Origin: Streptomyces sp. NBC_01283
Lineage (GTDB): Bacteria; Actinomycetota; Actinomycetes; Streptomycetales; Streptomycetaceae
Reading direction: 5' to 3'
DNA: 64,000 nucleotides
Assembly: GCF_041435335.1 (NCBI RefSeq)
Contig: NZ_CP108430.1
Location: 7,529,001 to 7,593,000, forward strand
This document shows, in pieces, positions 1 through 64,000 of this stretch. The translations under genes were made by a program, and so were the position numbers. Position 1 is the first letter of the stretch. Every line of letters starts with the position of its first letter. The notes under the pieces are model-generated. The model ran no database searches and was not told the DNA's origin. It worked only from the letters and a program-made list of their open reading frames with translations.

Positions 1-3282
<3,282 letters not shown>

Positions 3283-3288
3283 CAGCCC

Positions 3289-3324
3289 ACCAGGGGGACA
3301 CCGATCCGGTGTCCCCCTTCTGGT
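3289..3324 (+). terminator. Hairpin between carB and pyrD
   Basis: The arm GGGGGACACC (3293-3302) pairs with GGTGTCCCCC (3308-3317), and ACCAG/CTGGT extend the base. The loop is five bases. It begins a few bases after the carB stop and ends just before the pyrD ribosome-binding site. There is no long T-run, as is usual for high-GC terminators. It could cause partial termination or protect the carB 3' end, because pyrD and pyrF appear to belong to the same unit. Confidence 0.6.
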
Positions 3325-3346
3325 GAGCACACCTGAGGACACGTAC

Positions 3347-4453
3347 ATGTACAAGTTTTTCTTCGACCTCGTCTTCAAGCGCATGGACCCGGAGCAGGCC
3401 CACTACCTGGCCTTCCGCTGGATCCGGCTCGCGGCCCGTATCCCCGTGCTGCGCACCTTCGTCGCGGCCGTGCTCGCGCCGCGCCACAAGGAGCTGCGCA
3501 CCCAGGCCTTCGGGCTGCGGATGCACGGGCCCTTCGGCCTCGCGGCGGGCTTCGACAAGAACGCCGTGGCGATCGACGGCATGTCGATGCTGGGCTTCGA
3601 CCACATCGAGATCGGCACCGTCACGGGGGAGCCGCAGCCCGGCAACCCCAAGAAGCGGCTGTTCCGCCTCGTGCAGGACCGTGCGCTGATCAACCGCATG
3701 GGATTCAACAACGAGGGCTCCGCGGCCGTGGCCGAGCGCCTGGGCGCCCGCAAGGCCGTCTTCAAGACGGTCGTGGGCGTGAACATCGGCAAGACCAAGG
3801 TCGTCCCCGAGGAGGAGGCCGCCGCCGACTACGTGAAGTCGACCGAGCGGCTCGCCGCCCACGCCGACTACCTCGTGGTGAATGTGTCCTCCCCGAACAC
3901 CCCCGGCCTGCGCAACCTCCAGGCCACGGAGTCGCTGCGGCCGCTGCTGTCCGCCGTACGCGATGCGGCCGACCGGAGCGTCACCGGACGGCGCGTGCCG
4001 CTCCTCGTGAAGATCGCCCCCGACCTCGCGGACGAGGACATCGACGCGGTCGCCGACCTGGCCGTCGAGCTCGGCCTGGACGGCATCATCGCGACGAACA
4101 CGACCATCGCGCGCGAGAGCCTCGGTTTGCAATCCGAACCTTCGCTCTACGGAGAGACCGGCGGCCTTTCCGGGGCGCCCCTCAAGGAGCGCTCCCTGGA
4201 GGTCCTGCGCCGCCTCTACGCGCGCGTGGGCGACCGCATCACGCTCGTGGGCGTCGGCGGCATCGAGAACGCCGAGGACGCCTGGCAGCGCATCCTCGCG
4301 GGCGCCACCCTGGTGCAGGGCTACAGCGCGTTCATCTACGAAGGGCCCTTCTGGGGCCGCGCGATCCACAAGGGTCTTGCCGCCCGGCTGAACACCTCCC
4401 CGTACGCCACGCTCGCCGAGGCCGTCGGCGCCGACGTAAGGAAACCCCGATGA
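3347..4453 (+). CDS. pyrD: Dihydroorotate dehydrogenase, class 2 (quinone)
   Basis: Oxidises dihydroorotate to orotate with membrane quinone as acceptor, the fourth step of pyrimidine synthesis. Length is 368 residues. An N-terminal amphipathic segment ([19 protein letters not shown]) is the class 2 membrane-association helix. Family signatures are [20 protein letters not shown] (substrate site) and [11 protein letters not shown] near residue 181, whose serine is the class 2 catalytic base; LVGVGGI near the C-terminus binds FMN phosphate. The ATG at 3347 is chosen over the in-frame GTG at 3323. It has a GAGGA ribosome-binding site eight bases upstream, while the GTG lies in the arm of the preceding hairpin. 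The stop overlaps the pyrF start as ATGA. Confidence 0.97.
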
Positions 4454-5304
4454 CCAGCATGAGTGCCCTCGAACCCTTCGGTACGCGCCTGCGTCACGCC
4501 ATGGACGAGCGCGGTCCGCTCTGCGTCGGCATCGACCCGCACGCCTCCCTGCTGTCCGCCTGGGGCCTGAACGACGACGTCGCGGGCCTGGAGAAGTTCA
4601 CCGGCACCGTCGTCGAGGCGCTCGCCGGGAGCGTCGCGGTGTTCAAGCCGCAGAGCGCGTTCTTCGAGCGCTTCGGCTCGCGCGGCATCGCCGTCCTTGA
4701 GAAGGCGGTCCAGGAGCTGCGCGCGGCCGGGGCCCTGGTGGTCATGGACGCCAAGCGGGGCGACATCGGCTCGACGATGGCCGCGTACGCCGAGACCTTC
4801 CTGCACAAGGACTCGCCGCTGTTCTCCGACGCCCTCACCGTCTCGCCCTACCTCGGCTACGGCTCGCTGAAGCCGGCCGTCGACCTCGCGCGCGAGAACG
4901 GCACCGGACTCTTCGTGCTCGCCCTCACCTCCAACCCCGAGGGCGCCGAGGTGCAGCACGCGGTGCGCGCGGATGGCCGCACGATCGGCGCGACGATCCT
5001 TGGGCACCTGGCGGCGGAGAACGCCGGTGCGGAGCCCCTGGGCTCCTTCGGCGCAGTCGTAGGGGCCACGCTGGGCGACCTGTCGTCGTACGACCTGGCG
5101 GTCAACGGTCCGCTGCTCGCCCCCGGCATCGGGGCGCAGGGAGCCACCCCGGCCGATCTGCCGGGTGTCTTCGGGGACGCCGTGCGCAATGTCGTGCCGA
5201 GCGTCAGCCGCGGTGTCCTGCGGCACGGTCCCGACGCCGCGGGCCTTCGCGTCGCCGCGAGCCGCTTCGCGGACGAGATTCGCGAGGCCGTCGCCTCGGC
5301 CTGA
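4450..5304 (+). CDS. pyrF: Orotidine 5'-phosphate decarboxylase, type 2
   Basis: Converts OMP to UMP, the last step of de novo pyrimidine synthesis. The catalytic motif DAKRGDIGST starts near residue 100 and supplies the charged Asp-Lys-Asp set. CVGIDPHASLL near the N-terminus binds substrate. At 284 residues it is the longer type 2 form usual in mycobacteria and streptomycetes, rather than the roughly 230-residue enterobacterial form. Its ATG overlaps the pyrD stop by four bases, so the two are translationally coupled. A small inverted repeat (GGACGTG 5326-5332, CACGTCC 5339-5345) after the stop may end the transcript. Confidence 0.97.
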   Translation: MTSMSALEPFGTRLRHAMDERGPLCVGIDPHASLLSAWGLNDDVAGLEKFTGTVVEALAGSVAVFKPQSAFFERFGSRGIAVLEKAVQELRAAGALVVMDAKRGDIGSTMAAYAETFLHKDSPLFSDALTVSPYLGYGSLKPAVDLARENGTGLFVLALTSNPEGAEVQHAVRADGRTIGATILGHLAAENAGAEPLGSFGAVVGATLGDLSSYDLAVNGPLLAPGIGAQGATPADLPGVFGDAVRNVVPSVSRGVLRHGPDAAGLRVAASRFADEIREAVASA

Positions 5305-5441
5305 GGGTGTTTTTCCGCCTTCGAAGGACGTGTCCGGCCACGTCCCTACGTTTCGTTGATGCCTCGCCGGGCCAAATCCGGGGTGAAATGCCCGAAATGC
5401 ACACCTCGACAGAGGCTGACCAGGACTTTTCGTCTGTTCTC

Positions 5442-5471
5442 GCTGACTCTGGCGGCCATGCCCGCTAGTCT
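5442..5471 (+). promoter_or_regulatory. Possible housekeeping promoter of mihF
   Basis: GCTGAC at 5442-5447 and TAGTCT at 5466-5471 are separated by 18 bases, resembling the principal-sigma pattern TTGAC-N17/18-TAGRRT. It lies about 110 bases upstream of the mihF start, inside the 276-base pyrF-mihF gap. Assignment rests on motif match only. Confidence 0.35.
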
Positions 5472-5580
5472 CCGACGAGAGCGAACGGGCAAGCGCGTTG
5501 CACGTTGCTCACCAGGTGTGGGGCGACTAGGTTCCTCACCGGTCCGTATCCGACAGTTCGACATCCGAGGTGACGTAGGC

Positions 5581-5904
5581 GTGGCTCTTCCGCCCCTTAC
5601 CCCTGAACAGCGCGCAGCCGCGCTCGAAAAGGCCGCCGCGGCTCGCCGGGAGCGGGCCGAGGTCAAGAATCGACTCAAGCACTCCGGCGCCTCGCTTCAC
5701 GAGGTCATCAAGCAGGGTCAGGAGAACGATGTCATCGGCAAGATGAAGGTCTCCGCTCTCCTGGAGTCCCTGCCGGGCGTGGGCAAGGTCCGCGCCAAGC
5801 AGATCATGGAGCGACTTGGCATCTCCGAGAGCCGCCGTGTGCGGGGTCTCGGCTCCAACCAGATCGCCTCCTTGGAGCGTGAGTTCGGCGGTGGTCCTGC
5901 CTGA
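5581..5904 (+). CDS. mihF: Actinobacterial integration host factor (sIHF)
   Basis: Nucleoid-associated DNA-binding protein specific to actinobacteria. The Streptomyces member sIHF binds duplex DNA without strong sequence preference and affects condensation, sporulation and antibiotic production. The 107-residue product has a charged N-terminal helix ([24 protein letters not shown]) and a helix-two-turn-helix type core ([18 protein letters not shown]) with the GVGK loop that contacts the backbone. The GTG at 5581 is chosen because [15 protein letters not shown] is the known N-terminus of the family and GAGG sits ten bases upstream. The frame stays open another 75 codons upstream, but this is not conserved-looking protein. 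It sits directly before gmk and rpoZ, the standard Streptomyces order. Confidence 0.96.
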
Positions 5905-5905
5905 C

Positions 5906-5936
5906 GTTCTCAGGCACTCCTGAGAACCTGGATAAT
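5906..5936 (+). promoter_or_regulatory. Inverted repeat and -10 box in front of gmk
   Basis: GTTCTCAGG (5906-5914) and CCTGAGAAC (5919-5927) form a perfect 9-bp stem with a four-base loop, one base after the mihF stop. It is followed at once by GATAAT (5931-5936), a good -10 hexamer whose expected start point falls on or next to the gmk ATG at 5943. The repeat may be a terminator for mihF, or an operator covering the -35 position of a gmk promoter. Confidence 0.5.
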
Positions 5937-5942
5937 CGCTGC

Positions 5943-6536
5943 ATGGCTGCAACATCCCGGGGGACGACCCCCGTGCCCCCGGACGTACGTCCGCGGCTGA
6001 CCGTGCTCTCCGGCCCTTCCGGGGTCGGCAAGAGCACGGTCGTCGCTCATATGCGCAAAGAACACCCCGAGGTCTGGCTCTCGGTCTCGGCCACCACCCG
6101 GAAGCCGCGCCCCGGCGAGAAGGACGGCGTTCATTACTTCTTCGTCTCCGACGATGAGATGGACAAGCTGATCGCCAACGGCGAGCTTCTGGAGTGGGCC
6201 GAGTTCGCGGGCAACCGCTACGGCACTCCACGGGGTGCCGTCCTCAAGCGCCTGGAGGCGGGCGAGCCCGTCCTCCTGGAGATCGATCTGCAGGGCGCGC
6301 GCCTGGTCCGCGAGTCGATGTCCGAGGCTCAGCTGGTGTTCCTCGCCCCGCCGAGCTGGGAAGAGCTGGTCCGCAGGCTCACCGGCCGGGGGACCGAGGC
6401 GCCCGAGGTGATCGAGCGCAGGCTCGGCGCGGCAAAGATCGAACTGGCCGCCGAGGCCGAGTTCGATACGACCCTGGTCAATACCTCCGTCGAGGATGTA
6501 GCGCGTGAGCTGCTAGCCTTGATGAAAGTTGTTTGA
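5943..6536 (+). CDS. gmk: Guanylate kinase
   Basis: Phosphorylates GMP to GDP with ATP. The P-loop GPSGVGKST is at residues 24-32. The GMP-binding lid and core motifs [19 protein letters not shown] and [16 protein letters not shown] are intact, and the 197-residue length is normal for a bacterial enzyme with a short extra N-terminus. There is no Shine-Dalgarno sequence in front of the ATG; a GATAAT box ends seven bases upstream instead, so the mRNA may be leaderless. It lies between mihF and rpoZ. Confidence 0.97.
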
Positions 6537-6610
6537 TCTTCTTCATCCTCAGTAACCCGGATTGACCTTCATTCCCCATTCGAAGGCCAATCCCCATCGG
6601 AAGGCAGAGA

Positions 6611-6883
6611 GTGTCCTCTTCCATCACTGCGCCCGAGGGCATCATCAACCCGCCGATTGATGAGCTCCTCGAAGCGACCGACTCGAAGTACAGCCTCGTG
6701 ATCTACGCCGCCAAGCGCGCGCGCCAGATCAACGCGTACTACTCGCAGCTCGGTGAGGGCCTGCTGGAGTACGTCGGCCCGCTGGTGGACACCCACGTCC
6801 ACGAGAAGCCGCTCTCGATCGCGCTCCGCGAGATCAACGCGGGTCTGCTGACGTCCGAGGCCATCGAGGGCCCGGCCCAGTAG
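6611..6883 (+). CDS. rpoZ: RNA polymerase omega subunit
   Basis: Small subunit that helps the beta-prime subunit fold and join RNA polymerase. The product has 90 residues and carries the conserved segments [26 protein letters not shown] (split here as the omega core) and [12 protein letters not shown]. The start is a GTG with GGAAGGCAGAGA just upstream. The gmk-rpoZ-coaBC order is the common one in actinobacteria. Confidence 0.97.
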
Positions 6884-6912
6884 TCGCAGTTCTTTTCTTG
6901 CAGTTCTTCAGC

Positions 6913-6943
6913 ACAGGCCCGGCAGCGCGACTGCCGGGCCTGT
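6913..6943 (+). terminator. Terminator after rpoZ
   Basis: ACAGGCCCGGCAG (6913-6925) and CTGCCGGGCCTGT (6931-6943) form a perfect 13-bp stem with the loop CGCGA, preceded by a T-rich stretch, 30 bases after the rpoZ stop. It should end the gmk-rpoZ transcript before coaBC. Confidence 0.8.
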
Positions 6944-7001
6944 GGTGTGTCATGGAGTCGTACGTCCCCGAATGCGGGGATCAGAAGTGCGGGGAGGCAC
7001 G

Positions 7002-8222
7002 GTGGGCAAGCCCAAGGTCGTTCTGGGGGTCAGCGGCGGAATCGCCGCGTACAAGGCCTGTGAGCTGCTGCGGCGGCTGACCGAGTCGGGCCATGACGTG
7101 CGCGTCGTGCCGACCGATTCCGCGCTGCACTTCGTGGGCGCGGCCACCTGGTCGGCGCTGTCCGGCAACCCGGTCTCGACCGAGGTGTGGGACTCCGTCC
7201 ACGAGGTGCCGCACGTCCGGATCGGCCAGTCCGCCGACGTCGTGATCGTCGCCCCGGCGACGGCCGACATGATGGCCAAGGCGGCCCACGGCCTCGCCGG
7301 CGACCTCCTGACGAACACGCTCCTCACCGCCCGCTGTCCGGTGATCTTCGCGCCCGCCATGCACACGGAGATGTGGGAGCACCCGGCCACCCAGGAGAAC
7401 GTCGCCACGCTGCGCCGCCGCGGCGCCCTCGTCGTCGAGCCCGCCGTCGGCCGCCTCACGGGCGTGGACACGGGCAAGGGCCGCTTCCCCGACCCGGTGG
7501 AGCTCTTCGAGGTCGTACGCCGTGTCCTGGCGCGCGGAGACCTGGACCGCGACCTCGCGGGGCGGCACGTCGTCGTCAGCGCGGGCGGGACGCGCGAGCC
7601 GCTCGACCCGGTCCGCTTCCTGGGCAACCGCTCCTCCGGCAAGCAGGGGTACGCGCTGGCCCGCAGTGCGGCGGCGCGGGGTGCCCGCGTCACGCTCCTG
7701 TCGGCGAACGCGGCGCTGCCGGACCCGGCGGGCGTCGACATCGTGCACGTCGGAACCGCCGTCCAGCTCCGCGAGGCGGCCCTGAAGGCGTCCGCGGACG
7801 CCGACGCCGTGGTGATGGCCGCGGCCGTGGCCGATTTCCGCCCCGAGACGTACGCGGCAGGAAAGATCAAGAAAAAGGACGGCCAGGAGCCGGCCCCGAT
7901 CGCCCTGGTCCGCAACCCCGACATCCTCGCCGAGCTCGCCGGGATCGCTGCCGAGAGGCCGCGCCCCGGCCAGGTCGTCGTCGGCTTCGCCGCGGAGACC
8001 GACGACGTGCTCGCCAACGGCCGCGCCAAACTGGAGCGCAAGGGCTGTGACCTGCTCGTCGTCAACGAGGTCGGCGAGCGCAAGACGTTCGGCTCCGAGG
8101 AGAACGAGGCGGTCGTGCTCGGCGCCGACGGCAGTGAGACGCCCGTTCCCTACGGCCCCAAGGAAGCGCTCGCGGACACGGTCTGGGATCTCGTCGCCGA
8201 ACGGCTGCCGAAGAATTCCTGA
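7002..8222 (+). CDS. coaBC: Bifunctional phosphopantothenoylcysteine decarboxylase / phosphopantothenate-cysteine ligase
   Basis: Carries out two steps of coenzyme A synthesis: ligation of cysteine to 4'-phosphopantothenate (CoaB) and FMN-dependent decarboxylation to 4'-phosphopantetheine (CoaC). The first ~180 residues are the flavoprotein CoaC half ([39 protein letters not shown]). The second half is the CoaB half ([33 protein letters not shown]). The GTG at 7002 has GGGGAGG upstream and begins with the typical [13 protein letters not shown]. An in-frame ATG at 6942 would lie inside the rpoZ terminator. The length of 406 residues is normal. Confidence 0.96.
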
Positions 8223-8227
8223 AGAGA

Positions 8228-8280
8228 ACAGGGGCTGCCCCTAGAAGAATCCCCCTGTCGAAACGACAGCAAAACAGGGG
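8228..8280 (+). promoter_or_regulatory. Competing hairpins in the coaBC-metK gap
   Basis: The 314-base gap holds two copies of ACAGGGG (8228-8234 and 8274-8280) flanking a single complementary CCCCTGT (8252-8258), so only one can pair at a time. A third, local hairpin CTGTCG-AAA-CGACAG (8255-8269) excludes both. This may be a terminator for coaBC or a switch in a metK leader. The rest of the gap contains no gene that I can support and no riboswitch consensus that I recognise. Confidence 0.4.
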
Positions 8281-8536
8281 TGTAAACCTGGCCTCAAATG
8301 GCACAATCGACCCACTGGGCGCCTCAAACCCGGGAAATTCGGGCGTGAGGCCCTCTGGTGGAGACCGATCGTCGTACCGCACAATGCAGTGCCGCAGGTC
8401 ACAGCACTCCCAAGTGGCGAGACACGTGGTCCGGCGGCCGAGTGTGACCGATAAACTGGTCTCGGACGACGCCGGGCGCAGCTCCCGGCCGTCCACCAAT
8501 GATCAGCCAGCAGCCGCTGCAACCACAGGGAGCGAT

Positions 8537-9745
8537 GTGTCCCGCCGTCTCTTCACCTCGGAGTCCGTGACCGAGGGTCACCCCGACAAGATCGCTGACC
8601 AGATCAGCGACACCATTCTCGACGCGCTCCTGCGGGAGGACCCGAAATCCCGGGTCGCCGTGGAGACGTTGATCACCACCGGCCTGGTGCACGTGGCCGG
8701 CGAGGTCACGACCAAGGCGTACGCGCCGATCGCGCAGCTGGTGCGCGACAAGATCCTCGAGATCGGCTACGACTCCTCGAAGAAGGGCTTCGACGGCGCC
8801 TCCTGCGGCGTCTCGGTGTCCATCGGCTCGCAGTCCCCCGACATCGCTCAGGGCGTCGACACGGCGTACGAGAAGCGTGTCGAGGGTGATGAGGATGAGC
8901 TCGACAAGCAGGGCGCGGGCGACCAGGGCCTGATGTTCGGCTACGCCTGCGACGAGACGCCGGAGCTGATGCCGCTCCCGATCCACCTCGCGCACCGTCT
9001 CTCGCGCCGCCTCTCCGAGGTCCGCAAGAACGGGACCATCCCGTACCTGCGCCCCGACGGCAAGACCCAGGTCACCATCGAGTACGACGGCGACAAGGCC
9101 GTCCGCCTCGACACGGTGGTCGTCTCCTCCCAGCACGCCTCGGACATCGACCTGGACTCGCTCCTGGCCCCCGACATCCGCGAGTTCGTCGTCGAGCCCG
9201 AGCTGAAGGCGCTCCTCGAGGACGGCATCAAGCTGGAGACCGACGGCTACCGCCTCCTGGTCAACCCGACCGGCCGCTTCGAGATCGGCGGCCCGATGGG
9301 CGACGCCGGCCTCACCGGCCGCAAGATCATCATCGACACGTACGGCGGCATGGCCCGCCACGGCGGCGGCGCCTTCTCCGGCAAGGACCCGTCCAAGGTC
9401 GACCGCTCGGCCGCGTACGCGATGCGCTGGGTCGCCAAGAACGTCGTCGCCGCCGGCCTCGCGGCCCGCTGCGAGGTCCAGGTCGCCTACGCGATCGGCA
9501 AGGCCGAGCCGGTGGGCCTGTTCGTGGAGACCTTCGGCACGGCCACGGTCGACACCGACAAGATCGAGGCCGCCATCGCCGAGGTCTTCGACCTCCGCCC
9601 GGCCGCGATCATCCGCGACCTGGACCTGCTGCGCCCGATCTACGCCCAGACCGCCGCGTACGGCCACTTCGGCCGCGCGATCCCCGACTTCACGTGGGAG
9701 CGGACGGACCGGGTGGACGCGTTGCGGAAGGCTGCGGGGCTGTAA
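8537..9745 (+). CDS. metK: S-adenosylmethionine synthase
   Basis: Makes SAM from methionine and ATP; in streptomycetes its dosage also influences antibiotic production. All three family motifs are present: [12 protein letters not shown] at the N-terminus, [12 protein letters not shown] in the middle, and [19 protein letters not shown] near residue 275. The GTG start at 8537 ([18 protein letters not shown]) gives 402 residues, the usual Streptomyces length. It has GGGAG just upstream, whereas the frame stays open upstream only in non-conserved sequence. A strong terminator follows. Confidence 0.98.
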
Positions 9746-9767
9746 GCACGCCTCGCTCAGCGAGTTC

Positions 9768-9812
9768 CGACGAAGCCCGGAGCCCCTCTGGTGGGGGTGC
9801 CGGGCTTCGTCG
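9768..9812 (+). terminator. Terminator after metK
   Basis: CGACGAAGCCCGG (9768-9780) pairs perfectly with CCGGGCTTCGTCG (9800-9812), and CCCC/GGGG within the loop can extend the stem. It lies 23 bases after the metK stop. Confidence 0.85.
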
Positions 9813-9870
9813 TGCCGCGGGGGATATCGGGCTCGTGGCCGTGTCAGTGGGGTCTGGTAGGAATGCTGCT

Positions 9871-12018
9871 GTGAGCAGCGAGAACCAGAGGTCTGAGGGG
9901 GGCGGCGGGGCCGAGCCTCCGGAGCAGCTTGCGCTTATTCGGGAGGCTGTGCGGAAGGCCGAGGTGCCGCGGGCCAAGCCTCGGACGTGGCGGGGGGCCG
10001 CGTTGGCGAAGAGTCTGCCCGTGGCCCGGGTGCTGGTGGACAAGGGTGTGCTGCATCTTGACCGGTACTTCGACTACGCGGTGCCCGAGGAGCTGGACGA
10101 GCAGGCGCAGCCCGGGGTGCGGGTGCGGGTGCGGTTCGGGGCCGGGACGCGGAACGTGCGCAGTGGGCGGCGTGAGGGCGGGGGGCTGATCGACGGGTTC
10201 CTCGTGGAGCGGGTCGCCGAGTCGGACTACTCCGGGCCGCTGGCCGCGCTCGCGCAGGTCGTCTCGCCCGAGCCCGTGCTTGAGGGGGAGTTGCTCGGGC
10301 TTGCCCGGGCCGTGGCCGATCGGTACGCGGGCAGCCTCGCCGACGTGCTGCAGCTGGCCGTTCCGCCTCGGCACGCTCGGGCCGAGGCCCGGGCGACGGG
10401 GGAGACTCCGGCGCCTCCGGCCGCACCTGACGCGGGGTCCTGGCGGCGGTACGGACATGGGGCGGAGTTCCTCGGGGCGCTGGCCTCGGGGGGTGCGCCG
10501 CGGGCCGTGTGGACCGCCCTTCCCGGGCCCGAGTGGGCCGAGGAGATCGCGCGGGCCGTGCAGGCGACTCTGGCGTCGGGGCGGGGGGCCCTGGTCGTCG
10601 TGCCCGCCGGGCGGCCCGCTGCGAGGGTCGATGCGGCCCTGACCCAGCTCATGGGGGCGGGCCAGCATGCCCTGCTCACCGCTGACGTGGGGCAGGAGCG
10701 GCGGTATCGGGAGTGGCTCTCCGTGCGGCGCGGTGCCGTGCGGGCCGTCGTGGGCACCCGGGCCGCCATGTTCGCCCCCGTACGGAATCTCGGGCTCGTC
10801 GTGATCTGGGACGACGGCGATGCCAGCCACAGTGATGACAACGCTCCCTTTCCGCATGTCCGTGAGGTGCTTGAGCTGCGTGCCTCGCGGGACAAGTGCG
10901 GCTTTCTGCTGGGGAGTTGGAGTTGCACGGTTGAGGCCGCGCAGCTGGTGGAGAGCGGGTGGGCGGCGCCGTTGGTCGCCGATCGCGAGCAGGTGCGGGG
11001 GGCCGCGCCGCTCGTACGGACCGTGGGGGACGGAGACCTTGCCCGGGACGAGGCCGCCCGGGCCGCGCGGCTTCCGACCCTTGCCTGGAACGTGGTGCGG
11101 GAGGGGCTGAAGCACGGGCCCGTGCTGGTCCAGGTGCCGCGTCGGGGGTACGTGCCCCGGCTCGCCTGCGACAGGTGCCGGCAGCCCGCGCGGTGCCGGC
11201 ACTGTGCGGGGCCGTTGGAGGCGCGGGACGGCGGCGGGCTGTGGTGCGGCTGGTGCGGGGTGGCCGAAGGCGCCTGGCACTGCGGGGAGTGCGGGGGTTT
11301 CCGGCTGCGGGCGCAGGTGGTCGGGGCGCGGCGTACGGCCGAGGAGTTGGGGCGGGCGTTTCCCGCGGTGCCGGTGCGGACGTCGGGGCGGGAGCAGGTT
11401 CTCGACACCGTGCCGGGGGCGCCCGCGCTGGTGGTGAGTACACCGGGGGCGGAGCCCGTCGCCGAGGGCGGCTACGCCGCTGCCCTGCTGCTCGACGGGT
11501 GGGCCATGCTGGGGCGGCCCGATCTGCGGGCCGGGGAGGAAGCGCTGCGGCGGTGGATCGGGGCCTCCGCCCTGGTGCGGCCCCAAGGGGCGGGCGGCAC
11601 CGTGGTGGTCGTCGCCGAGCCGACCCTGCGGCCCGTGCAGGCCCTTGTGCGGTGGGATCCCGTGGGGCATGCGGTGCGGGAGCTCTCCGAGCGGGCCGAG
11701 CTGGGGTTTCCGCCCGTGTCGCGGATGGCCTCCGTGGCGGGCACCTCGGAGGCGCTCACCGAGTTCCTCGCGGCGGCCGAACTTCCGGGGGACGCGGTGG
11801 TGTTGGGGCCCGTTCCCGTGCCGGACGCGGGGCCCGGCCCCGCGCGCCGGGCGGGGGCGGCGCCGGCCGGGGAGCGGTGGGAGCGGGTGCTGGTCCGGGT
11901 GCCGCCGGGCAGCGGCGCGGCGCTTGCCGCCGCGCTGAAGGCGGCTCAGGCCGCGCGGATGGCCCGGGGGGCCGGGGAGCCTGTACGGATCCGGGTCGAC
12001 CCACTGGACATCGGCTAG
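9871..12018 (+). CDS. priA: PriA-like primosomal protein N', lacking helicase motifs
   Basis: Homologue of the replication-restart protein PriA. The N-terminal DNA-binding domain (LPVARVLVDKGVLHLDRYFDYAVPEEL) and the cysteine-rich zinc region (CDRCRQPARCRHC, then CGWC and CGEC, about residues 430-475) are present. The Walker A segment GxTGSGKTE is absent, and the DEAH box position reads WDDGDA. It should therefore bind DNA and partners but not unwind DNA, as is usual for actinobacterial members. The GTG at 9871 (VSSENQRSEGG) is preferred, with GTAGGA upstream; longer in-frame options run back across the metK terminator. Length is 715 residues. The start is uncertain by up to a few dozen codons. 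Confidence 0.9.
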   Translation: MSSENQRSEGGGGAEPPEQLALIREAVRKAEVPRAKPRTWRGAALAKSLPVARVLVDKGVLHLDRYFDYAVPEELDEQAQPGVRVRVRFGAGTRNVRSGRREGGGLIDGFLVERVAESDYSGPLAALAQVVSPEPVLEGELLGLARAVADRYAGSLADVLQLAVPPRHARAEARATGETPAPPAAPDAGSWRRYGHGAEFLGALASGGAPRAVWTALPGPEWAEEIARAVQATLASGRGALVVVPAGRPAARVDAALTQLMGAGQHALLTADVGQERRYREWLSVRRGAVRAVVGTRAAMFAPVRNLGLVVIWDDGDASHSDDNAPFPHVREVLELRASRDKCGFLLGSWSCTVEAAQLVESGWAAPLVADREQVRGAAPLVRTVGDGDLARDEAARAARLPTLAWNVVREGLKHGPVLVQVPRRGYVPRLACDRCRQPARCRHCAGPLEARDGGGLWCGWCGVAEGAWHCGECGGFRLRAQVVGARRTAEELGRAFPAVPVRTSGREQVLDTVPGAPALVVSTPGAEPVAEGGYAAALLLDGWAMLGRPDLRAGEEALRRWIGASALVRPQGAGGTVVVVAEPTLRPVQALVRWDPVGHAVRELSERAELGFPPVSRMASVAGTSEALTEFLAAAELPGDAVVLGPVPVPDAGPGPARRAGAAPAGERWERVLVRVPPGSGAALAAALKAAQAARMARGAGEPVRIRVDPLDIG

Positions 12019-12077
12019 GCCGCCCTTTCGTGCAGTGCCTGCCTCTCCGGGGGCCGGCGCCTGCTGCTCAAAAACGA

Positions 12078-12119
12078 CGGCGGCTGCCCGCACCGGGGAA
12101 ACCGGTAGGACAGCCGCCG
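12078..12119. terminator. Bidirectional terminator between priA and the HTH gene
   Basis: CGGCGGCTG (12078-12086) pairs with CAGCCGCCG (12111-12119), with an inner ACCGG/CCGGT pair. The genes converge here, so the hairpin can serve both. Confidence 0.7.
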
Positions 12120-12143
12120 AGTTGTCGTGCTCAGCCGTCGTGC

Positions 12144-13984
<1,841 letters not shown>

Positions 13985-14018
13985 ATAGGTTCAACCCCCA
14001 TCCACTAGCGGAGCACCT

Positions 14019-15476
14019 TTGAACGACCAGCCCGGCCGGCGTCCCCAGCAGCAGGCCAAGTCCGGTAAGCCCGGCAAGCCGCACCGCCGTCCCAAGAAGG
14101 ACCCCGTCCGTTTCCTCGCCTTCGAGGCGCTGCGTGCCGTGGACGAGCGTGATGCCTACGCGAACCTCGTCCTGCCGCCGCTGCTGCGCAAGGCCCGCGA
14201 GAAGGAGGGGCCCGAGAAGTTCGACGCGCGTGACGCGGCGCTCGCCACCGAGCTGGTCTACGGGACGCTGCGCAGGCAGGGAACGTACGACGCGATCGTG
14301 GCGGCCTGCATCGACCGGCCGCTGCGCGAGGTCGACCCGCCGGTGCTCGACGTCCTGAACATGGGCGTGCACCAGTTGCTCGGCACGCGCATCCCGACGC
14401 ACGCCGCCGTCTCCGCCTCCGTGGAGCTGGCGCGCGTGGTGCTCGGTGACGGGCGGGCCAAGTTCGTCAACGCGGTCCTGCGCAAGGTCGCCGCCGACGA
14501 TCTCGACACCTGGGTGGAGAAGGTCGCGCCGCCCTACGACGACGATGCCGAGGACCATCTCGCCGTCGTCCACTCGCACCCCCGCTGGGTCGTCTCGGCG
14601 CTCTGGGACGCGCTCGGCGGCGGCCGTGCTGGCATCGAGGACCTCCTGGAGGCCGACAACGAGCGGCCCGAGGTGACCCTCGTGGCCCGGCCGGGACGCA
14701 CCACCGCCGATGAGCTCCTGGACGCGGTCGGCGAGGAGTCCGCGCTGCCGGGTCGCTGGTCGCCGTATGCCGTGCGGCTCAGCGAAGGCGGCGAGCCCGG
14801 GTCGATCGAGGCCGTGCGCGAAGGCCGCGCCGGGGTCCAGGACGAGGGCAGCCAGCTCGTCGCGATCGCACTCGCGAACGCCCCGGTGGAGGGGCGCGAC
14901 GAGAGGTGGCTCGACGGATGCGCGGGCCCCGGCGGCAAGGCCGCCATGCTCGCCGGTCTCGCCTCGCAGCGGGGCGCCGTCCTGCTCGCCGCCGAGAAGC
15001 AGCCGCACCGGGCCCGCCTCGTCGCCCAGGCACTGCGGGGCAACCCGGGACCGTACGAGGTCATCGCCGCCGACGGCACCCGGCCGCCGTGGCAGCCCGG
15101 CACCTTCGACCGTGTCCTGATGGACGTGCCCTGCACGGGACTCGGCGCCCTGCGCCGTCGCCCCGAGGCCCGCTGGCGCCGCCGCCCCGAGGATCTGGAC
15201 GGCTTCGCGCCGCTGCAACGGGGGCTGCTGCGTACCGCGTTGGAGTCCGTGCGGGTCGGAGGCGTCGTCGGGTACGCCACCTGTTCACCGCATCTCGCGG
15301 AGACGCGTGCCGTCGTCGACGACGTGCTCAAGCAGCACCCGGGTGCCGAGCTCATCGACGCCCGGCCGCTGATGCAGGACGTACCGGCGCTCGGTGACGG
15401 GCCCGACGTCCAGCTGTGGCCGCATCTGCACGGCACGGACGCGATGTACCTAGCGCTGATCCGGCGGACTGCCTGA
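14019..15476 (+). CDS. rsmB: 16S rRNA (cytosine-967-C5) methyltransferase RsmB family
   Basis: Methylates C967 of 16S rRNA with SAM. The N-terminal ~150 residues form a NusB-like RNA-binding domain (FLAFEALRAVDERDAYANLVLP). The methyltransferase half has the SAM motif DGCAGPGGKAAMLA, the DVPCTGLGALRRRPEARW motif and the catalytic YATCSPHLAET. The start is TTG at 14019, five bases after GGAG; no better start lies before the conserved region. The lysine-, glutamine- and proline-rich first 30 residues are typical of streptomycete members. Its last 27 bases overlap the 3' end of the convergent MMPL gene. Confidence 0.95.
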   Translation: MNDQPGRRPQQQAKSGKPGKPHRRPKKDPVRFLAFEALRAVDERDAYANLVLPPLLRKAREKEGPEKFDARDAALATELVYGTLRRQGTYDAIVAACIDRPLREVDPPVLDVLNMGVHQLLGTRIPTHAAVSASVELARVVLGDGRAKFVNAVLRKVAADDLDTWVEKVAPPYDDDAEDHLAVVHSHPRWVVSALWDALGGGRAGIEDLLEADNERPEVTLVARPGRTTADELLDAVGEESALPGRWSPYAVRLSEGGEPGSIEAVREGRAGVQDEGSQLVAIALANAPVEGRDERWLDGCAGPGGKAAMLAGLASQRGAVLLAAEKQPHRARLVAQALRGNPGPYEVIAADGTRPPWQPGTFDRVLMDVPCTGLGALRRRPEARWRRRPEDLDGFAPLQRGLLRTALESVRVGGVVGYATCSPHLAETRAVVDDVLKQHPGAELIDARPLMQDVPALGDGPDVQLWPHLHGTDAMYLALIRRTA

Positions 15477-17672
15477 CTCCGCTCCCGTCTCCTTTCCGGT
15501 GCCCTTGCCCGCCACCACGGTCGAGGGCGTACGGGCGGCGGGGTCCTTGCTCAGGGCGTGCGGCCACCACACCTTCGGCCCCACGTCCAGGAACAACGCG
15601 GTGACCAGGACGGACCGTACGACGAAGGTGTCGAGCAGGACGCCGAGCGCGACCGCGAAGCCGATCTCGGCGAACGCCACCATCGGGAGCGTGCCGAGCG
15701 CGGCGAAGGTGCCCGCGAGGACCAGGCCCGCCGACGTGATGACCGCGCCGGTCGCGGCGAGGCCCGTGAGCACGCCCGCACGGGTGCCCTGTCGGCCCGC
15801 TTCCTCACGGATGCGGGTCGACAGGAAGATGTTGTAGTCGATGCCGAGTGCCACCAGGAACACGAAGACGAAGAGCGGGAAGTCCGTGGACTCGCCCGCG
15901 TAGTCGAAGAGGTGGTGGAAGGCGAGCGCGCTGATGCCGAGCGCGGCGGAGAACGAGAGCACCACCGTCGCGATCAGGAGCAGCGGCGCGATCAGGGCGC
16001 GCAGCAGCACGGTCAGGATCAGCAGGACGACCACGAGGACGAGCGGGATCACCAGCTTGTTGTCGTGGGTCGTGGCGCGGTCCATGTCCAGGAGGGCGGC
16101 CGTGCCGCCGCCCACCTGCGCGTCCGCGTCGGGCACCGCGTGCACCGCTTCGCGCACCCGCTCCACGGTCTGCTTGGCCGCCTCGCTGTCGGAGGGGTCG
16201 GTCACAGTCGCCTCGAACAGGACCCGGCCCCCGGACTCCGCCTTCGTCCCCGGCGGTACGGCGACGCTCGTCCGGTCCACGCCGCGGGTCCGCGCGACCA
16301 CTCTGCGGACCTGGTCGCCCTGGGCCGTGTTCGCCACGACCACCAGTGGGTCACCGCTGCCCGCGGGGAAGTACTCCGCCTGCACCTCCTGGCCCACGAT
16401 CGAGTCCGGCTTGTCCGTGAATGAGTCCGCGTTGCTGAGCCCCTCGGCGCGCAGCTGCGTCAGGCCAAGGGCCAGCGCCGCGAGGGCCACCGCGGTGACG
16501 CTCCAGGTCAGGCGCGGGCGGTGGGCGATACGGCGGCCCGTGCGGGCCCAGACACCGCGCTCGGTGGGCTCGTCCGAACCGTTGTGCGGGATCAGCGGCC
16601 AGAAGAGCCACCGGCCGCAGACCACCAGGAGGGCGGGGAACAGCGACATCATCACCAGCAGGGCGACCGCGACGCCGATCGCGGCCACCGGCCCCAGGCC
16701 CCGCGTCGAGTTCATGTCGGCGGTGAGCAGCACCAGCATGCTGACCACGACCGTGGCGCCCGACGCGATGACCGCGGGGCCCGCCCGGTGCAGGGCGAGC
16801 TGCATCGCCTCGTGCCGGTCCTCGTGGCGGCGCAGCTCTTCGCGGTAGCGAGCGACCAGGAGCAGGGCATAGTCCGTCCCCGCCCCGAAGACGAGGACCG
16901 TCAGGATGCCCGCGCTCTGGCCGTTGACCGTCAGGCCCGCGTGCTCCGCCAGGAGGTAGATCAGCGCCTGCGCGGTGAAGAGGGAGACGATCACCGAGAG
17001 CAGCGGGACGAGCAGGAGAACCGGGCTGCGGTAGGTGATCAGGAGGATCACGACGACCACGCCGGCCGCGGCGAGGAGCAGCGTCGAGTCGATGCCCTCG
17101 AACGCCTCGGAGAAGTCCGCCGAGGTACCGCCGGGCCCGGTGACGTGCACCGCGAGCCCTTCCGCCTTCTCACCGGTCCCGCCCACCACGTCACGCATCG
17201 AGTCGACGGCCGGCGCGATCCGCTCCCAGCCCTTCTCGTCCATGGTGATGGGCACGAAGACCTGCGCCGCCTGGGCGTCGGCGGGCCGCTTCGCGTCGAA
17301 GACGGGCCCGCGGGTCTCCTGGCCCCGCACGCCATGGGCGCGCAGCTCCTTGAGCTCCCTGACGTCCTTGGCGATCCGCGCCCGGTCCGCGAGGGTCAGT
17401 CCGTCCTCGCGGTCGTACACGATGATCGCGGGAATCTGCTCGGGCCTGAACTCCTCGGAGATGTCCAGGACTTGGGTGGATTCCGCTGAGCCCGGCAGCC
17501 AGGACGAGGCCTGGTTGTCCTGGGCGTCCGTGAGCTTCTGGGCGAGCGGTGCCGCGGCGATGATCACCACCAGCCAGAACAGCACCACAAGCCACTTGGT
17601 GCGCCGCCCGCACACGAGCCGGGCCACGCCGCGGCCCGCCTCGCGCTGTCCGTCCGACCGTTCGTCTGGCAT
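15450..17672 (-). CDS. MMPL/RND-family membrane exporter
   Basis: A 740-residue integral membrane protein of the MMPL branch of the RND superfamily. It has two homologous halves, each one membrane helix, a large outer loop and five helices. Proton-relay motifs are visible in both: [18 protein letters not shown] in the first half and [17 protein letters not shown] in the second. Members export lipids or drugs; the substrate here cannot be told. The ATG at 17672 ([15 protein letters not shown]) gives a short cytoplasmic leader before the first helix [18 protein letters not shown]. The C-terminus is hydrophilic and overlaps rsmB by 27 bases in the opposite direction. No regulator is adjacent; rpe diverges 132 bases away. 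Confidence 0.92.
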
Positions 17673-17804
17673 GGCTACCCCCGCTGCCCCACGTGGTGCC
17701 GGTGGACCGCCCAGCATGGCACGCGGTCCATGGTCAGAGGAGCCGGTTGGCTCACGCTGCGGACCGCGGAGGGCAACGAGCGCGGGACATGGCAGTCTTG
17801 GGGC

Positions 17805-18491
17805 ATGGCCGTGCAGATCAACCCCAGCATCCTGTCCGCGGATTTCGCCCGTCTTGCCGAGGAGGCAAGGGCGGTGGAAGGCGCCGACTGGCTCCATGTC
17901 GACGTCATGGACAACCACTTCGTCCCTAACCTCACCCTGGGGGTGCCGGTCGTAGAGTCGCTCGCCCGGGCGACGGACACGCCGCTGGACTGCCATCTGA
18001 TGATCGAGGACGTCGATCGCTGGGCCCCGCAGTACGTCGAGGCGGGCGCCGGATCGGTCACCTTCCACGCGGAGGCGGCCGCGGCGCCCGTCCGTCTTGC
18101 CCGTGAGATCCGCGCCAAGGGCGCCCGCGCCTCCATGGCGCTGAAGCCCGCGACGCCCATCGAGCCGTACGAGGATCTGCTCCCCGAGCTCGACATGCTG
18201 CTGATCATGACCGTCGAGCCGGGGTTCGGGGGCCAGTCCTTCCTCGACATCATGCTTCCGAAGATCCGCCGTACCCGTGAGCTGATCAGCAAGCACGGCC
18301 TCGAACTCTGGCTCCAGGTCGACGGCGGGGTCTCGGCCTCGACCATCGAGCGCTGCGCCGAGGCCGGCGCCGACGTCTTCGTGGCGGGCTCCGCGGTGTA
18401 CGGCGCGGAGGACCCGGCGGCGGCGGTACGCGCACTGCGCTCCCAGGCGGCCGGGGCGACGTCCACGGCGGCATGGGCATGCGGCCACTGA
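17805..18491 (+). CDS. rpe: Ribulose-phosphate 3-epimerase
   Basis: Interconverts ribulose 5-phosphate and xylulose 5-phosphate in the pentose phosphate pathway. The TIM-barrel signatures are [32 protein letters not shown] (metal ligands), [24 protein letters not shown] and VDGGVS. Length is 228 residues. The ATG at 17805 is the family start; the frame is open for 25 codons upstream without conservation. The C-terminal ~20 residues are Ala-rich and variable. Confidence 0.97.
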
Positions 18492-18576
18492 GCCACGAGA
18501 ACGTGAACGCAGTCCTTCAGGGCTGATCAAGTACGTCGGATCTGCAAGGATGAACGGCGAACCCGGGTTGTGCTGC

Positions 18577-18636
18577 GGCAATGCGCGAGAAGTCGTGGCA
18601 ATGCGTGCGAAGCCGCACCAATGGGTGTGAACGCGT
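18577..18636 (+). repeat. Three 20-bp phased direct repeats before the SorC-type gene
   Basis: Imperfect repeats begin at 18577, 18597 and 18617, with exact 20-base steps. Each starts GGCAATG or ACCAATG, followed by a G-rich run and GAA. They lie 39 to 98 bases upstream of the start at 18675. Same-face direct repeats are the usual operator form for SorC/CggR regulators, so autoregulation is likely. Confidence 0.5.
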
Positions 18637-18674
18637 GAACGACAGTTGCTTGAAATGACAGTGAGGAGATCGTC

Positions 18675-19697
18675 GTGTCGACGGGCGGCCGGTCAGCCAT
18701 GCGGATGGGACCCGCGGAGCTGGTGCAGGCGGCGGCCATGGCCCGCCGCTTCTATCTCGAGGGCAAGTCCAAGATCCAGATCGCCGAGGAGTTCGGCGTG
18801 AGCCGCTTCAAGGTGGCCCGGGTCCTGGAGACGGCTCTCGAGCGTGATCTCGTACGGATCGAGATCCGGGTGCCCGCCGAGCTGGACGCGGAGCGCTCGG
18901 ACGCGCTCCGGGCCCGCTACGGCCTGCGGCACGCGGTCGTCGTGGAGTCTCCGACGTCCGCCGACGAGATCGACGACTCTCCCGACCCCGAGAACCTCGG
19001 CGAGGTGGCGGCGGACCTGCTCGGCGAGCTCGTCACCGAGGGCGATGTCCTCGGCCTGGCGTGGGGGCGCTCGACCATTCACATGGCCGCCGCCCTCGAC
19101 CAGCTTCCGCCGTGCACGGTCGTGCAGCTGACGGGTGTGTACGACGCCGGGACCGCCGAACGCGGGTCGGTCGAGGCCGTGCGGCGTGCCGCGCAGGTCT
19201 CCGGCGGCGAGGCCCACCCCATCTACGCGCCGATGCTCCTGCCGGACCCGGCCACCGCGGCGGCCCTGCGCAACCAGACGGGCATCGCCCGCGCCTTCGA
19301 GTACTTCGACAAGGTGACCGTGGCCGCGGTGTCCATCGGCTCCTGGGAGCCCGGCATCTCCACCGTCCACGACATGCTCAGCGACGAGGAGCGGGCGCAC
19401 TACGCCTCGCTGGGAGTCGCCGCCGAGATGTCCGCGCACCTCTTCGATGCCGAGGGGCGCCGGGTCGGGCGCGACCTGGGGGAGCGGTGCATCACCGTCG
19501 AGGCCGATCGGCTTCGACGGATTCCTGAAGTCGTGGCCATCGCCGGGGGGCAGCGGAAGGCCGCCGCGATTGACGCCGTGCTTCGGTCCGGGCTTGTCAC
19601 CAGCCTGGTGACGGACACTGCTGCCGCGGATCAGCTGATGGTCATGGGGCACACGCCGCATCCCGCGTTGGATCGGGCTGACCCGGACGGCAACTGA
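18675..19697 (+). CDS. SorC/DeoR-type sugar-responsive transcriptional regulator
   Basis: A 340-residue regulator. The N-terminal HTH spans residues ~15-50 (AAMARRFYLEGKSKIQIAEEFGVSRFKVARVLE). The rest is the SorC sugar-phosphate-binding domain, with the family signatures GLAWGRSTIHMAAAL, ELVTEGDVLG and IAGGQRKAAAI. Members bind phosphorylated sugars and act on carbohydrate genes. Standing next to rpe, it may sense a pentose-phosphate intermediate, but that is inference. The GTG at 18675 follows GAGGAG by seven bases. Three phased direct repeats lie in its promoter region. Confidence 0.9.
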   Translation: MSTGGRSAMRMGPAELVQAAAMARRFYLEGKSKIQIAEEFGVSRFKVARVLETALERDLVRIEIRVPAELDAERSDALRARYGLRHAVVVESPTSADEIDDSPDPENLGEVAADLLGELVTEGDVLGLAWGRSTIHMAAALDQLPPCTVVQLTGVYDAGTAERGSVEAVRRAAQVSGGEAHPIYAPMLLPDPATAAALRNQTGIARAFEYFDKVTVAAVSIGSWEPGISTVHDMLSDEERAHYASLGVAAEMSAHLFDAEGRRVGRDLGERCITVEADRLRRIPEVVAIAGGQRKAAAIDAVLRSGLVTSLVTDTAAADQLMVMGHTPHPALDRADPDGN

Positions 19698-19701
19698 CCT
19701 G

Positions 19702-19755
19702 CTGCGGGCCGCAGGGGGCTGGTCGCGCAGTTCCCCGCGCCCCTGACGGGGCGCC
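19702..19755. repeat. Interspersed intergenic repeat, copy A
   Basis: Contains GGTCGCGCAGTTCCCCGCGC followed by a GCGCCCC/GGGGCGC hairpin (19737-19743 with 19748-19754, loop TGAC). Copies B and C share the same core. All three sit at gene ends. From memory, this sequence recurs between genes in many Streptomyces genomes. Here it may also act as the terminator of the SorC-type gene. Confidence 0.7.
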
Positions 19756-19772
19756 GTGGCAGCATCTGTCGC

Positions 19773-20159
19773 ATGCTGAACCGGTTCGTCCCCCGTGCCC
19801 TGGCCGCGTTGCTGGTCTGCTTCGCGGTCCTCGTCACGGGCTGCTCATCGGGCGACGGCACGTCGGACGGCACGGTGGACGGCAGGGCGACCGTCCGTGC
19901 CGACCGGCTGCCCGCCGAAGCCCGGCAGACCTTGCGGCTCATCGATGACGGGGGCCCCTTCCCGTACGAGAAGGACGGCTCCGTCTTCGGGAACTTCGAG
20001 GGAGAGCTGCCGAAGCAGCGGCGCGGCTACTACCGCGAGTACACCGTGCGCACCCCCGGCGAACGCGACCGCGGGGCACGGCGGATCGTCACCGGGAGCG
20101 GTGGCGAGACCTACTACACGGACGACCACTACGCGTCCTTCAAGGCGGTACTGAGATGA
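19773..20159 (+). CDS. RNase Sa-like guanyl-specific ribonuclease, predicted lipoprotein
   Basis: A 128-residue secreted RNase of the barnase/T1/Sa family that cuts after guanine. The N-terminus is a signal peptide with a lipobox (ALLVCFAVLVTGC, Cys about residue 24), so the enzyme should be anchored outside the membrane. The mature part aligns well with RNase Sa: GPFPYEKDG, GYYREYTV (general base Glu), GARRIVTG (Arg pair) and DDHYASF (catalytic His) are all kept. The two disulfide cysteines of RNase Sa are absent. Its stop overlaps the barstar start as ATGA. No clear ribosome-binding site precedes the ATG. Confidence 0.9.
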   Translation: MLNRFVPRALAALLVCFAVLVTGCSSGDGTSDGTVDGRATVRADRLPAEARQTLRLIDDGGPFPYEKDGSVFGNFEGELPKQRRGYYREYTVRTPGERDRGARRIVTGSGGETYYTDDHYASFKAVLR

Positions 20160-20542
20160 CGCCCGACCGGCCGGCCCCCGAGGCCCCCGAGCCACTCGCG
20201 CCCGTCCTGGAGGCCGTCCGCGCCGCGGGGCTGCGGACCGTCTCGCTCGACCTGACCGGGGTGCGCGACAAGAGCGCCTTCATGGACCGCTGCGCCCGCG
20301 CGCTGGAACTGCCCGCATGGTTCGGACGCAACTGGGACGCGCTCGCCGACTGCCTCACCGACCTCGGATGGGCGCCTGCCGCACCCGGACGGCTGCTCGT
20401 CGTCACCGGCTGGCAGGGGTACGCCGAAGCGGCGCCCCAGGAGTGGATCATCGCCCAGGAGGTGTTCACCGACGCGGTCGAGTACGCCCGGGAGCGCGGG
20501 ACCGGCCTGGAGATCGTTCTCGCGCTCGGCACCCGCGCCTGA
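20156..20542 (+). CDS. Barstar-family ribonuclease inhibitor
   Basis: A 128-residue cytoplasmic inhibitor that would block the upstream RNase before it is exported. The barstar fold is recognised by LDLTGVRDKSAFMDRCARALELPAWFGRNWDALADCL, which contains the conserved WFGxNWDAL inhibitory helix, followed by a beta strand LLVVTGW. Its start overlaps the RNase stop, so enzyme and inhibitor are made together. Confidence 0.93.
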   Translation: MTPDRPAPEAPEPLAPVLEAVRAAGLRTVSLDLTGVRDKSAFMDRCARALELPAWFGRNWDALADCLTDLGWAPAAPGRLLVVTGWQGYAEAAPQEWIIAQEVFTDAVEYARERGTGLEIVLALGTRA

Positions 20543-20650
20543 GCGGAGCGTGATCGTCCGGACGCCCGCTTGGAGGATCCGACCAGGGCCCTTGTGACCC
20601 GGCTGGGTGATCATCCCAGGCAGCGCATCACCCGGGACATGGGACACTGA

Positions 20651-22159
<1,509 letters not shown>

Positions 22160-22166
22160 TTGCTGG

Positions 22167-22240
22167 GCGGGGAGCTGTGCCCTTTGGCTGCGGGTTTGTC
22201 GTGGCCGGTCGCACAGCTCCCCGCGCCCCTTTACGGGGCC
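22167..22240. repeat. Interspersed intergenic repeat, copy B, with long hairpin
   Basis: The core CGGTCGCACAGCTCCCCGCG matches copies A and C with changes. In this copy GCGGGGAGCTGTGC (22167-22180) pairs perfectly with GCACAGCTCCCCGC (22211-22224), so substitutions relative to the other copies are compensated in the opposite arm. It lies between convergent guaB1 and the SGNH gene, and its last bases include the SGNH stop codon (22231-22233). It probably serves as a shared terminator. Confidence 0.75.
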
Positions 22241-23169
22241 TGGGCCGCTGCCACCGCTTTCGCCAGCAGCTCGTGGCCCTCGTCGCCCGGATGCACCCCG
22301 TCCACCAGGTGCTTCGCGTCCAGCAGCTCGCCGCCCGGCAGCAGATCGGCCCCCGCGTCCAGGGCCGCCCGCTCCACGGCGGTGCGTAGGTCCCGGAGCG
22401 TGGCGCCGAGCGCGTTCGGCGTCGTCTCGGCGTCCGGGCGGACCACCGGGGAGACGACCAGGAGGGGGACTTCTGGGTGCCCCCGGCGCACCAGGGCCAG
22501 GAACGCCCGCGTCGTCTCGTACAGCAGCCCCGCCGAATGCGGCGTACGCGACCAGCAGTTCGTGCCGAAGGCCAGAGTGATCAAGTCGGCGTCCAGCGCG
22601 GCGAGTTGCTCGGCCGACGCCAGTTCCCCGCGCGCCGCGCCCGCGTACCCGAGGTTCACCGTCTCCACCCCGAGAGCGCGTCCCGCCCGTGCGGGCCACG
22701 CCAGATGGGGCCGTGAGACCGACCAGCCCTCCGCGATCGAGTCTCCGTAGACGAGCCAGCGTGGCTGCGGGGCGGCGGGTGTGAGGGTGCCGCTCACGGG
22801 GTGCACCCCGTGCAGGACGGGTCGCAGCGCCTCCGGCAGGTGCAGGGTGAACTCCCCATCGGGAGAGGGGAGTTGGAGCAGCGTCCGGTGCTTGCCCGGC
22901 GATGCGGGCGTGTCGGTGGCGGCCTCGCCCGCGAGCAGCGTGAACACCGGGGGCGCGTCGCGATACGAGTCCGCCGCCGATGAGGGAGACGCGGTGTACG
23001 TGATCTCCACCGCGCTCACCCCGCGCGCCGTGAACTCAAGGCGGACCCCGGCCGGGAGGCCCGCCCGCTCCCACGTGTCCCCGGGGAGGCGTGCGCGGTC
23101 GGCGGGGTCGGCGCGCATCGCCCGGCCGTCCTCGGTCCACCAGGGCGCACCCCGCACGAACTCCCTCAC
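22231..23169 (-). CDS. SGNH/GDSL-family hydrolase (esterase or lipase type)
   Basis: A 312-residue hydrolase with no signal peptide. The N-terminal ~120 residues form a beta-rich accessory domain (RLEFTARGVSAVEITYTA). The SGNH core follows: VYGDSIAEGW (nucleophile Ser), LGYAGAARGE (Gly block), LAFGTNCW (Asn block) and DGVHPGDEGH (Asp-His). Such two-domain enzymes act as carbohydrate or acyl esterases. The GTG at 23169 overlaps the upstream SDR stop in a GTGA. It is the last gene of the LLM-SDR-SGNH operon, and its stop is inside repeat copy B. Confidence 0.88.
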   Translation of the reverse strand: MREFVRGAPWWTEDGRAMRADPADRARLPGDTWERAGLPAGVRLEFTARGVSAVEITYTASPSSAADSYRDAPPVFTLLAGEAATDTPASPGKHRTLLQLPSPDGEFTLHLPEALRPVLHGVHPVSGTLTPAAPQPRWLVYGDSIAEGWSVSRPHLAWPARAGRALGVETVNLGYAGAARGELASAEQLAALDADLITLAFGTNCWSRTPHSAGLLYETTRAFLALVRRGHPEVPLLVVSPVVRPDAETTPNALGATLRDLRTAVERAALDAGADLLPGGELLDAKHLVDGVHPGDEGHELLAKAVAAAQAP

Positions 23170-23975
23170 CGCGCGCCTCCGATGGTCGGGTAGGGGAACT
23201 TCACGCCGACCCCGCCGTCCACGACGAGCGTCTGCCCGGTGACGTACGAGGAGAGCGGCGAGGCGAAGAAGAGCAGCGCGGAGGCGATGTCCGAGGTCTC
23301 GGCCACCCGGTCGAGCGGGGCGTTGCGGGCGTTGCGCGCGCGGCCCTCCTCGCCGATCAGGCCCGCCACGCGCGGGGTCCAGACGACACCGGGCGCCACC
23401 GCGTTCACCCGCACGCCGCGCGGGCCGTACTCCACCGCAGCCGAGCGGACCAGCGAGATCAGGCCCGCCTTGGCCGCCCCGTACGCGGCGTGCAGGGGCG
23501 CCGCCGTCAGGCCCGACACCGACGCGACGAAGACCAGGGGGCCGCCGCCCGCTTCGGCGAGCGCCCCACCGCCGTACTGGACCGCGAGCCAGGCGTGCCG
23601 CAGGACCAGGGAGAAGTGCCAGTCCCAGGAGGCGTCGTCCAGCTCGTCCAGGGGCGTGTAGCGGGCCATGCCCACGATGTCGACGACACCGCCGAGTCCG
23701 CCCAACTCCCTTCGGGTGTAGGCGAAGAGCTCCCGTACGTTTTCGCGCCGGGTCACGTCCGCCACGTACGGGATGCCGCCCGTCTCCGCGGCGACCGCCT
23801 CGGCGCGGCCCTGGTCGAGATCCACGCACAGGACCCGCGCGCCCGCCGCCGTGAGCGCGTGCGCGGTCTGGCGGCCGATGCCGTTGCCCGCGCCGAGCAG
23901 GACGAAGGGGCGGCCGTCCAGGCGGTGCAGGGCGGCGTAGTCGGGGACGGGGGAGGTGTCGAGGGGCTCGCTCAC
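23166..23975 (-). CDS. Short-chain dehydrogenase/reductase
   Basis: A 269-residue NAD(P)-dependent oxidoreductase. The Rossmann glycine motif is LLGAGNGIGRQTA at about residue 27. The catalytic Ser lies in VASVSGL, and the Tyr-Lys pair in AAYGAAKAG. The C-terminal PFPTIGG-like tail follows the VDGGV strand. An acidic residue at the end of strand 2 (LCVDLDQGR) favours NAD over NADP. It overlaps the LLM gene upstream and the SGNH gene downstream by four bases each. Substrate unknown; the operon suggests oxidation of an alcohol in the breakdown of a natural compound. Confidence 0.9.
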   Translation of the reverse strand: MSEPLDTSPVPDYAALHRLDGRPFVLLGAGNGIGRQTAHALTAAGARVLCVDLDQGRAEAVAAETGGIPYVADVTRRENVRELFAYTRRELGGLGGVVDIVGMARYTPLDELDDASWDWHFSLVLRHAWLAVQYGGGALAEAGGGPLVFVASVSGLTAAPLHAAYGAAKAGLISLVRSAAVEYGPRGVRVNAVAPGVVWTPRVAGLIGEEGRARNARNAPLDRVAETSDIASALLFFASPLSSYVTGQTLVVDGGVGVKFPYPTIGGAR

Positions 23976-25087
23976 GGTGCCGCCCGCCGGGGGCGGTAGG
24001 ACGCCAGCTCGGGGATGACTTCCTTGCCCAGGATCTCGATCGTGCGCAGGATCTCCTGGTGCTCCAGATAGCCCCACTGGACGTAGCAGATGAGCTGGTC
24101 GATGCCGAGGTCGGCGTAGCGCTTGGCCTTGCGGACGATCGTCTCCGCGTTGCCGATGAGGATCATGTCCCCGTCGTTGAACTCCTCGACGGGGACACTT
24201 CCTTCGATGATCGGGGTGAGGAAAGGGAAGGTCCGTTCGCGCTCCGCCGGGCTCAGGTGCGGCAGCTCCCAGTCGAGGGTGAACTGGGCGAGGTTGCGGT
24301 ACCACCAGGCGACGGAGTCCCAGACCCGCCGCGAGGGGCGGTCCGCCGCGTGCACCAGCGTGTACGCGCTCACGCGGTCCGTGGTGACGTCCGTGATCGG
24401 CGACGGCGTGCGCGCCGCGGCGCGGTAGGCGGCGACCTGACGGGCCATCGCGTCCAGCGGCTGCATGATCGAGAAGGAGAGCAGCCCGAGGCCCGCGGCG
24501 CCCGCCACCTCCGCCGAACCGGGGGACGTGGCGGCCATCCAGCACGGGGGATGCGGGTCCTGGGCCGGCTTCGGGGTGACCATCCGGCGGGGGAAGGTGA
24601 ACCGCTCGGACTCGTAGGCGAAGTACTCCTCGCGCCACATGCCCGTCACGATCTCGATCGCCTCGCGCCAGTCGGACCGCGACTGCTCCCGGTCGACGCC
24701 GAAGGCCGTCTGTTCCATGGGGGTCGAGCGTCCCGTGCCCCACTCGACGCGGCCGTCGGACAGCACGTCCACGGCAGCCACCTTCTCCGCGATCCGCTGC
24801 GGGGGCGTGAAGCCGAAGGGGGTGAGGGTGACGCCGAAGCCGAGGCGTATCCGCTCGGTGAGCCCTGCCAGATGCCCCAGGAGCACCTCGGGCGCCGGGC
24901 AGTGCGAGCGGCCCTCGCGGAAGTGGTGCTCCACGGCCCACACCGTGCGGAAGCCGACCCGGTCCGCGAGCCGGATCTGTTCCACGGCCTCGCGGTAGGC
25001 CCGCTGCTCGGCGGCGCGCTGGCCGTGCGGATGGGGCCCGTCCCAGGGCTTCGGCACGTCGATCTCGTACAGCACATCGAGGTCCAT
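23972..25087 (-). CDS. Luciferase-like (LLM class) flavin-dependent monooxygenase
   Basis: A 371-residue bacterial-luciferase-family oxidoreductase that uses reduced FMN or F420. Family features are VGFRTVWAVEHHFREG near residue 45, LTERIRLGFGVTLTPFG, the substrate/flavin loop VLSDGRVEWGTGRS, and GSVPVEEFNDGDMILIGNAE near the end. The ATG at 25087 has GAGGGAGGCAG upstream. It is the first gene of a three-gene operon. The gap before it carries four CGCAACG-like boxes. Proteins of this subgroup with an SDR partner take part in catabolic oxidation, but the substrate cannot be named from sequence. Confidence 0.88.
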   Translation of the reverse strand: MDLDVLYEIDVPKPWDGPHPHGQRAAEQRAYREAVEQIRLADRVGFRTVWAVEHHFREGRSHCPAPEVLLGHLAGLTERIRLGFGVTLTPFGFTPPQRIAEKVAAVDVLSDGRVEWGTGRSTPMEQTAFGVDREQSRSDWREAIEIVTGMWREEYFAYESERFTFPRRMVTPKPAQDPHPPCWMAATSPGSAEVAGAAGLGLLSFSIMQPLDAMARQVAAYRAAARTPSPITDVTTDRVSAYTLVHAADRPSRRVWDSVAWWYRNLAQFTLDWELPHLSPAERERTFPFLTPIIEGSVPVEEFNDGDMILIGNAETIVRKAKRYADLGIDQLICYVQWGYLEHQEILRTIEILGKEVIPELASYRPRRAAP

Positions 25088-25168
25088 CGCCTGCTGCCTC
25101 CCTCTCGACCGGGGTGCACGATGGGGCAGATCTGACGAAGTGTCAACCACTTGCCCGGGGCGACGGAA

Positions 25169-25247
25169 CGCAACGGACGAAACGGACCGCGCAACGAAGA
25201 CCCGCCATAAGGGGATGTACGCAACGATCATGCGGGCCTGCGCAAGG
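25169..25247. promoter_or_regulatory. CGCAACG box cluster between the LLM operon and the permease
   Basis: Exact copies of CGCAACG occur at 25169-25175, 25190-25196 and 25220-25226, and a one-mismatch copy (CGCAAGG) at 25241-25247. The steps are 21, 30 and 21 bases, i.e. close to two, three and two helical turns. The same heptamer is clustered in front of davA. An Lrp/AsnC regulator encoded 1.6 kb away is the natural candidate. The remaining 307-base gap contains only this cluster and the hairpins described separately. Confidence 0.55.
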
Positions 25248-25306
25248 TTGCTGCATTACGTACGTGAAGCGCGCCTCATAGAGTCGTCCGCTGTACGTGG
25301 TGTGGC

Positions 25307-25331
25307 GGGGACCGCCTGCTCGGCGGTCCCC
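25307..25331 (+). promoter_or_regulatory. Hairpin in the permease leader
   Basis: GGGGACCGCC (25307-25316) and GGCGGTCCCC (25322-25331) form a perfect 10-bp stem with loop TGCTC. A second weaker stem, GCTGCCG/CGGCAGC (25346-25352 with 25372-25378), ends just before the ribosome-binding site. The pair could attenuate permease expression. Confidence 0.45.
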
Positions 25332-25394
25332 ATCCATGCGTGGGAGCTGCCGCCGGTCCCGCCGACCTGACCGGCAGCGATGAAGGAGCCATGC

Positions 25395-26864
25395 GTGCTC
25401 GACCAAGGCGCACCCCCGCAGAACCGCCCAAGTCCCCAGGGGGCCGCGGGACTTGCCAGCCGCCTGATGCGGCGCAAGCCGGTGGAACTCCTGGTCGCGG
25501 AGGGCGGCCAGGGCGAAGGCGGCTCGCTGCGGCGCTCCCTCGGCATGTGGCAGCTGACCATGATCAGCATTGGTGCCACGCTCGGCACCGGCATCTTCGT
25601 CGTTCTCGGCGAGAGCGTCCCCAAGGCCGGGCCCGCCGTCACCATCTCCTTCGTGATCGCCGGACTCACCGCGCTCTTCTCCGCGCTCTCGTACGCCGAG
25701 CTGGCCGGCTCCATACCGGTCGCGGGCTCCTCGTACTCGTACGCGTACGCAACGATGGGCGAACTGATCGCCTGGGTCTGCGGCTGGTGCCTGGTCCTGG
25801 AGTACGGCGTGTCGGTCGCGGCCGTCGCCGTCGGCTGGGGTGAGTACCTCAACGAGCTGCTCGACGGAACGATCGGTGTCACCATCCCGGACACGCTCTC
25901 CGCGGCGCCCGGTGAGATCGACGGTGCCATCATCAACCTGCCCGGCCTGATCGTCGTCCTGCTCGCCATGGTGTTCCTGCTCGGCGGCGCCAAGGAGTCG
26001 GCGACGGCCAACACGATCATGGTCATCGTGAAGATCGCCGCACTGGTGCTCTTCTGCACCATCGGTTTCATGGGCTTCAAGTCCGGCAACTACTCCGACT
26101 TCATGCCGCTCGGCACGGCCGGGGTCAGCGCGGCGGCCGCGAGTCTCTTCTTCTCGTACATCGGCTTCGACGCCGCCTCCACTGCCGGTGAGGAAGCGAA
26201 GAACCCGCAGCGCGACCTGCCCCGCGCGATCATGCTGTCGCTGGTCATCGTCACGGCCCTCTACGTCCTGGTCGCCGCCGTCGCGGTGGGCGCCTGGAAC
26301 TGGAAGGACTTCGAGGGCTCCGAGGCGACGCTCGCCGCGATCATGAACGACGTCACCGGGCAGAGCATGTGGGGCACGATCCTCGCCGCCGGCGCCGTGA
26401 TCTCCATCGCGTCCGTCGTCCTGACCGTCCTCTACGGCCAGACCCGCGTCCTGTTCGCCATGTCCCGCGACGGCCTGGTCCCCAAGGTGTTCGGCAAGGT
26501 CAGCAAGAAGACCGGCACGCCCCGCGTGAACACCGTCATCGTGTCGCTGTTCTGCGGCGCGCTCGCCTCGGTCATCCCGCTCGGCAAGCTCGTCGACGCC
26601 ACCAGTATCGGCACGCTCTTCGCCTTCGGCCTGGTCAACATCGCGGTGATCGTGCTGCGCCGGACCCGCCCGGACATGCCGCGCACCTTCCGGGTGCCGC
26701 TCGGCTGGCTCTTCCCGGTGCTCGGCTTCGGCTTCTGCGCCTACAACATGTTCAGCCTCGACACCGTGACCTGGGTCGTGTTCGGTGTCTGGATGGCCGT
26801 CGGCCTCGTGTTCTACTTCCTGTACGGCATGAGCCGCTCCCGATTGGCCTCCGCAGAGAAGTGA
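25395..26864 (+). CDS. APC-superfamily amino-acid permease, cationic type
   Basis: A 489-residue secondary transporter with about 12 membrane helices. The first helix carries the family substrate-binding stretch SIGATLGTGIFVVLGE. Further APC signatures are ALSYAELAGSIPVAGSSYSY and FFSYIGFDAASTAGEEAKNP. The last two are typical of the CAT (cationic amino-acid) subfamily, so lysine, arginine or ornithine are likely substrates. The GTG at 25395 is favoured because AAGGAG lies six bases upstream; the ATG at 25380 would include that site. An Lrp-type regulator begins ten bases after the stop. Confidence 0.9.
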   Translation: MLDQGAPPQNRPSPQGAAGLASRLMRRKPVELLVAEGGQGEGGSLRRSLGMWQLTMISIGATLGTGIFVVLGESVPKAGPAVTISFVIAGLTALFSALSYAELAGSIPVAGSSYSYAYATMGELIAWVCGWCLVLEYGVSVAAVAVGWGEYLNELLDGTIGVTIPDTLSAAPGEIDGAIINLPGLIVVLLAMVFLLGGAKESATANTIMVIVKIAALVLFCTIGFMGFKSGNYSDFMPLGTAGVSAAAASLFFSYIGFDAASTAGEEAKNPQRDLPRAIMLSLVIVTALYVLVAAVAVGAWNWKDFEGSEATLAAIMNDVTGQSMWGTILAAGAVISIASVVLTVLYGQTRVLFAMSRDGLVPKVFGKVSKKTGTPRVNTVIVSLFCGALASVIPLGKLVDATSIGTLFAFGLVNIAVIVLRRTRPDMPRTFRVPLGWLFPVLGFGFCAYNMFSLDTVTWVVFGVWMAVGLVFYFLYGMSRSRLASAEK

Positions 26865-26874
26865 TCCACCCCCA

Positions 26875-27330
26875 GTGCGACTGAACGATCTCGACGAACG
26901 CATCGTGCACGCCCTCGCCGAGGACGCCCGCCGTTCCTACGCCGACATCGGCCAGCTGGTCGGGCTCTCCGCCCCCGCCGTGAAGCGGCGCGTGGACCGG
27001 CTCCGGGAGACCGGGGCCATCACGGGATTCACCGTGCGGGTCGACCCGGCCGCGCTGGGCTGGGAGACCGAGGGTTTCATCGAGATCTACTGCCGTCGCA
27101 ACACCTCGCCCGAGGCCATCCGCCGTGGCCTCGAGCGGTATCCGGAGATCGCGTCCGCCTCCACCGTCACCGGGGAGGCGGACGCCGTCGTCCAGGTCTT
27201 CGCCGCCGACATGCGGCACTTCGAGCGGGTGCTCGAACGGATCGCGGGGGAACCGTTCGTCGAGCGGACGAAGTCGGTGCTGGTGCTCTCGCCCTTGATG
27301 CGGAGATTCTCCTCCGGGGCACCTGCCTAG
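26875..27330 (+). CDS. Lrp/AsnC-family transcriptional regulator
   Basis: A 151-residue regulator. The N-terminal HTH covers residues ~3-60 (LDERIVHALAEDARRSYADIGQLVGLSAPAVKRRVDRL), and the C-terminal RAM ligand-binding domain follows (ASTVTGEADAVVQVFA). Lrp proteins form octamers or wrapped dimers and bind amino acids. It is the second gene after the amino-acid permease, only ten bases away, so it probably controls uptake in response to the transported amino acid. The CGCAACG box clusters before the permease and before davA are its likely targets. Confidence 0.92.
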   Translation: MRLNDLDERIVHALAEDARRSYADIGQLVGLSAPAVKRRVDRLRETGAITGFTVRVDPAALGWETEGFIEIYCRRNTSPEAIRRGLERYPEIASASTVTGEADAVVQVFAADMRHFERVLERIAGEPFVERTKSVLVLSPLMRRFSSGAPA

Positions 27331-27337
27331 AGGCCTC

Positions 27338-27907
27338 TTACGGCCGCTGATCCATCGGGCGTACGTGAAGGTCGCCGCTGCCGGGCCTTGTCCTGTCGAA
27401 CGGGGCCGCGCTCACGCACTTGGGCATGTCGTCCGGCAAGTCGTTCGGGATGCCGACCATGGCCCAGCTGTAGCCGAAGCGGTCGTGCCTGCCCTGGTCA
27501 TGGACCGTCACACCGATGCGCTTGCCGACCGCCCCCGCTAGGCCGCCGTCCGCCTTGGTGATGACCGCCGACACCGTGGCGACCTTCCCGCCGGTCAGCA
27601 GGCAGTCCACGCGAGCCTCGGCCGAGCCGCCGAACTTGGGGTGCTCCATGGAGTGGCTGATCTTGATGATGCCGTGCGCGGCCCCGGGGTCGTTCCGGTC
27701 CTCGGCGTCCAGACGGGCGTCGAGGGTGACGGTGGCCTCGTCGCCGGGGCGACGGTCCAGCTGTGCGGTTCCGGTCAGGGCGGCGGCCTCGCGCCCGGGG
27801 CGCGAGGCCGCCGACGCGGTCGCGGTCGCGGAGCCCGCGACTCCGGCGAGCGCGAGGAACGCGGCGCCCACGGCGACGACTCGGATGAACGTGGAACGGC
27901 GGTGCAT
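27338..27907 (-). CDS. Secreted protein, paralogue of the next gene
   Basis: A 189-residue exported protein of unknown function. A Sec signal peptide (RRSTFIRVVAVGAAFLALAGVAGSATA) is followed by AREAAALTGTAQL-like sequence and a beta-rich domain. Segments shared with the neighbour at 28115-28756 are EAAALTG, VDCLLTGGKVATV, VTVHDQGRHDRFGYSWA and a single late Cys (MPKCVSAAPF). Together with the Cys in DCLLTGG it could form a disulfide. The ATG at 27907 is chosen because the signal peptide starts there. It runs convergent to the Lrp gene, with only seven bases between stops. Confidence 0.85.
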   Translation of the reverse strand: MHRRSTFIRVVAVGAAFLALAGVAGSATATASAASRPGREAAALTGTAQLDRRPGDEATVTLDARLDAEDRNDPGAAHGIIKISHSMEHPKFGGSAEARVDCLLTGGKVATVSAVITKADGGLAGAVGKRIGVTVHDQGRHDRFGYSWAMVGIPNDLPDDMPKCVSAAPFDRTRPGSGDLHVRPMDQRP

Positions 27908-28026
27908 GGGAAGCCCCCGTCTGGCGGTGGTCCGCCCGGTCCCTCCGGGCGTGATCCACACTCCCGTGGGCCGGGCCCCGGTACATCGTGCGTGAGGGGG
28001 TGGCCCCCTCCGCCGTGCGGCGGGGA

Positions 28027-28073
28027 ACGGGTGGTTCGTGGGGCGGAGACGGGTGGTTCGTGGGGCGGAGACG
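28027..28073. repeat. Perfect 22-bp tandem duplication
   Basis: Two identical 22-base units (28027-28048 and 28049-28070), plus the first three bases of a third, lie in the 207-base gap between the two secreted paralogues. The unit is GC-rich and is not a codon multiple. The copy number may vary between strains. Confidence 0.9.
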
Positions 28074-28114
28074 CCGGGCCCGCCCGACCCCCGTACGGGC
28101 GGGACCCGGCGCGA

Positions 28115-28756
28115 TCAGTTGGTCGGGTACGTGACGTGCCAGGGCTTGACGTCGAAGTCGCCGGTGCCGTTCCTGACCTTCTCGAAGGGGGCCGAGCTCG
28201 TGCACTTGGGCAGCTTCCTGGTCCCGTCGGGGCCGCCCACCGCGGCCCAGCTGTAGCCCACGCGGTCGTGCCTGCCCTGGTCGTGGACCGAGAAGCCGAC
28301 GCGGCCGCCCTTGATGCCCTTGAGGTTCGATGCGGTGATGATGCCGGTGGCCGTGGCGACCTTGCCGCCCGTCATCAGGCAGTCGATGCGGCCTTCGGCC
28401 CAGCCGCCCTTGCCGCCCGGCTTGTCGAGGTGGACGAAGCGGAAGGTGCCGGTCGCCTTGTCCGGGCGCATGTTGTGGCGCTTGGCCAGATGGGCGTCGA
28501 AGGTGAACGTCACGTCCTCGGTGGTCTTGCGGTAGAGCTTCGCGCTGCCGGTGAGGGCCGCGGCCTCCCGGGCGTGGGTCTGCGAGGCCTGCGAGGTCTG
28601 CGAGGCGGCCCTGTGTGGTGTCCCGCCGTCGTCCGACGCCACGGCCGCCCCCGCGGCTCCCGCGCAGAGCAGCAGGGCGGTGCCGATGGCGATCGCGCGG
28701 CTGCGGCTGCTGGTCAGGCGGCTGTCGGTGATCCGGCTGAGTGCGTTGCGGCTCAC
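28115..28756 (-). CDS. Secreted protein, paralogue of the preceding gene
   Basis: A 213-residue exported protein. The N-terminus has Arg-rich positive residues and a hydrophobic core (AIAIGTALLLCAGAAGAAVA), then a Ser/Gln/Thr linker, then the conserved domain: REAAALTGSAKLYRK, RIDCLMTGGKVATATG, VGFSVHDQGRHDRVGYSWAAVGG and LPKCTSSAPF. The GTG at 28756 has GGAGGC just upstream. It lies upstream of and parallel to its paralogue. Both have very similar upstream blocks (CCCGGTCC-TTCCGGGCG and CCTCCGCCGTGCGGCGGGGA), which indicates duplication of gene plus promoter. I recognise no catalytic motif. Confidence 0.85.
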   Translation of the reverse strand: MSRNALSRITDSRLTSSRSRAIAIGTALLLCAGAAGAAVASDDGGTPHRAASQTSQASQTHAREAAALTGSAKLYRKTTEDVTFTFDAHLAKRHNMRPDKATGTFRFVHLDKPGGKGGWAEGRIDCLMTGGKVATATGIITASNLKGIKGGRVGFSVHDQGRHDRVGYSWAAVGGPDGTRKLPKCTSSAPFEKVRNGTGDFDVKPWHVTYPTN

Positions 28757-28939
28757 GGGGAGCCTCCGTCCGAAGTGCCGTTCACCCGGTCCTTCCGGGC
28801 GAGATCACGGTCTCGCGGCAGGGGGTCCCGGCACGTCCGGCCAGGGGCGGCATTCCGCCTCCGCCGTGCGGCGGGGATCACCCCCGCGCGCCCTGCGCCT
28901 GGGGGAGGACAGCGCTACGGCTCCGGCCCCATGCCACCG

Positions 28940-28999
28940 CGCAACGAATCGTCGCCGAAGGCCCCGTACGCGCAACGGATCACGCAGCTGCCCGCAACG
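28940..28999 (+). promoter_or_regulatory. CGCAACG box cluster upstream of davA
   Basis: Three exact copies of CGCAACG at 28940-28946, 28971-28977 and 28993-28999, with steps of 31 and 22 bases. The first two share the wider form CGCGCAACG-A/G-ATC. They lie 83-142 bases before the davA ATG within a 325-base gap that otherwise shows only the promoter block of the divergent secreted-protein gene. Confidence 0.55.
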
Positions 29000-29081
29000 C
29001 TCGCGCCTTGTCCGGGCAGGGCCGCCGACCGTACGGTCTAACGGACCCCACCTGCCCCTTCGTACGCCCCGAGGATCCGCC

Positions 29082-29879
29082 ATGCCTGCGCTGCGCACCG
29101 CCCTGCTCCAGAGTTCCGGGCAGCTCGGCTCCGTCGCCGAGAACCTCAAGGCGCTCGACGACGCCGCGGGCCGTGCCGCCGCGGCGGGAGCCGGACTTCT
29201 CGTGGCGCCCGAGCTGTACCTCACCGGGTACGCGATCGGCGACGACGTCGCGCGCCTCGCCGAGGCCGCCGACGGGGCGTCGGCCGCCGCGCTCGCCGAG
29301 ACCGCCGCACGCCACGGCGTCGCGATCGCCTACGGCTACCCGGAGCGGGACGGGGAGCGGGTCTTCAACTCCGTCCAGCTGATCGGCCCCGACGGCGAGC
29401 GCCTGGCGAACTACCGCAAGACCCACCTCTTCGGCTGCTTCGAGCGCGACTCCTTCACCCCCGGTGAGCAGACCGTCGTACAGGCGGAGCTGGGCGGTCT
29501 GCGGATCGGCCTGATGATCTGCTACGACGTGGAGTTCCCGGAGAACGTCCGCGCGCACGCCCTCGCGGGCACCGATCTGCTGCTCGTCCCCACGGCCCAG
29601 ATGCACCCCTTCCAGTTCGTCGCCGAGTCGGTCGTGCCGGTGCGGGCCTTCGAGAACCAGATGTACGTCGCCTACGTCAACCGGGTCGGCAAGGAAGGGG
29701 AGTTCGAGTTCGTCGGGCTCTCCACGCTGGCCGGTCCCGACGGGGTGGCACGCGTCCGGGCGGGACGCGAGGAGCAGCTCGTGTTCGCCGACGCCGACCC
29801 CGCCTTCCTCGCCGCGTCGCGCGAGGCCAACCCCTACCTCCGCGACCGCCGCCCGGGTCTGTACGCGTCCCTGGTCTGA
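29082..29879 (+). CDS. davA: Nitrilase-family amidase, probable 5-aminopentanamidase (DavA)
   Basis: A 266-residue carbon-nitrogen hydrolase. The catalytic triad is present: Glu44 in APELYLTGY, Lys113 in NYRKTHLFG and Cys147 in MICYDVEFPEN. Length and segments such as YGYPERDG, FNSVQLIGPDG and RKTHLFG match DavA of Pseudomonas putida, which turns 5-aminovaleramide into 5-aminovalerate and ammonia. The davB-like gene follows 57 bases downstream, the same two-step partner. Ribosome-binding site GAGG lies seven bases before the ATG. Another amide, such as indole-3-acetamide, cannot be excluded from this gene alone. Confidence 0.82.
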   Translation: MPALRTALLQSSGQLGSVAENLKALDDAAGRAAAAGAGLLVAPELYLTGYAIGDDVARLAEAADGASAAALAETAARHGVAIAYGYPERDGERVFNSVQLIGPDGERLANYRKTHLFGCFERDSFTPGEQTVVQAELGGLRIGLMICYDVEFPENVRAHALAGTDLLLVPTAQMHPFQFVAESVVPVRAFENQMYVAYVNRVGKEGEFEFVGLSTLAGPDGVARVRAGREEQLVFADADPAFLAASREANPYLRDRRPGLYASLV

Positions 29880-29936
29880 CGCCCCCGAGCTCCCCTCTTC
29901 TTCTGTCCTGCCGTTCCCGCAAGGAGTCCGTACCCC

Positions 29937-31646
29937 ATGACGTCCACGGTGCCCACCGCCGTCCAGCACACCGACGCCCAGCCGCCGATCACCATGTTCG
30001 GTCCGGACTTCCCTTACGCGTACGACGATTTCCTCGCCCACCCGGCGGGCCTCGGCCAGATACCCGCGACCGAACACGGCACGGAGGTCGCGGTCATCGG
30101 CGGCGGCCTGTCCGGCATCATCGCGGCGTACGAGCTGATGAAGATGGGCCTCAAGCCCGTCGTCTACGAGGCCGACCAGATCGGCGGCCGGCTGCGCACC
30201 GTCGGCTTCGACGGCTGCGACCCCTCGCTGACCGCGGAGATGGGCGCGATGCGCTTCCCGCCGTCCTCGACGGCGCTCCAGCACTACATCGACCTGGTGG
30301 GCCTCAAGACCCAGGCGTTCCCCAACCCCCTCGCGGAGTCGACCCCCTCGACGGTCGTCGACCTCAAGGGCGAGTCCCACTACGCGACGTCCGTCGACGA
30401 CCTGCCGCAGGTCTACCGCGACGTGATGAACGCCTGGAACTCCTGCCTGGAGGAGGGCGCCGACTTCTCCGACATGAACCGCGCCCTGCGCGAGCGCGAC
30501 GTACCGAAGATCCGTGAGATCTGGTCCAAGCTCGTCGAGAAGCTCGACAACCAGACCTTCTACGGCTTCCTCTGCGAGTCCGAGGCCTTCAAGTCCTTCC
30601 GGCACCGCGAGATCTTCGGCCAGGTCGGCTTCGGCACGGGCGGCTGGGACACCGACTTCCCGAACTCCATCCTGGAGATCCTGCGCGTCGTCTACACCGA
30701 GGCCGACGACCACCACCGCGGCATCGTCGGCGGCAGCCAGCAGCTTCCCCTGCGCCTGTGGGACCGTGAGCCGCAGAAGATCGTGCACTGGGCGCCCGGC
30801 ACGTCCCTGAGCTCGCTGCACGAGGGCGGTCTGCCGAAGCCCGCCGTGACCCGGCTCGACCGCACCGCGGGCAACCGCGTCACCGTCACCGACTCCTCGG
30901 GCGACATCCGCACCTACCAGGCGGCCATCTTCACCGCCCAGTCCTGGCTGCTGCTCTCCAAGATCGCCTGTGACGACACCCTCTTCCCCATCGACCACTG
31001 GACGGCGATGGAGCGGACCCACTACATGGAGTCCTCCAAGCTGTTCGTGCCGGTCGACAGGCCGTTCTGGCTGGACAAGGCCGTCGACGACAGGGGGAAC
31101 CCGACCGGGCGTGACGTCATGTCGATGACGCTCACCGACCGCATGACGCGCGGGACCTACCTGCTCGACGACGGCCCGGACAAGCCCGCCGTCATCTGCC
31201 TCTCCTACACCTGGTGCGACGACAGCCTGAAGTGGCTGCCGCTGTCGGCGAACGAGCGCATGGAGGTCATGCTCAAGTCGCTCGGCGAGATCTATCCCAA
31301 GGTCGACATCCGCAAGCACATCATCGGCAACCCGGTGACCGTGTCGTGGGAGAACGAGCCCTACTTCATGGGCGCCTTCAAGGCGAACCTGCCGGGCCAC
31401 TACCGCTACCAGCGGCGCCTGTTCACGCACTTCATGCAGGAGACGTTGCCCGAGGACAAGCGGGGTATCTTCCTCGCCGGTGACGACATCTCGTGGACGG
31501 CCGGTTGGGCCGAGGGTGCGGTCCAGACCGCGCTGAACGCGGTGTGGGGCGTCATGCACCACTTCGGTGGTGCGACCGATGCGACCAACCCCGGGCCGGG
31601 CGATGTGTACGACGAGATCGCCCCGGTGGAACTGCCGGAGGACTGA
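29937..31646 (+). CDS. davB: Flavin monoamine oxidase family, probable lysine 2-monooxygenase (DavB)
   Basis: A 569-residue FAD enzyme. The dinucleotide motif VIGGGLSGIIAAYELMKMG starts near residue 52, followed by the acidic VVYEADQIGGRLRT. C-terminal FAD contacts are in IFLAGDDISWTAGWAEGAVQ. Stretches such as FGPDFPYAYDDFLAHPAGLG, HREIFGQVGFGTGGWDTDFP and PYFMGAFKANLPGHYRY agree closely with what I recall of Pseudomonas DavB, which oxidatively decarboxylates L-lysine to 5-aminovaleramide. Distance to tryptophan 2-monooxygenases is greater. Together with davA it would form 5-aminovalerate; the later steps (DavT, DavD) are not in this window. Confidence 0.82.
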   Translation: MTSTVPTAVQHTDAQPPITMFGPDFPYAYDDFLAHPAGLGQIPATEHGTEVAVIGGGLSGIIAAYELMKMGLKPVVYEADQIGGRLRTVGFDGCDPSLTAEMGAMRFPPSSTALQHYIDLVGLKTQAFPNPLAESTPSTVVDLKGESHYATSVDDLPQVYRDVMNAWNSCLEEGADFSDMNRALRERDVPKIREIWSKLVEKLDNQTFYGFLCESEAFKSFRHREIFGQVGFGTGGWDTDFPNSILEILRVVYTEADDHHRGIVGGSQQLPLRLWDREPQKIVHWAPGTSLSSLHEGGLPKPAVTRLDRTAGNRVTVTDSSGDIRTYQAAIFTAQSWLLLSKIACDDTLFPIDHWTAMERTHYMESSKLFVPVDRPFWLDKAVDDRGNPTGRDVMSMTLTDRMTRGTYLLDDGPDKPAVICLSYTWCDDSLKWLPLSANERMEVMLKSLGEIYPKVDIRKHIIGNPVTVSWENEPYFMGAFKANLPGHYRYQRRLFTHFMQETLPEDKRGIFLAGDDISWTAGWAEGAVQTALNAVWGVMHHFGGATDATNPGPGDVYDEIAPVELPED

Positions 31647-31690
31647 TCAGGAGCGCCGTCTCACCTGGGGCGCGTGGGAGTCCGCCGACC

Positions 31691-31731
31691 GGCTGTGGCT
31701 GGTCGCGCGGTTCCCCGCGCCCCTTCGGGCT
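31691..31731. repeat. Interspersed intergenic repeat, copy C
   Basis: Contains GGCTGGTCGCGCGGTTCCCC then GCGCCCC, matching copies A and B. It lies between the convergent davB and LLM genes, ending three bases before the LLM stop codon. Confidence 0.7.
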
Positions 31732-31733
31732 CT

Positions 31734-32666
31734 TTACACTCCGGCCGCCCGCGCCGCCTCGTACACCTCCGCCGCCAGGTCCTTCAGCTCCTCGGCGTCC
31801 CGTGTGCTGCCCTGGAGTTCGATGAGGATCTCCTCCACGGCTCCCGTCGACGCGTGCGCCTCCAGGTCCTCGACGATCTGCGCGACGCTGCCCTGGAAGG
31901 GGGCGCGCCTCTCGCCCTCGTACGCCTTCGCCGTGTACCGCGCGTTCGCCCGCATGACGCTCTGGACCGGTTCCGTGCGGCCCCGTTCGGCGGCCAGTTC
32001 CTTCAGGGCCTGCGCCTGCTCCGCCAGCTTCTCGGCGCCCGTGCCCACCGGCATCCAGCCGTCGGCGCGGTCGACGAGCCTGCGCAGGGCGCGCGGGCTG
32101 TTGGCGGGCAGCAGGATCGGGACGGGGCGCGCGGGCTTGGGACCGACCACCGAGGGAGCGATCGTGGTCAGCTCTCCTTCGTACGACACCGGGTCCGGGC
32201 CCCACACCGCGTGGCAGACGTCGATCAGCTCGTCCAGGACCTTGCCGCGCTTCTCGAAGGGCGCCACCGCCGCCGCGGCATACTCGTCGTGGGACCAGCC
32301 CGTGCCGAGGCCCGCGACGACCCGGCCCCCGCTCGCCGCGTCAAGGCTGGCCAGCGAGCGCGCCAGCTGGAACGGCACGTGCAGCGGGGCGACCAGGACG
32401 CTGGTGCCAAGGCGGGCCCGCTCGGTGACGGCCGCGGCCAGGGTCAGCGTGACGAGCGGATCGGCGACCGACCGGTACGAGTCGGGCCAGGGCAGGCCCT
32501 CGATGCCGTACAGGCCCTGGGTGGCGGGCTCGGGGAACAGGATGCGTTCGTAGACCCACAGGCTCTCGTAACCGATGTCCTCCGCCGCGCGGGCGACAGC
32601 CGGGACGTCACGTCCGATGCTGTACTGCCGGCCCTGCGGGAGGCTGAGCCCGAGTCGTGTGGCCAT
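31734..32666 (-). CDS. LLM class oxidoreductase, probably F420-dependent
   Basis: A 310-residue luciferase-like enzyme. The N-terminal LGLSLPQGRQ strand, ARAAEDIGYESLWVYERI, ERARLGTSVLVAPLH and VVAGLGTGWSHDEYAAA are typical of the actinobacterial TIGR03619/F420-type branch. The ATG at 32666 has AAGGAG eight bases upstream. It stands alone, convergent with davB. Substrate unknown. Confidence 0.85.
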   Translation of the reverse strand: MATRLGLSLPQGRQYSIGRDVPAVARAAEDIGYESLWVYERILFPEPATQGLYGIEGLPWPDSYRSVADPLVTLTLAAAVTERARLGTSVLVAPLHVPFQLARSLASLDAASGGRVVAGLGTGWSHDEYAAAAVAPFEKRGKVLDELIDVCHAVWGPDPVSYEGELTTIAPSVVGPKPARPVPILLPANSPRALRRLVDRADGWMPVGTGAEKLAEQAQALKELAAERGRTEPVQSVMRANARYTAKAYEGERRAPFQGSVAQIVEDLEAHASTGAVEEILIELQGSTRDAEELKDLAAEVYEAARAAGV

Positions 32667-32753
32667 GCTGGTGCTCCTTCGCATCCGGGGTCACTGCCTT
32701 CAACGTACAACGATCGGCGGGGAGTTACCCGGGTCGAGCGGGGCGCGGCCGGA

Positions 32754-33458
32754 TCAGTCCGCCAGGGGCGTGAGCAGCATCCTGCCCACCAGGCCGACCG
32801 CTCCGTCCAGGCGCTCCCGGAACTCCTCGGCCACGGCGGGCAGTCCGTCCAGCGCCCGCATCGTCAGGGCCGTCGCCCAGGCGCTGTCCCTGGCCCGCTC
32901 CAGGCTCCAGGAGCCCAGCAGGTGGGTGAGCGGGTCGGCGATCTGGAAGAGGTCGGGACCCGGCATCAGCTGTTCGCGGATGCTCTCCTCCAGCGAGACG
33001 AGGATGTCGCCCACGCGGTCGAACTCGTCCTCCAGCTCGGCCGGTTCGCAGCCGAGCGCACGACAGGCGTCCATGACGGCCAGCGGAAGGTCGTGCCCGA
33101 TGTGCGCGTTGATGCCCGCGAGCGCGAACTGCAGGGGGCGGACGCCGGGATGGCGCCGGAGCTGGAACAGCGGCCGCCAGCAGGCGGGCGGCCTGCGGTC
33201 GGCGGCCACCGCTTCGACCGCCGTCAGATAGCGCTCGGCGAACAGGACGTCCAGCGTGAGAGCGGCTCCGGTGTCCGGGAAACGGCCGCCGTCGAGGTGC
33301 CGGCCGACCTCTTCGGTGACGGAGAGATAGACCCGGTTGAAGACCCCGACCCCGTCCCGCGGTGGGAAACCGGCGCCCAGCGCGCGCATCCGCGACACCA
33401 CGCCGTCAATCCCGTGAGCCGAGCCTGTGAACTCCGCGAACCGCTCCAGCTGCGCCAT
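32754..33458 (-). CDS. DUF5995 family protein
   Basis: A 234-residue, mostly helical cytoplasmic protein. The segments GVGVFNRVYLSVTEEVGRHL, ACWRPLFQLRRHPGVRPLQFALAGINAHIGHDLPLAV (split across two helices) and DEFDRVGDILVSLEESIREQL mark the DUF5995 family, whose function is unknown. The invariant-looking NAHIGHDL with two His suggests metal or haem binding, which is inference. The ATG at 33458 is chosen; a GTG at 33497 is possible, and neither has a good ribosome-binding site. Confidence 0.8.
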   Translation of the reverse strand: MAQLERFAEFTGSAHGIDGVVSRMRALGAGFPPRDGVGVFNRVYLSVTEEVGRHLDGGRFPDTGAALTLDVLFAERYLTAVEAVAADRRPPACWRPLFQLRRHPGVRPLQFALAGINAHIGHDLPLAVMDACRALGCEPAELEDEFDRVGDILVSLEESIREQLMPGPDLFQIADPLTHLLGSWSLERARDSAWATALTMRALDGLPAVAEEFRERLDGAVGLVGRMLLTPLAD

Positions 33459-33548
33459 GGGGGCAGGGTCCCAGTCAGGGGCTTGTCCGCGTGCCACCGC
33501 ACCGGTCGCGTCCCCAGAACGAGGGAACGGCGACCATGTGTGCCATGC

Positions 33549-34967
33549 CTACGACGTGGCGCGCGGCTGGGAGCCGTCGGTGCTCTCGTCGCCGTCGGCC
33601 TCGTCGTACGTGGACGTGCCCGAATCCAGCAGCGGCTCCTGCGACTTGAGGTGCGGCGGTGCGAAGGCGCGCAGCACGTGATAGCCGGTGATCACGACGA
33701 TCGTGCCGAGTGCGATGCCGCTCAGCTCGAAGTTGTCGGAGATCTTCAGGGAGACGCCCCCGACGCCGATGATGATGCCCGCGGCGGCCGGGACGAGGTT
33801 CAGCGGATTGCGCAGGTCCACCCCGGCGTTGATCCAGATCTGGGCGCCGAGCAGGCCGATCATGCCGTAGAGGATGACGGTGATGCCGCCCAGGACGCCG
33901 CCGGGGATGGCCGCCACGACCGCGCCGAACTTGGGGCAGAGCCCGAAGAGCAGGGCGAAGCCCGCGGCGGCCCAGTACGCGGCCGTGGAGTAGACGCGGG
34001 TCGCGGCCATCACGCCGATGTTCTCGGAGTACGTCGTGTTGGGCGGGCCGCCCACCGCGGTGGAGAGCATGGACGCGGCGCCGTCGGCGGAGATCGCCGT
34101 GCCGAGCTTGCCGTCCAGGTTGTCGCCGGTCATCTCGCCGACCGCCTTGACGTGCCCGGCGTTCTCGGCGACCAGTGCGATGACGACGGGCAGCGCGACG
34201 AGGATCGCCGACCACTCGAAGCTCGGCGCGTGGAAGGACGGCAGGCCGATCCAGTCGGCGTTGCCGACGGCGGAGAGGTCGAGCCGCCAGTGGTCGACGA
34301 CCTTGCCCGAACCGTCCGCCGAGTGGATCTTGCCGAAGATCAGGTCGAGGGCCCAGGACAGGGCGTACCCGAAGATCAGCCCGAGGAAGATCGCCACGCG
34401 TGACCAGAATCCGCGCAGGCACACCACGGCCAAACCGGTGAACAGCATCACCAGGAGCGCCGTCCACTGGTCCTGCGGCCAGTACGTGGACGCGGTGACC
34501 GGCGCCAGATTGAAGCCGATCAGCATGACGACGGCGCCGGTGACGATCGGCGGCATCGCGGCGTGGATGATCCGCGCCCCGAACTTCTGGACGGCGAGCC
34601 CCACCAGGAACAGCGCCGCGCCGACCACGAAGACCGCACCCGTCACGGTGGCGGACGAGCCGCCCTGGGCGCGGATGACGGCGGCCACGCCCACGAAGGA
34701 CAGCGAACAGCCCAGGTAGCTGGGCACCCGGCCGCGCGTGGCGAGCAGGAAGATGACCGTCGCGACACCGGACATCATGATCGCGAGGTTCGGGTCGAGG
34801 CCCATCAGGACGGGCGCCACGAACGAGGCGCCGAACATGGCGACCACGTGCTGGGCGCCGAGCCCGAGGGTCCGCGGCCAGGAGAGCCGCTCGTCGGGAC
34901 GGACGACGGCTCCCGGCGCGGGGGTGCGCCCGTCGCCGTGCAGTCTCCAGCGCACGCCGAGATCCAT
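33549..34967 (-). CDS. Uracil/xanthine permease (NCS2 family)
   Basis: A 472-residue transporter with about 14 membrane helices. The NCS2 signature regions are present: the short beta-strand helix pair around SYLGCSLSFVGV, VIALVAENAGHVKAVGEMTG (the E-N substrate motif) and GGPPNTTYSENIGVMAATRV. The last is closest to uracil permeases (UraA/RutG) rather than xanthine carriers. The C-terminal 35 residues are acidic and soluble. It is a single gene; the likely role is pyrimidine salvage. Confidence 0.9.
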   Translation of the reverse strand: MDLGVRWRLHGDGRTPAPGAVVRPDERLSWPRTLGLGAQHVVAMFGASFVAPVLMGLDPNLAIMMSGVATVIFLLATRGRVPSYLGCSLSFVGVAAVIRAQGGSSATVTGAVFVVGAALFLVGLAVQKFGARIIHAAMPPIVTGAVVMLIGFNLAPVTASTYWPQDQWTALLVMLFTGLAVVCLRGFWSRVAIFLGLIFGYALSWALDLIFGKIHSADGSGKVVDHWRLDLSAVGNADWIGLPSFHAPSFEWSAILVALPVVIALVAENAGHVKAVGEMTGDNLDGKLGTAISADGAASMLSTAVGGPPNTTYSENIGVMAATRVYSTAAYWAAAGFALLFGLCPKFGAVVAAIPGGVLGGITVILYGMIGLLGAQIWINAGVDLRNPLNLVPAAAGIIIGVGGVSLKISDNFELSGIALGTIVVITGYHVLRAFAPPHLKSQEPLLDSGTSTYDEADGDESTDGSQPRATS

Positions 34968-35093
34968 GGTTCTGTTCCGCCTTCTGTGCGCCCGACCTGT
35001 GGGGATGACCCCGTGGGAATGACCTGGAAGATCAGCGCAATGTTAGTTCGGCGTAAGTGGGGCTACCCGCTGGGGCGGATGTCGCGGCGGCAC

Positions 35094-36305
35094 TCAGGGG
35101 CGCGGGCCGGGCGCCGCCGCATCCGCGGGACTGACCGGAGTGGCCTCGCGGCCGCCCGTGCGCAGCACCCCCGCGAACACCGCGAGTCCGCAGGCGAGCA
35201 CCGTCACCAGGCCGAAGGAGACCACCAGGCTCGTCGCGTCGGCCAGCGTGCCGATCGCCGAGGGGGCGATCAGGCCCGAGGTGTACGTGATGGTGGCGAC
35301 GCCCGCGATGGCCTGACTCGGATTGGGCCCGCTGCGTCCGGCCGCGGCGAACGCCAGCGGCACCACGACCGCGATGCCGAGCCCGAGCAGCGCGAACCCG
35401 CTCATGGCGACCGCCGGATGGGGTGCCACCACCACGAGAAGACCGCCGAGCGCCGCGACCACGCCGCCCACCCGCACCGTGCGGACCGACCCGAAGCGGT
35501 CCACCACCGCGTCGCCCGCGAGCCGCGCGATCGCCATGGTGAGCGTGAAGCCGGTGGTGGACGCGGCGGCGACACCGGCCGACGAGTCGAGGACGTCCCG
35601 CAGATAGACCGCCGACCAGTCCAGGCTCGCGCCCTCCGCGAAGACCGCGCAGAAGCCGACCGCGCCGATCAGGAGCGCCGACTTGGGCGGCAGCGAGAAG
35701 CGCGGCGGCGCCACGTCCTCGGGCTCCGCCTGCAGATCGAGCACGCCCTGGCAGGCGACGAGGCCGATCGCCGTGAGGGCCACGGCGGCGAGCGCGTGGT
35801 GCAGCCGGGCGTCCGCACCCAGGTGGGCGGCGGCCGTGCCGGCCGCCGAGCCGATCAGGGCACCGACGCTCCACATGCCGTGCAGGCCCGACATGATCGA
35901 CTTCTTCATGCGGGTCTCGACCTCGACGCCCAGCGCGTTCATCGCCACGTCCGACATGCCCGCCGTCGCGCCGTACACGAACAGGGCCAGGCAGAGCGTG
36001 AGCAGGTTCGGCGCGAGCGAGGGGAGGATCAGGGCCATCGTCCACAGGGCGAGCAGCCCGCGCAGCGCCGTACGGGCGCCGAAGCGGTGGCTGACCCGGC
36101 CCGCGAGCGGCATCGCCACGGAGGCGCCGATCGCGGGGAAGGCCAGGGCGAGGCCGAGGAGGCCGGCGCTGAGACCCGTGTGCTCCTGGATCCAGGGCAC
36201 ACGGGTCGCGAAGGACCCGGTGACGGCGCCGTGCACACAGAAGACGGCGGCCACGGCGTACCGTGCCCGCTTCAACTGCCGTACGTCGCGGACCACTTCA
36301 CTCAT
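35094..36305 (-). CDS. MFS transporter
   Basis: A 403-residue protein with 12 predicted helices. The loop 2-3 motif is GRVSHRFGARTALRG, and a second DAVVDRFGSVRTVRVG lies in the C-half, both typical of MFS. The closest style is the YbjJ/fucose-permease-like group. The ATG at 36305 (MSEVVRDVRQLKRARYAVAAVF) begins just before helix 1. A ROK regulator diverges 98 bases away, with a clear inverted repeat between them. The pair probably handles a sugar or sugar derivative. Confidence 0.9.
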   Translation of the reverse strand: MSEVVRDVRQLKRARYAVAAVFCVHGAVTGSFATRVPWIQEHTGLSAGLLGLALAFPAIGASVAMPLAGRVSHRFGARTALRGLLALWTMALILPSLAPNLLTLCLALFVYGATAGMSDVAMNALGVEVETRMKKSIMSGLHGMWSVGALIGSAAGTAAAHLGADARLHHALAAVALTAIGLVACQGVLDLQAEPEDVAPPRFSLPPKSALLIGAVGFCAVFAEGASLDWSAVYLRDVLDSSAGVAAASTTGFTLTMAIARLAGDAVVDRFGSVRTVRVGGVVAALGGLLVVVAPHPAVAMSGFALLGLGIAVVVPLAFAAAGRSGPNPSQAIAGVATITYTSGLIAPSAIGTLADATSLVVSFGLVTVLACGLAVFAGVLRTGGREATPVSPADAAAPGPRP

Positions 36306-36353
36306 CGTTACCCCGTCCCTCCCCAGGCGTCTCCCCGGTACGGCGACGTAAAC

Positions 36354-36374
36354 TATCAGGAACCCTGCCTGATA
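36354..36374. promoter_or_regulatory. Operator-like inverted repeat in the MFS/ROK gap
   Basis: TATCAGG (36354-36360) and CCTGATA (36368-36374) are perfect inverted repeats around a seven-base spacer. They lie 49 bases before the MFS start and 30 before the ROK start, in a 98-base divergent gap. AT-rich half-sites at this spacing suit a ROK dimer. Confidence 0.65.
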
Positions 36375-36403
36375 AATAGCGCCTTTATGGAAGGATCCCC
36401 GGC

Positions 36404-37621
36404 ATGCCCGCATCACCGAGCACCGCCCGGGCCATCAACGACCGGCTCGCCCTGGGGCTCCTGCAGCGCGAAGGGCCGCTGACGGCCAACCAGTTGAAGC
36501 AGCTGACCGGCCTGTCCCGGCCCTCGGTCGCCGACCTCGTCGAGCGCCTCCAGGGCTCCGGCCTGATCGCCGTCGTGGGGGAGGCGGGTGCCCAGCGCCG
36601 GGGACCCAATGCCCGGCTGTACGGGATCGTGGCCGACCGGGCGCATCTCGCCGCCCTCGACGTACGCACCGACGGCCTCTCCGTGGTCGTCACCGATCTG
36701 CTCGGCGCGGTGCTCGCCGAGGCGTCCGCGCCCATCGGCGGCGACACCGGCACCGGACCCGCCGTCGAGCGGGCCGTCACCCTCGTCGAGCGCACCGCAC
36801 GGGACGGCGGCGTCCAGCGGCTGCATACCATCGGCATCGGCGCCCCCGGCCTCATCGACCCCGCCACCGGCGAACTGCGCGACACCACCTCGCTGCCCGC
36901 CTGGCACCGCCGGCTCGCCGGAGCCCTCCAGGAACGGCTCCCGGCCCGCGTCCTCGTGGAGAACGAGACCAACCTCGCCGCCCGCGCCGAACAGCGTGAC
37001 GGCGCCGCCCACGACCGCGACACCTTCGTCCTCCTCTGGCTCGGCGAAGGCGTCGGCGCCGCCGTCATGCTCGACGGGACCCTGCGCCGCGGGGCGTCCG
37101 GCGGCACCGGGGAGATCGGCTTCCTGCCGGTGCCGGGGACGCACGTGCTGCCGTCCGCCACCGGCTGCGAGGGCGGGTTCCACTCGCTGGCCTGCGCCGC
37201 CGCGCTCCGTCAACTCGGCGCCGAGTACGGCCTGGTGGCAGGGGCCGAGGCCGCGGATCTCCTGCGCCATGCCGTCGAGTCCGACCACTCCGGATTCCTG
37301 GACGCCGTCGCCGACCGGGTCGCCGTGGGGGCCGCCGCCGTGGCCGCGATCCTCGACCCGGGCTGCGTCGTCCTCGGCGGCGAGGTGGGCCGCGCGGGCG
37401 GTGCCGCGCTGGCCGCCCGCGTCGAGGAACGCCTCGCGGCGATGTCACCGCTGCGCACGGAGGTGCGCGCGAGCGCGCTCGGCGGCTCGGCCGTGCTGCG
37501 GGGCGCACTGCTCGCCGCCAGGGACGCGGCACAGGACGAGCTGTTCGGCCCGCGGCACCAGGCCGGTGCCGGTGCCGGTGCTGGTGCTGGTGCTGGTGGA
37601 GGGGCCGGTGCCGTGCGCTGA
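36404..37621 (+). CDS. ROK-family transcriptional regulator
   Basis: A 405-residue repressor-type ROK protein. The winged HTH covers residues ~8-60 (NDRLALGLLQREGPLTANQLKQLTGLSRPSVADLV). The ROK sugar-binding domain follows: IGIGAPGLIDPATGEL, VENETNLAARAEQ, LWLGEGVGAAVMLDGTLRRG, and GGTGEIGFLPV. The zinc motif expected after GEIGH is degenerate: GEIGF lacks His, and only one Cys (GCEGGF) is seen, so kinase function is unlikely. The last ~20 residues are a Gly-Ala repeat coded by a hexanucleotide array. It diverges from the MFS gene with a shared operator. Confidence 0.9.
   Translation: MPASPSTARAINDRLALGLLQREGPLTANQLKQLTGLSRPSVADLVERLQGSGLIAVVGEAGAQRRGPNARLYGIVADRAHLAALDVRTDGLSVVVTDLLGAVLAEASAPIGGDTGTGPAVERAVTLVERTARDGGVQRLHTIGIGAPGLIDPATGELRDTTSLPAWHRRLAGALQERLPARVLVENETNLAARAEQRDGAAHDRDTFVLLWLGEGVGAAVMLDGTLRRGASGGTGEIGFLPVPGTHVLPSATGCEGGFHSLACAAALRQLGAEYGLVAGAEAADLLRHAVESDHSGFLDAVADRVAVGAAAVAAILDPGCVVLGGEVGRAGGAALAARVEERLAAMSPLRTEVRASALGGSAVLRGALLAARDAAQDELFGPRHQAGAGAGAGAGAGGGAGAVR
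37565..37594 (+). repeat. Hexanucleotide GGTGCY array in the ROK 3' end
   Basis: Five head-to-tail units, GGTGCC twice and GGTGCT three times, encode (Gly-Ala)5 near the C-terminus. A further imperfect Gly-rich run follows. Slippage would change the protein by two residues per unit without frameshift. Confidence 0.85.
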
Positions 37622-37689
37622 CCCCCAGCGGTCGGCAAGAAGCCATGGCGGCCTCGTCACCGCCGGTCAGAGGCCCGTCACGGACCGCT

Positions 37690-37703
37690 GTGACCCAGGC
37701 CAC
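37690..37703 (+). promoter_or_regulatory. Crp-type motif upstream of the FMN riboswitch
   Basis: The sequence fits GTG-N6-GNCAC, the motif reported for Streptomyces Crp. It lies about 70 bases before the riboswitch. This is a motif match only. Confidence 0.25.
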
Positions 37704-37762
37704 AGGGGCTCGCCCGTATGGGCCTCGATCAGGCGTGGCACACTGGCCACGTACCAAAAGCA

Positions 37763-37889
37763 GCGCACTCCGGGGTCGGTGTAATTCCGAACCGGCGGTT
37801 ATAGTCCGCGACCCGGCCGCCTCCAGCGGTCGGTTGACCAGGTGAAATTCCTGGACCGACGGTGAAAGTCCGGATGGGAGGCAGTGCGC
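37763..37889 (+). promoter_or_regulatory. FMN riboswitch (RFN element)
   Basis: The closing stem P1 is GCGCACT (37763-37769) with AGTGCGC (37883-37889). The conserved aptamer blocks are present in order: CGGGGTCGGTGTAATTCCGA, ACCGGCGGTTATAGTCCGCG, GGTGAAATTCCTGGACCGAC and GGTGAAAGTCCGGATGGGAG. The next 172 bases up to ribD hold the expression platform; the best hairpin there is GGGATACCCG (37932-37941) with CGGGTTTCCC (37948-37957). FMN should reduce expression of the rib operon. The rest of the 440-base gap upstream shows no gene. Confidence 0.97.
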
Positions 37890-38061
37890 GGCGGGCGGAC
37901 ATTCGTGTTCGTCGCCGAGTGGCTTGTTCTTGGGATACCCGTCTTTTCGGGTTTCCCGGGGAGAGGTCTCGTTTCCGGCGACGCTCCCGGTGTCGCAGTC
38001 CGTACATTCTGTCGTCATCGACAGGCCCCGGAGTCCGTGCCCCATGAGGCAGGAGGACCCG

Positions 38062-39165
38062 GTGGCCACCGCATCCGCAGCAGCAGCGCACGAACACGAG
38101 CGCGCCGCCATGTGCCGCGCCATCACGCTCGCCGCCCGCGGACTCGGCTCCACCAGCCCCAATCCGGTCGTCGGATGCGTGATCGTCGACGCCTCCGGAG
38201 AGACCGTCGGCGAGGGCTACCACCAGCGGGCGGGCGGCCCGCACGCCGAGGTCCACGCCCTGTGCGCGGCCGGCGAACAGGCCCGCGGCGCCACCGCCCT
38301 GGTCACCCTCGAACCCTGCAACCACACCGGACGCACCGGCCCCTGCGCCCAGGCGCTCATCGACGCCGGCATCGCCCGCGTCGTCTACGCGGTCGGCGAC
38401 CCGAACCCCGCCGCGACCGGGGGCGCGCAGCGACTGCGCACCGCCGGAGTCGACGTACAGGCGGGCCTCCTGGAGGACGAGGCCGCGGCGGGCAACGCCG
38501 CCTGGCTGACCTCCGTACGCCTCGGCCGCCCGCACGTCACCTGGAAGTACGCAGCCACGCTCGACGGCCGCATCGCGGCGGCCGACGGAACCAGCCGCTG
38601 GATCACCTCCGCCGAGGCCCGCGCCGATGTCCACCGGCTGCGCGCCGAGTGCGACGCGGTGGTCGTCGGCTCCGGCACCCAGCGCGCCGACGACCCCCAC
38701 CTCGCCGTGCGGGGCGTCGAAGGCGCCGTCCAGCCGCTGCGCGTCGTCGTCGACACGAACGGCACGGCCGTGACGCCCGGCGCCCGCGTCCTGGACGACG
38801 CGGCGCCCACGCTCGTCGCGGTCGCCGAGAACGTCACCGCGGAAAGCGAGGCCGAGACGGTGCGACTGCCGCGCGCGGACGGCGGCCTCGACATCCCGGC
38901 CCTCCTCGCCGAGCTGCACACGCGCGGGGTGCGTTCCGTCCTCCTCGAAGGCGGACCGACGCTCGCCGGAGCCTTCGTCGCCGCGGGCGCCGTCGACCGC
39001 GTCGTCGCCTATGTGGCCCCCGTCCTGCTCGGCGCGGGCCCCGCCGCCCTCACCGGCGGCGGAATCACGACCATCACCGAAGCGTTGCGGCTCGACGTGA
39101 GCGAGACCGTCCGCATCGGCCCCGATCTGCGCGTCACCGCGACCCTCGTAGCGAAGGAGCACTGA
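38062..39165 (+). CDS. ribD: Bifunctional diaminohydroxyphosphoribosylaminopyrimidine deaminase / reductase
   Basis: Performs the second and third steps of riboflavin synthesis: deamination, then NADPH reduction of the ribosylaminopyrimidine. The deaminase zinc site is HAEVHAL plus PCNHTGRTGPC in the N-terminal ~145 residues. The reductase half begins at RPHVTWKYAATLDGRIAAADG and ends with the VLLEGGPTLAGAF motif. The GTG at 38062 has a perfect AGGAGG five bases upstream, giving 367 residues; in-frame codons upstream lie in the riboswitch leader. ribE starts one base after the stop. Confidence 0.95.
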   Translation: MATASAAAAHEHERAAMCRAITLAARGLGSTSPNPVVGCVIVDASGETVGEGYHQRAGGPHAEVHALCAAGEQARGATALVTLEPCNHTGRTGPCAQALIDAGIARVVYAVGDPNPAATGGAQRLRTAGVDVQAGLLEDEAAAGNAAWLTSVRLGRPHVTWKYAATLDGRIAAADGTSRWITSAEARADVHRLRAECDAVVVGSGTQRADDPHLAVRGVEGAVQPLRVVVDTNGTAVTPGARVLDDAAPTLVAVAENVTAESEAETVRLPRADGGLDIPALLAELHTRGVRSVLLEGGPTLAGAFVAAGAVDRVVAYVAPVLLGAGPAALTGGGITTITEALRLDVSETVRIGPDLRVTATLVAKEH

Positions 39166-39166
39166 A

Positions 39167-39802
39167 GTGTTCACCGGAATCGTCGAAGAGCTGGGCGAGA
39201 TCACCGCCGTCGAGAACCTGGACGACGCATCGCGCTTCCGCGTCCGTGGCCCCGTCGTCACCGACGGCGCGAAGCACGGCGACTCCATCGCGGTCAACGG
39301 CGTCTGTCTGACGGTCGTGGAGCACGAGGGTGCCGAGTTCACCGCCGACGTGATGGCCGAGACCCTGAACCGATCCAGCCTGGGCGCGCTCGCCCCGGGC
39401 TCGCGGGTCAACCTGGAGCGGCCCACCGCCGTGGGCGACCGCCTCGGCGGCCACATCGTGCAGGGGCACGTGGACGGCACCGGCGAGATCGTCGACCGCA
39501 AGCCTTCCGAGAACTGGGAGATCGTCAAGATCTCGCTCCCCGCCGAGCTCTCCCGCTACGTCGTGGAGAAGGGCTCCATCACCGTCGACGGCGTCAGCCT
39601 GACGGTGGTCGACGCCGGGCCCGACTACTTCACCATCAGCCTCATCCCCACCACCCTCGCCCTGACCACGCTCGGCATCAAGCAGCCCGGCGACCCGGTC
39701 AACCTCGAGGTGGACGTCATCGCGAAGTACGTCGAGCGCATGCTCGGCGACCGCGCCCTCCCCGCATCCGCCGCCGCTCCCGCTCAGGAGGCCACGAAGT
39801 GA
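39167..39802 (+). CDS. ribE: Riboflavin synthase alpha chain
   Basis: Dismutates two 6,7-dimethyl-8-ribityllumazines to riboflavin. Two lumazine-binding repeats are visible. The first starts [12 protein letters not shown], with VNGVCLTV; the second starts [14 protein letters not shown], with VDGVSLTV. Length is 211 residues. The start is GTG at 39167, after the GAAGGAG within the end of ribD. The stop overlaps the ribM GTG. Confidence 0.97.
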
Positions 39803-40455
39803 ACTGGCTCAACTCCGAAGCCTTCACGGCCTTCGGGCAGCACGTGATCTGGTCCGACATGGTGGGCAACACCGTCGGCCTGATCGCCCTCGCCCTCGGC
39901 TGGCGGCGCTCCATATGGACCTGGCCCGCCCAGTTCCTGTCCGGCGTCATCCTCGTCGGCGCCTACGCGTCCGCGCACCTCTCCGGCGGCGTCGGCAAGC
40001 AGCTGCTCGTCATCGGCGTCGCCCTCTGGGGCTGGCGGCTGTGGTCCAACGGCAAGCAGCAGGCGCAGGACGGCTCCATCGCCGTCCGGTTCGCCACCTG
40101 GAAGGAGCGCGGGGTGCTCCTCGGCGGCACGGCCGTCGGCACCCTCGCGGTCGGCGCCCTGTTCGCCGCCGTCCCCGACCTGTCCTGGAACCCCTGGCCC
40201 GACGCCTACATCTTCGTCGGCACGCTCGCCGCGATGGTCGCCCAGGCGCGCGGCCTGGTCGAGTTCTGGTTCGCCTGGCTCCTGGTCGACGTGGTCGGCG
40301 TACCGCTCGCGTTCAGCAGCGGCCTCGCCTTCTCCGGTCTTGTGTACGTCATCTATCTCGCCCTCGTCCTGTGGGGCATGCGCGACTGGTGGCTGCGGTC
40401 GCGCACTGTGTCCTCGGAGTCCTCGCAGCCCGTCATGGAAGGAGCCCCGGCATGA
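39799..40455 (+). CDS. ribM: Riboflavin transporter RibM (PnuC-like)
   Basis: A 218-residue membrane protein with about seven helices, related to the nicotinamide riboside carrier PnuC. Segments [34 protein letters not shown] and [19 protein letters not shown] are typical. In Corynebacterium and Streptomyces davawensis this gene within an FMN-riboswitch operon is a riboflavin facilitator that also admits roseoflavin. The GTG overlaps the ribE stop (GTGA), and the stop overlaps the ribBA ATG. It imports riboflavin under control of the upstream riboswitch. Confidence 0.9.
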
Positions 40456-41753
40456 CCGCGGCACCTGTTTGGTACAGCACGGGTCACGAGGAAGACGCCT
40501 CGGACCTGGCCCTCGACCCCGTAGAGGCGGCCATCCGCGACATCGCCGCCGGGCGGCCGGTCGTGGTCGTCGACGACGAGGACCGCGAGAACGAGGGCGA
40601 CCTCGTCATCGCGGCCGAGAAGGCGACCCCCGAGATCATCGCCTTCATGATGAGCGAGTGCCGCGGCCTGATCTGCGCGCCCATGGAGGGCGACGAGCTG
40701 GACCGCCTCCAGCTCCCGCAGATGGTCGAGCACAACACCGAGTCGATGCGGACGGCCTTCACCGTCTCCGTCGACGCGAGCGGCGCGCACGGCGTCACCA
40801 CCGGCATCTCGGCCGCCGACCGCGCCACCACGCTCCAGATGCTCGCGTCGGGCACGTACGAGCCCACCGACTTCGTGCGCCCCGGCCACATCTTCCCGCT
40901 GCGCGCCAAGTCCGGCGGCGTCCTGGTCCGCAACGGCCACACCGAGGCCGCGGTCGACCTGGCCCGCCTCGCGGGCCTGCGCCCCGCCGGCGCGATCGTC
41001 GAGATCGCCGGCGAGGACGGCACGATGCTGCGCCTGCCGGAACTGATCCCGTTCGCCCGCAAGCACGGCCTGACGATCATCTCCATCGAGGACCTGATCG
41101 CCTACCGCAGCAGCTCCGAGCCCACGGTCCGCCGCGAGGCCGAGGTCCGCCTGCCCACCGCCTTCGGCGACTTCACGGCGTACGGCTACCGCTCCACCGT
41201 CGACGGCGTCGAGCACGTCGCCCTCGTCCACGGCGAGATCGGCGAGGGCGACGACGTCCTCGTCCGCCTCCACTCCGAGTGCCTGACCGGCGACGTCTTC
41301 CACTCCCTCCGCTGCGACTGCGGCCCCCAGCTGGAGGCGTCCATGCGGCGCATCACGGACGAGGGACGCGGCATCGTGGTCTACCTCCGCGGCCACGAGG
41401 GGCGCGGCATCGGCCTGGTCTCCAAGCTGCGCGCCTACGAGCTCCAGGAGCGCGGCAGCGACACCCTGGACGCCAACCTGGAACTCGGCCTGCCCGCCGA
41501 CGCCCGGGACTATGGCGCGGGCGCCCGGATCCTGGACGACCTCGGCGTCCGCAGCGTGCGCCTGATGACGAACAACCCCGACAAGACCGACGCGGTGATC
41601 CGGCACGGCCTGAAGGTCACCGGGCGCGAGCCCATGGCGGTCAAGGCGGGCGAGCACAACCTCCGGTACCTGCGCACCAAGCGGGACCGGATGGGCCACG
41701 ACCTGCCCTGGCTGGACACCGCCCCCGAGGTGTCCGCCTGTGGCAACCAGTAA
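40452..41753 (+). CDS. ribBA: Bifunctional DHBP synthase / GTP cyclohydrolase II
   Basis: The N-terminal half (to about residue 215) makes 3,4-dihydroxy-2-butanone 4-phosphate from ribulose 5-phosphate, and has [15 protein letters not shown] and [14 protein letters not shown]. The C-terminal half opens GTP; it carries the zinc site [20 protein letters not shown] and [12 protein letters not shown]. Length is 433 residues. Both halves look catalytically intact, unlike some streptomycete copies that have a dead half. The ATG overlaps the ribM stop. Confidence 0.96.
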
Positions 41754-41795
41754 GTACCGGCATACGAGAACCCCCCCGAGAACCAGGAGAAGCGC

Positions 41796-42281
41796 GTGAG
41801 TGGCAAGGGTGCACCCGAACTGAGCGTGAAGAACTGCGGAGACCTGCGGGTCGCGGTGATCGCGGCCCAGTGGCACGAGAAGGTCATGGACGGTCTCGTC
41901 GACGGCGCGCTGCGCGCCCTGCACGAGCTCGGCATCGACGAGCCGACCGTCCTGCGCGTGCCCGGCAGCTTCGAGCTGCCGGTCGTCGCCAAGGTCCTCG
42001 CGGGCCGTGGCTACGACGCGATCGTGGCGCTCGGCGTCGTCATCCGCGGCGGAACCCCGCACTTCGAGTACGTGTGCCAGGGCGTCACCCAGGGCCTGAC
42101 CCAGGTCACGGTGGACACCGGCGTGCCCATCGGCTTCGGCGTCCTCACCTGCGACACCGAGGAGCAGGCCCTGGACAGGGCGGGCATCGAGGGCTCCCGC
42201 GAGGACAAGGGCCACGAAGCGGTCACGGCGGCCGTGGCCACCGCGACCACGCTGCGTACGATCTCCGAACCCTGGCGGTGA
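41796..42281 (+). CDS. ribH: 6,7-dimethyl-8-ribityllumazine synthase
   Basis: Condenses the RibD product with dihydroxybutanone phosphate. The 161-residue protein has [48 protein letters not shown] (with the catalytic His of the family at PHFEYV) and [17 protein letters not shown]. The GTG at 41796 follows AGGAGAAGC, 43 bases after ribBA. It is the last gene of the riboflavin unit. Confidence 0.97.
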
Positions 42282-42316
42282 GCGGGGCCGAGGAGCCGCG
42301 TAAAGTAAGCGACATC

Positions 42317-42589
42317 ATGTCCAAGAAGACTTTCGAGGAGCTCTTCACCGAGCTCCAGCACAAGGCCGCCAACGGCGACCCCGCCACGTCGCGCACCGCC
42401 GAGCTGGTCGACAAGGGCGTCCATGCCATCGGCAAGAAGGTCGTCGAGGAGGCCGCCGAAGTCTGGATGGCCGCCGAGCACGAGGGCAAGGAAGCCACGG
42501 CCGAGGAGATCTCCCAGCTCCTCTACCACGTGCAGGTGATGATGGTCGCCCGCGGCATCTCCCTCGACGACGTGTACGCCCACCTCTGA
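42317..42589 (+). CDS. hisE: Phosphoribosyl-ATP pyrophosphatase
   Basis: Hydrolyses PR-ATP to PR-AMP, the second step of histidine synthesis. The 90-residue protein is a MazG-like all-alpha enzyme with [18 protein letters not shown] as the metal-binding helix, and [12 protein letters not shown]. There is no ribosome-binding site in front of the ATG. Instead, TAAAGT at 42301-42306 resembles a -10 box only ten bases away, so the mRNA may be nearly leaderless. hisG follows after 52 bases. Confidence 0.96.
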
Positions 42590-42641
42590 GCCGTACACCC
42601 CGCAGTCCCCAACTCCCTTCAACGCAAAGGAATCCGTCCTC

Positions 42642-43490
42642 ATGCTGCGCATCGCCGTCCCCAACAAGGGTTCACTGTCCGGACCTGCGTCGGCGATGCT
42701 CCATGAGGCCGGATACCAGCAGCGCAAGGAGTCCAAGGAACTCGTCCTGGTCGACCCGGACAACGAGGTCGAGTTCTTCTACCTCCGGCCCAAGGACATC
42801 GCGATCTATGTCTCGGCCGGCAAGCTCGACATCGGCATCACCGGTCAGGACCTCCTGATCGACTCCGGCGCGAACGCCGAGACGATCCTGCCGCTCGGCT
42901 TCGCTCGCTCCACCTTCCGCTTCGCCGCGAAGCCGGGCACGGCGAACACCATCGCGGACCTCGCGGGCAAGACCGTCGCGACCTCGTACGAGGGCATCGT
43001 CGCGAAGCACCTCGCGGACAGCGGCATCGACGCCTCCGTCGTCCACCTGGACGGCGCCGTCGAGACCGCCATCGAGCTGGGCGTCGCCCAGGTCATCGCG
43101 GACGTCGTGGAGACCGGCACCTCGCTGCGCAACGCGGGCCTCGAAGTGTTCGGCGAGCCGATCATGAGGTCCGAGGCGGTCGTCATCCGGCGCACCGGCG
43201 CCGAGAGCGACGACCCCAAGGTGCAGCAGTTCCTGCGCCGCCTGCAGGGCGTCCTGGTCGCCCGCGCGTACGTGATGATGGACTACGACTGCCGGGCCGA
43301 GCACCTGGAGCAGGCCGTGGCCCTCACCCCGGGCCTCGAATCGCCGACGATCTCGCCCCTGCACAACGAGGGCTGGGTCGCCGTCCGCTCCATGGTCCCG
43401 GCCAAGGAAGCACAGCGGATCATGGACGACCTGTACGCCATCGGGGCGCGGGCCATCCTGACCACGGCCATCCACGCCTGCCGCCTCTGA
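42642..43490 (+). CDS. hisG: ATP phosphoribosyltransferase, long form
   Basis: Joins ATP and PRPP, the first committed step of histidine synthesis. The 282 residues include the C-terminal ACT-like domain (from about residue 210, VLVARAYVMMDYDC) that gives histidine feedback inhibition, so no HisZ is needed. Catalytic-core signatures are LRIAVPNKGSLSGPA, DIGITGQDLL and the PRPP loop AQVIADVVETGTSLRNAGL. AAAGGAATCC precedes the ATG. Confidence 0.97.
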   Translation: MLRIAVPNKGSLSGPASAMLHEAGYQQRKESKELVLVDPDNEVEFFYLRPKDIAIYVSAGKLDIGITGQDLLIDSGANAETILPLGFARSTFRFAAKPGTANTIADLAGKTVATSYEGIVAKHLADSGIDASVVHLDGAVETAIELGVAQVIADVVETGTSLRNAGLEVFGEPIMRSEAVVIRRTGAESDDPKVQQFLRRLQGVLVARAYVMMDYDCRAEHLEQAVALTPGLESPTISPLHNEGWVAVRSMVPAKEAQRIMDDLYAIGARAILTTAIHACRL

Positions 43491-43511
43491 TCGGGCAGGA
43501 GATCCCGCCTC

Positions 43512-43949
43512 ATGTCCGAGCTTCCCGCCCTGCCCGTCACCTTCCGGCCGAGCCGGACCCGGGTCGTCCTGCTCTCCGCGGGTGCCGCGATCTTCGTGGT
43601 CCTCACGGTGATCTCCCTGCTCATCCCGGGGCTCAGCCCGGGGGAGCGGATCAGCTTCATCTTCACCGGCGCGCTGCTCTTCGGTGTGCTGATGCTCCTG
43701 AGCAGGCCCAAGGTCGTCGCCGACGAGTCCGGCGTGACCGTCGTCAACATCGCCACCAGCAGGCACCTGGCCTGGGCCGAGATCGTTCAGGTCAACCTGC
43801 GTCCCGGCGACCCGTGGGTGTTCCTCAACCTCAGTGACGGCACCAGCCTCCCCGCGATGGGCATCCAGCCGGGCATCGCCAAGCAGCGGGCCATCAGCGA
43901 CGCCCGCGCGCTGCGTGCCCTCGCCGACGCCCACACCCCGCAGGGCTGA
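43512..43949 (+). CDS. Membrane protein with PH-like domain
   Basis: A 145-residue protein. Two hydrophobic helices at residues ~17-38 and ~48-63 (VVLLSAGAAIFVVLTVISLL, ISFIFTGALLFGVLMLL) are followed by a beta-rich PH-like/YdbS-type domain (VVADESGVTVVNIATSRHLAWAEIVQVNL). The start is 22 bases after hisG, so it is co-transcribed. Homologues often stand in this place in Streptomyces; function unknown. Confidence 0.85.
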   Translation: MSELPALPVTFRPSRTRVVLLSAGAAIFVVLTVISLLIPGLSPGERISFIFTGALLFGVLMLLSRPKVVADESGVTVVNIATSRHLAWAEIVQVNLRPGDPWVFLNLSDGTSLPAMGIQPGIAKQRAISDARALRALADAHTPQG

Positions 43950-43979
43950 CGCTTCGGGCCGGGTCTTGATTAATCTGGT

Positions 43980-44085
43980 GGCGGGGCACGCATGGTGTGC
44001 CGCCCCGCCCCTGACGGGCCCGCCCGGTCCACAGGGGCTCCTGCTATCCGAGGAGTGACTCCCTCCGGCGATGGACGGTTCGTCC
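43980..44085 (+). promoter_or_regulatory. Terminator hairpin and structured leader before the CNNM pair
   Basis: GGCGGGGC (43980-43987) pairs with GCCCCGCC (44002-44009), 30 bases after the preceding stop, and is a likely terminator. Downstream, CTCCT (44038-44042) pairs with AGGAG (44051-44055), which can instead pair with CTCC (44059-44062). A small GGACG/CGTCC hairpin (44073-44085) follows. The CNNM ATG is at 44148. I do not recognise a known riboswitch. Confidence 0.45.
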
Positions 44086-44147
44086 TGTAGTACATGCGCC
44101 GCCCCCTCCCGACATACCGGGACCGGACACTCCGGGGAGGCGGCGGC

Positions 44148-45527
44148 ATGACGACTTCCCTGCTGCTTCTCGGGGCGGCATTCCTGCTGATCCTGGCCAA
44201 CGGCTTCTTCGTGGCCGCCGAGTTCGGGCTCGTCACCGTGGAGCGCCCGGACGCCGAGAAGGCCGCCGCCGAAGGCGACCGACGGGCCCGTACGGTCGTC
44301 GACGCCCTCAAGGAGCTGTCCTTCCAGCTCTCCGGCACCCAGCTCGGCATCACCATCACCTCGCTCGTCGTCGGCATGCTCGCCGAACCGGCCCTCGCGC
44401 ATCTGCTCGCGGGCCCCTTCACGGCGACCGGCCTCCCGGAAGGCGCCGTACCGGGCGTCTCCGTGGTCGTCGGCATGCTCCTGGCGTCCGCCGTGCAGAT
44501 GGTGATCGGCGAGCTGGTCCCGAAGAACTGGGCGGTGTCCAAGCCGCTCCAGGTCGCGCGGTTCGTCGCGGGCCCCCAGCACGTCTTCTCGCGCCTCTTC
44601 AGGCCCGTGATCTCCCTCCTGAACACCACCGCCAACCGGCTCGTACGGCTGCTCGGCGTCGAGCCCGCCGACGAGCTGGCCTCGGCCCGCACCCCCGGTG
44701 AACTGGTCTCCCTCGCCCGGCACTCGGCGCAGGCCGGCACCCTCGAACAGGACACGGCGGACCTGTTCGTCCGCACGCTGTCCCTCGGTGAGCTGACCGC
44801 GCAGCACGTCATGACCCCGCGCGTGAAGGTCAGCGCGCTGCAGACGTCGGCCACCGCCGAGGACGTGGTGAACCTGACCCGCGCCACCGGGCTCTCGCGT
44901 TTCCCCGTGTACCGCGAGCGCATCGACGAGATCGTCGGCATGGTGCACCTCAAGGACGCCCTCGCGGTCCCGGCCCACGAGCGCCTGCGGGCACCCGTGA
45001 GCCGGATCGCGCAGGCGCCGCTCCTGGTCCCGGAGACGCTGCCCGTGCAGCAGCTCCTGGAGCAGCTGCGCAGCCAGCAGCCGATAGCCGTCGTCGTCGA
45101 CGAGTACGGCGGCACGGCCGGCGTGGTCACCCTGGAGGACATCGTCGAGGAGCTCGTCGGCGAGGTCAGGGACGAGCACGACCTGCTCGACCTGCCCGAG
45201 ATCGCCGTGGCACCGGCCGAGGACGGCCGCCCCGCCTGGGACGCCGACGGCGGCTGCCGCGTCGACACGCTCCAGCGCATAGGACTCGACGTCCCCGAGG
45301 GGCCGTACGAGACCGTGGCCGGGCTCGTCGCCGACCTGCTCGGCCGCATCCCCGCCCCGGGCGACCGTGCCGAGCTGCCGGGCTGGCGGCTCGCGGTGCG
45401 GCAGGTGGACCACTACCGCGCCGAGCGCGTACGCCTCGTACGGGCCCCAGAGGACCCAGAGGACACAGCAGCCACTGACGGCCCTGAAGCCACAGAGACC
45501 ATGACCGTGGCGGAGGCCGCCCGATGA
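44148..45527 (+). CDS. CNNM/HlyC-CorC family membrane protein with CBS pair (first copy)
   Basis: A 459-residue protein. The N-terminal CNNM (DUF21) domain of about 190 residues begins with a long helix, FLLILANGFFVAAEFGLVTV. The CBS pair comes next (MTPRVKVSALQTSATAEDVV, RFPVYRERIDEIVGMVHLKD, VVVDEYGGTAGVVTLEDIVEELVG). The C-terminal CorC/HlyC domain ends before a Glu/Thr-rich tail. Family members are linked to magnesium or cobalt efflux; the old hemolysin label is not supported. The ATG at 44148 has GGGGAGG upstream. Its stop overlaps the second copy. Confidence 0.92.
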   Translation: MTTSLLLLGAAFLLILANGFFVAAEFGLVTVERPDAEKAAAEGDRRARTVVDALKELSFQLSGTQLGITITSLVVGMLAEPALAHLLAGPFTATGLPEGAVPGVSVVVGMLLASAVQMVIGELVPKNWAVSKPLQVARFVAGPQHVFSRLFRPVISLLNTTANRLVRLLGVEPADELASARTPGELVSLARHSAQAGTLEQDTADLFVRTLSLGELTAQHVMTPRVKVSALQTSATAEDVVNLTRATGLSRFPVYRERIDEIVGMVHLKDALAVPAHERLRAPVSRIAQAPLLVPETLPVQQLLEQLRSQQPIAVVVDEYGGTAGVVTLEDIVEELVGEVRDEHDLLDLPEIAVAPAEDGRPAWDADGGCRVDTLQRIGLDVPEGPYETVAGLVADLLGRIPAPGDRAELPGWRLAVRQVDHYRAERVRLVRAPEDPEDTAATDGPEATETMTVAEAAR

Positions 45528-46612
45528 GCATGCTCCAACTCCTGTTCGCCCTTCTTCTCGTCCTCGCCAACGGCTTCTTCGTGGGGGCCGAGTTCGCGCT
45601 CGTCTCCGTGCGCCGCAGCCAGATCGAGCCGCTGGACGGCAAGCGGGCCCGCCAGGTCCTCTACGGCCTGGAGCACCTGCCGCAGATGATGGCGGCCGCC
45701 CAGTTCGGCATCACGATGTGCTCGTTGACGCTCGGCGCGGTCGCCGAGCCCACCGTCGCGCACCTCCTGGAGCCCGTCTTCGAGGCGGCGCACATCCCCG
45801 AGGGGGCGATCCACCCGCTCGGATACGCCATCGCGCTCGCCGTGGTCGTCTTCCTCCACCTCGTCGTCGGCGAGATGGTCCCGAAGAACCTGGCGATGGC
45901 CGCCCCGGAGAAGACCGCGCTCTGGTTCAGCCCCGGTCTCGTCGCCTTCGCCCGCCTCTGCCGCCCGGTCACGGTGGCACTCGGGGCGTGCGCGCGGCTC
46001 GTCCTGAAGCTCTTCGGGGTCGAGCCCAAGGACGAGGTCGAGGCCGTCTTCACCAGCGAGCAGCTCAACCGGCTCGTCGGCGACTCGGGCCAGGCCGGAC
46101 TGCTCGAACCCGAGGAGCAGGAGCGCCTGGAGGACGCCCTGGAGCTGGGCTCGCGCCCGGTGACGGACGTCCTGCTCGACCGGGCCTCACTGGTGACCGT
46201 GGGCGCCGGGGTCACGCCGGCCCAGGTCATCGAGCTCACCGGGCGCACCGGCTACTCCCGCTTCCCGGTCTGCGCGGAGAACGGCGCCTTCATGGGCTAC
46301 CTCCACGTGAAGGACGTACTCGATCTCACCGAGGGAGCCGGGACGGACCGCGCGGTGCCGCAGCAGGTCTGGCGCCCGATGACGACGCTGCGCGCCGAAC
46401 TCCCGCTGGACGACGCCCTGACGGTGATGCGCCGCGCCGCGACGCACCTGGCGCAGGTCGCCGACGCCTCGGGCAAGGTGCTCGGCCTGGTCGCCCTGGA
46501 GGACGTACTGGAGCTCCTGGTCGGCGAGGTCCGTGACCCCGCGCACCGGGTCGCCGTGCCCCGCAGGCCCCAGGAGACGGCCCGGGCGGCGAAGGACGGC
46601 GCCCTGGTGTGA
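45524..46612 (+). CDS. CNNM/CBS family membrane protein (second copy)
   Basis: A 362-residue partner of the preceding gene, starting in an ATGA overlap. The CNNM domain starts LLFALLLVLANGFFVGAEFALVSVRRS. The CBS pair shows GYSRFPVCAENGAFMGYLHVKDVL (split) and LGLVALEDVLELLVGEVRD. It lacks the C-terminal CorC/HlyC domain and is about 100 residues shorter than the first copy. The two could form a heteromeric transporter. Related pairs in the same order are common in actinobacteria. Confidence 0.92.
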   Translation: MSMLQLLFALLLVLANGFFVGAEFALVSVRRSQIEPLDGKRARQVLYGLEHLPQMMAAAQFGITMCSLTLGAVAEPTVAHLLEPVFEAAHIPEGAIHPLGYAIALAVVVFLHLVVGEMVPKNLAMAAPEKTALWFSPGLVAFARLCRPVTVALGACARLVLKLFGVEPKDEVEAVFTSEQLNRLVGDSGQAGLLEPEEQERLEDALELGSRPVTDVLLDRASLVTVGAGVTPAQVIELTGRTGYSRFPVCAENGAFMGYLHVKDVLDLTEGAGTDRAVPQQVWRPMTTLRAELPLDDALTVMRRAATHLAQVADASGKVLGLVALEDVLELLVGEVRDPAHRVAVPRRPQETARAAKDGALV

Positions 46613-46644
46613 CCCGGCGGGGCGAGGGCCGCGGGCCCCGGGTG

Positions 46645-48516
46645 TCAGATACCCGGCGGGTTCTGCGGCCCTCGCCCCGAGAGCACCTCTCCGTACGCCT
46701 GCATCAGGTCCGGCAGCCGCAGGGTCGACAGGTCGTCGCGGTTCGGCTGGCCGGGATAGCCGGAGAGCCGCAGGTCACGGTAGGCGCAGCTCTTCTCGTA
46801 GAGGGTGCGCAGGAAGCGGCCGTTGCCGAGCTCGTCGATCCAGGACTGGTCGACGACGTGCCCGCTGATGGAGCGCAGCTCGTCGAGCGCCTCCTCGTCC
46901 CAGACGTCGCCGTTGTCGGCGGCCAGGACCTCTCCGATGGAGGTGAGCTCCAGGGGGCGGTACGAGGGGAAGTCCACGCGGGTCGTGAAGCGGGACGAAA
47001 GGCCGGGGTTGGCGGCGAGGAGGCGGTCCATGCCCTCGGGGTAGCCCGCGAGGATCACGACCAGGTGGTCGCGGTTGTCCTCGGCGCGCTTGAGCAGGAC
47101 CTGGAGGGCCTCGTCGCCGTACGCGTCGCCCTTGCCGTACCCCGTGTTGGACAGGGAGTACGCCTCGTCCACGAAGAGGACGCCGCCGATCGCCGAGTCG
47201 ATCAGTTCGTTGGCCTTCACGGCGGTCTGGCCCAGATATTCGCCGACCAGGTCGGCCCGCTGCGCCTCCACCAGGTGGTCGCCGCCGAGCAGGCCGAGCG
47301 CATAGAACGCGCGCCCCAGGATGCGCGCCACGGTGGTCTTGCCGGTGCCAGAGGGGCCGGAGAAAACGAAGTGTCGTTTCGGCGGCTGCACGGGCAGCCC
47401 CTGCGCGGCACGCAGGCGCGCCATGTTCAACTGCGCGGAGAGGGCCTTGACCTGCCGCTTGACCGGTTCGAGGCCGACCATCCCCTCCAGTTCGGCGAGC
47501 GCGGCCTCCAGGAGGGCGGGGTCGGTCGGCCCCGGCGGCAGCTGCGGCAGTCCCGGCTGGATGGGGATCACGGCCTTCTCGCGCACCGAGTCGGTCTCGG
47601 AGGGGCCGCCGGTGGACGGCAGCTCCGGCTCGGTGACCTTCAGGTCGCGGCCCTCCGTGCCGAAGAGCGGATCGATCCCGTCGGGGCCGTCCATCGCGTC
47701 CTGCCCGAAGCCGGCCAGGGCGATCGCCGCCAGGTCGGTGACCTCGTCGTACCCGTCGCCCTCGGAGATCGCCGCCAGCCGCGCGGAGGTGTCCATGAAG
47801 GAGGGGTCCACCCGGTGCACCGCGCGGTAGAGGGGCAGGGCCGCCGCGGAACGGCCCGTGCCCTCGTGCGCGCGGGCCAGCCAGTAGCGCAGCTCCTTGC
47901 GCTGCGGCTGCTCGCTGCGGCACCGCATCAGGGCGGAGGACAGGAGCGGCTCGGCCTGGCCGTACATCTCCAGGCGTACGCGGGCCATGCCTCCGAAGAG
48001 ACCCGCCTCGATGCCCAGCATCGCGTCGTCGATCAGTGAGTCCGTGTGCCGGACCAACTGTTCCCAGTCCTTGACCAGATAGGACCGGCAGGCGTGCAGG
48101 AACCGCACCTGCGGATCCGCGTCGACCGGCGGCAGCCCCGCCAACGCCCGGTCGAGCTCCGGGACATGACGGCCGTCGAGCCAGTGCGAGGCGTGCGCGA
48201 GCAGCAGGTCGCGCGTGCTCTCCAGGACCGGCTGCACCCACCAGCCGAGCCAGTACCAGGAATTGAGCGTGCGCCCGTGCCGGGTGCGCTGTTCCCCGAA
48301 CCTGTCCCGGTGCTGGAACATCCGCAGGAGCGCCGTCGTCGTGTCGATGCGCAGCGCGTGCAGTCCAAGCCAGCCGTCGGCCATCCCCGGATCCATCCGG
48401 ACCGCGGCCCGGAACTCCTCCTCCGCCTGCGGATAGGCGCCCATCGTGTAGGCGTCGACGCCCCTCAGCCAGGCGAGGTCGGCCGGGGCGGGTGAGCCCA
48501 CCGCGTCGAAGTCCAT
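46645..48516 (-). CDS. EccA/CbbX-type AAA+ ATPase with TPR domain
   Basis: A 623-residue cytoplasmic ATPase. Residues 1-~290 are TPR-like helices (LRGVDAYTMGAYPQAEEEFRAAVRMDP). A Pro-rich linker follows, then the CbxX/CfqX-class AAA domain: Walker A GPSGTGKTTVARIL at about residues 384-396, Walker B VLFVDEAYSL near 447, and the sensor region LAGYPEGMDRLLAANPGLSSRF. The order TPR then AAA is that of EccA, the cytosolic ATPase of ESX type VII secretion. No EccB-E, MycP or EccC gene lies within the window; a WXG100-like gene is 5.9 kb away. The ATG at 48516 is supported by the domain start. Confidence 0.88.
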   Translation of the reverse strand: MDFDAVGSPAPADLAWLRGVDAYTMGAYPQAEEEFRAAVRMDPGMADGWLGLHALRIDTTTALLRMFQHRDRFGEQRTRHGRTLNSWYWLGWWVQPVLESTRDLLLAHASHWLDGRHVPELDRALAGLPPVDADPQVRFLHACRSYLVKDWEQLVRHTDSLIDDAMLGIEAGLFGGMARVRLEMYGQAEPLLSSALMRCRSEQPQRKELRYWLARAHEGTGRSAAALPLYRAVHRVDPSFMDTSARLAAISEGDGYDEVTDLAAIALAGFGQDAMDGPDGIDPLFGTEGRDLKVTEPELPSTGGPSETDSVREKAVIPIQPGLPQLPPGPTDPALLEAALAELEGMVGLEPVKRQVKALSAQLNMARLRAAQGLPVQPPKRHFVFSGPSGTGKTTVARILGRAFYALGLLGGDHLVEAQRADLVGEYLGQTAVKANELIDSAIGGVLFVDEAYSLSNTGYGKGDAYGDEALQVLLKRAEDNRDHLVVILAGYPEGMDRLLAANPGLSSRFTTRVDFPSYRPLELTSIGEVLAADNGDVWDEEALDELRSISGHVVDQSWIDELGNGRFLRTLYEKSCAYRDLRLSGYPGQPNRDDLSTLRLPDLMQAYGEVLSGRGPQNPPGI

Positions 48517-48768
48517 CACGTCCCCCACAAACCGTGCCCCCGTTTGTGTACCGCCGGACCGGTGCCCGTCGGCAACTTCGCTGAACCGCCGTGCTGCGGA
48601 CGGACGTTGAAGCGGTGCGCCGAGCAGCCGTCCGTAAGTCGCACCGAAAGGCATCGTACCTGCGGGGGAGCACTCGGCCGTAGGGTGCCGCAGCGCCGGA
48701 TCGAGCAGGTGAAGGGGACGGCATCGTCACCCAGGGTGAGTGAATGACGGCTCGCAGCGTCCGAAATG

Positions 48769-48842
48769 CGAGGTCGGGAGGCAGAACGAAGCCCCCGATC
48801 ACGGGGGAACAACCGGGGGCTTCGCGTCTGCGGGCGACCTCG
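48769..48842. terminator. Three-tier 74-base hairpin
   Basis: Nested pairs are CGAGGTC/GACCTCG (48769-48775 with 48836-48842), GCAGA/TCTGC (48781-48785 with 48827-48831) and CGAAGCCCCCG/CGGGGGCTTCG (48787-48797 with 48814-48824). It lies 107 bases downstream of the kinase gene on the minus strand, in the 432-base gap before the AAA gene. It may be the kinase terminator or an independent small RNA. The gap also has a CGGACGG/CCGTCCG pair near 48595-48643, but no gene that I can support. Confidence 0.6.
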
Positions 48843-48948
48843 AAAGGCCGCACATTCAGAACGTAAGTCCTGTAAGGGCCCTCGGTCAAGCCGAGTTGAG
48901 GCACTCATGAAAACTGGCGCGAACTTCTGGGAGCGCTCTTTGCGAGGT

Positions 48949-49593
48949 TCAGCGGACCGCCGACGGTCCGTCACCCTGCGTGACGGTTTGGCTCTGCGCA
49001 GCCGCCCCATTGGGTCCCTGAAGCACCTCATAACCCTCACGCCACTGTCGCACCAAAGACTGGGCAAAGGGGCGCGAAGGGTCTTCCGCGAAGTGCCGGC
49101 GCTCCGCGGGTTCCCAGCCGTCCCAGAAGTCGCTCTGGACCGCACCGTCCCGGTGGCGCCCCCTGACCCAAGCCTCGCCCTGGGGCAGCTCCATCCACAG
49201 CAGCCGCGCCAGGAACGGGCGCAGCGCCCGGCGGCCCGCGCCCACCCCCTCGACGAGGACCACGGGCGCGGGCGGCAGGGTGCGGCACTGGGGGCCGAAC
49301 CGGCGCGCATGCCAGTCGTACGTCTCGTAGTGCGCGCTCTCGCCCCGTGAGAGCGGCACGATGACCTGCCGCCGCAGCCGCTCCGTCCAGTCGAACAGCG
49401 CGTCGTGGCTCGCGATGTCGTCGAGGCGCAGGACGGGCGCACCGCCCAGGGCGCCGGCGAGGCGGTCGGCGAAGGTCGACTTGCCGGAGCCCGCGTGCCC
49501 GTCGACCGCCACGAGGCGGACGGGGCCGCAGGAGGTCGGCAGGCGCCGCAGCTCCGCCGCGACGCGGGACAGGGGAGTGGCGTGTGCGGTCAT
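48949..49593 (-). CDS. Uridine kinase-like P-loop protein
   Basis: A 214-residue cytoplasmic protein. The P-loop DGHAGSGKST is at residues 31-40. LRLDDIASHDALFDWTERL corresponds to the lid/base region of uridine kinases, and VVLVEGVGAGRRALRPF to the Walker B strand. The C-terminal part has WEPAERRHFAED. Actinobacterial genomes carry several such proteins; whether it phosphorylates uridine is unproven. It diverges from the C39-like gene. Confidence 0.85.
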   Translation of the reverse strand: MTAHATPLSRVAAELRRLPTSCGPVRLVAVDGHAGSGKSTFADRLAGALGGAPVLRLDDIASHDALFDWTERLRRQVIVPLSRGESAHYETYDWHARRFGPQCRTLPPAPVVLVEGVGAGRRALRPFLARLLWMELPQGEAWVRGRHRDGAVQSDFWDGWEPAERRHFAEDPSRPFAQSLVRQWREGYEVLQGPNGAAAQSQTVTQGDGPSAVR

Positions 49594-49660
49594 CGCCTCA
49601 AGCGTACGGGTGCTCAATCCCCCGCTCCGCGCGCCGTCGCAGCTCACGCCAGTGGTCGAG

Positions 49661-49672
49661 GCCAATATTGGC
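49661..49672. promoter_or_regulatory. 12-bp palindrome between kinase and C39-like gene
   Basis: GCCAATATTGGC is a perfect palindrome in the 204-base divergent gap. A looser echo, CCATAGTTGG, lies 55 bases on. It is AT-rich for this genome and may be an operator. Confidence 0.4.
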
Positions 49673-49797
49673 GGACACGGTGGTGGTCGAAGCGCTGGCA
49701 GAAGTCGGCGTGGAGCGGCCATAGTTGGCCTACCGCCCTGCACCTGACCTGCCCCTTCCGGAACCCTCCGGAACCCACGTCGACTGGGGGTCCCGCC

Positions 49798-51162
49798 ATG
49801 GACCGAGCTGATGACATGTCCCGCAGAACCGTCCTCACCGCCGCCGCGGCCGTGGCGGCGCTTGCCGCCACCGCGGGCCCGGCGCTCGCATCGGGCGGCC
49901 CCGGCGCCGCTCCGCGCGCGAAGCGCCCGGTGAGCAACCGCTTCTGGACCTCGCACGCGGACTGGAGCGCCGGCACCGCCGACGGCACCCGTGCCGTGGC
50001 CGGATCCCGTCCCGGCGTGCAGATCGCCGAGGCGGCAGGCCGCATCGACTACGCCGATCCGCACACCGGCAAGACCGCCACCTGGGAGTACGCCCGGTGG
50101 ACCTCGCCCGTGCACCGTCCGGACGTCCCCGCGACGGAGGTCGTCGCCTCCTGGAACGCCCGCACGCCCACCGGCACGTGGCTCCAGGTCGAGCTCCAGG
50201 GAACGTATTCGGACAAGAAGAAGACTCCTTGGTACGTCCTCGGCCGCTGGACCTCGGGCGACGACAAGGAGAAGGACATCCGCCGTACGTCGCTCGACGA
50301 CCAGAGCGACGGAAAGTCGAGCATCTGGACGGACACCTTCTCCATCGACGACACGACGACGGGCCTGCGCCTCACGTCGTACAAGCTGCGTCTGACCCTG
50401 TACCGCAAGCCGGGCGCCACGGAGACCCCCACGGTGTGGCGGCTCGGCGCGATGGCGTCCGCCGTCCCCGACCGCTTCACCGTCCCCGCGTCCAGGCCGG
50501 GCCTCACCAAGGAGCTGAAGGTCCCGCGCTACTCGCAGGAGATCCACGCGGGCCAGTATCCGGAGTACGACAACGGGGGCGAGGCCTGGTGCAGCCCCAC
50601 CTCCTCGCAGATGATCATCGAGTTCTGGGGCCGCGGGCCGACCGAGGCCGACCTCGCCTGGGTCGACCCTTCCTACGCCGACCCGCAGGTGTGCCACGCG
50701 GCCCGGTACACCTTCGACTACCAGTACGCGGGCTGCGGCAACTGGCCCTTCAACGCGGCCTACGCGTCGACGTACAAGGACATGCAGGGCGTCGTCACCC
50801 GTCTCGCCTCGCTCACCGAGCTGGAGTCGCTGATCGCCGCGGGCATCCCGGCCATAACGTCCCAGTCGTTCCTCAAGGAGGAGCTGACGGGTGCCGGTTA
50901 CGGCACGGCGGGCCATCTGATGACGGTGATCGGCTTCACGTCGACGGGCGACGTGATCGCCAACGACCCCGCCTCACCGACCAATGAGGCGGTGCGCCGG
51001 GTCTACAAGCGGCGCGAGTGGGAGAACATCTGGCTCCGCACGAAGCGCTACAACTCCACGGGCAAGGTCGTCTCCGGCACGGGAGGCGTCTGTTACCTGT
51101 ACTTCCCGACAAAGCTCTCCGCGAAGCAGAAGGCGGCGCTGGCGGGCGTGGGGATCCACTGA
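49798..51162 (+). CDS. Tat-exported peptidase C39-like family protein
   Basis: A 454-residue exported protein. The signal peptide has the twin-arginine pattern SRRTVLTAAAAVAALAATAG with an ALA-type cleavage site near residue 37. Residues ~45-240 are a beta-rich domain rich in Trp and Thr. The C-terminal cysteine-peptidase-like domain has Cys265 in EAWCSPTSSQMI, His373 in GHLMTVIGF, and Asp in IANDPAS, matching the papain-like C39_2 pattern. Substrate unknown; cell-wall or extracellular peptides are possible. The ATG at 49798 is the family start. Its stop is followed directly by a 60-bp palindrome. Confidence 0.9.
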   Translation: MDRADDMSRRTVLTAAAAVAALAATAGPALASGGPGAAPRAKRPVSNRFWTSHADWSAGTADGTRAVAGSRPGVQIAEAAGRIDYADPHTGKTATWEYARWTSPVHRPDVPATEVVASWNARTPTGTWLQVELQGTYSDKKKTPWYVLGRWTSGDDKEKDIRRTSLDDQSDGKSSIWTDTFSIDDTTTGLRLTSYKLRLTLYRKPGATETPTVWRLGAMASAVPDRFTVPASRPGLTKELKVPRYSQEIHAGQYPEYDNGGEAWCSPTSSQMIIEFWGRGPTEADLAWVDPSYADPQVCHAARYTFDYQYAGCGNWPFNAAYASTYKDMQGVVTRLASLTELESLIAAGIPAITSQSFLKEELTGAGYGTAGHLMTVIGFTSTGDVIANDPASPTNEAVRRVYKRREWENIWLRTKRYNSTGKVVSGTGGVCYLYFPTKLSAKQKAALAGVGIH

Positions 51163-51222
51163 GGCAGCACGCACGAAGGCCCCCTCCCCACGCGTGGGGA
51201 GGGGGCCTTCGTGCGTGCTGCC
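51163..51222. terminator. Perfect 60-bp palindromic terminator
   Basis: The 30 bases at 51163-51192 are the exact reverse complement of 51193-51222, centred on ACGCGT. It begins with the base after the C39-like TGA and ends nine bases before the stop of the convergent 213-residue gene, so it should stop transcripts from both sides. Arms include GGCAGCACGCACGAAGG and a C-rich run. Confidence 0.93.
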
Positions 51223-51231
51223 ATTGAGCCG

Positions 51232-51873
51232 CTATCGAGCCGTCCCAGGAAGCCGGAGCGTCCGCGCGAAGTCGTCCAGGGGCTCCAGGGCCGCGGCGAT
51301 CACTTCCGGATCGTCGTGGTGCCCGCGGAGGGAGACGTCGGGGAGGCCGGGAGGGGTGTGCCAGTGGTACGTCACCGAGGTCATCATGATGGTGCTGTCC
51401 GCGGGGTAGGAACGGGTGACCCGGACCCCGTCCTCGCCCAGATACGGCGAGGCGAAGGCAATGCTGCCGGATCGCTGCTGCCACTCGGGGATGTCCGGGT
51501 GCGGCACGGTGGGCGCGGTGAGCCCCTCACAGGAGGCCGCGTCGGGGGCCTCGCAGTGGATGCGGGTGGCGTGCACCACCAGCGGCATGCTGGTCAGCGG
51601 AACGGGGTGGTAGATGAACGCCTCGTCGGCCTTGAGCTTGTCCCGGAGTGTCGTCAGCGTCTGCTCGTAGAAGACCTTGTGGAATTTGCGGAGCTTGCGG
51701 GTGAGTTCGACGTTGTGGACGGCGGCCAGGCCGGTCAAGTGCAGGTCGAGCCATTCCTTGAAGGTCTTCTTGTCGATCTGCAGGTGCAGATAGCCCCAGA
51801 GGCCTGGGTTGGCATCCGTATCGATGTGGAGCGGGGCGCCGAGGTCGGTGCTCCACAGGGTGCCTTCGGACAT
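51232..51873 (-). CDS. Unknown protein, last gene of the WXG-headed operon
   Basis: A 213-residue soluble protein with no signal peptide or motif that I know. It has a helical, Lys-rich middle (LTRKLRKFHKVFYEQTLTTLRDKLKADE) and a Trp/His-rich end (VTYHWHTPPGLPDVSLRGHHDDPEV). The end pattern, a VxY strand, a Pro turn, then DPxxxxxxLExxDDFxxTxR, resembles the end of the upstream 210-residue protein, so the two may share a fold. The ATG at 51873 follows GAAAGAG by seven bases. An ATG at 51921 would leave only two bases after GGAG. Confidence 0.7.
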   Translation of the reverse strand: MSEGTLWSTDLGAPLHIDTDANPGLWGYLHLQIDKKTFKEWLDLHLTGLAAVHNVELTRKLRKFHKVFYEQTLTTLRDKLKADEAFIYHPVPLTSMPLVVHATRIHCEAPDAASCEGLTAPTVPHPDIPEWQQRSGSIAFASPYLGEDGVRVTRSYPADSTIMMTSVTYHWHTPPGLPDVSLRGHHDDPEVIAAALEPLDDFARTLRLPGTAR

Positions 51874-51913
51874 GAGGGGTCTCTTTCGTCGGGGGCGCGG
51901 CAGAAGGGAGCCT

Positions 51914-52546
51914 TCAGGCATAGCTCCAGCGGAAGGTGCTCATGACGGCGTCGAACAGCTCCACGAGGGTGTCGTAGAAGGCGGGGTCCGAGCCGGGCGC
52001 GATCAGGGCACTGAAGGAGAAGGCGAGGTACTGGTCGGGGGCGCTGTCCGGGATCGGCACGAAGTACTCGACCTGGCGGTGAGCCACGTCGACGCCCTGG
52101 GCGGCGTCGGCGGGGACATCCCGCTCCGACCGCAGGGCCGCGGTGTCGTCGAGCTCCCGCATCTGGGCTCCGGGAGTCTCGGAGGCGAGCGCGAGCAGGA
52201 CCGCTTCCGGGCCGCTCTCGGGCCTGACCCGCGGGATCTCGATCGGTTCGGAGGCGACGATCGAGACGGGCAGCGCGACGCCGTGGAGGCGTTCGGTGGG
52301 GAGATAGAGAGTCATCCCGCCCTTGGCACTGGCCCGGCGGACGACCTTCTTCATCTCCTGGGTGAGCTTCAGCCGGGCCTTCGGGATGTCGTCCTTGGGA
52401 AAGCCCACAGGCAGTTGAGCGACGGCCTTGCGGACGATACGGTCCATCGCTTCCTGGGTGCCCGTGTCCAGTGGAATCGCGTCCCAGCCGGGCGGCGGCA
52501 CCAGGTTGAAGCCGGTCGGGGCCCGGCGGTGCTCAGCGCTGCTCAT
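51914..52546 (-). CDS. Unknown protein in the WXG-headed operon
   Basis: A 210-residue soluble protein. It begins PTGFNLVPPPGWDAIPLDTG, a pattern seen in LpqN/DcrB-like small alpha-beta proteins that accompany secretion loci. It ends VEYFVPIPDSAPDQYLAFSF then ELFDAVMSTFRW, again like that fold. The link is weak pattern similarity only. The start (52546) overlaps the end of the membrane-protein gene by 14 bases; it is 41 bases from the next start. Confidence 0.72.
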   Translation of the reverse strand: MSSAEHRRAPTGFNLVPPPGWDAIPLDTGTQEAMDRIVRKAVAQLPVGFPKDDIPKARLKLTQEMKKVVRRASAKGGMTLYLPTERLHGVALPVSIVASEPIEIPRVRPESGPEAVLLALASETPGAQMRELDDTAALRSERDVPADAAQGVDVAHRQVEYFVPIPDSAPDQYLAFSFSALIAPGSDPAFYDTLVELFDAVMSTFRWSYA

Positions 52547-52946
52547 GGCGCCCCCGCATCGCTTCCACGCCAAAGGCGACGCCAACGAAGAGCGCCCAGA
52601 CCGGAGCGGCGATCATGCCCGGCCAGAAACCGAAGAACAGCGAGGGCAGGAAGAAGCCGCCGCCCATGGCGAGATCCCGGGTGAGGTAGGGCGGACGGCC
52701 TGCGTACCGGGGGAACTTCACGAAGACCCACACATAGTGAAGGAGACAGCCGACGATCCCGGCCTCATAGACGTAAAGGACGTCGTTCGCCAGGGACTTC
52801 GGCACCAGGATCATGATCCCCAACACCGGCAGGAACAGCGGCATACCGATGAACAGGGTCAGCCGGAGCCGTCGGTTGGGGCCGGTGCCGAGACCGGTGC
52901 GGCCGGCTTCGGCCTCGGCAATGCGTTGCGCCGAGTACAGGTCCAT
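52533..52946 (-). CDS. Small membrane protein in the WXG-headed operon
   Basis: A 137-residue protein with three or four membrane helices: RLTLFIGMPLFLPVLGIMIL, VYEAGIVGCLLHYVWVFVKF, GGFFLPSLFFGFWPGMIA and PVWALFVGVAFGVEAM. The N-terminal ~28 residues are cytoplasmic-looking. The ATG at 52946 has GAGG seven bases upstream. It sits 64 bases after the 452-residue protein and overlaps the next gene. It could anchor or export the proteins of the operon; no family is recognised. Confidence 0.75.
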   Translation of the reverse strand: MDLYSAQRIAEAEAGRTGLGTGPNRRLRLTLFIGMPLFLPVLGIMILVPKSLANDVLYVYEAGIVGCLLHYVWVFVKFPRYAGRPPYLTRDLAMGGGFFLPSLFFGFWPGMIAAPVWALFVGVAFGVEAMRGRHEQR

Positions 52947-53010
52947 GGTCATTCCTCAGGGGTGCGGTGCGGACGGGCCGGGGGATACGTCGCTCCAGGA
53001 ATCCGTATCG

Positions 53011-54369
53011 CTACCAGTGGGTGTCGGGGGCGGGCTTCAGGGTGTTGTCCTTCCAGTCCGAGTACGCCGCGTTGTACGGCTTCTCGCCGCTTCCGAACTT
53101 CTCTTCGGTCAAGGTTGTCAGGTCGCTCTTGCCCAATGCCTTGTCCGCGACGTCCATCCCCATGCCGGTCCAGGCGATGCCGAGCCCCGCCTGGTAGGAC
53201 TTGTACGCCTTGTCCGCGGCGGCCCCCGCGGCCTCCGGGAAGGTGGCCTTGTTCGCCTGCAACATCTTCGCCATGCCGGCCATCTCCTTGTCGCCGAGGT
53301 GCACCAGCGTCGACAGCGGGCTGACCCTCAGCGGCCCCTTGGCAACCAGACCGACGTTCTGGGAAATGGACTTGCGCATGGCGTTTCTGGCCCCACCGAG
53401 GGCCTGGCGCCCCTGGCCTTCCGGCAGTTTGGTCATCATCCGGCCCATGTCGTCCATGACGCCCTTGACGCCGCTGAGTCCTCTGCTCAGGCCGGCGGTC
53501 CGGGCGGCCTGAGCAGCGCCCACGGTGGCCTTGGCGCCGCTGGCGAGCTTCGCTGCGGCCCCGAGGCCGCCCACGACGAGCAGTCCGCCCACGACGTCGA
53601 AGATGACATCCGTCCAGGTGGCGTCTCCGGATGCCACCAAGAGGAGTCTGAGTCCGATCGTGAGCGCCGCGATGCCCAGGACGAGCAAGTTCAGACCGGG
53701 AATGGCGAGTGCCAGGAAGCCTGCCGCCGTCGCCACCCAGCCAAGAACATCGATGAAAGCCTTGATCTCGTCCGCGTAGTCATGGGCCCAGCCCTTGACG
53801 TCGTCCCACCACGAGTCCTCGATGACGTCGTCGATCTCATCGTTGATCTTGCCCGCATAGGTGCTGGCGTCGGTGTCGCGGTTCCCCGTGACGGCGTCCA
53901 GCCGGCTCCTGTACGTCTGCAGCGGGTCGTCAGTGGGCCCGTCGCTCGCCGGCGGGTTCGGCTTCTTGTCCTCGTCCGTCTTCTCGGCGTCCTTGGCCTT
54001 CTCCCGCTCGACCTCCGCGTGCTTCTCCTTGGCCTCGCGCAGAATCCGGTCGGCGTCGTCCTGGTGGTCCTCCAGCTTGTTCGCCCACTTGGTGAGGTGT
54101 CCGTGGACCCGCTCGTACCGGGAGGCCACCTCCCGCATGTGCTTCTCCAGCGTGCCGGAGTCCTCGCGCAGGCGTTGGACGTACTTTCCCTTGAGCCTCT
54201 CCTCGTCCGAGATGGCCTTGAGGTTCTTCGCCTGCGTGCGCAGCTTCTCGGCGACCGAGACCATGTGCCGGACCTCTGCCCGGATCTCCTCCGGATCGCC
54301 GGGAACGGGGTCGGTCGCGCACAGTGGGGCCCAGTCGACGGGGCGGCGCTTCGATGCCGCGGTGGTCAC
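53011..54369 (-). CDS. Putative type VII-secreted or -associated protein
   Basis: A 452-residue protein encoded directly after a WXG100-like gene, with a GTGA overlap. Residues ~25-130 form long charged helices (AEVRHMVSVAEKLRTQAKNL, HLTKWANKLEDHQDDADRIL) like the N-terminal helical domain of LXG/WXG-fused substrates. A Lys/Asp/Pro linker, a Trp-rich segment (DSWWDDVKGWAHDYADEI) and two hydrophobic helices (~210-275) follow. The C-terminal ~175 residues are Gly/Ala-rich and carry no toxin motif that I know. A transported scaffold or effector is inferred from context. The start codon is GTG. Confidence 0.75.
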   Translation of the reverse strand: MTTAASKRRPVDWAPLCATDPVPGDPEEIRAEVRHMVSVAEKLRTQAKNLKAISDEERLKGKYVQRLREDSGTLEKHMREVASRYERVHGHLTKWANKLEDHQDDADRILREAKEKHAEVEREKAKDAEKTDEDKKPNPPASDGPTDDPLQTYRSRLDAVTGNRDTDASTYAGKINDEIDDVIEDSWWDDVKGWAHDYADEIKAFIDVLGWVATAAGFLALAIPGLNLLVLGIAALTIGLRLLLVASGDATWTDVIFDVVGGLLVVGGLGAAAKLASGAKATVGAAQAARTAGLSRGLSGVKGVMDDMGRMMTKLPEGQGRQALGGARNAMRKSISQNVGLVAKGPLRVSPLSTLVHLGDKEMAGMAKMLQANKATFPEAAGAAADKAYKSYQAGLGIAWTGMGMDVADKALGKSDLTTLTEEKFGSGEKPYNAAYSDWKDNTLKPAPDTHW

Positions 54370-54680
54370 TTGCCCTTCCCCTCGCCTTTGCCCTTCCCCT
54401 TGCTCTGCTTGGCGAGTTCGTCGTCCAGGGCCTCGAACGACTTCTTCGTCTCCGCGACGAGCTTGCCGGTCGATTCCAGGCCTTCGATGAGCCTGGTGCG
54501 GTAGTCGTCCCAGTTGTCGACGAAATCGCCCATGGCGCCCGCGATGTTCCCGGCGCCCCAGTGCTTCTCCATGTCGTCACGGCGGTTCTCGATGTTCTTG
54601 AACGTCAAGCGCAGGTTGCCGAGTTGGCGTTCGCAACTACTCAAGAACTCGTAGTCGACCGTGAGGTCGCTACCGGACAC
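54366..54680 (-). CDS. WXG100-like small protein
   Basis: A 104-residue helical protein with the size and layout of ESX/WXG100 proteins: helix 1 (DYEFLSSCERQLGNLRLTFKNI), a turn around EKHWGAGN with the conserved Trp, and helix 2 (GAMGDFVDNWDDYRTRLIEGLE). The strict W-x-G triplet is not exact (WGAG). The C-terminal tail is an unusual Lys-Gly run, KQSKGKGKGEGKGK. The GTG at 54680 has GGGAGG upstream. It heads a five-gene operon. Confidence 0.75.
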   Translation of the reverse strand: MSGSDLTVDYEFLSSCERQLGNLRLTFKNIENRRDDMEKHWGAGNIAGAMGDFVDNWDDYRTRLIEGLESTGKLVAETKKSFEALDDELAKQSKGKGKGEGKGK

Positions 54681-54957
54681 GGCTCTCCCTCCCGTGGCCT
54701 GACTGCTGTACGCGGCAGGCCGCAGAGCATGTTCAGTTCATGACCTGGTTCCACTGAGCGGTGCTGACCAGGGCACTCTCGGGCAATACGCGAGTCACGC
54801 CGTGGCCGCGGGAGCGGAGGTGGATCACCCACACAATCCGCCCCGGTCCAAGCGAAGCTCCCGGGGATCGTAACCGACGAGCCGGGTCCGATCATTAGCC
54901 AAGGAGAATGTGGGCCTGAGCCATGGGCCTGACCTATTGGGGGCTGCTGACAACACC

Positions 54958-54995
54958 ATGACGGCCCCTCCCGCGCCTGCGGGAGGGGCCGTCAT
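54958..54995 (-). terminator. Terminator of the 59-residue gene
   Basis: Perfect 17-bp arms at 54958-54974 (ATGACGGCCCCTCCCGC) and 54979-54995, with loop GCCT, ten bases beyond the stop of the small gene. The rest of the 325-base gap (54681-55005) should hold the promoter of the WXG operon; no clear hexamers stand out. Confidence 0.85.
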
Positions 54996-55005
54996 CGGGG
55001 CCGGG

Positions 55006-55185
55006 CTACTTCGCCTCGGGTGTGCTCCGGCGCATTCTGGACGCCTGTTCGTCGACCTCGGCCTGGGGTGTGCCGGCCTTCACGACGATCACCGCCCGCG
55101 TGCCGTCGGGCAGTGTCGCCTCGCGCATCTCCGTGCCCAGCAACTCGGTTCGCTGCCGCTCGTGCTCCTGCTCGTGGTCGGACAT
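55006..55185 (-). CDS. Small hydrophilic protein, 59 residues
   Basis: Reads MSDHEQEHERQRTELLGTEM, then REATLPDGTRAVIVVKAGTP, then an acidic-basic tail ending STPEAK. The first half is a charged helix; the middle predicts two short beta strands. GGGAGGTCTC stands before the ATG, and a strong terminator follows the stop, so it is a complete single-gene unit. No family is recognised. High G/C at third codon positions supports coding. Confidence 0.7.
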   Translation of the reverse strand: MSDHEQEHERQRTELLGTEMREATLPDGTRAVIVVKAGTPQAEVDEQASRMRRSTPEAK

Positions 55186-55313
55186 GAGACCTCCCAGCTC
55201 GACGGGCGCCCAACGTAACCCCGGATCACGGGCGGATGCCGTCGCACAAGCGCCCGACGGCGTTCTTCACACGAACGCCGCCGCCAGACGACGGACTCCG
55301 GTGGTCACGGGCC

Positions 55314-56795
55314 TCAGCCCTGGGGCGGAGTCACCACCCAGTCCGGGTGCCCCGGCATGGGCGGTGTCTTCGAGCCGTACAGCCACGGGTGCAGGAAGCC
55401 CTCCAGGTCCTGCCCGGCGACCTTCGACGCCAGGTCGATGTACTGCTGGGTGCTCGCGGTCTTTCCGCGGAAGCCGCTCACCCACGCCCGCTCGATCTTC
55501 TCGAACGTCGCGTTGCCGACCTGTTCCCGCAGGGCGTACAGGACGAGGGCCGAGCCGTCGTACCGCATGCGCTTGAAGAGGTTCGGCTCCGTGGGCTCCG
55601 CGGGGGCGCCGTAGTCCTTGCGCCACTGGTCGTGCGCCGCGTACGCCGTCTTCATGGCGGCCTCGAAGCTGTCGCCGCCGTGCTCCTCGGAGTACATCCG
55701 CTCGTAGAAGCGGGCATGCCCCTCGCTGACCCACAGGTCGGACCAGCTCTTCAGGGCCACGCTGTCGCCGAACCACTGGTGGGTCAGCTCGTGCACCATG
55801 TTCCGCTCGGCGTCGACCTTCGTGCCCAGGAGGTCGGCCTTCGGGATGAGGGAGAGCGTCTGGGTCTCCAGCGCGACGCCCAGATCCGTGTCGCCGACCA
55901 GGAGGCCGTAGCGGTTGAAGGGGTAGGGGCCGAGCTTCTCCTGGAGCCAGGCCAGGTGGTCCGGGGTGAGCTTCCGGTACTCCGCGGTCGGCTCGACGAG
56001 CGCGTCCGGGACCACGTCCCGCAGCGGGAGCCCGCCCGGGCCCTCGCCGTCGACCAGCTTGAACTTGCCGATCGCCATCTGCACCAGCTGCGTGGACAGC
56101 GGCTGCTCGGAGTCGTACGTCCAGCGCACCCGGTCACCGGGACGCTCGGCCTTGTCGACCAGCTTGCCGTTCGCCACCGCCGTCAGGTCCTTGGGCGTGG
56201 TGATGCGGAAGGTGATCGGCGCCCGCTGGCTGGGGTGGTCGTTGGCCGGGAAGATCAGCCGTGCGCCGTTCGGCTGGGGATAGACCACCGTGCCGTCGGC
56301 GGTGGGTATCCAGCCGTAGTCCTCGATGGCGTCGTCACGGTGCCGCGTCTGCGTCGGGTCGGCGGTGTACGTGACCTTGGCGGTGAACGTACGGCCCTTC
56401 GCGATCGGGGACTTGGGCGTGACCGTCAGCTCGTCCCCGGCGCGGGACGTGCCCGCGGCCGAGCCGTCGATCTTCACCCCGTGCAGGGTGTTGCCCCCGA
56501 AGTCCAGGTTGAAGCGGGAGAGCGACTGGGTGGCGGTGGCCTTGATCGTCGCCGTCGCCTCGAACGGCGTCTTCGGGGCCTGCCAGTCGAAGTCCAGGGT
56601 GTAGCGGTCGACCCGGTAGCCGCCGTTCCCGTCCAGCGGGAACATCGGGTCGCCCAGGCCGGGCGCGCCGGGCGTGGGTGTGCCGGTCGCGGACGGCGCG
56701 GCCTGCGACACCGTGCCGGTGAGAGCCGCCGTCACGGTGACGGCGGCCGCGAGGGCGAGCCGCGCTCTGCGGCGAGGCGTCCGGTACGTGCTCAT
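55314..56795 (-). CDS. Secreted M1-family metallopeptidase (aminopeptidase)
   Basis: A 493-residue exported zinc peptidase. The signal peptide is RRRARLALAAAVTVTAALTGTVSQAAP. The N-terminal beta domain runs to about residue 260. The catalytic domain has HELTHQW, with His335, Glu336 and His339, and the third ligand Glu358 in DLWVSEGHARF, the HExxH-x18-E pattern. GVALETQT stands where classical members have GAMEN, as in other actinobacterial M1 enzymes. The large C-terminal domain of PepN is absent, so this is the short form. It has its own transcript, divergent from the small membrane gene. Confidence 0.92.
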   Translation of the reverse strand: MSTYRTPRRRARLALAAAVTVTAALTGTVSQAAPSATGTPTPGAPGLGDPMFPLDGNGGYRVDRYTLDFDWQAPKTPFEATATIKATATQSLSRFNLDFGGNTLHGVKIDGSAAGTSRAGDELTVTPKSPIAKGRTFTAKVTYTADPTQTRHRDDAIEDYGWIPTADGTVVYPQPNGARLIFPANDHPSQRAPITFRITTPKDLTAVANGKLVDKAERPGDRVRWTYDSEQPLSTQLVQMAIGKFKLVDGEGPGGLPLRDVVPDALVEPTAEYRKLTPDHLAWLQEKLGPYPFNRYGLLVGDTDLGVALETQTLSLIPKADLLGTKVDAERNMVHELTHQWFGDSVALKSWSDLWVSEGHARFYERMYSEEHGGDSFEAAMKTAYAAHDQWRKDYGAPAEPTEPNLFKRMRYDGSALVLYALREQVGNATFEKIERAWVSGFRGKTASTQQYIDLASKVAGQDLEGFLHPWLYGSKTPPMPGHPDWVVTPPQG

Positions 56796-56995
56796 CGAGA
56801 ACCTTTCGGTCGGAAGGCTGCGCTGACGAGGCGGTGGGGATGCGCCTGGGGGTGTGCCCCACCACGCGTAGTGAGACGCATATCCGGCAGCCCGAGTTGT
56901 ACGGGATGCGACGCATGAGTGACCAAGCTCTCGCCCGAGAAGGCCGGATCCGATGGCAAGGTGGACGGGTCAGTGGGGGGAGTCCGCTGCCGGAC

Positions 56996-57015
56996 GTCAC
57001 GCCCCAGGGCGTGAC
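56996..57015. promoter_or_regulatory. 9-bp inverted repeat before the 51-residue gene
   Basis: GTCACGCCC (56996-57004) and GGGCGTGAC (57007-57015) are perfect arms with a two-base centre, ending 21 bases before the ATG at 57037. The position suits an operator over the promoter or translation start. Confidence 0.5.
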
Positions 57016-57036
57016 GCATACGTATCGAGTGATGCC

Positions 57037-57192
57037 ATGACCGCTGCCACAGCCACTGCCACCGCACAGCCCCGGGCGACCACGCGCACCGGCGGCCCCG
57101 AGGAAGACGGCCCGAAGGTGCTCGAGCACGTCCTCGGCTGGACGCTCGTCGTCGTCCTCGCGATGCTCGTCACGCAGACCGGTCTGCTGTGA
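57037..57192 (+). CDS. Single-helix membrane miniprotein, 51 residues
   Basis: The N-terminal 28 residues are Thr/Ala-rich and soluble (MTAATATATAQPRATT), followed by EEDGPKVLEHVLG and a C-terminal membrane helix, WTLVVVLAMLVTQTGLL. Similar one-helix proteins are encoded here in other streptomycetes as far as I remember; function unknown. Its last 23 bases overlap the end of the convergent membrane-protein gene. Confidence 0.6.
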   Translation: MTAATATATAQPRATTRTGGPEEDGPKVLEHVLGWTLVVVLAMLVTQTGLL

Positions 57193-58090
57193 CCCCGGTC
57201 TCGTGACCTGGGCGCTCCGGACCGGGATCGAGATCCGCCCGCCAGTGCCGGTGCGGAACACCCACCAGGCCGTAGAGCCAGCGCACGGGTGAGCGCCGCG
57301 ACAGCAGCGTGAACCCCGCGATCACCGCGAAGAGCGGCAGGCCGATCCACCCGCCGAGCAGGCGGGCGAGGACACTCGCGACGAGCGCGCCGGCGAACGG
57401 CAGGCCGTAGACCCCGGCCGCCGCGATGGCGATCGCCAGGAACCGGTGCACTTTGCGGTCCTCGTCCGCGCCGGGCAGCGACCAGCCCTCCATCAGCCAG
57501 CCGATCTCCGTCAGGATCATCGTGCCGATCACGGCCGCGCCGAAGATCAGCAGCGCGAGGAACGTCCCGGACGTCAGGAAATCCAGTACGTGGTTGACCA
57601 CGCTGTCCTGCCGCCAGCCGGCGAAGTCCCGTGCCTCGGCGGAGAAGAACCGCTCGTACCCCCTGCCGTCCCAGCCGTGGACCAGCGTCCCGAAGAGCAG
57701 GAAGTACCCGCCCACGCACTGGAGATACGCCCAGTAGCCCGCCCCCACCAGGACGAACCCCTGCGCCACCAGGAACCCGATGATGGCGGCGACGGGTATC
57801 CCGCCCGCGTAGAAGAGCACGAACCCCGCCCACACGCCGTCGTGCCCGTGCGCGACGTGCATCGTCGTCCACGCGGGGTTCTGCCAGAGCAGGAAAAGCC
57901 CCGTCGGTACCAGCAGGACCGCCGCGAAGAGCGCGGTGAGCGCCAGATACGGATTGGCGGCGCGGCTGCGCGTCCGCGGCCCCTCGCCCGCGTTGATCCG
58001 CTCCCACACCTGGAGCTGCCGCCCCGCGGAGAGCGCGAAGGTCGCCCCGATCGCGTACGCCCAGAAGAGGGCCGCCTGAATCTGGATCAT
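57170..58090 (-). CDS. Polytopic membrane protein of unknown function
   Basis: A 306-residue protein with about seven or eight membrane helices and a Trp-, His- and Gly-rich central loop (LVHGWDGRGYERFFSAEARDF). No transporter or enzyme motif is recognised. Its ATG overlaps the stop of the DUF6114 gene (58087-58090), so it is the third gene of the DUF6230-DUF6114 unit. The C-terminus is Pro/His-rich and cytoplasmic. Confidence 0.8.
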   Translation of the reverse strand: MIQIQAALFWAYAIGATFALSAGRQLQVWERINAGEGPRTRSRAANPYLALTALFAAVLLVPTGLFLLWQNPAWTTMHVAHGHDGVWAGFVLFYAGGIPVAAIIGFLVAQGFVLVGAGYWAYLQCVGGYFLLFGTLVHGWDGRGYERFFSAEARDFAGWRQDSVVNHVLDFLTSGTFLALLIFGAAVIGTMILTEIGWLMEGWSLPGADEDRKVHRFLAIAIAAAGVYGLPFAGALVASVLARLLGGWIGLPLFAVIAGFTLLSRRSPVRWLYGLVGVPHRHWRADLDPGPERPGHETGVTADRSA

Positions 58091-59067
58091 GCCGACGCCT
58101 TCAGGGTGAGTCCGCCGGCGACGATCAGGTCCGAGGTGACCAGGGCCTGTTCGGCCTGTACGTCGGTCATGAAGACGAACGGCGGCACGACGGGCGGCAC
58201 CGGCAGTTTGTCGGGCGTGAAGGTGATGCAGAGCAGCCCCTCCAGGCAGCCCTTGAACTTGGTCAGATAGAGCGTGACGGAGCCGCTGAGGTCCAAGGTG
58301 TCGGCGCCCAGGGCGAGTTCCTTGCTGCCGTCACGCGTCTTCAGCCGGTAGTCGGTGAGCGAGGCCGCCTTCATCCGCAGCACCATGACCTTCAACGGCC
58401 CGTCGGCCGTGGGGATCTCACGCACACCGGCCAGGGTGAAGCCCTGCGGCGAGAACAGCGTGGTGGTGACCGTCGGCGGAGTCCGCGCCGCCACGATCGC
58501 GTCGGCGGGGGCGGCCCTCGCCGGAGTCCCGCCCCACAGCGTCGCCCCGACGATGACCACCGGAAGCAGCACGCCGAGCGTCCGCGTGCCCTGCCCGTCC
58601 CGCACCTTCGGCCGCTCGGCGTCCTCTTCGGCGCCCTCGGGCACCGGCGTCCAGCCGAAGCCCATCGCGCTGCCGATGATGCCGAGCACCATGCCCACCA
58701 GGAACCCGCCGAGATTCGTGGCCGCGAACGAAAGCACGGACAGGATCAGGGCGTTGACGCTCACGTAGTGGTGGGCGTGCGGCAGCAGCCACAGGAAGAT
58801 CCCGGCGGCGATCAGGGCGAGCCCGATGCCGATCGCGGCGAGCCCGCCGAGCCCCAGGCTGACCAGGACAGTCAGCGGCGACAACGGCACGAGGAGCAGC
58901 TCGGCGCCGCCCAGGACGAGCAGCAGGCCGCCCCAGAAGGGCCGGGTGCGCCGCCATCCGCGCAGCACCCGGCGTGGTTCCCGCAGCGGCAGGCGTTCGT
59001 CGAGCCAGCCGCCGCCGTCTCTGCCCCACGCTCTGACACCGGCCCTCCGGCCGCCGGTCAGAAGCAC
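58087..59067 (-). CDS. DUF6114 family membrane protein
   Basis: A 326-residue protein. The N-terminal part has four or five membrane helices (PFWGGLLLVLGGAELLLV, AAIGIGLALIAAGIFLWLL and others), the DUF6114 region. A further helix leads to a ~130-residue soluble beta domain (PPTVTTTLFSPQGFTLAGVREIPT) that resembles the neighbouring DUF6230 protein in its exported part. The GTG at 59067 overlaps the DUF6230 gene by ten bases; no other start codon precedes the first helix. DUF6230 and DUF6114 are regularly paired in Streptomyces. Role unknown. Confidence 0.85.
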   Translation of the reverse strand: MLLTGGRRAGVRAWGRDGGGWLDERLPLREPRRVLRGWRRTRPFWGGLLLVLGGAELLLVPLSPLTVLVSLGLGGLAAIGIGLALIAAGIFLWLLPHAHHYVSVNALILSVLSFAATNLGGFLVGMVLGIIGSAMGFGWTPVPEGAEEDAERPKVRDGQGTRTLGVLLPVVIVGATLWGGTPARAAPADAIVAARTPPTVTTTLFSPQGFTLAGVREIPTADGPLKVMVLRMKAASLTDYRLKTRDGSKELALGADTLDLSGSVTLYLTKFKGCLEGLLCITFTPDKLPVPPVVPPFVFMTDVQAEQALVTSDLIVAGGLTLKASA

Positions 59068-59672
59068 TTCTTGCCGCCGATGCTGACGTCGAGCTTCATG
59101 CCCTTGAGCCGGAAGTTCCCGCCGGTCGCCGACCAGGCGTGGGACTTCACCCCGGAGACGGTGATGTCCCCGGCCTGCAGCCCGAACTTCCCCTTCTCGC
59201 CCTGGATCCCGGACACCTCGTCGAGGCTCGACGCGTCCCGGCCGATCTCGGCCGTGCCGAAGCGGGCGTCGCCCTCCAGGTCCTCGCCGTCGATGATGAG
59301 ATTGCTCGCGGTGACCTCGCCCGCCGGGCCGCCCGCGGTCAGCTTGAACACCACGGTGCCCACCGGGGTCTTGACCTCGGCGGCCTGGCAGATGTCGGAC
59401 AGAGTGGCGTCACCGATCCCGAGGAGCGCCACCGGGTGCCCCTTGCCGTCGATGTCCCGGTCGGTCTGTACGTAGGAGGACAGGCCCTTGCTGGTGAGTT
59501 TGCCCGATGACACCTGGAAGCTGGTGCCCGAGACGGCGAAGGAGGCGGCGAGCGCCCCCTCGGCCATCACGGAGGCCATCGCACCGACGGCCAGGACGGC
59601 CGGCAGGGCCACGACGGCCGTCTTCTTCCAGGAGGTTCTGCCCTCGCGCAAAGGGGTACGCGCTGCGCTCAT
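59058..59672 (-). CDS. DUF6230 family exported protein
   Basis: A 204-residue protein. The N-terminus is a signal anchor (TAVVALPAVLAVGAMASVMAEG), then a beta-rich domain of repeated strands (FAVSGTSFQVSSGKLTSKGL, LTAGGPAGEVTASNLIIDGE, DITVSGVKSHAWSATGG). The end is GGKKCF. It is the first gene of the unit with DUF6114 and the 306-residue membrane protein. A TetR regulator diverges from it with an operator-like palindrome between them. Function unknown. Confidence 0.88.
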   Translation of the reverse strand: MSAARTPLREGRTSWKKTAVVALPAVLAVGAMASVMAEGALAASFAVSGTSFQVSSGKLTSKGLSSYVQTDRDIDGKGHPVALLGIGDATLSDICQAAEVKTPVGTVVFKLTAGGPAGEVTASNLIIDGEDLEGDARFGTAEIGRDASSLDEVSGIQGEKGKFGLQAGDITVSGVKSHAWSATGGNFRLKGMKLDVSIGGKKCF

Positions 59673-59805
59673 GAGTCTTCCTCCCGTACGTCGTCCACGT
59701 GCGTAGGGGGAGTGCGTGAGAGAGCGCCTTCGGACGCAGAACCGGCAGGTGGCGTGCTTCTGCCATACTGCGCATACCCGAGGCAGTTGGAGACTAGGGC
59801 CGAAA

Positions 59806-59820
59806 TTGAATAATAGTCAA
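59806..59820. promoter_or_regulatory. Operator-like palindrome in the DUF6230/TetR gap
   Basis: TTGAATAATAGTCAA has 7-bp half-sites around a central base with one mismatch. It is very AT-rich for this genome. It lies between the divergent DUF6230 gene and the TetR gene, 22 bases before the chosen TetR start. Confidence 0.5.
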
Positions 59821-59841
59821 CAGCGCGGCGCCGAACGTCCG

Positions 59842-60468
59842 GTGGACACGCGTCCGCAGGCGCGCGGCACCGACCGATCCGTGGCGCGCCGCGCCGAACT
59901 CATCACCATCGGGCGGAAGTTGTTCGCCGACACGTCGTACGACGCCCTGTCGATGGATGACATCGCCAAGCAGGCGAGCGTCGCCAAGGGGTTGATCTAT
60001 TACTACTTCAAGTCCAAGCGCGGCTACTACCTCGCGATCATCGAGGACTCGGTCGCGGAACTGGTCGCGCGCGCCGGGCGCCACGACGACCTGCCGCCCG
60101 CGGAGCGTGTGCGCGGCACCATCGACGGCTATCTCCGCTACGCCGAACACCATCAGGCGGCGTACCGCACCATCATCAGCGGCGGCGTCGGCTTCGACGC
60201 CGAGGTGCACGCCATACGCGACGGCGTGCGCGAGGCCTTGATCGGGGCGATCGCCGACGGGGCGTACGGCCGCCGCGACATCCCGGAGCTGGCGCGCACG
60301 GCGCTGCTCGGCTGGCTGTGCAGCGTCGAGGGCGTCACGCTCGACTGGATCGGGCAGCGGGGTCTGACACGCGAGACCGTCTGTGACCTGCTCGTGCGGA
60401 CGCTGGGCGACACCTTGCGCGTCATCGAGGAGTTCGAGCCGGCCTTCCCGGCCCCGCCGCGGCCATGA
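59842..60468 (+). CDS. TetR-family transcriptional regulator
   Basis: A 208-residue regulator. The N-terminal HTH is LITIGRKLFADTSYDALSMDDIAKQASVAKGLIYYYFKSKRGYY (residues ~22-65), and the C-terminal ligand domain is helical. The GTG at 59842 (VDTRPQARGTDRS) is preferred. A TTG at 59806 would place the start inside the palindrome. It probably represses the DUF6230-DUF6114 unit and itself. Confidence 0.88.
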   Translation: MDTRPQARGTDRSVARRAELITIGRKLFADTSYDALSMDDIAKQASVAKGLIYYYFKSKRGYYLAIIEDSVAELVARAGRHDDLPPAERVRGTIDGYLRYAEHHQAAYRTIISGGVGFDAEVHAIRDGVREALIGAIADGAYGRRDIPELARTALLGWLCSVEGVTLDWIGQRGLTRETVCDLLVRTLGDTLRVIEEFEPAFPAPPRP

Positions 60469-60536
60469 GGAAGGGGCGGGAGCCGTCCGGCACCCGCCCC
60501 AACGCCCGCGTACGGTGGATCAGTTGATGGCCTTGA

Positions 60537-61793
<1,257 letters not shown>

Positions 61794-61916
61794 CGTTTCT
61801 CCTCGTGGGGGGAGAGGGCGCATGGGGGGAGTGGTGCTGTTGACCTGCGGATGCCATGGGGGCATCGGTGAACCTTGAATTGGCATGAACGCGGAAAGGC
61901 GTTCGGCTGGACTCTA

Positions 61917-61954
61917 GGAGGACTAGACCAGTGGGGTCAATGGTTCGGACCAAT
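61917..61954 (-). promoter_or_regulatory. Two DasR (dre)-like sites before the chitinase
   Basis: Site 1, GGAGGACTAGACCAGT (61917-61932), matches 12 of 16 positions of the dre consensus ACTGGTCTAGACCAGT, with a perfect right half. Site 2, AATGGTTCGGACCAAT (61939-61954), is palindromic with TGGT and ACCA in place. Their starts are 22 bases apart. Chitinase promoters in Streptomyces commonly carry such elements. The site lies in the 375-base gap between the chitinase and the acyl-CoA dehydrogenase. Confidence 0.6.
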
Positions 61955-61991
61955 TCCGGGCCCCTCTTGCGGGCGTCGGTTATCTTTTGAG

Positions 61992-62005
61992 TAAGCGGTC
62001 GTTAA
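61992..62005. promoter_or_regulatory. Palindrome before the acyl-CoA dehydrogenase
   Basis: TAAGCGGTCGTTAA has arms TAAGCG and CGTTAA with one mismatch around GT. It lies 163 bases before the dehydrogenase start and resembles TetR-type operators found before beta-oxidation genes of actinobacteria. Motif evidence only. Confidence 0.4.
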
Positions 62006-62168
62006 CTAGTGACTGGCTGCCGCCGATCGGGCATACTCAAGCGCCACAGCCGCTGGTCACAGCACCTTCCGCGACCCGGAGGGGCGCCATCGGCCGGGCC
62101 GTGAGACACGGTGGCGCCGCACTACCCCGCGGGTCCGCCGCAGTGCCGAGATGGAGGATGCGATCGCC

Positions 62169-63344
62169 ATGCCTGAGCGAACCTTGCAGCAGCCGGTGGA
62201 CCGTCAGCTGCCCACAGACGAGGCGCGGGATCTGTTCTCGCTCGTCCGTGAACTCGTCCAGCGGGAGATCACTCCCCGCGCGGCCGAGGAGGAGGACGCG
62301 GGGCGCTTCCCGCGCGAGGTCTTCGCCCTCCTCTCCGAGTCCGGACTGCTCGGGCTTCCGTACGCCTCCGAATTCGGCGGCGGCGACCAGCCGTACGAGG
62401 TCTATCTCCAGGTCATCGAGGAGCTCGCCGCGGCGCGGCTCACCGTCGGCCTCGGCGTCAGCGTCCACTCCCTGTCCTGTCACGCACTCGCGAACTACGG
62501 CACCAAGGAGCAGCAGGGCGAGCACCTCCCCGCGATGCTCGGCGGCGGGCTGCTCGGCGCGTACTGCCTCTCCGAGCCCGCGTCCGGCTCGGACGCCGCG
62601 TCACTGCGGACGAAGGCTGTCCGCGACGGCGACCACTGGGTGATCACCGGCACGAAGGCGTGGATCACGCACGGCGGGGTCGCCGACTTCTACACCGTGC
62701 TCGCCCGCACCGGCGGCGAAGGCGCCCGCGGCATCTCGGCGTTCCTGGTGCCGGGCGACGCCGAAGGCCTGAACGCGGCGGCGCCCGAGAAGAAGATGGG
62801 CATGAAGGGTTCGCCCACCGCCCAGATCAACTTCGACGGGGTACGGGTCTCCGACGCCCGCCGCATCGGTGAGGAGGGCCAGGGCTTCGCGATCGCGCTC
62901 TCCGCGCTCGACTCGGGTCGGCTCGGCATCGCGGCCTGTGCGATCGGCGTGGCGCAGGCGGCGCTGGACGAGGCGCTCCGGTATGCCACCGAGCGGCGGC
63001 AGTTCGGGCGGCCTATCGCGGACTTCCAGGGCCTTCGCTTCATGCTCGCGGACATGGCGACGCAGATCGAGGCGGGCCGGGCGCTCTATCTCTCAGCGGC
63101 GCGGCTGCGCGACGCGGGGCGGCCGTTCTCCAAGCAGGCGGCCATGGCCAAACTGCTGTGCACGGACGCCGCGATGAAGGTGACGACGGACGCCGTGCAG
63201 GTCCTCGGCGGCTATGGCTACACCGCGGACTTTTCCGTGGAGCGCTTCATGCGCGAGGCGAAGGTGCTGCAGATCGTCGAGGGGACCAATCAGATCCAGC
63301 GGATGGTCATCGCCCGTCACCTCGCGGGTCCCGAATCGCGCTGA
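62169..63344 (+). CDS. Acyl-CoA dehydrogenase
   Basis: A 391-residue FAD enzyme that forms the alpha-beta double bond of an acyl-CoA. The segments AYCLSEPASGSDAASL and VITGTKAWITHGGVADF bind FAD and substrate. Arg in ERRQFGRPIADFQ is the tetramer contact. The catalytic Glu371 is in VEGTNQIQRMVI, at the short/branched-chain position. Length is standard. The ATG at 62169 follows GGAGG by 11 bases. It stands alone; the chain-length preference cannot be read from sequence. Its 3' end overlaps the convergent Gln-rich gene by 38 bases. Confidence 0.93.
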   Translation: MPERTLQQPVDRQLPTDEARDLFSLVRELVQREITPRAAEEEDAGRFPREVFALLSESGLLGLPYASEFGGGDQPYEVYLQVIEELAAARLTVGLGVSVHSLSCHALANYGTKEQQGEHLPAMLGGGLLGAYCLSEPASGSDAASLRTKAVRDGDHWVITGTKAWITHGGVADFYTVLARTGGEGARGISAFLVPGDAEGLNAAAPEKKMGMKGSPTAQINFDGVRVSDARRIGEEGQGFAIALSALDSGRLGIAACAIGVAQAALDEALRYATERRQFGRPIADFQGLRFMLADMATQIEAGRALYLSAARLRDAGRPFSKQAAMAKLLCTDAAMKVTTDAVQVLGGYGYTADFSVERFMREAKVLQIVEGTNQIQRMVIARHLAGPESR

Positions 63345-63684
63345 ACTGCCCGAGCCTGACCGGAGGCGCCGCGAGCCGCACCCACTCCGGGTCGTGGCGC
63401 CCGGGCAGGGTCTTGCCCCGCTCGGCCCAGTTCCGGATGAGCGCGCGGTAGATGGGCGGATCCTGCACGTGTGGCGGCTGGGGCTGCGGCTGCTGCTGTG
63501 GTTGTTGCTGGTGCGGGTGTTGTTGCTGGTGCGGTTGCTGGGGGTACTGGGAATACGGGGGCTGCTGGGGCCGCTGAGGCCGCTGGGGAACCGATTCTGC
63601 GTCGGGCGGGGGAGCCGTCAGGAGGGTGCGCCTGCGGCGGCCGGTCGGCGGGTGCGCCATGGGCGTCGGCGTGGGGGTGGTCAT
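63307..63684 (-). CDS. Gln/Pro-rich protein of unknown function
   Basis: A 125-residue protein. The N-terminus is Thr/Pro-rich, with an Arg cluster GRRRR. The middle ~40 residues are a Gln, Pro and His low-complexity run (PHQQQHPHQQQPQQQPQPQP). The C-terminal 50 residues look folded and conserved: PPIYRALIRNWAERGKTLPG, RHDPEWVRLAAPP. The overlap with the acyl-CoA dehydrogenase covers the last twelve codons. A long single frame with a structured end supports a real gene, but no family is recognised. Confidence 0.6.
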   Translation of the reverse strand: MTTPTPTPMAHPPTGRRRRTLLTAPPPDAESVPQRPQRPQQPPYSQYPQQPHQQQHPHQQQPQQQPQPQPPHVQDPPIYRALIRNWAERGKTLPGRHDPEWVRLAAPPVRLGQFSAIRDPRGDGR

Positions 63685-63942
63685 ACGGGGCCAACGCGCG
63701 CCGAGGGGGACAAGTCACCGCCCGTCGGATTCGAGTGTCAGTTCGTGGCAAGACCGTGCGGAGTCCGGGGGAGTGCCCCGTGATGCCCCGCGGCGCCGCG
63801 TTCCGGGCGGGCTCAGGGCCGCTGAACGCGCGCTGACACGTGTCTGGCTCCGTCGCGTTGTCTGACGTACCGTCAACTCCGCGTCGGGGGCTTGGCATCC
63901 GCCCCGCGCCCGCCAACTGCCTTGTGCCCAGGGAGGTTTGCC

Positions 63943-64000
63943 GTGGCAGACGACCGCCCCGCCCCGCTCGACGAGTACCCGATCCATCAAGTGCCGCTGT
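63943..64000 (+). CDS. Start of a gene leaving the window
   Basis: A GTG with GGGAGG six bases upstream opens VADDRPAPLDEYPIHQVPL and continues past the window end. Only 19 codons are visible, too few to assign. The preceding 258 bases (63685-63942) hold no other gene that I can support and should contain its promoter. Confidence 0.65.
   Translation, partial: MADDRPAPLDEYPIHQVPL

Follow-up and report, generated by a model that had tools for sequence, protein, structure and literature searches.

A phased three-box array upstream of an amino acid permease-lrp pair and of davAB points to a probable small Lrp regulon in Streptomyces

The 64,000-nt stretch of Streptomyces sp. NBC_01283 DNA analyzed here (the window) carries two clusters of a 7-bp box, one before an amino acid permease gene and the adjoining lrp gene and one before davA and davB, and these clusters would represent one operator present twice. 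We put at roughly two chances in three the reading that the Lrp-family protein encoded at 26875-27330 binds both arrays and, together with lysine or a related amino acid, switches on permease-lrp and davAB, as a module whose targets have changed. A small regulon through which a basic amino acid is taken up and oxidized had been proposed in an earlier note on this DNA, and the comparisons support it as the best reading, with binding, ligand and permease substrate argued from sequence. Three same-direction CGCAAYG boxes, spaced by about three and about two helical turns and lined up along one DNA face, would form each operator just upstream of a −35 element, with box 3 held 38–39 bp before a −10 hexamer; this position before the −35 suggests activation. 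A multimer of Lrp would probably bridge the phased boxes, and the ligand would be lysine or another basic amino acid. Loaded Lrp would activate permease-lrp, hence also control itself, and davA-davB, which would convert lysine into 5-aminovalerate. The coupling of lysine supply to the davAB pathway thereby becomes a testable idea. The genes concerned are as follows.

18675-19697: sugar-binding-domain regulator, conserved in 35 loci, about 7 kb upstream
25380..26864, + strand: APC-family amino acid permease (TIGR00909 above cut-off, PF13520)
26875..27330, + strand: Lrp/AsnC-family regulator (PF13404 and PF01037), starting 10 bp past the permease stop
29082..29879, + strand: DavA-like carbon-nitrogen hydrolase, 5-aminovaleramidase-like (PF00795)
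29937..31646, + strand: DavB-like flavin L-amino acid (lysine) monooxygenase/oxidase (PF01593; 3we0, E 2e-232)

The permease scored 574.8 bits against the general family TIGR00909 (cut-off 556.8) and stayed below the curated cut-offs for BcaP (517 of 690 bits) and for the cationic family TIGR00906 (315.6 of 681.7 bits); the family assignment does not reveal its substrate. Both Lrp domains, an AsnC-type helix-turn-helix (PF13404, 57.4 bits) and an AsnC/Lrp ligand-binding domain (PF01037, 54.8 bits), were above cut-off, and the recognition helix reads LSAPAVKRRVD. Among the named NCBIfam equivalogs AsnC, LysM, Lrp and LrpA the protein fitted none (best 64.9 of 227 bits for AsnC and 64.2 of 180 for LysM). 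DavA belongs to the CN-hydrolase family (PF00795, 173 bits) and is paired with davB in gene order; by family and pairing it would be a 5-aminovaleramidase, with a putative substrate. The closest solved relative of DavB was 3we0, an L-amino acid oxidase/monooxygenase (residues 12-566 aligned, E 2e-232). DavB resembles this characterized enzyme over its full length, as expected of an L-lysine 2-monooxygenase; its lysine specificity is putative. The 3we0 enzyme presumably takes lysine as a substrate. DavB keeps the second aspartate of WDxD and the tryptophan of SYxW, which we take to be substrate-site residues in that enzyme, and has alanine at the position of a cysteine that presumably tunes its activity.

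The box positions given in the earlier note were confirmed, with exact CGCAACG at 25169, 25190, 25220, 28940, 28971 and 28993 and CGCAAGG at 25241.

25169..25175, + strand: permease box 0, extra upstream box, CGCAACG, 21 bp before box 1
25190..25196, + strand: permease array box 1, CGCAACG, conserved in relatives
25220..25226, + strand: permease array box 2, CGCAACG, conserved in relatives
25241..25247, + strand: permease array box 3, near copy CGCAAGG, which is frequent here in relatives too
28940..28946, + strand: davA array box 1, exact CGCAACG, conserved in relatives
28971..28977, + strand: davA array box 2, exact CGCAACG, conserved in relatives
28993..28999, + strand: davA array box 3, exact CGCAACG, conserved in relatives

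Steps were 21, 30 and 21 bp in the permease cluster and 31 and 22 bp in the davA cluster, giving a common layout of three boxes at 31/22 bp (davA) or 30/21 bp (permease). An extra box resembling box 0 also occurred in some of the aligned permease upstream regions of relatives. A −10-like hexamer followed 39 bp past the start of box 3 (38 bp at the permease of the window).

25256..25261, + strand: predicted weak −35 of permease-lrp, TTACGT (consensus reading only; block conserved in relatives)
25279..25284, + strand: predicted −10 of permease-lrp, TAGAGT, 38 bp from where box 3 starts (in relatives mostly 39)
25307..25331, + strand: hairpin in the permease transcript leader, 10-bp stem and loop TGCTC, sequence kept in relatives
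29008..29013, + strand: predicted −35 of davAB, TTGTCC (consensus reading only; conserved in relatives)
29032..29037, + strand: predicted −10 of davAB, TACGGT, 39 bp from the start of box 3

The leader hairpin is a possible, unproven part of the regulatory system. A search of positions 25000-29300 returned no Rfam match to the permease leader at E up to 1. The RNAalifold consensus energy of the leader was only −0.9 kcal/mol, which says little (L040, L077 and L087 were misplaced in this set, and L041 and L091 were left unplaced).

Lrp proteins usually use 15-bp pseudo-palindromes. Here the boxes share no dyad: CGANTCG was found in davA box 1 in 100 of 136 sequences, CGCA-N7-TGCR-like pairs were found at permease box 2 (48 of 99) and box 3 (88 of 99), and the remaining boxes had none. 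Per-sequence dyad scores were close to those of flank-shuffled sequences (4.50 vs. 4.04 at best). An array of same-direction boxes would, if true, be an unusual activation mode for an Lrp protein.

The heptamer was not enriched per se (17 occurrences in the window vs. 17.3 expected from shuffles), and the departure from chance lay in the clustering, not in the heptamer count. In the organism's own genome (9,594,106 bases), CGCAACG-N9..36-CGCAACG (steps of 16–43 bp) matched nine times; four of the nine pairs were the two window clusters, 3.7 kb apart. The triple GCAANG-N23..25-GCAANG-N14..16-CGCAANG matched only twice, at the permease and davA clusters. As the earlier note had claimed, then, the clusters exceed chance, and they are not equally frequent genome-wide. 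The triple was also matched in 42 of 61 genus genomes (3 of 61 with the reversed pattern) and in 62 of 150 family genomes (reversed control, 10 of 150), and none of the single-base shuffles of the genus set reached a total of three or fewer mismatches (0/820 for davA, 0/840 for the permease). An origin of the clusters by chance or as low-complexity repeats in GC-rich DNA would agree with the heptamer count at the shuffle mean and with the control hits of the loose triple in 10 of 150 genomes, but the arrays are rare, conserved, phased and at a fixed distance from the promoter. The probability of this explanation is negligible, and the conservation of the arrays had already refuted it. A GCAAGG-rich hit recurred in the triple-pattern scans of four genomes (G001, G007, G049 and G180), and further hits were seen in G007, G003 and G207.

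In a survey of 80 named loci (79 of them Streptomyces by title), the orthologous gaps to which the earlier note had pointed retained the three-box array, upstream of davA in 46 of 46 and of the permease in 65 of 67, two permeases being without it. The control region, 300 bp before davB, held it in 1 of 46. Both arrays were present in S. lincolnensis (L236). Within the genus set, all three davA boxes were found with at most one mismatch each in 36 of 41 sequences, and TANNNT stood at 38 or 39 bp in all 41; for the permease the corresponding counts were 27 of 42 and 39 of 42. Permease arrays were weaker, 9 of 42 having a total of more than three mismatches and two (L087 and L091) having seven. 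Among 92 distinct arrays, TANNNT lay at exactly 39 bp in 79 and at 38 bp in 4; all other places of the stretch together gave 8 TANNNT. The array stayed with davA where davA sits apart from davB and lrp.

Across the family and class loci, the array tracked the Lrp gene, not davAB alone. With orthologs defined at identities of at least 82% (DavB) and at least 79% (Lrp), the 150 family genomes comprised 79 with both proteins, 69 with neither, 1 with DavB only and 1, which is 71% complete, with Lrp only. An Lrp ortholog was present in 58 of the 62 array genomes; three others, of genus g2, had a 58–61% homolog, and one (G207) had an unlike hit. DavB was absent from the three g2 genomes, in which the array precedes ddaH-rocD-lrp, and at L129 it immediately precedes lrp. 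Conversely, G129 has davAB, lacks an Lrp ortholog (best 33%) and lacks the array; its davA has diverged (61%), and in this single case a promoter replacement with some other cause may explain the absence. A seeming exception, G028, has its Lrp start at a contig end. The strict triple pattern was rejected as the sole test of presence: of 22 Lrp genomes that it missed, 20 were fetched and 18 were readable (one was without davA and another was truncated at a contig end), and these 18 carried the array with more mismatches. The best triple was at 31/22 in 18 of 18 and TANNNT at 38 or 39 bp in 17 of 18, with at most 4 mismatches of 21 in 17 and 5 in one (7 in G129, for comparison). LSAPAVKRRVD was found in 59 of 60 array loci, that is, in all those covered by the alignment (some genomes counted twice), and remained unchanged down to 50% overall Lrp identity. 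It also occurred in 23 loci without an array under the pattern used, some of these being pattern misses. No other regulator gene lay right beside the arrays as often as lrp.

Of the 14 loci inspected beyond the family, 9 held an Lrp homolog (50–63%) together with ddaH at the array, and in 8 of these 9 the array was flanked by divergent lrp and ddaH. Four of the 14 class-level loci (L138, L139, L148 and L150) were rejected as unrelated sequences. In 10 ddaH arrays outside the family, TANNNT was at 38 or 39 bp in five, at 17 bp in three (L141, L147 and L149) and at neither in two; because the promoter distance fails in 5 of 10, our confidence in both the regulatory and the module readings was lowered. 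An array before a PLP decarboxylase gene scored well only in L120 (two mismatches, 31/21). Those in L121-L124 and L136 were rejected, with looser boxes by eye and, where scores were given, five to seven mismatches; L133 and L134 showed none. On balance we favor an actinobacterial module spanning several families of the class, which combines an Lrp/AsnC subfamily whose recognition helix is invariant with three phased boxes set a given distance upstream of the promoter. Helix and spacing would be fixed down to 50% identity while one set of enzymes was swapped for another (ddaH-rocD, possibly a PLP decarboxylase, and davAB with the permease). The older target may have been ddaH-rocD, for arginine/ornithine breakdown, and the module would have acquired davAB and the permease in Streptomycetaceae. 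Such a module would make the operators of a group of Lrp/AsnC regulators readable as a code, let regulons in Streptomyces and beyond be predicted from DNA alone, and provide a case of regulator and operator kept while enzymes are swapped. In the tree, the branch points at which the dav clade is nested had modest support.

Lrp proteins act as activators and repressors, and the same Lrp might instead bind the arrays as a lysine-released repressor or as a wrap that blocks RNA polymerase. The divergent lrp/ddaH arrangement in 8 of 9 loci of other families would allow one complex to act as a repressor in one direction and as an activator in the opposite one, and where the hexamer is only 17 bp past box 3 (L141, L147 and L149), box 3 would touch the −35. 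In the family, however, the last box stops short of the −35 and its start keeps 38–39 bp to the −10, which is the place of an activator, and the permease −35 is weak. The available part of one report describes the roc genes and Rv2324 of Mycobacterium tuberculosis as rising together with arginine, which fits a loaded activator without proving it (PMC4569260). We consider repression unlikely.

Less probable again is that another regulator encoded elsewhere, for example an AraC-type or nitrogen regulator, binds the boxes, the Lrp being a co-selected neighbor. One-direction boxes with steps near 21 bp that reach up to the −35 are reminiscent of AraC-type sites. This reading has to contend with arrays that accompany an Lrp homolog where davAB is missing (genus g2 and other families), with the loss of the array where Lrp is gone (G129) and with a recognition helix that does not change down to an overall identity of 50%; moreover, no other regulator gene adjoins as often, the one at 18675-19697 being some 7 kb away. 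GlnR-type boxes, suggested by CGAAACG between boxes 0 and 1, were rejected: at 9 and 12 bp (by eye) the motif is wrongly spaced for them, and conservation falls on the three boxes. That the array controls the LLM gene was likewise rejected as unneeded, since both the array and the predicted promoter are directed at the permease; an LLM match was found next to no more than 7 of the 58 Lrp loci, counting the window.

The proposed activation by the window Lrp can be set beside several known systems. The Pseudomonas DavA-DavB lysine pathway is encoded by a flavin lysine monooxygenase and amidase gene pair; the same pair sits here under an Lrp-linked array, with a putative DavB substrate. LysM and Ss-LrpB are archaeal Lrp-type local amino acid regulators with palindromic sites, three and regularly spaced in the case of Ss-LrpB; the window Lrp matches LysM weakly, below the cut-off. 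E. coli Lrp, of the same protein family, uses multiple phased sites ahead of a promoter, whereas the array here has short GC-rich one-direction boxes without a common dyad, a two-operon regulon and a set −10 distance. The E. coli consensus, in the available part of its source, is YAGHAWATTWTDCTR (PMC6379999). Two Streptomyces Lrp-family regulators, compared by description from partial sources, control spiramycin (SSP_Lrp of S. spiramyceticus) and thaxtomin (SCAB_Lrp2 of S. scabies); as far as their main texts were available, "lysine" is absent from both and "direct repeat" from that on SCAB_Lrp2. Among the literature matches listed, mostly without subscription journals, neither the operator nor a Streptomyces Lrp acting on davAB was described. 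In M. tuberculosis, the Rv2319c-rocDE-Rv2323c cluster and the regulator gene Rv2324 are induced by arginine, according to the available part of the report, and an AsnC-family regulator lies beside a DDAH-like hydrolase and rocD, as in the array relatives (PMC4569260). That system, likened here by its description, differs in that the same partial text (PMC4569260) names no operator or binding and in that the Streptomyces targets are davAB and the permease. The window, with davA, davB and the permease, has no Rv2324/roc-type layout, and the relatives with ddaH-rocD arrays are homologs at 50–63%. The ddaH gene at the genus g2 array best matched the M. tuberculosis-type dimethylargininase of NCBIfam (246 of 300 bits, 240-aa piece).

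An array of three same-direction CGCAACG-like boxes precedes both the permease-lrp pair (boxes at 25190, 25220 and 25241) and davA (28940, 28971 and 28993). The genes concerned are:

25380-26864 (+), amino-acid permease
26875-27330 (+), Lrp/AsnC-family regulator (Lrp)
29082-29879 (+), davA
29937-31646 (+), davB

All box positions in the earlier note were verified: the copies at 25169, 25190, 25220, 28940, 28971 and 28993 are exact, and that at 25241 reads CGCAAGG. The word CGCAACG is not enriched as such, because the window holds 17 copies against a mean of 17.3 in shuffles. Of the nine CGCAACG pairs with 9-36 bases between them in the 9.59-Mb genome, four fell in these two clusters, and the three-box pattern occurred at these two places only; the claim that the clustering is not due to chance thus holds.

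An Lrp ortholog (at least 78% identity) was found in 58 of 61 Streptomyces genomes, this one included, and the loci of the other 57 were fetched beside it for gap alignments. A davA match was present at 43 of the 58 loci; two partial ones (L052 and L059) were dropped, leaving 41 davA gaps, and 42 permease gaps were aligned (16 loci lacked the permease). Conserved in the davA gaps were CGCAACGAATCGCCG, 31 bp further CGCAACGAATCG, and after another 22 bp CGCAACG followed by CTTGTC, with TACCGT 39 bp from the start of box 3. The permease gaps conserved GCAACGA, CGCAAyGATC (+30 bp) and GCGCAAGG (+21 bp), with TAGGGT 39 bp after box 3. Both sets follow the same plan, and therefore box order, direction, helical phase and −10 distance are common to both promoters. 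All three boxes were found with at most one mismatch in 36/41 davA and 27/42 permease promoters, and TANNNT, a predicted −10-like hexamer, at 38/39 bp in 41/41 and 39/42, respectively. Four davA and nine permease promoters exceeded three mismatches in total; single-base shuffles never gave three or fewer (0/820 for davA, 0/840 for permease). Thus, the clusters, whose presence in orthologous gaps had been named as a check, were present in most davA and permease gaps of the genus sample.

A scan of genome contigs gave an independent named sample of 80 loci, the best 80 of 578 relatives (79 titled Streptomyces, one actinobacterium), in which a pattern looser than the strict one was used, with the same loosening for the davB control. 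An array lay within 300 bp upstream of davA in 46/46 cases (34 absent or off the locus) and of the permease in 65/67 (13 absent or off the locus), and of davB, the negative control, in 1/46. TANNNT stood at 38/39 bp in 46/46 davA and 63/65 permease arrays.

When 92 distinct arrays were pooled, unrelated matches included, 79 had TANNNT starting at exactly 39 bp from box 3 and 4 at 38 bp, with 8 occurrences at all remaining offsets of the stretch combined. Box spacings were 31/22 in 59 arrays, 30/21 in 21 and 31/21 in 8. Nine arrays had no TANNNT at 37-40 bp: four were unrelated matches (L138, L139, L148 and L150), and five (L137, L140, L141, L147 and L149) came from ten ddaH arrays outside Streptomycetaceae. 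Three of these five had TANNNT at 17 bp; in these ddaH promoters (L141, L147 and L149) the hexamer lies about 39 bp past box 2, and the promoter seems displaced by one box step. In the Streptomycetaceae arrays every box lies upstream of −35 on one helix face, with box 3 near −51 to −45 if transcription starts approximately 7 bases after the −10, from which we infer an activator-type position.

The natural candidate for binding the array is Lrp, whose gene follows the permease by 10 bp and has one of the two clusters on either side. Among 150 Streptomycetaceae genomes of 17 genera (bars: DavB at least 82%, Lrp at least 79%), 79 had both orthologs and 69 had neither at these bars; four of the latter had a DavB-like protein (~61%) and many an Lrp homolog (50-64%). 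The discordant genomes were G129, with DavB alone, and G196 (71% complete), with Lrp alone. Within the genus sample, neither protein was present in G037 or in G050 (82% complete), and the apparent exception, G028, carried 28 residues of the Lrp ortholog at a contig end. The strict pattern (GCAANG-N23..25-GCAANG-N14..16-CGCAANG) was found in 62/150 genomes and its reversed control in 10/150; of the 62, 58 had the Lrp ortholog, three belonged to a DavB-less genus and one (G207) was an unlike match. In G129, where davAB is present, neither an Lrp ortholog (best 33%) nor an array was found. Twenty of the 22 Lrp genomes lacking a strict match were fetched, and 18 were readable; the best triple was at 31/22 in all 18, with at most 4 mismatches of 21 in 17 and 5 in one (G129 for comparison, 7), and TANNNT was at 38/39 bp in 17. 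At single loci, array positions vary: L129 carries two arrays, one immediately before lrp and the other before davA, in G012 it sits with a davA apart from both davB and lrp, and at L041, with no davA match found, it precedes davB.

The boxes point in one direction throughout. A partial dyad, CGANTCG, occurred inside davA box 1 in 100/136 arrays, and TGCR lay 11 bp from the start of permease-type boxes (box 2, 48/99; box 3, 88/99). No dyad common to all boxes was found, per-sequence dyad scores being barely above flank-shuffled ones. The recognition helix of Lrp reads LSAPAVKRRVD in every array locus within reach of the alignment (59 of 60; some genomes counted twice), at identities as low as 50%. 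Among loci lacking a pattern match, the same helix was seen 23 times, the remainder carrying SATAV, SASAV or unrelated helices.

The array extends beyond davAB. In the three genomes of the DavB-less genus (no DavB at E 1e-150), it precedes ddaH, rocD and an Lrp homolog (58-61%), with TANNNT at 38/39 bp; rocD of L117 scores above the cut-off of TIGR01885, an ornithine transaminase model, and for its ddaH piece the best match is a dimethylargininase model, below cut-off. Across 394 Actinomycetes genomes, the pattern was found in 43 and the reversed control in 2. Fifteen loci were inspected, one in Streptomyces (L151, davAB) and 14 outside the family: in nine of the 14 the array sits beside ddaH and an Lrp homolog (50-63%), with rocD in the piece for eight, L149 had ddaH only, and four were unrelated sequence. 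An Lrp homolog and a PLP decarboxylase (PF00282) flank an array at L120 (2 mismatches, 31/21); L121-L124 and L136 showed only looser boxes, by eye. A Streptomyces Lrp paralog (56%) at L135 precedes ddaH-rocD, with boxes CGCAGCG, CGCAGCG and CGCAACG and, by visual count, TACCGT 39 bp beyond the last of them. Its helix reads SATAV (L135:8430-8830), beside two boxes reading CGCAGCG; a helix change matching a box change would possibly mean altered specificity, in this one case.

In the Lrp tree, the dav Lrps formed one clade (100/97), nested with modest support among the ddaH-rocD and decarboxylase Lrps, and this suggests arginine/ornithine breakdown as the older target without proving it. In M. 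tuberculosis, the rocDE-Rv2323c cluster was induced by arginine, and the neighbouring AsnC-type Rv2324 was up six-fold, with a proposed role in arginine metabolism; the accessible text gives no operator (PMC4569260). Rv2324 mutations were noted among persister mutants (PMC4866775). A literature search covering few subscription papers returned no description of the array and none of davAB being controlled by Lrp.

Over residues 12-566, DavB matched 3we0, a solved L-amino acid oxidase/monooxygenase (E 2e-232), and two residues of the lysine site of that enzyme are conserved. By family match, DavA belongs to the CN hydrolases; TIGR00909 identifies the permease as a general amino-acid transporter, specific models falling below cut-off. 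On these matches, lysine is the best guess for the pathway substrate rather than a result. The proposal of a small Lrp-linked regulon for import and oxidation of a basic amino acid is supported, with binding, direction and ligand predicted from sequence; array and Lrp reach wider than first proposed, as a predicted regulator-operator module conserved across several Actinomycetes families.

In the permease leader, just past the predicted transcription start, a hairpin (25307-25331; perfect 10-bp stem, loop TGCTC) lies within the stretch GTACGTGGnGTGGCGGGGACC, conserved in most relatives; it had no Rfam match and might act in cis as a regulatory RNA or serve as a stability element. Seven permease-less loci (L070, L071, L073, L076, L079, L082 and L083) carry an aldehyde dehydrogenase gene (PF00171) directly before lrp, with a conserved leader and no array seen; the enzyme might catalyse a later step of this pathway. 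Four Streptomyces genomes have second DavB-like genes (L112-L115, ~62% to DavB), with neither a davA-cluster gene nor an array seen alongside. Between lrp and davA, 27338-27907 and 28115-28756 (−) encode two related small proteins, probably secreted, with no Pfam or NCBIfam match and with relatives close to davA in some genomes. Downstream of davB, on the opposite strand, lies a gene for a DUF5995 protein by Pfam (32754-33497), with relatives in 41 of the clustered loci.
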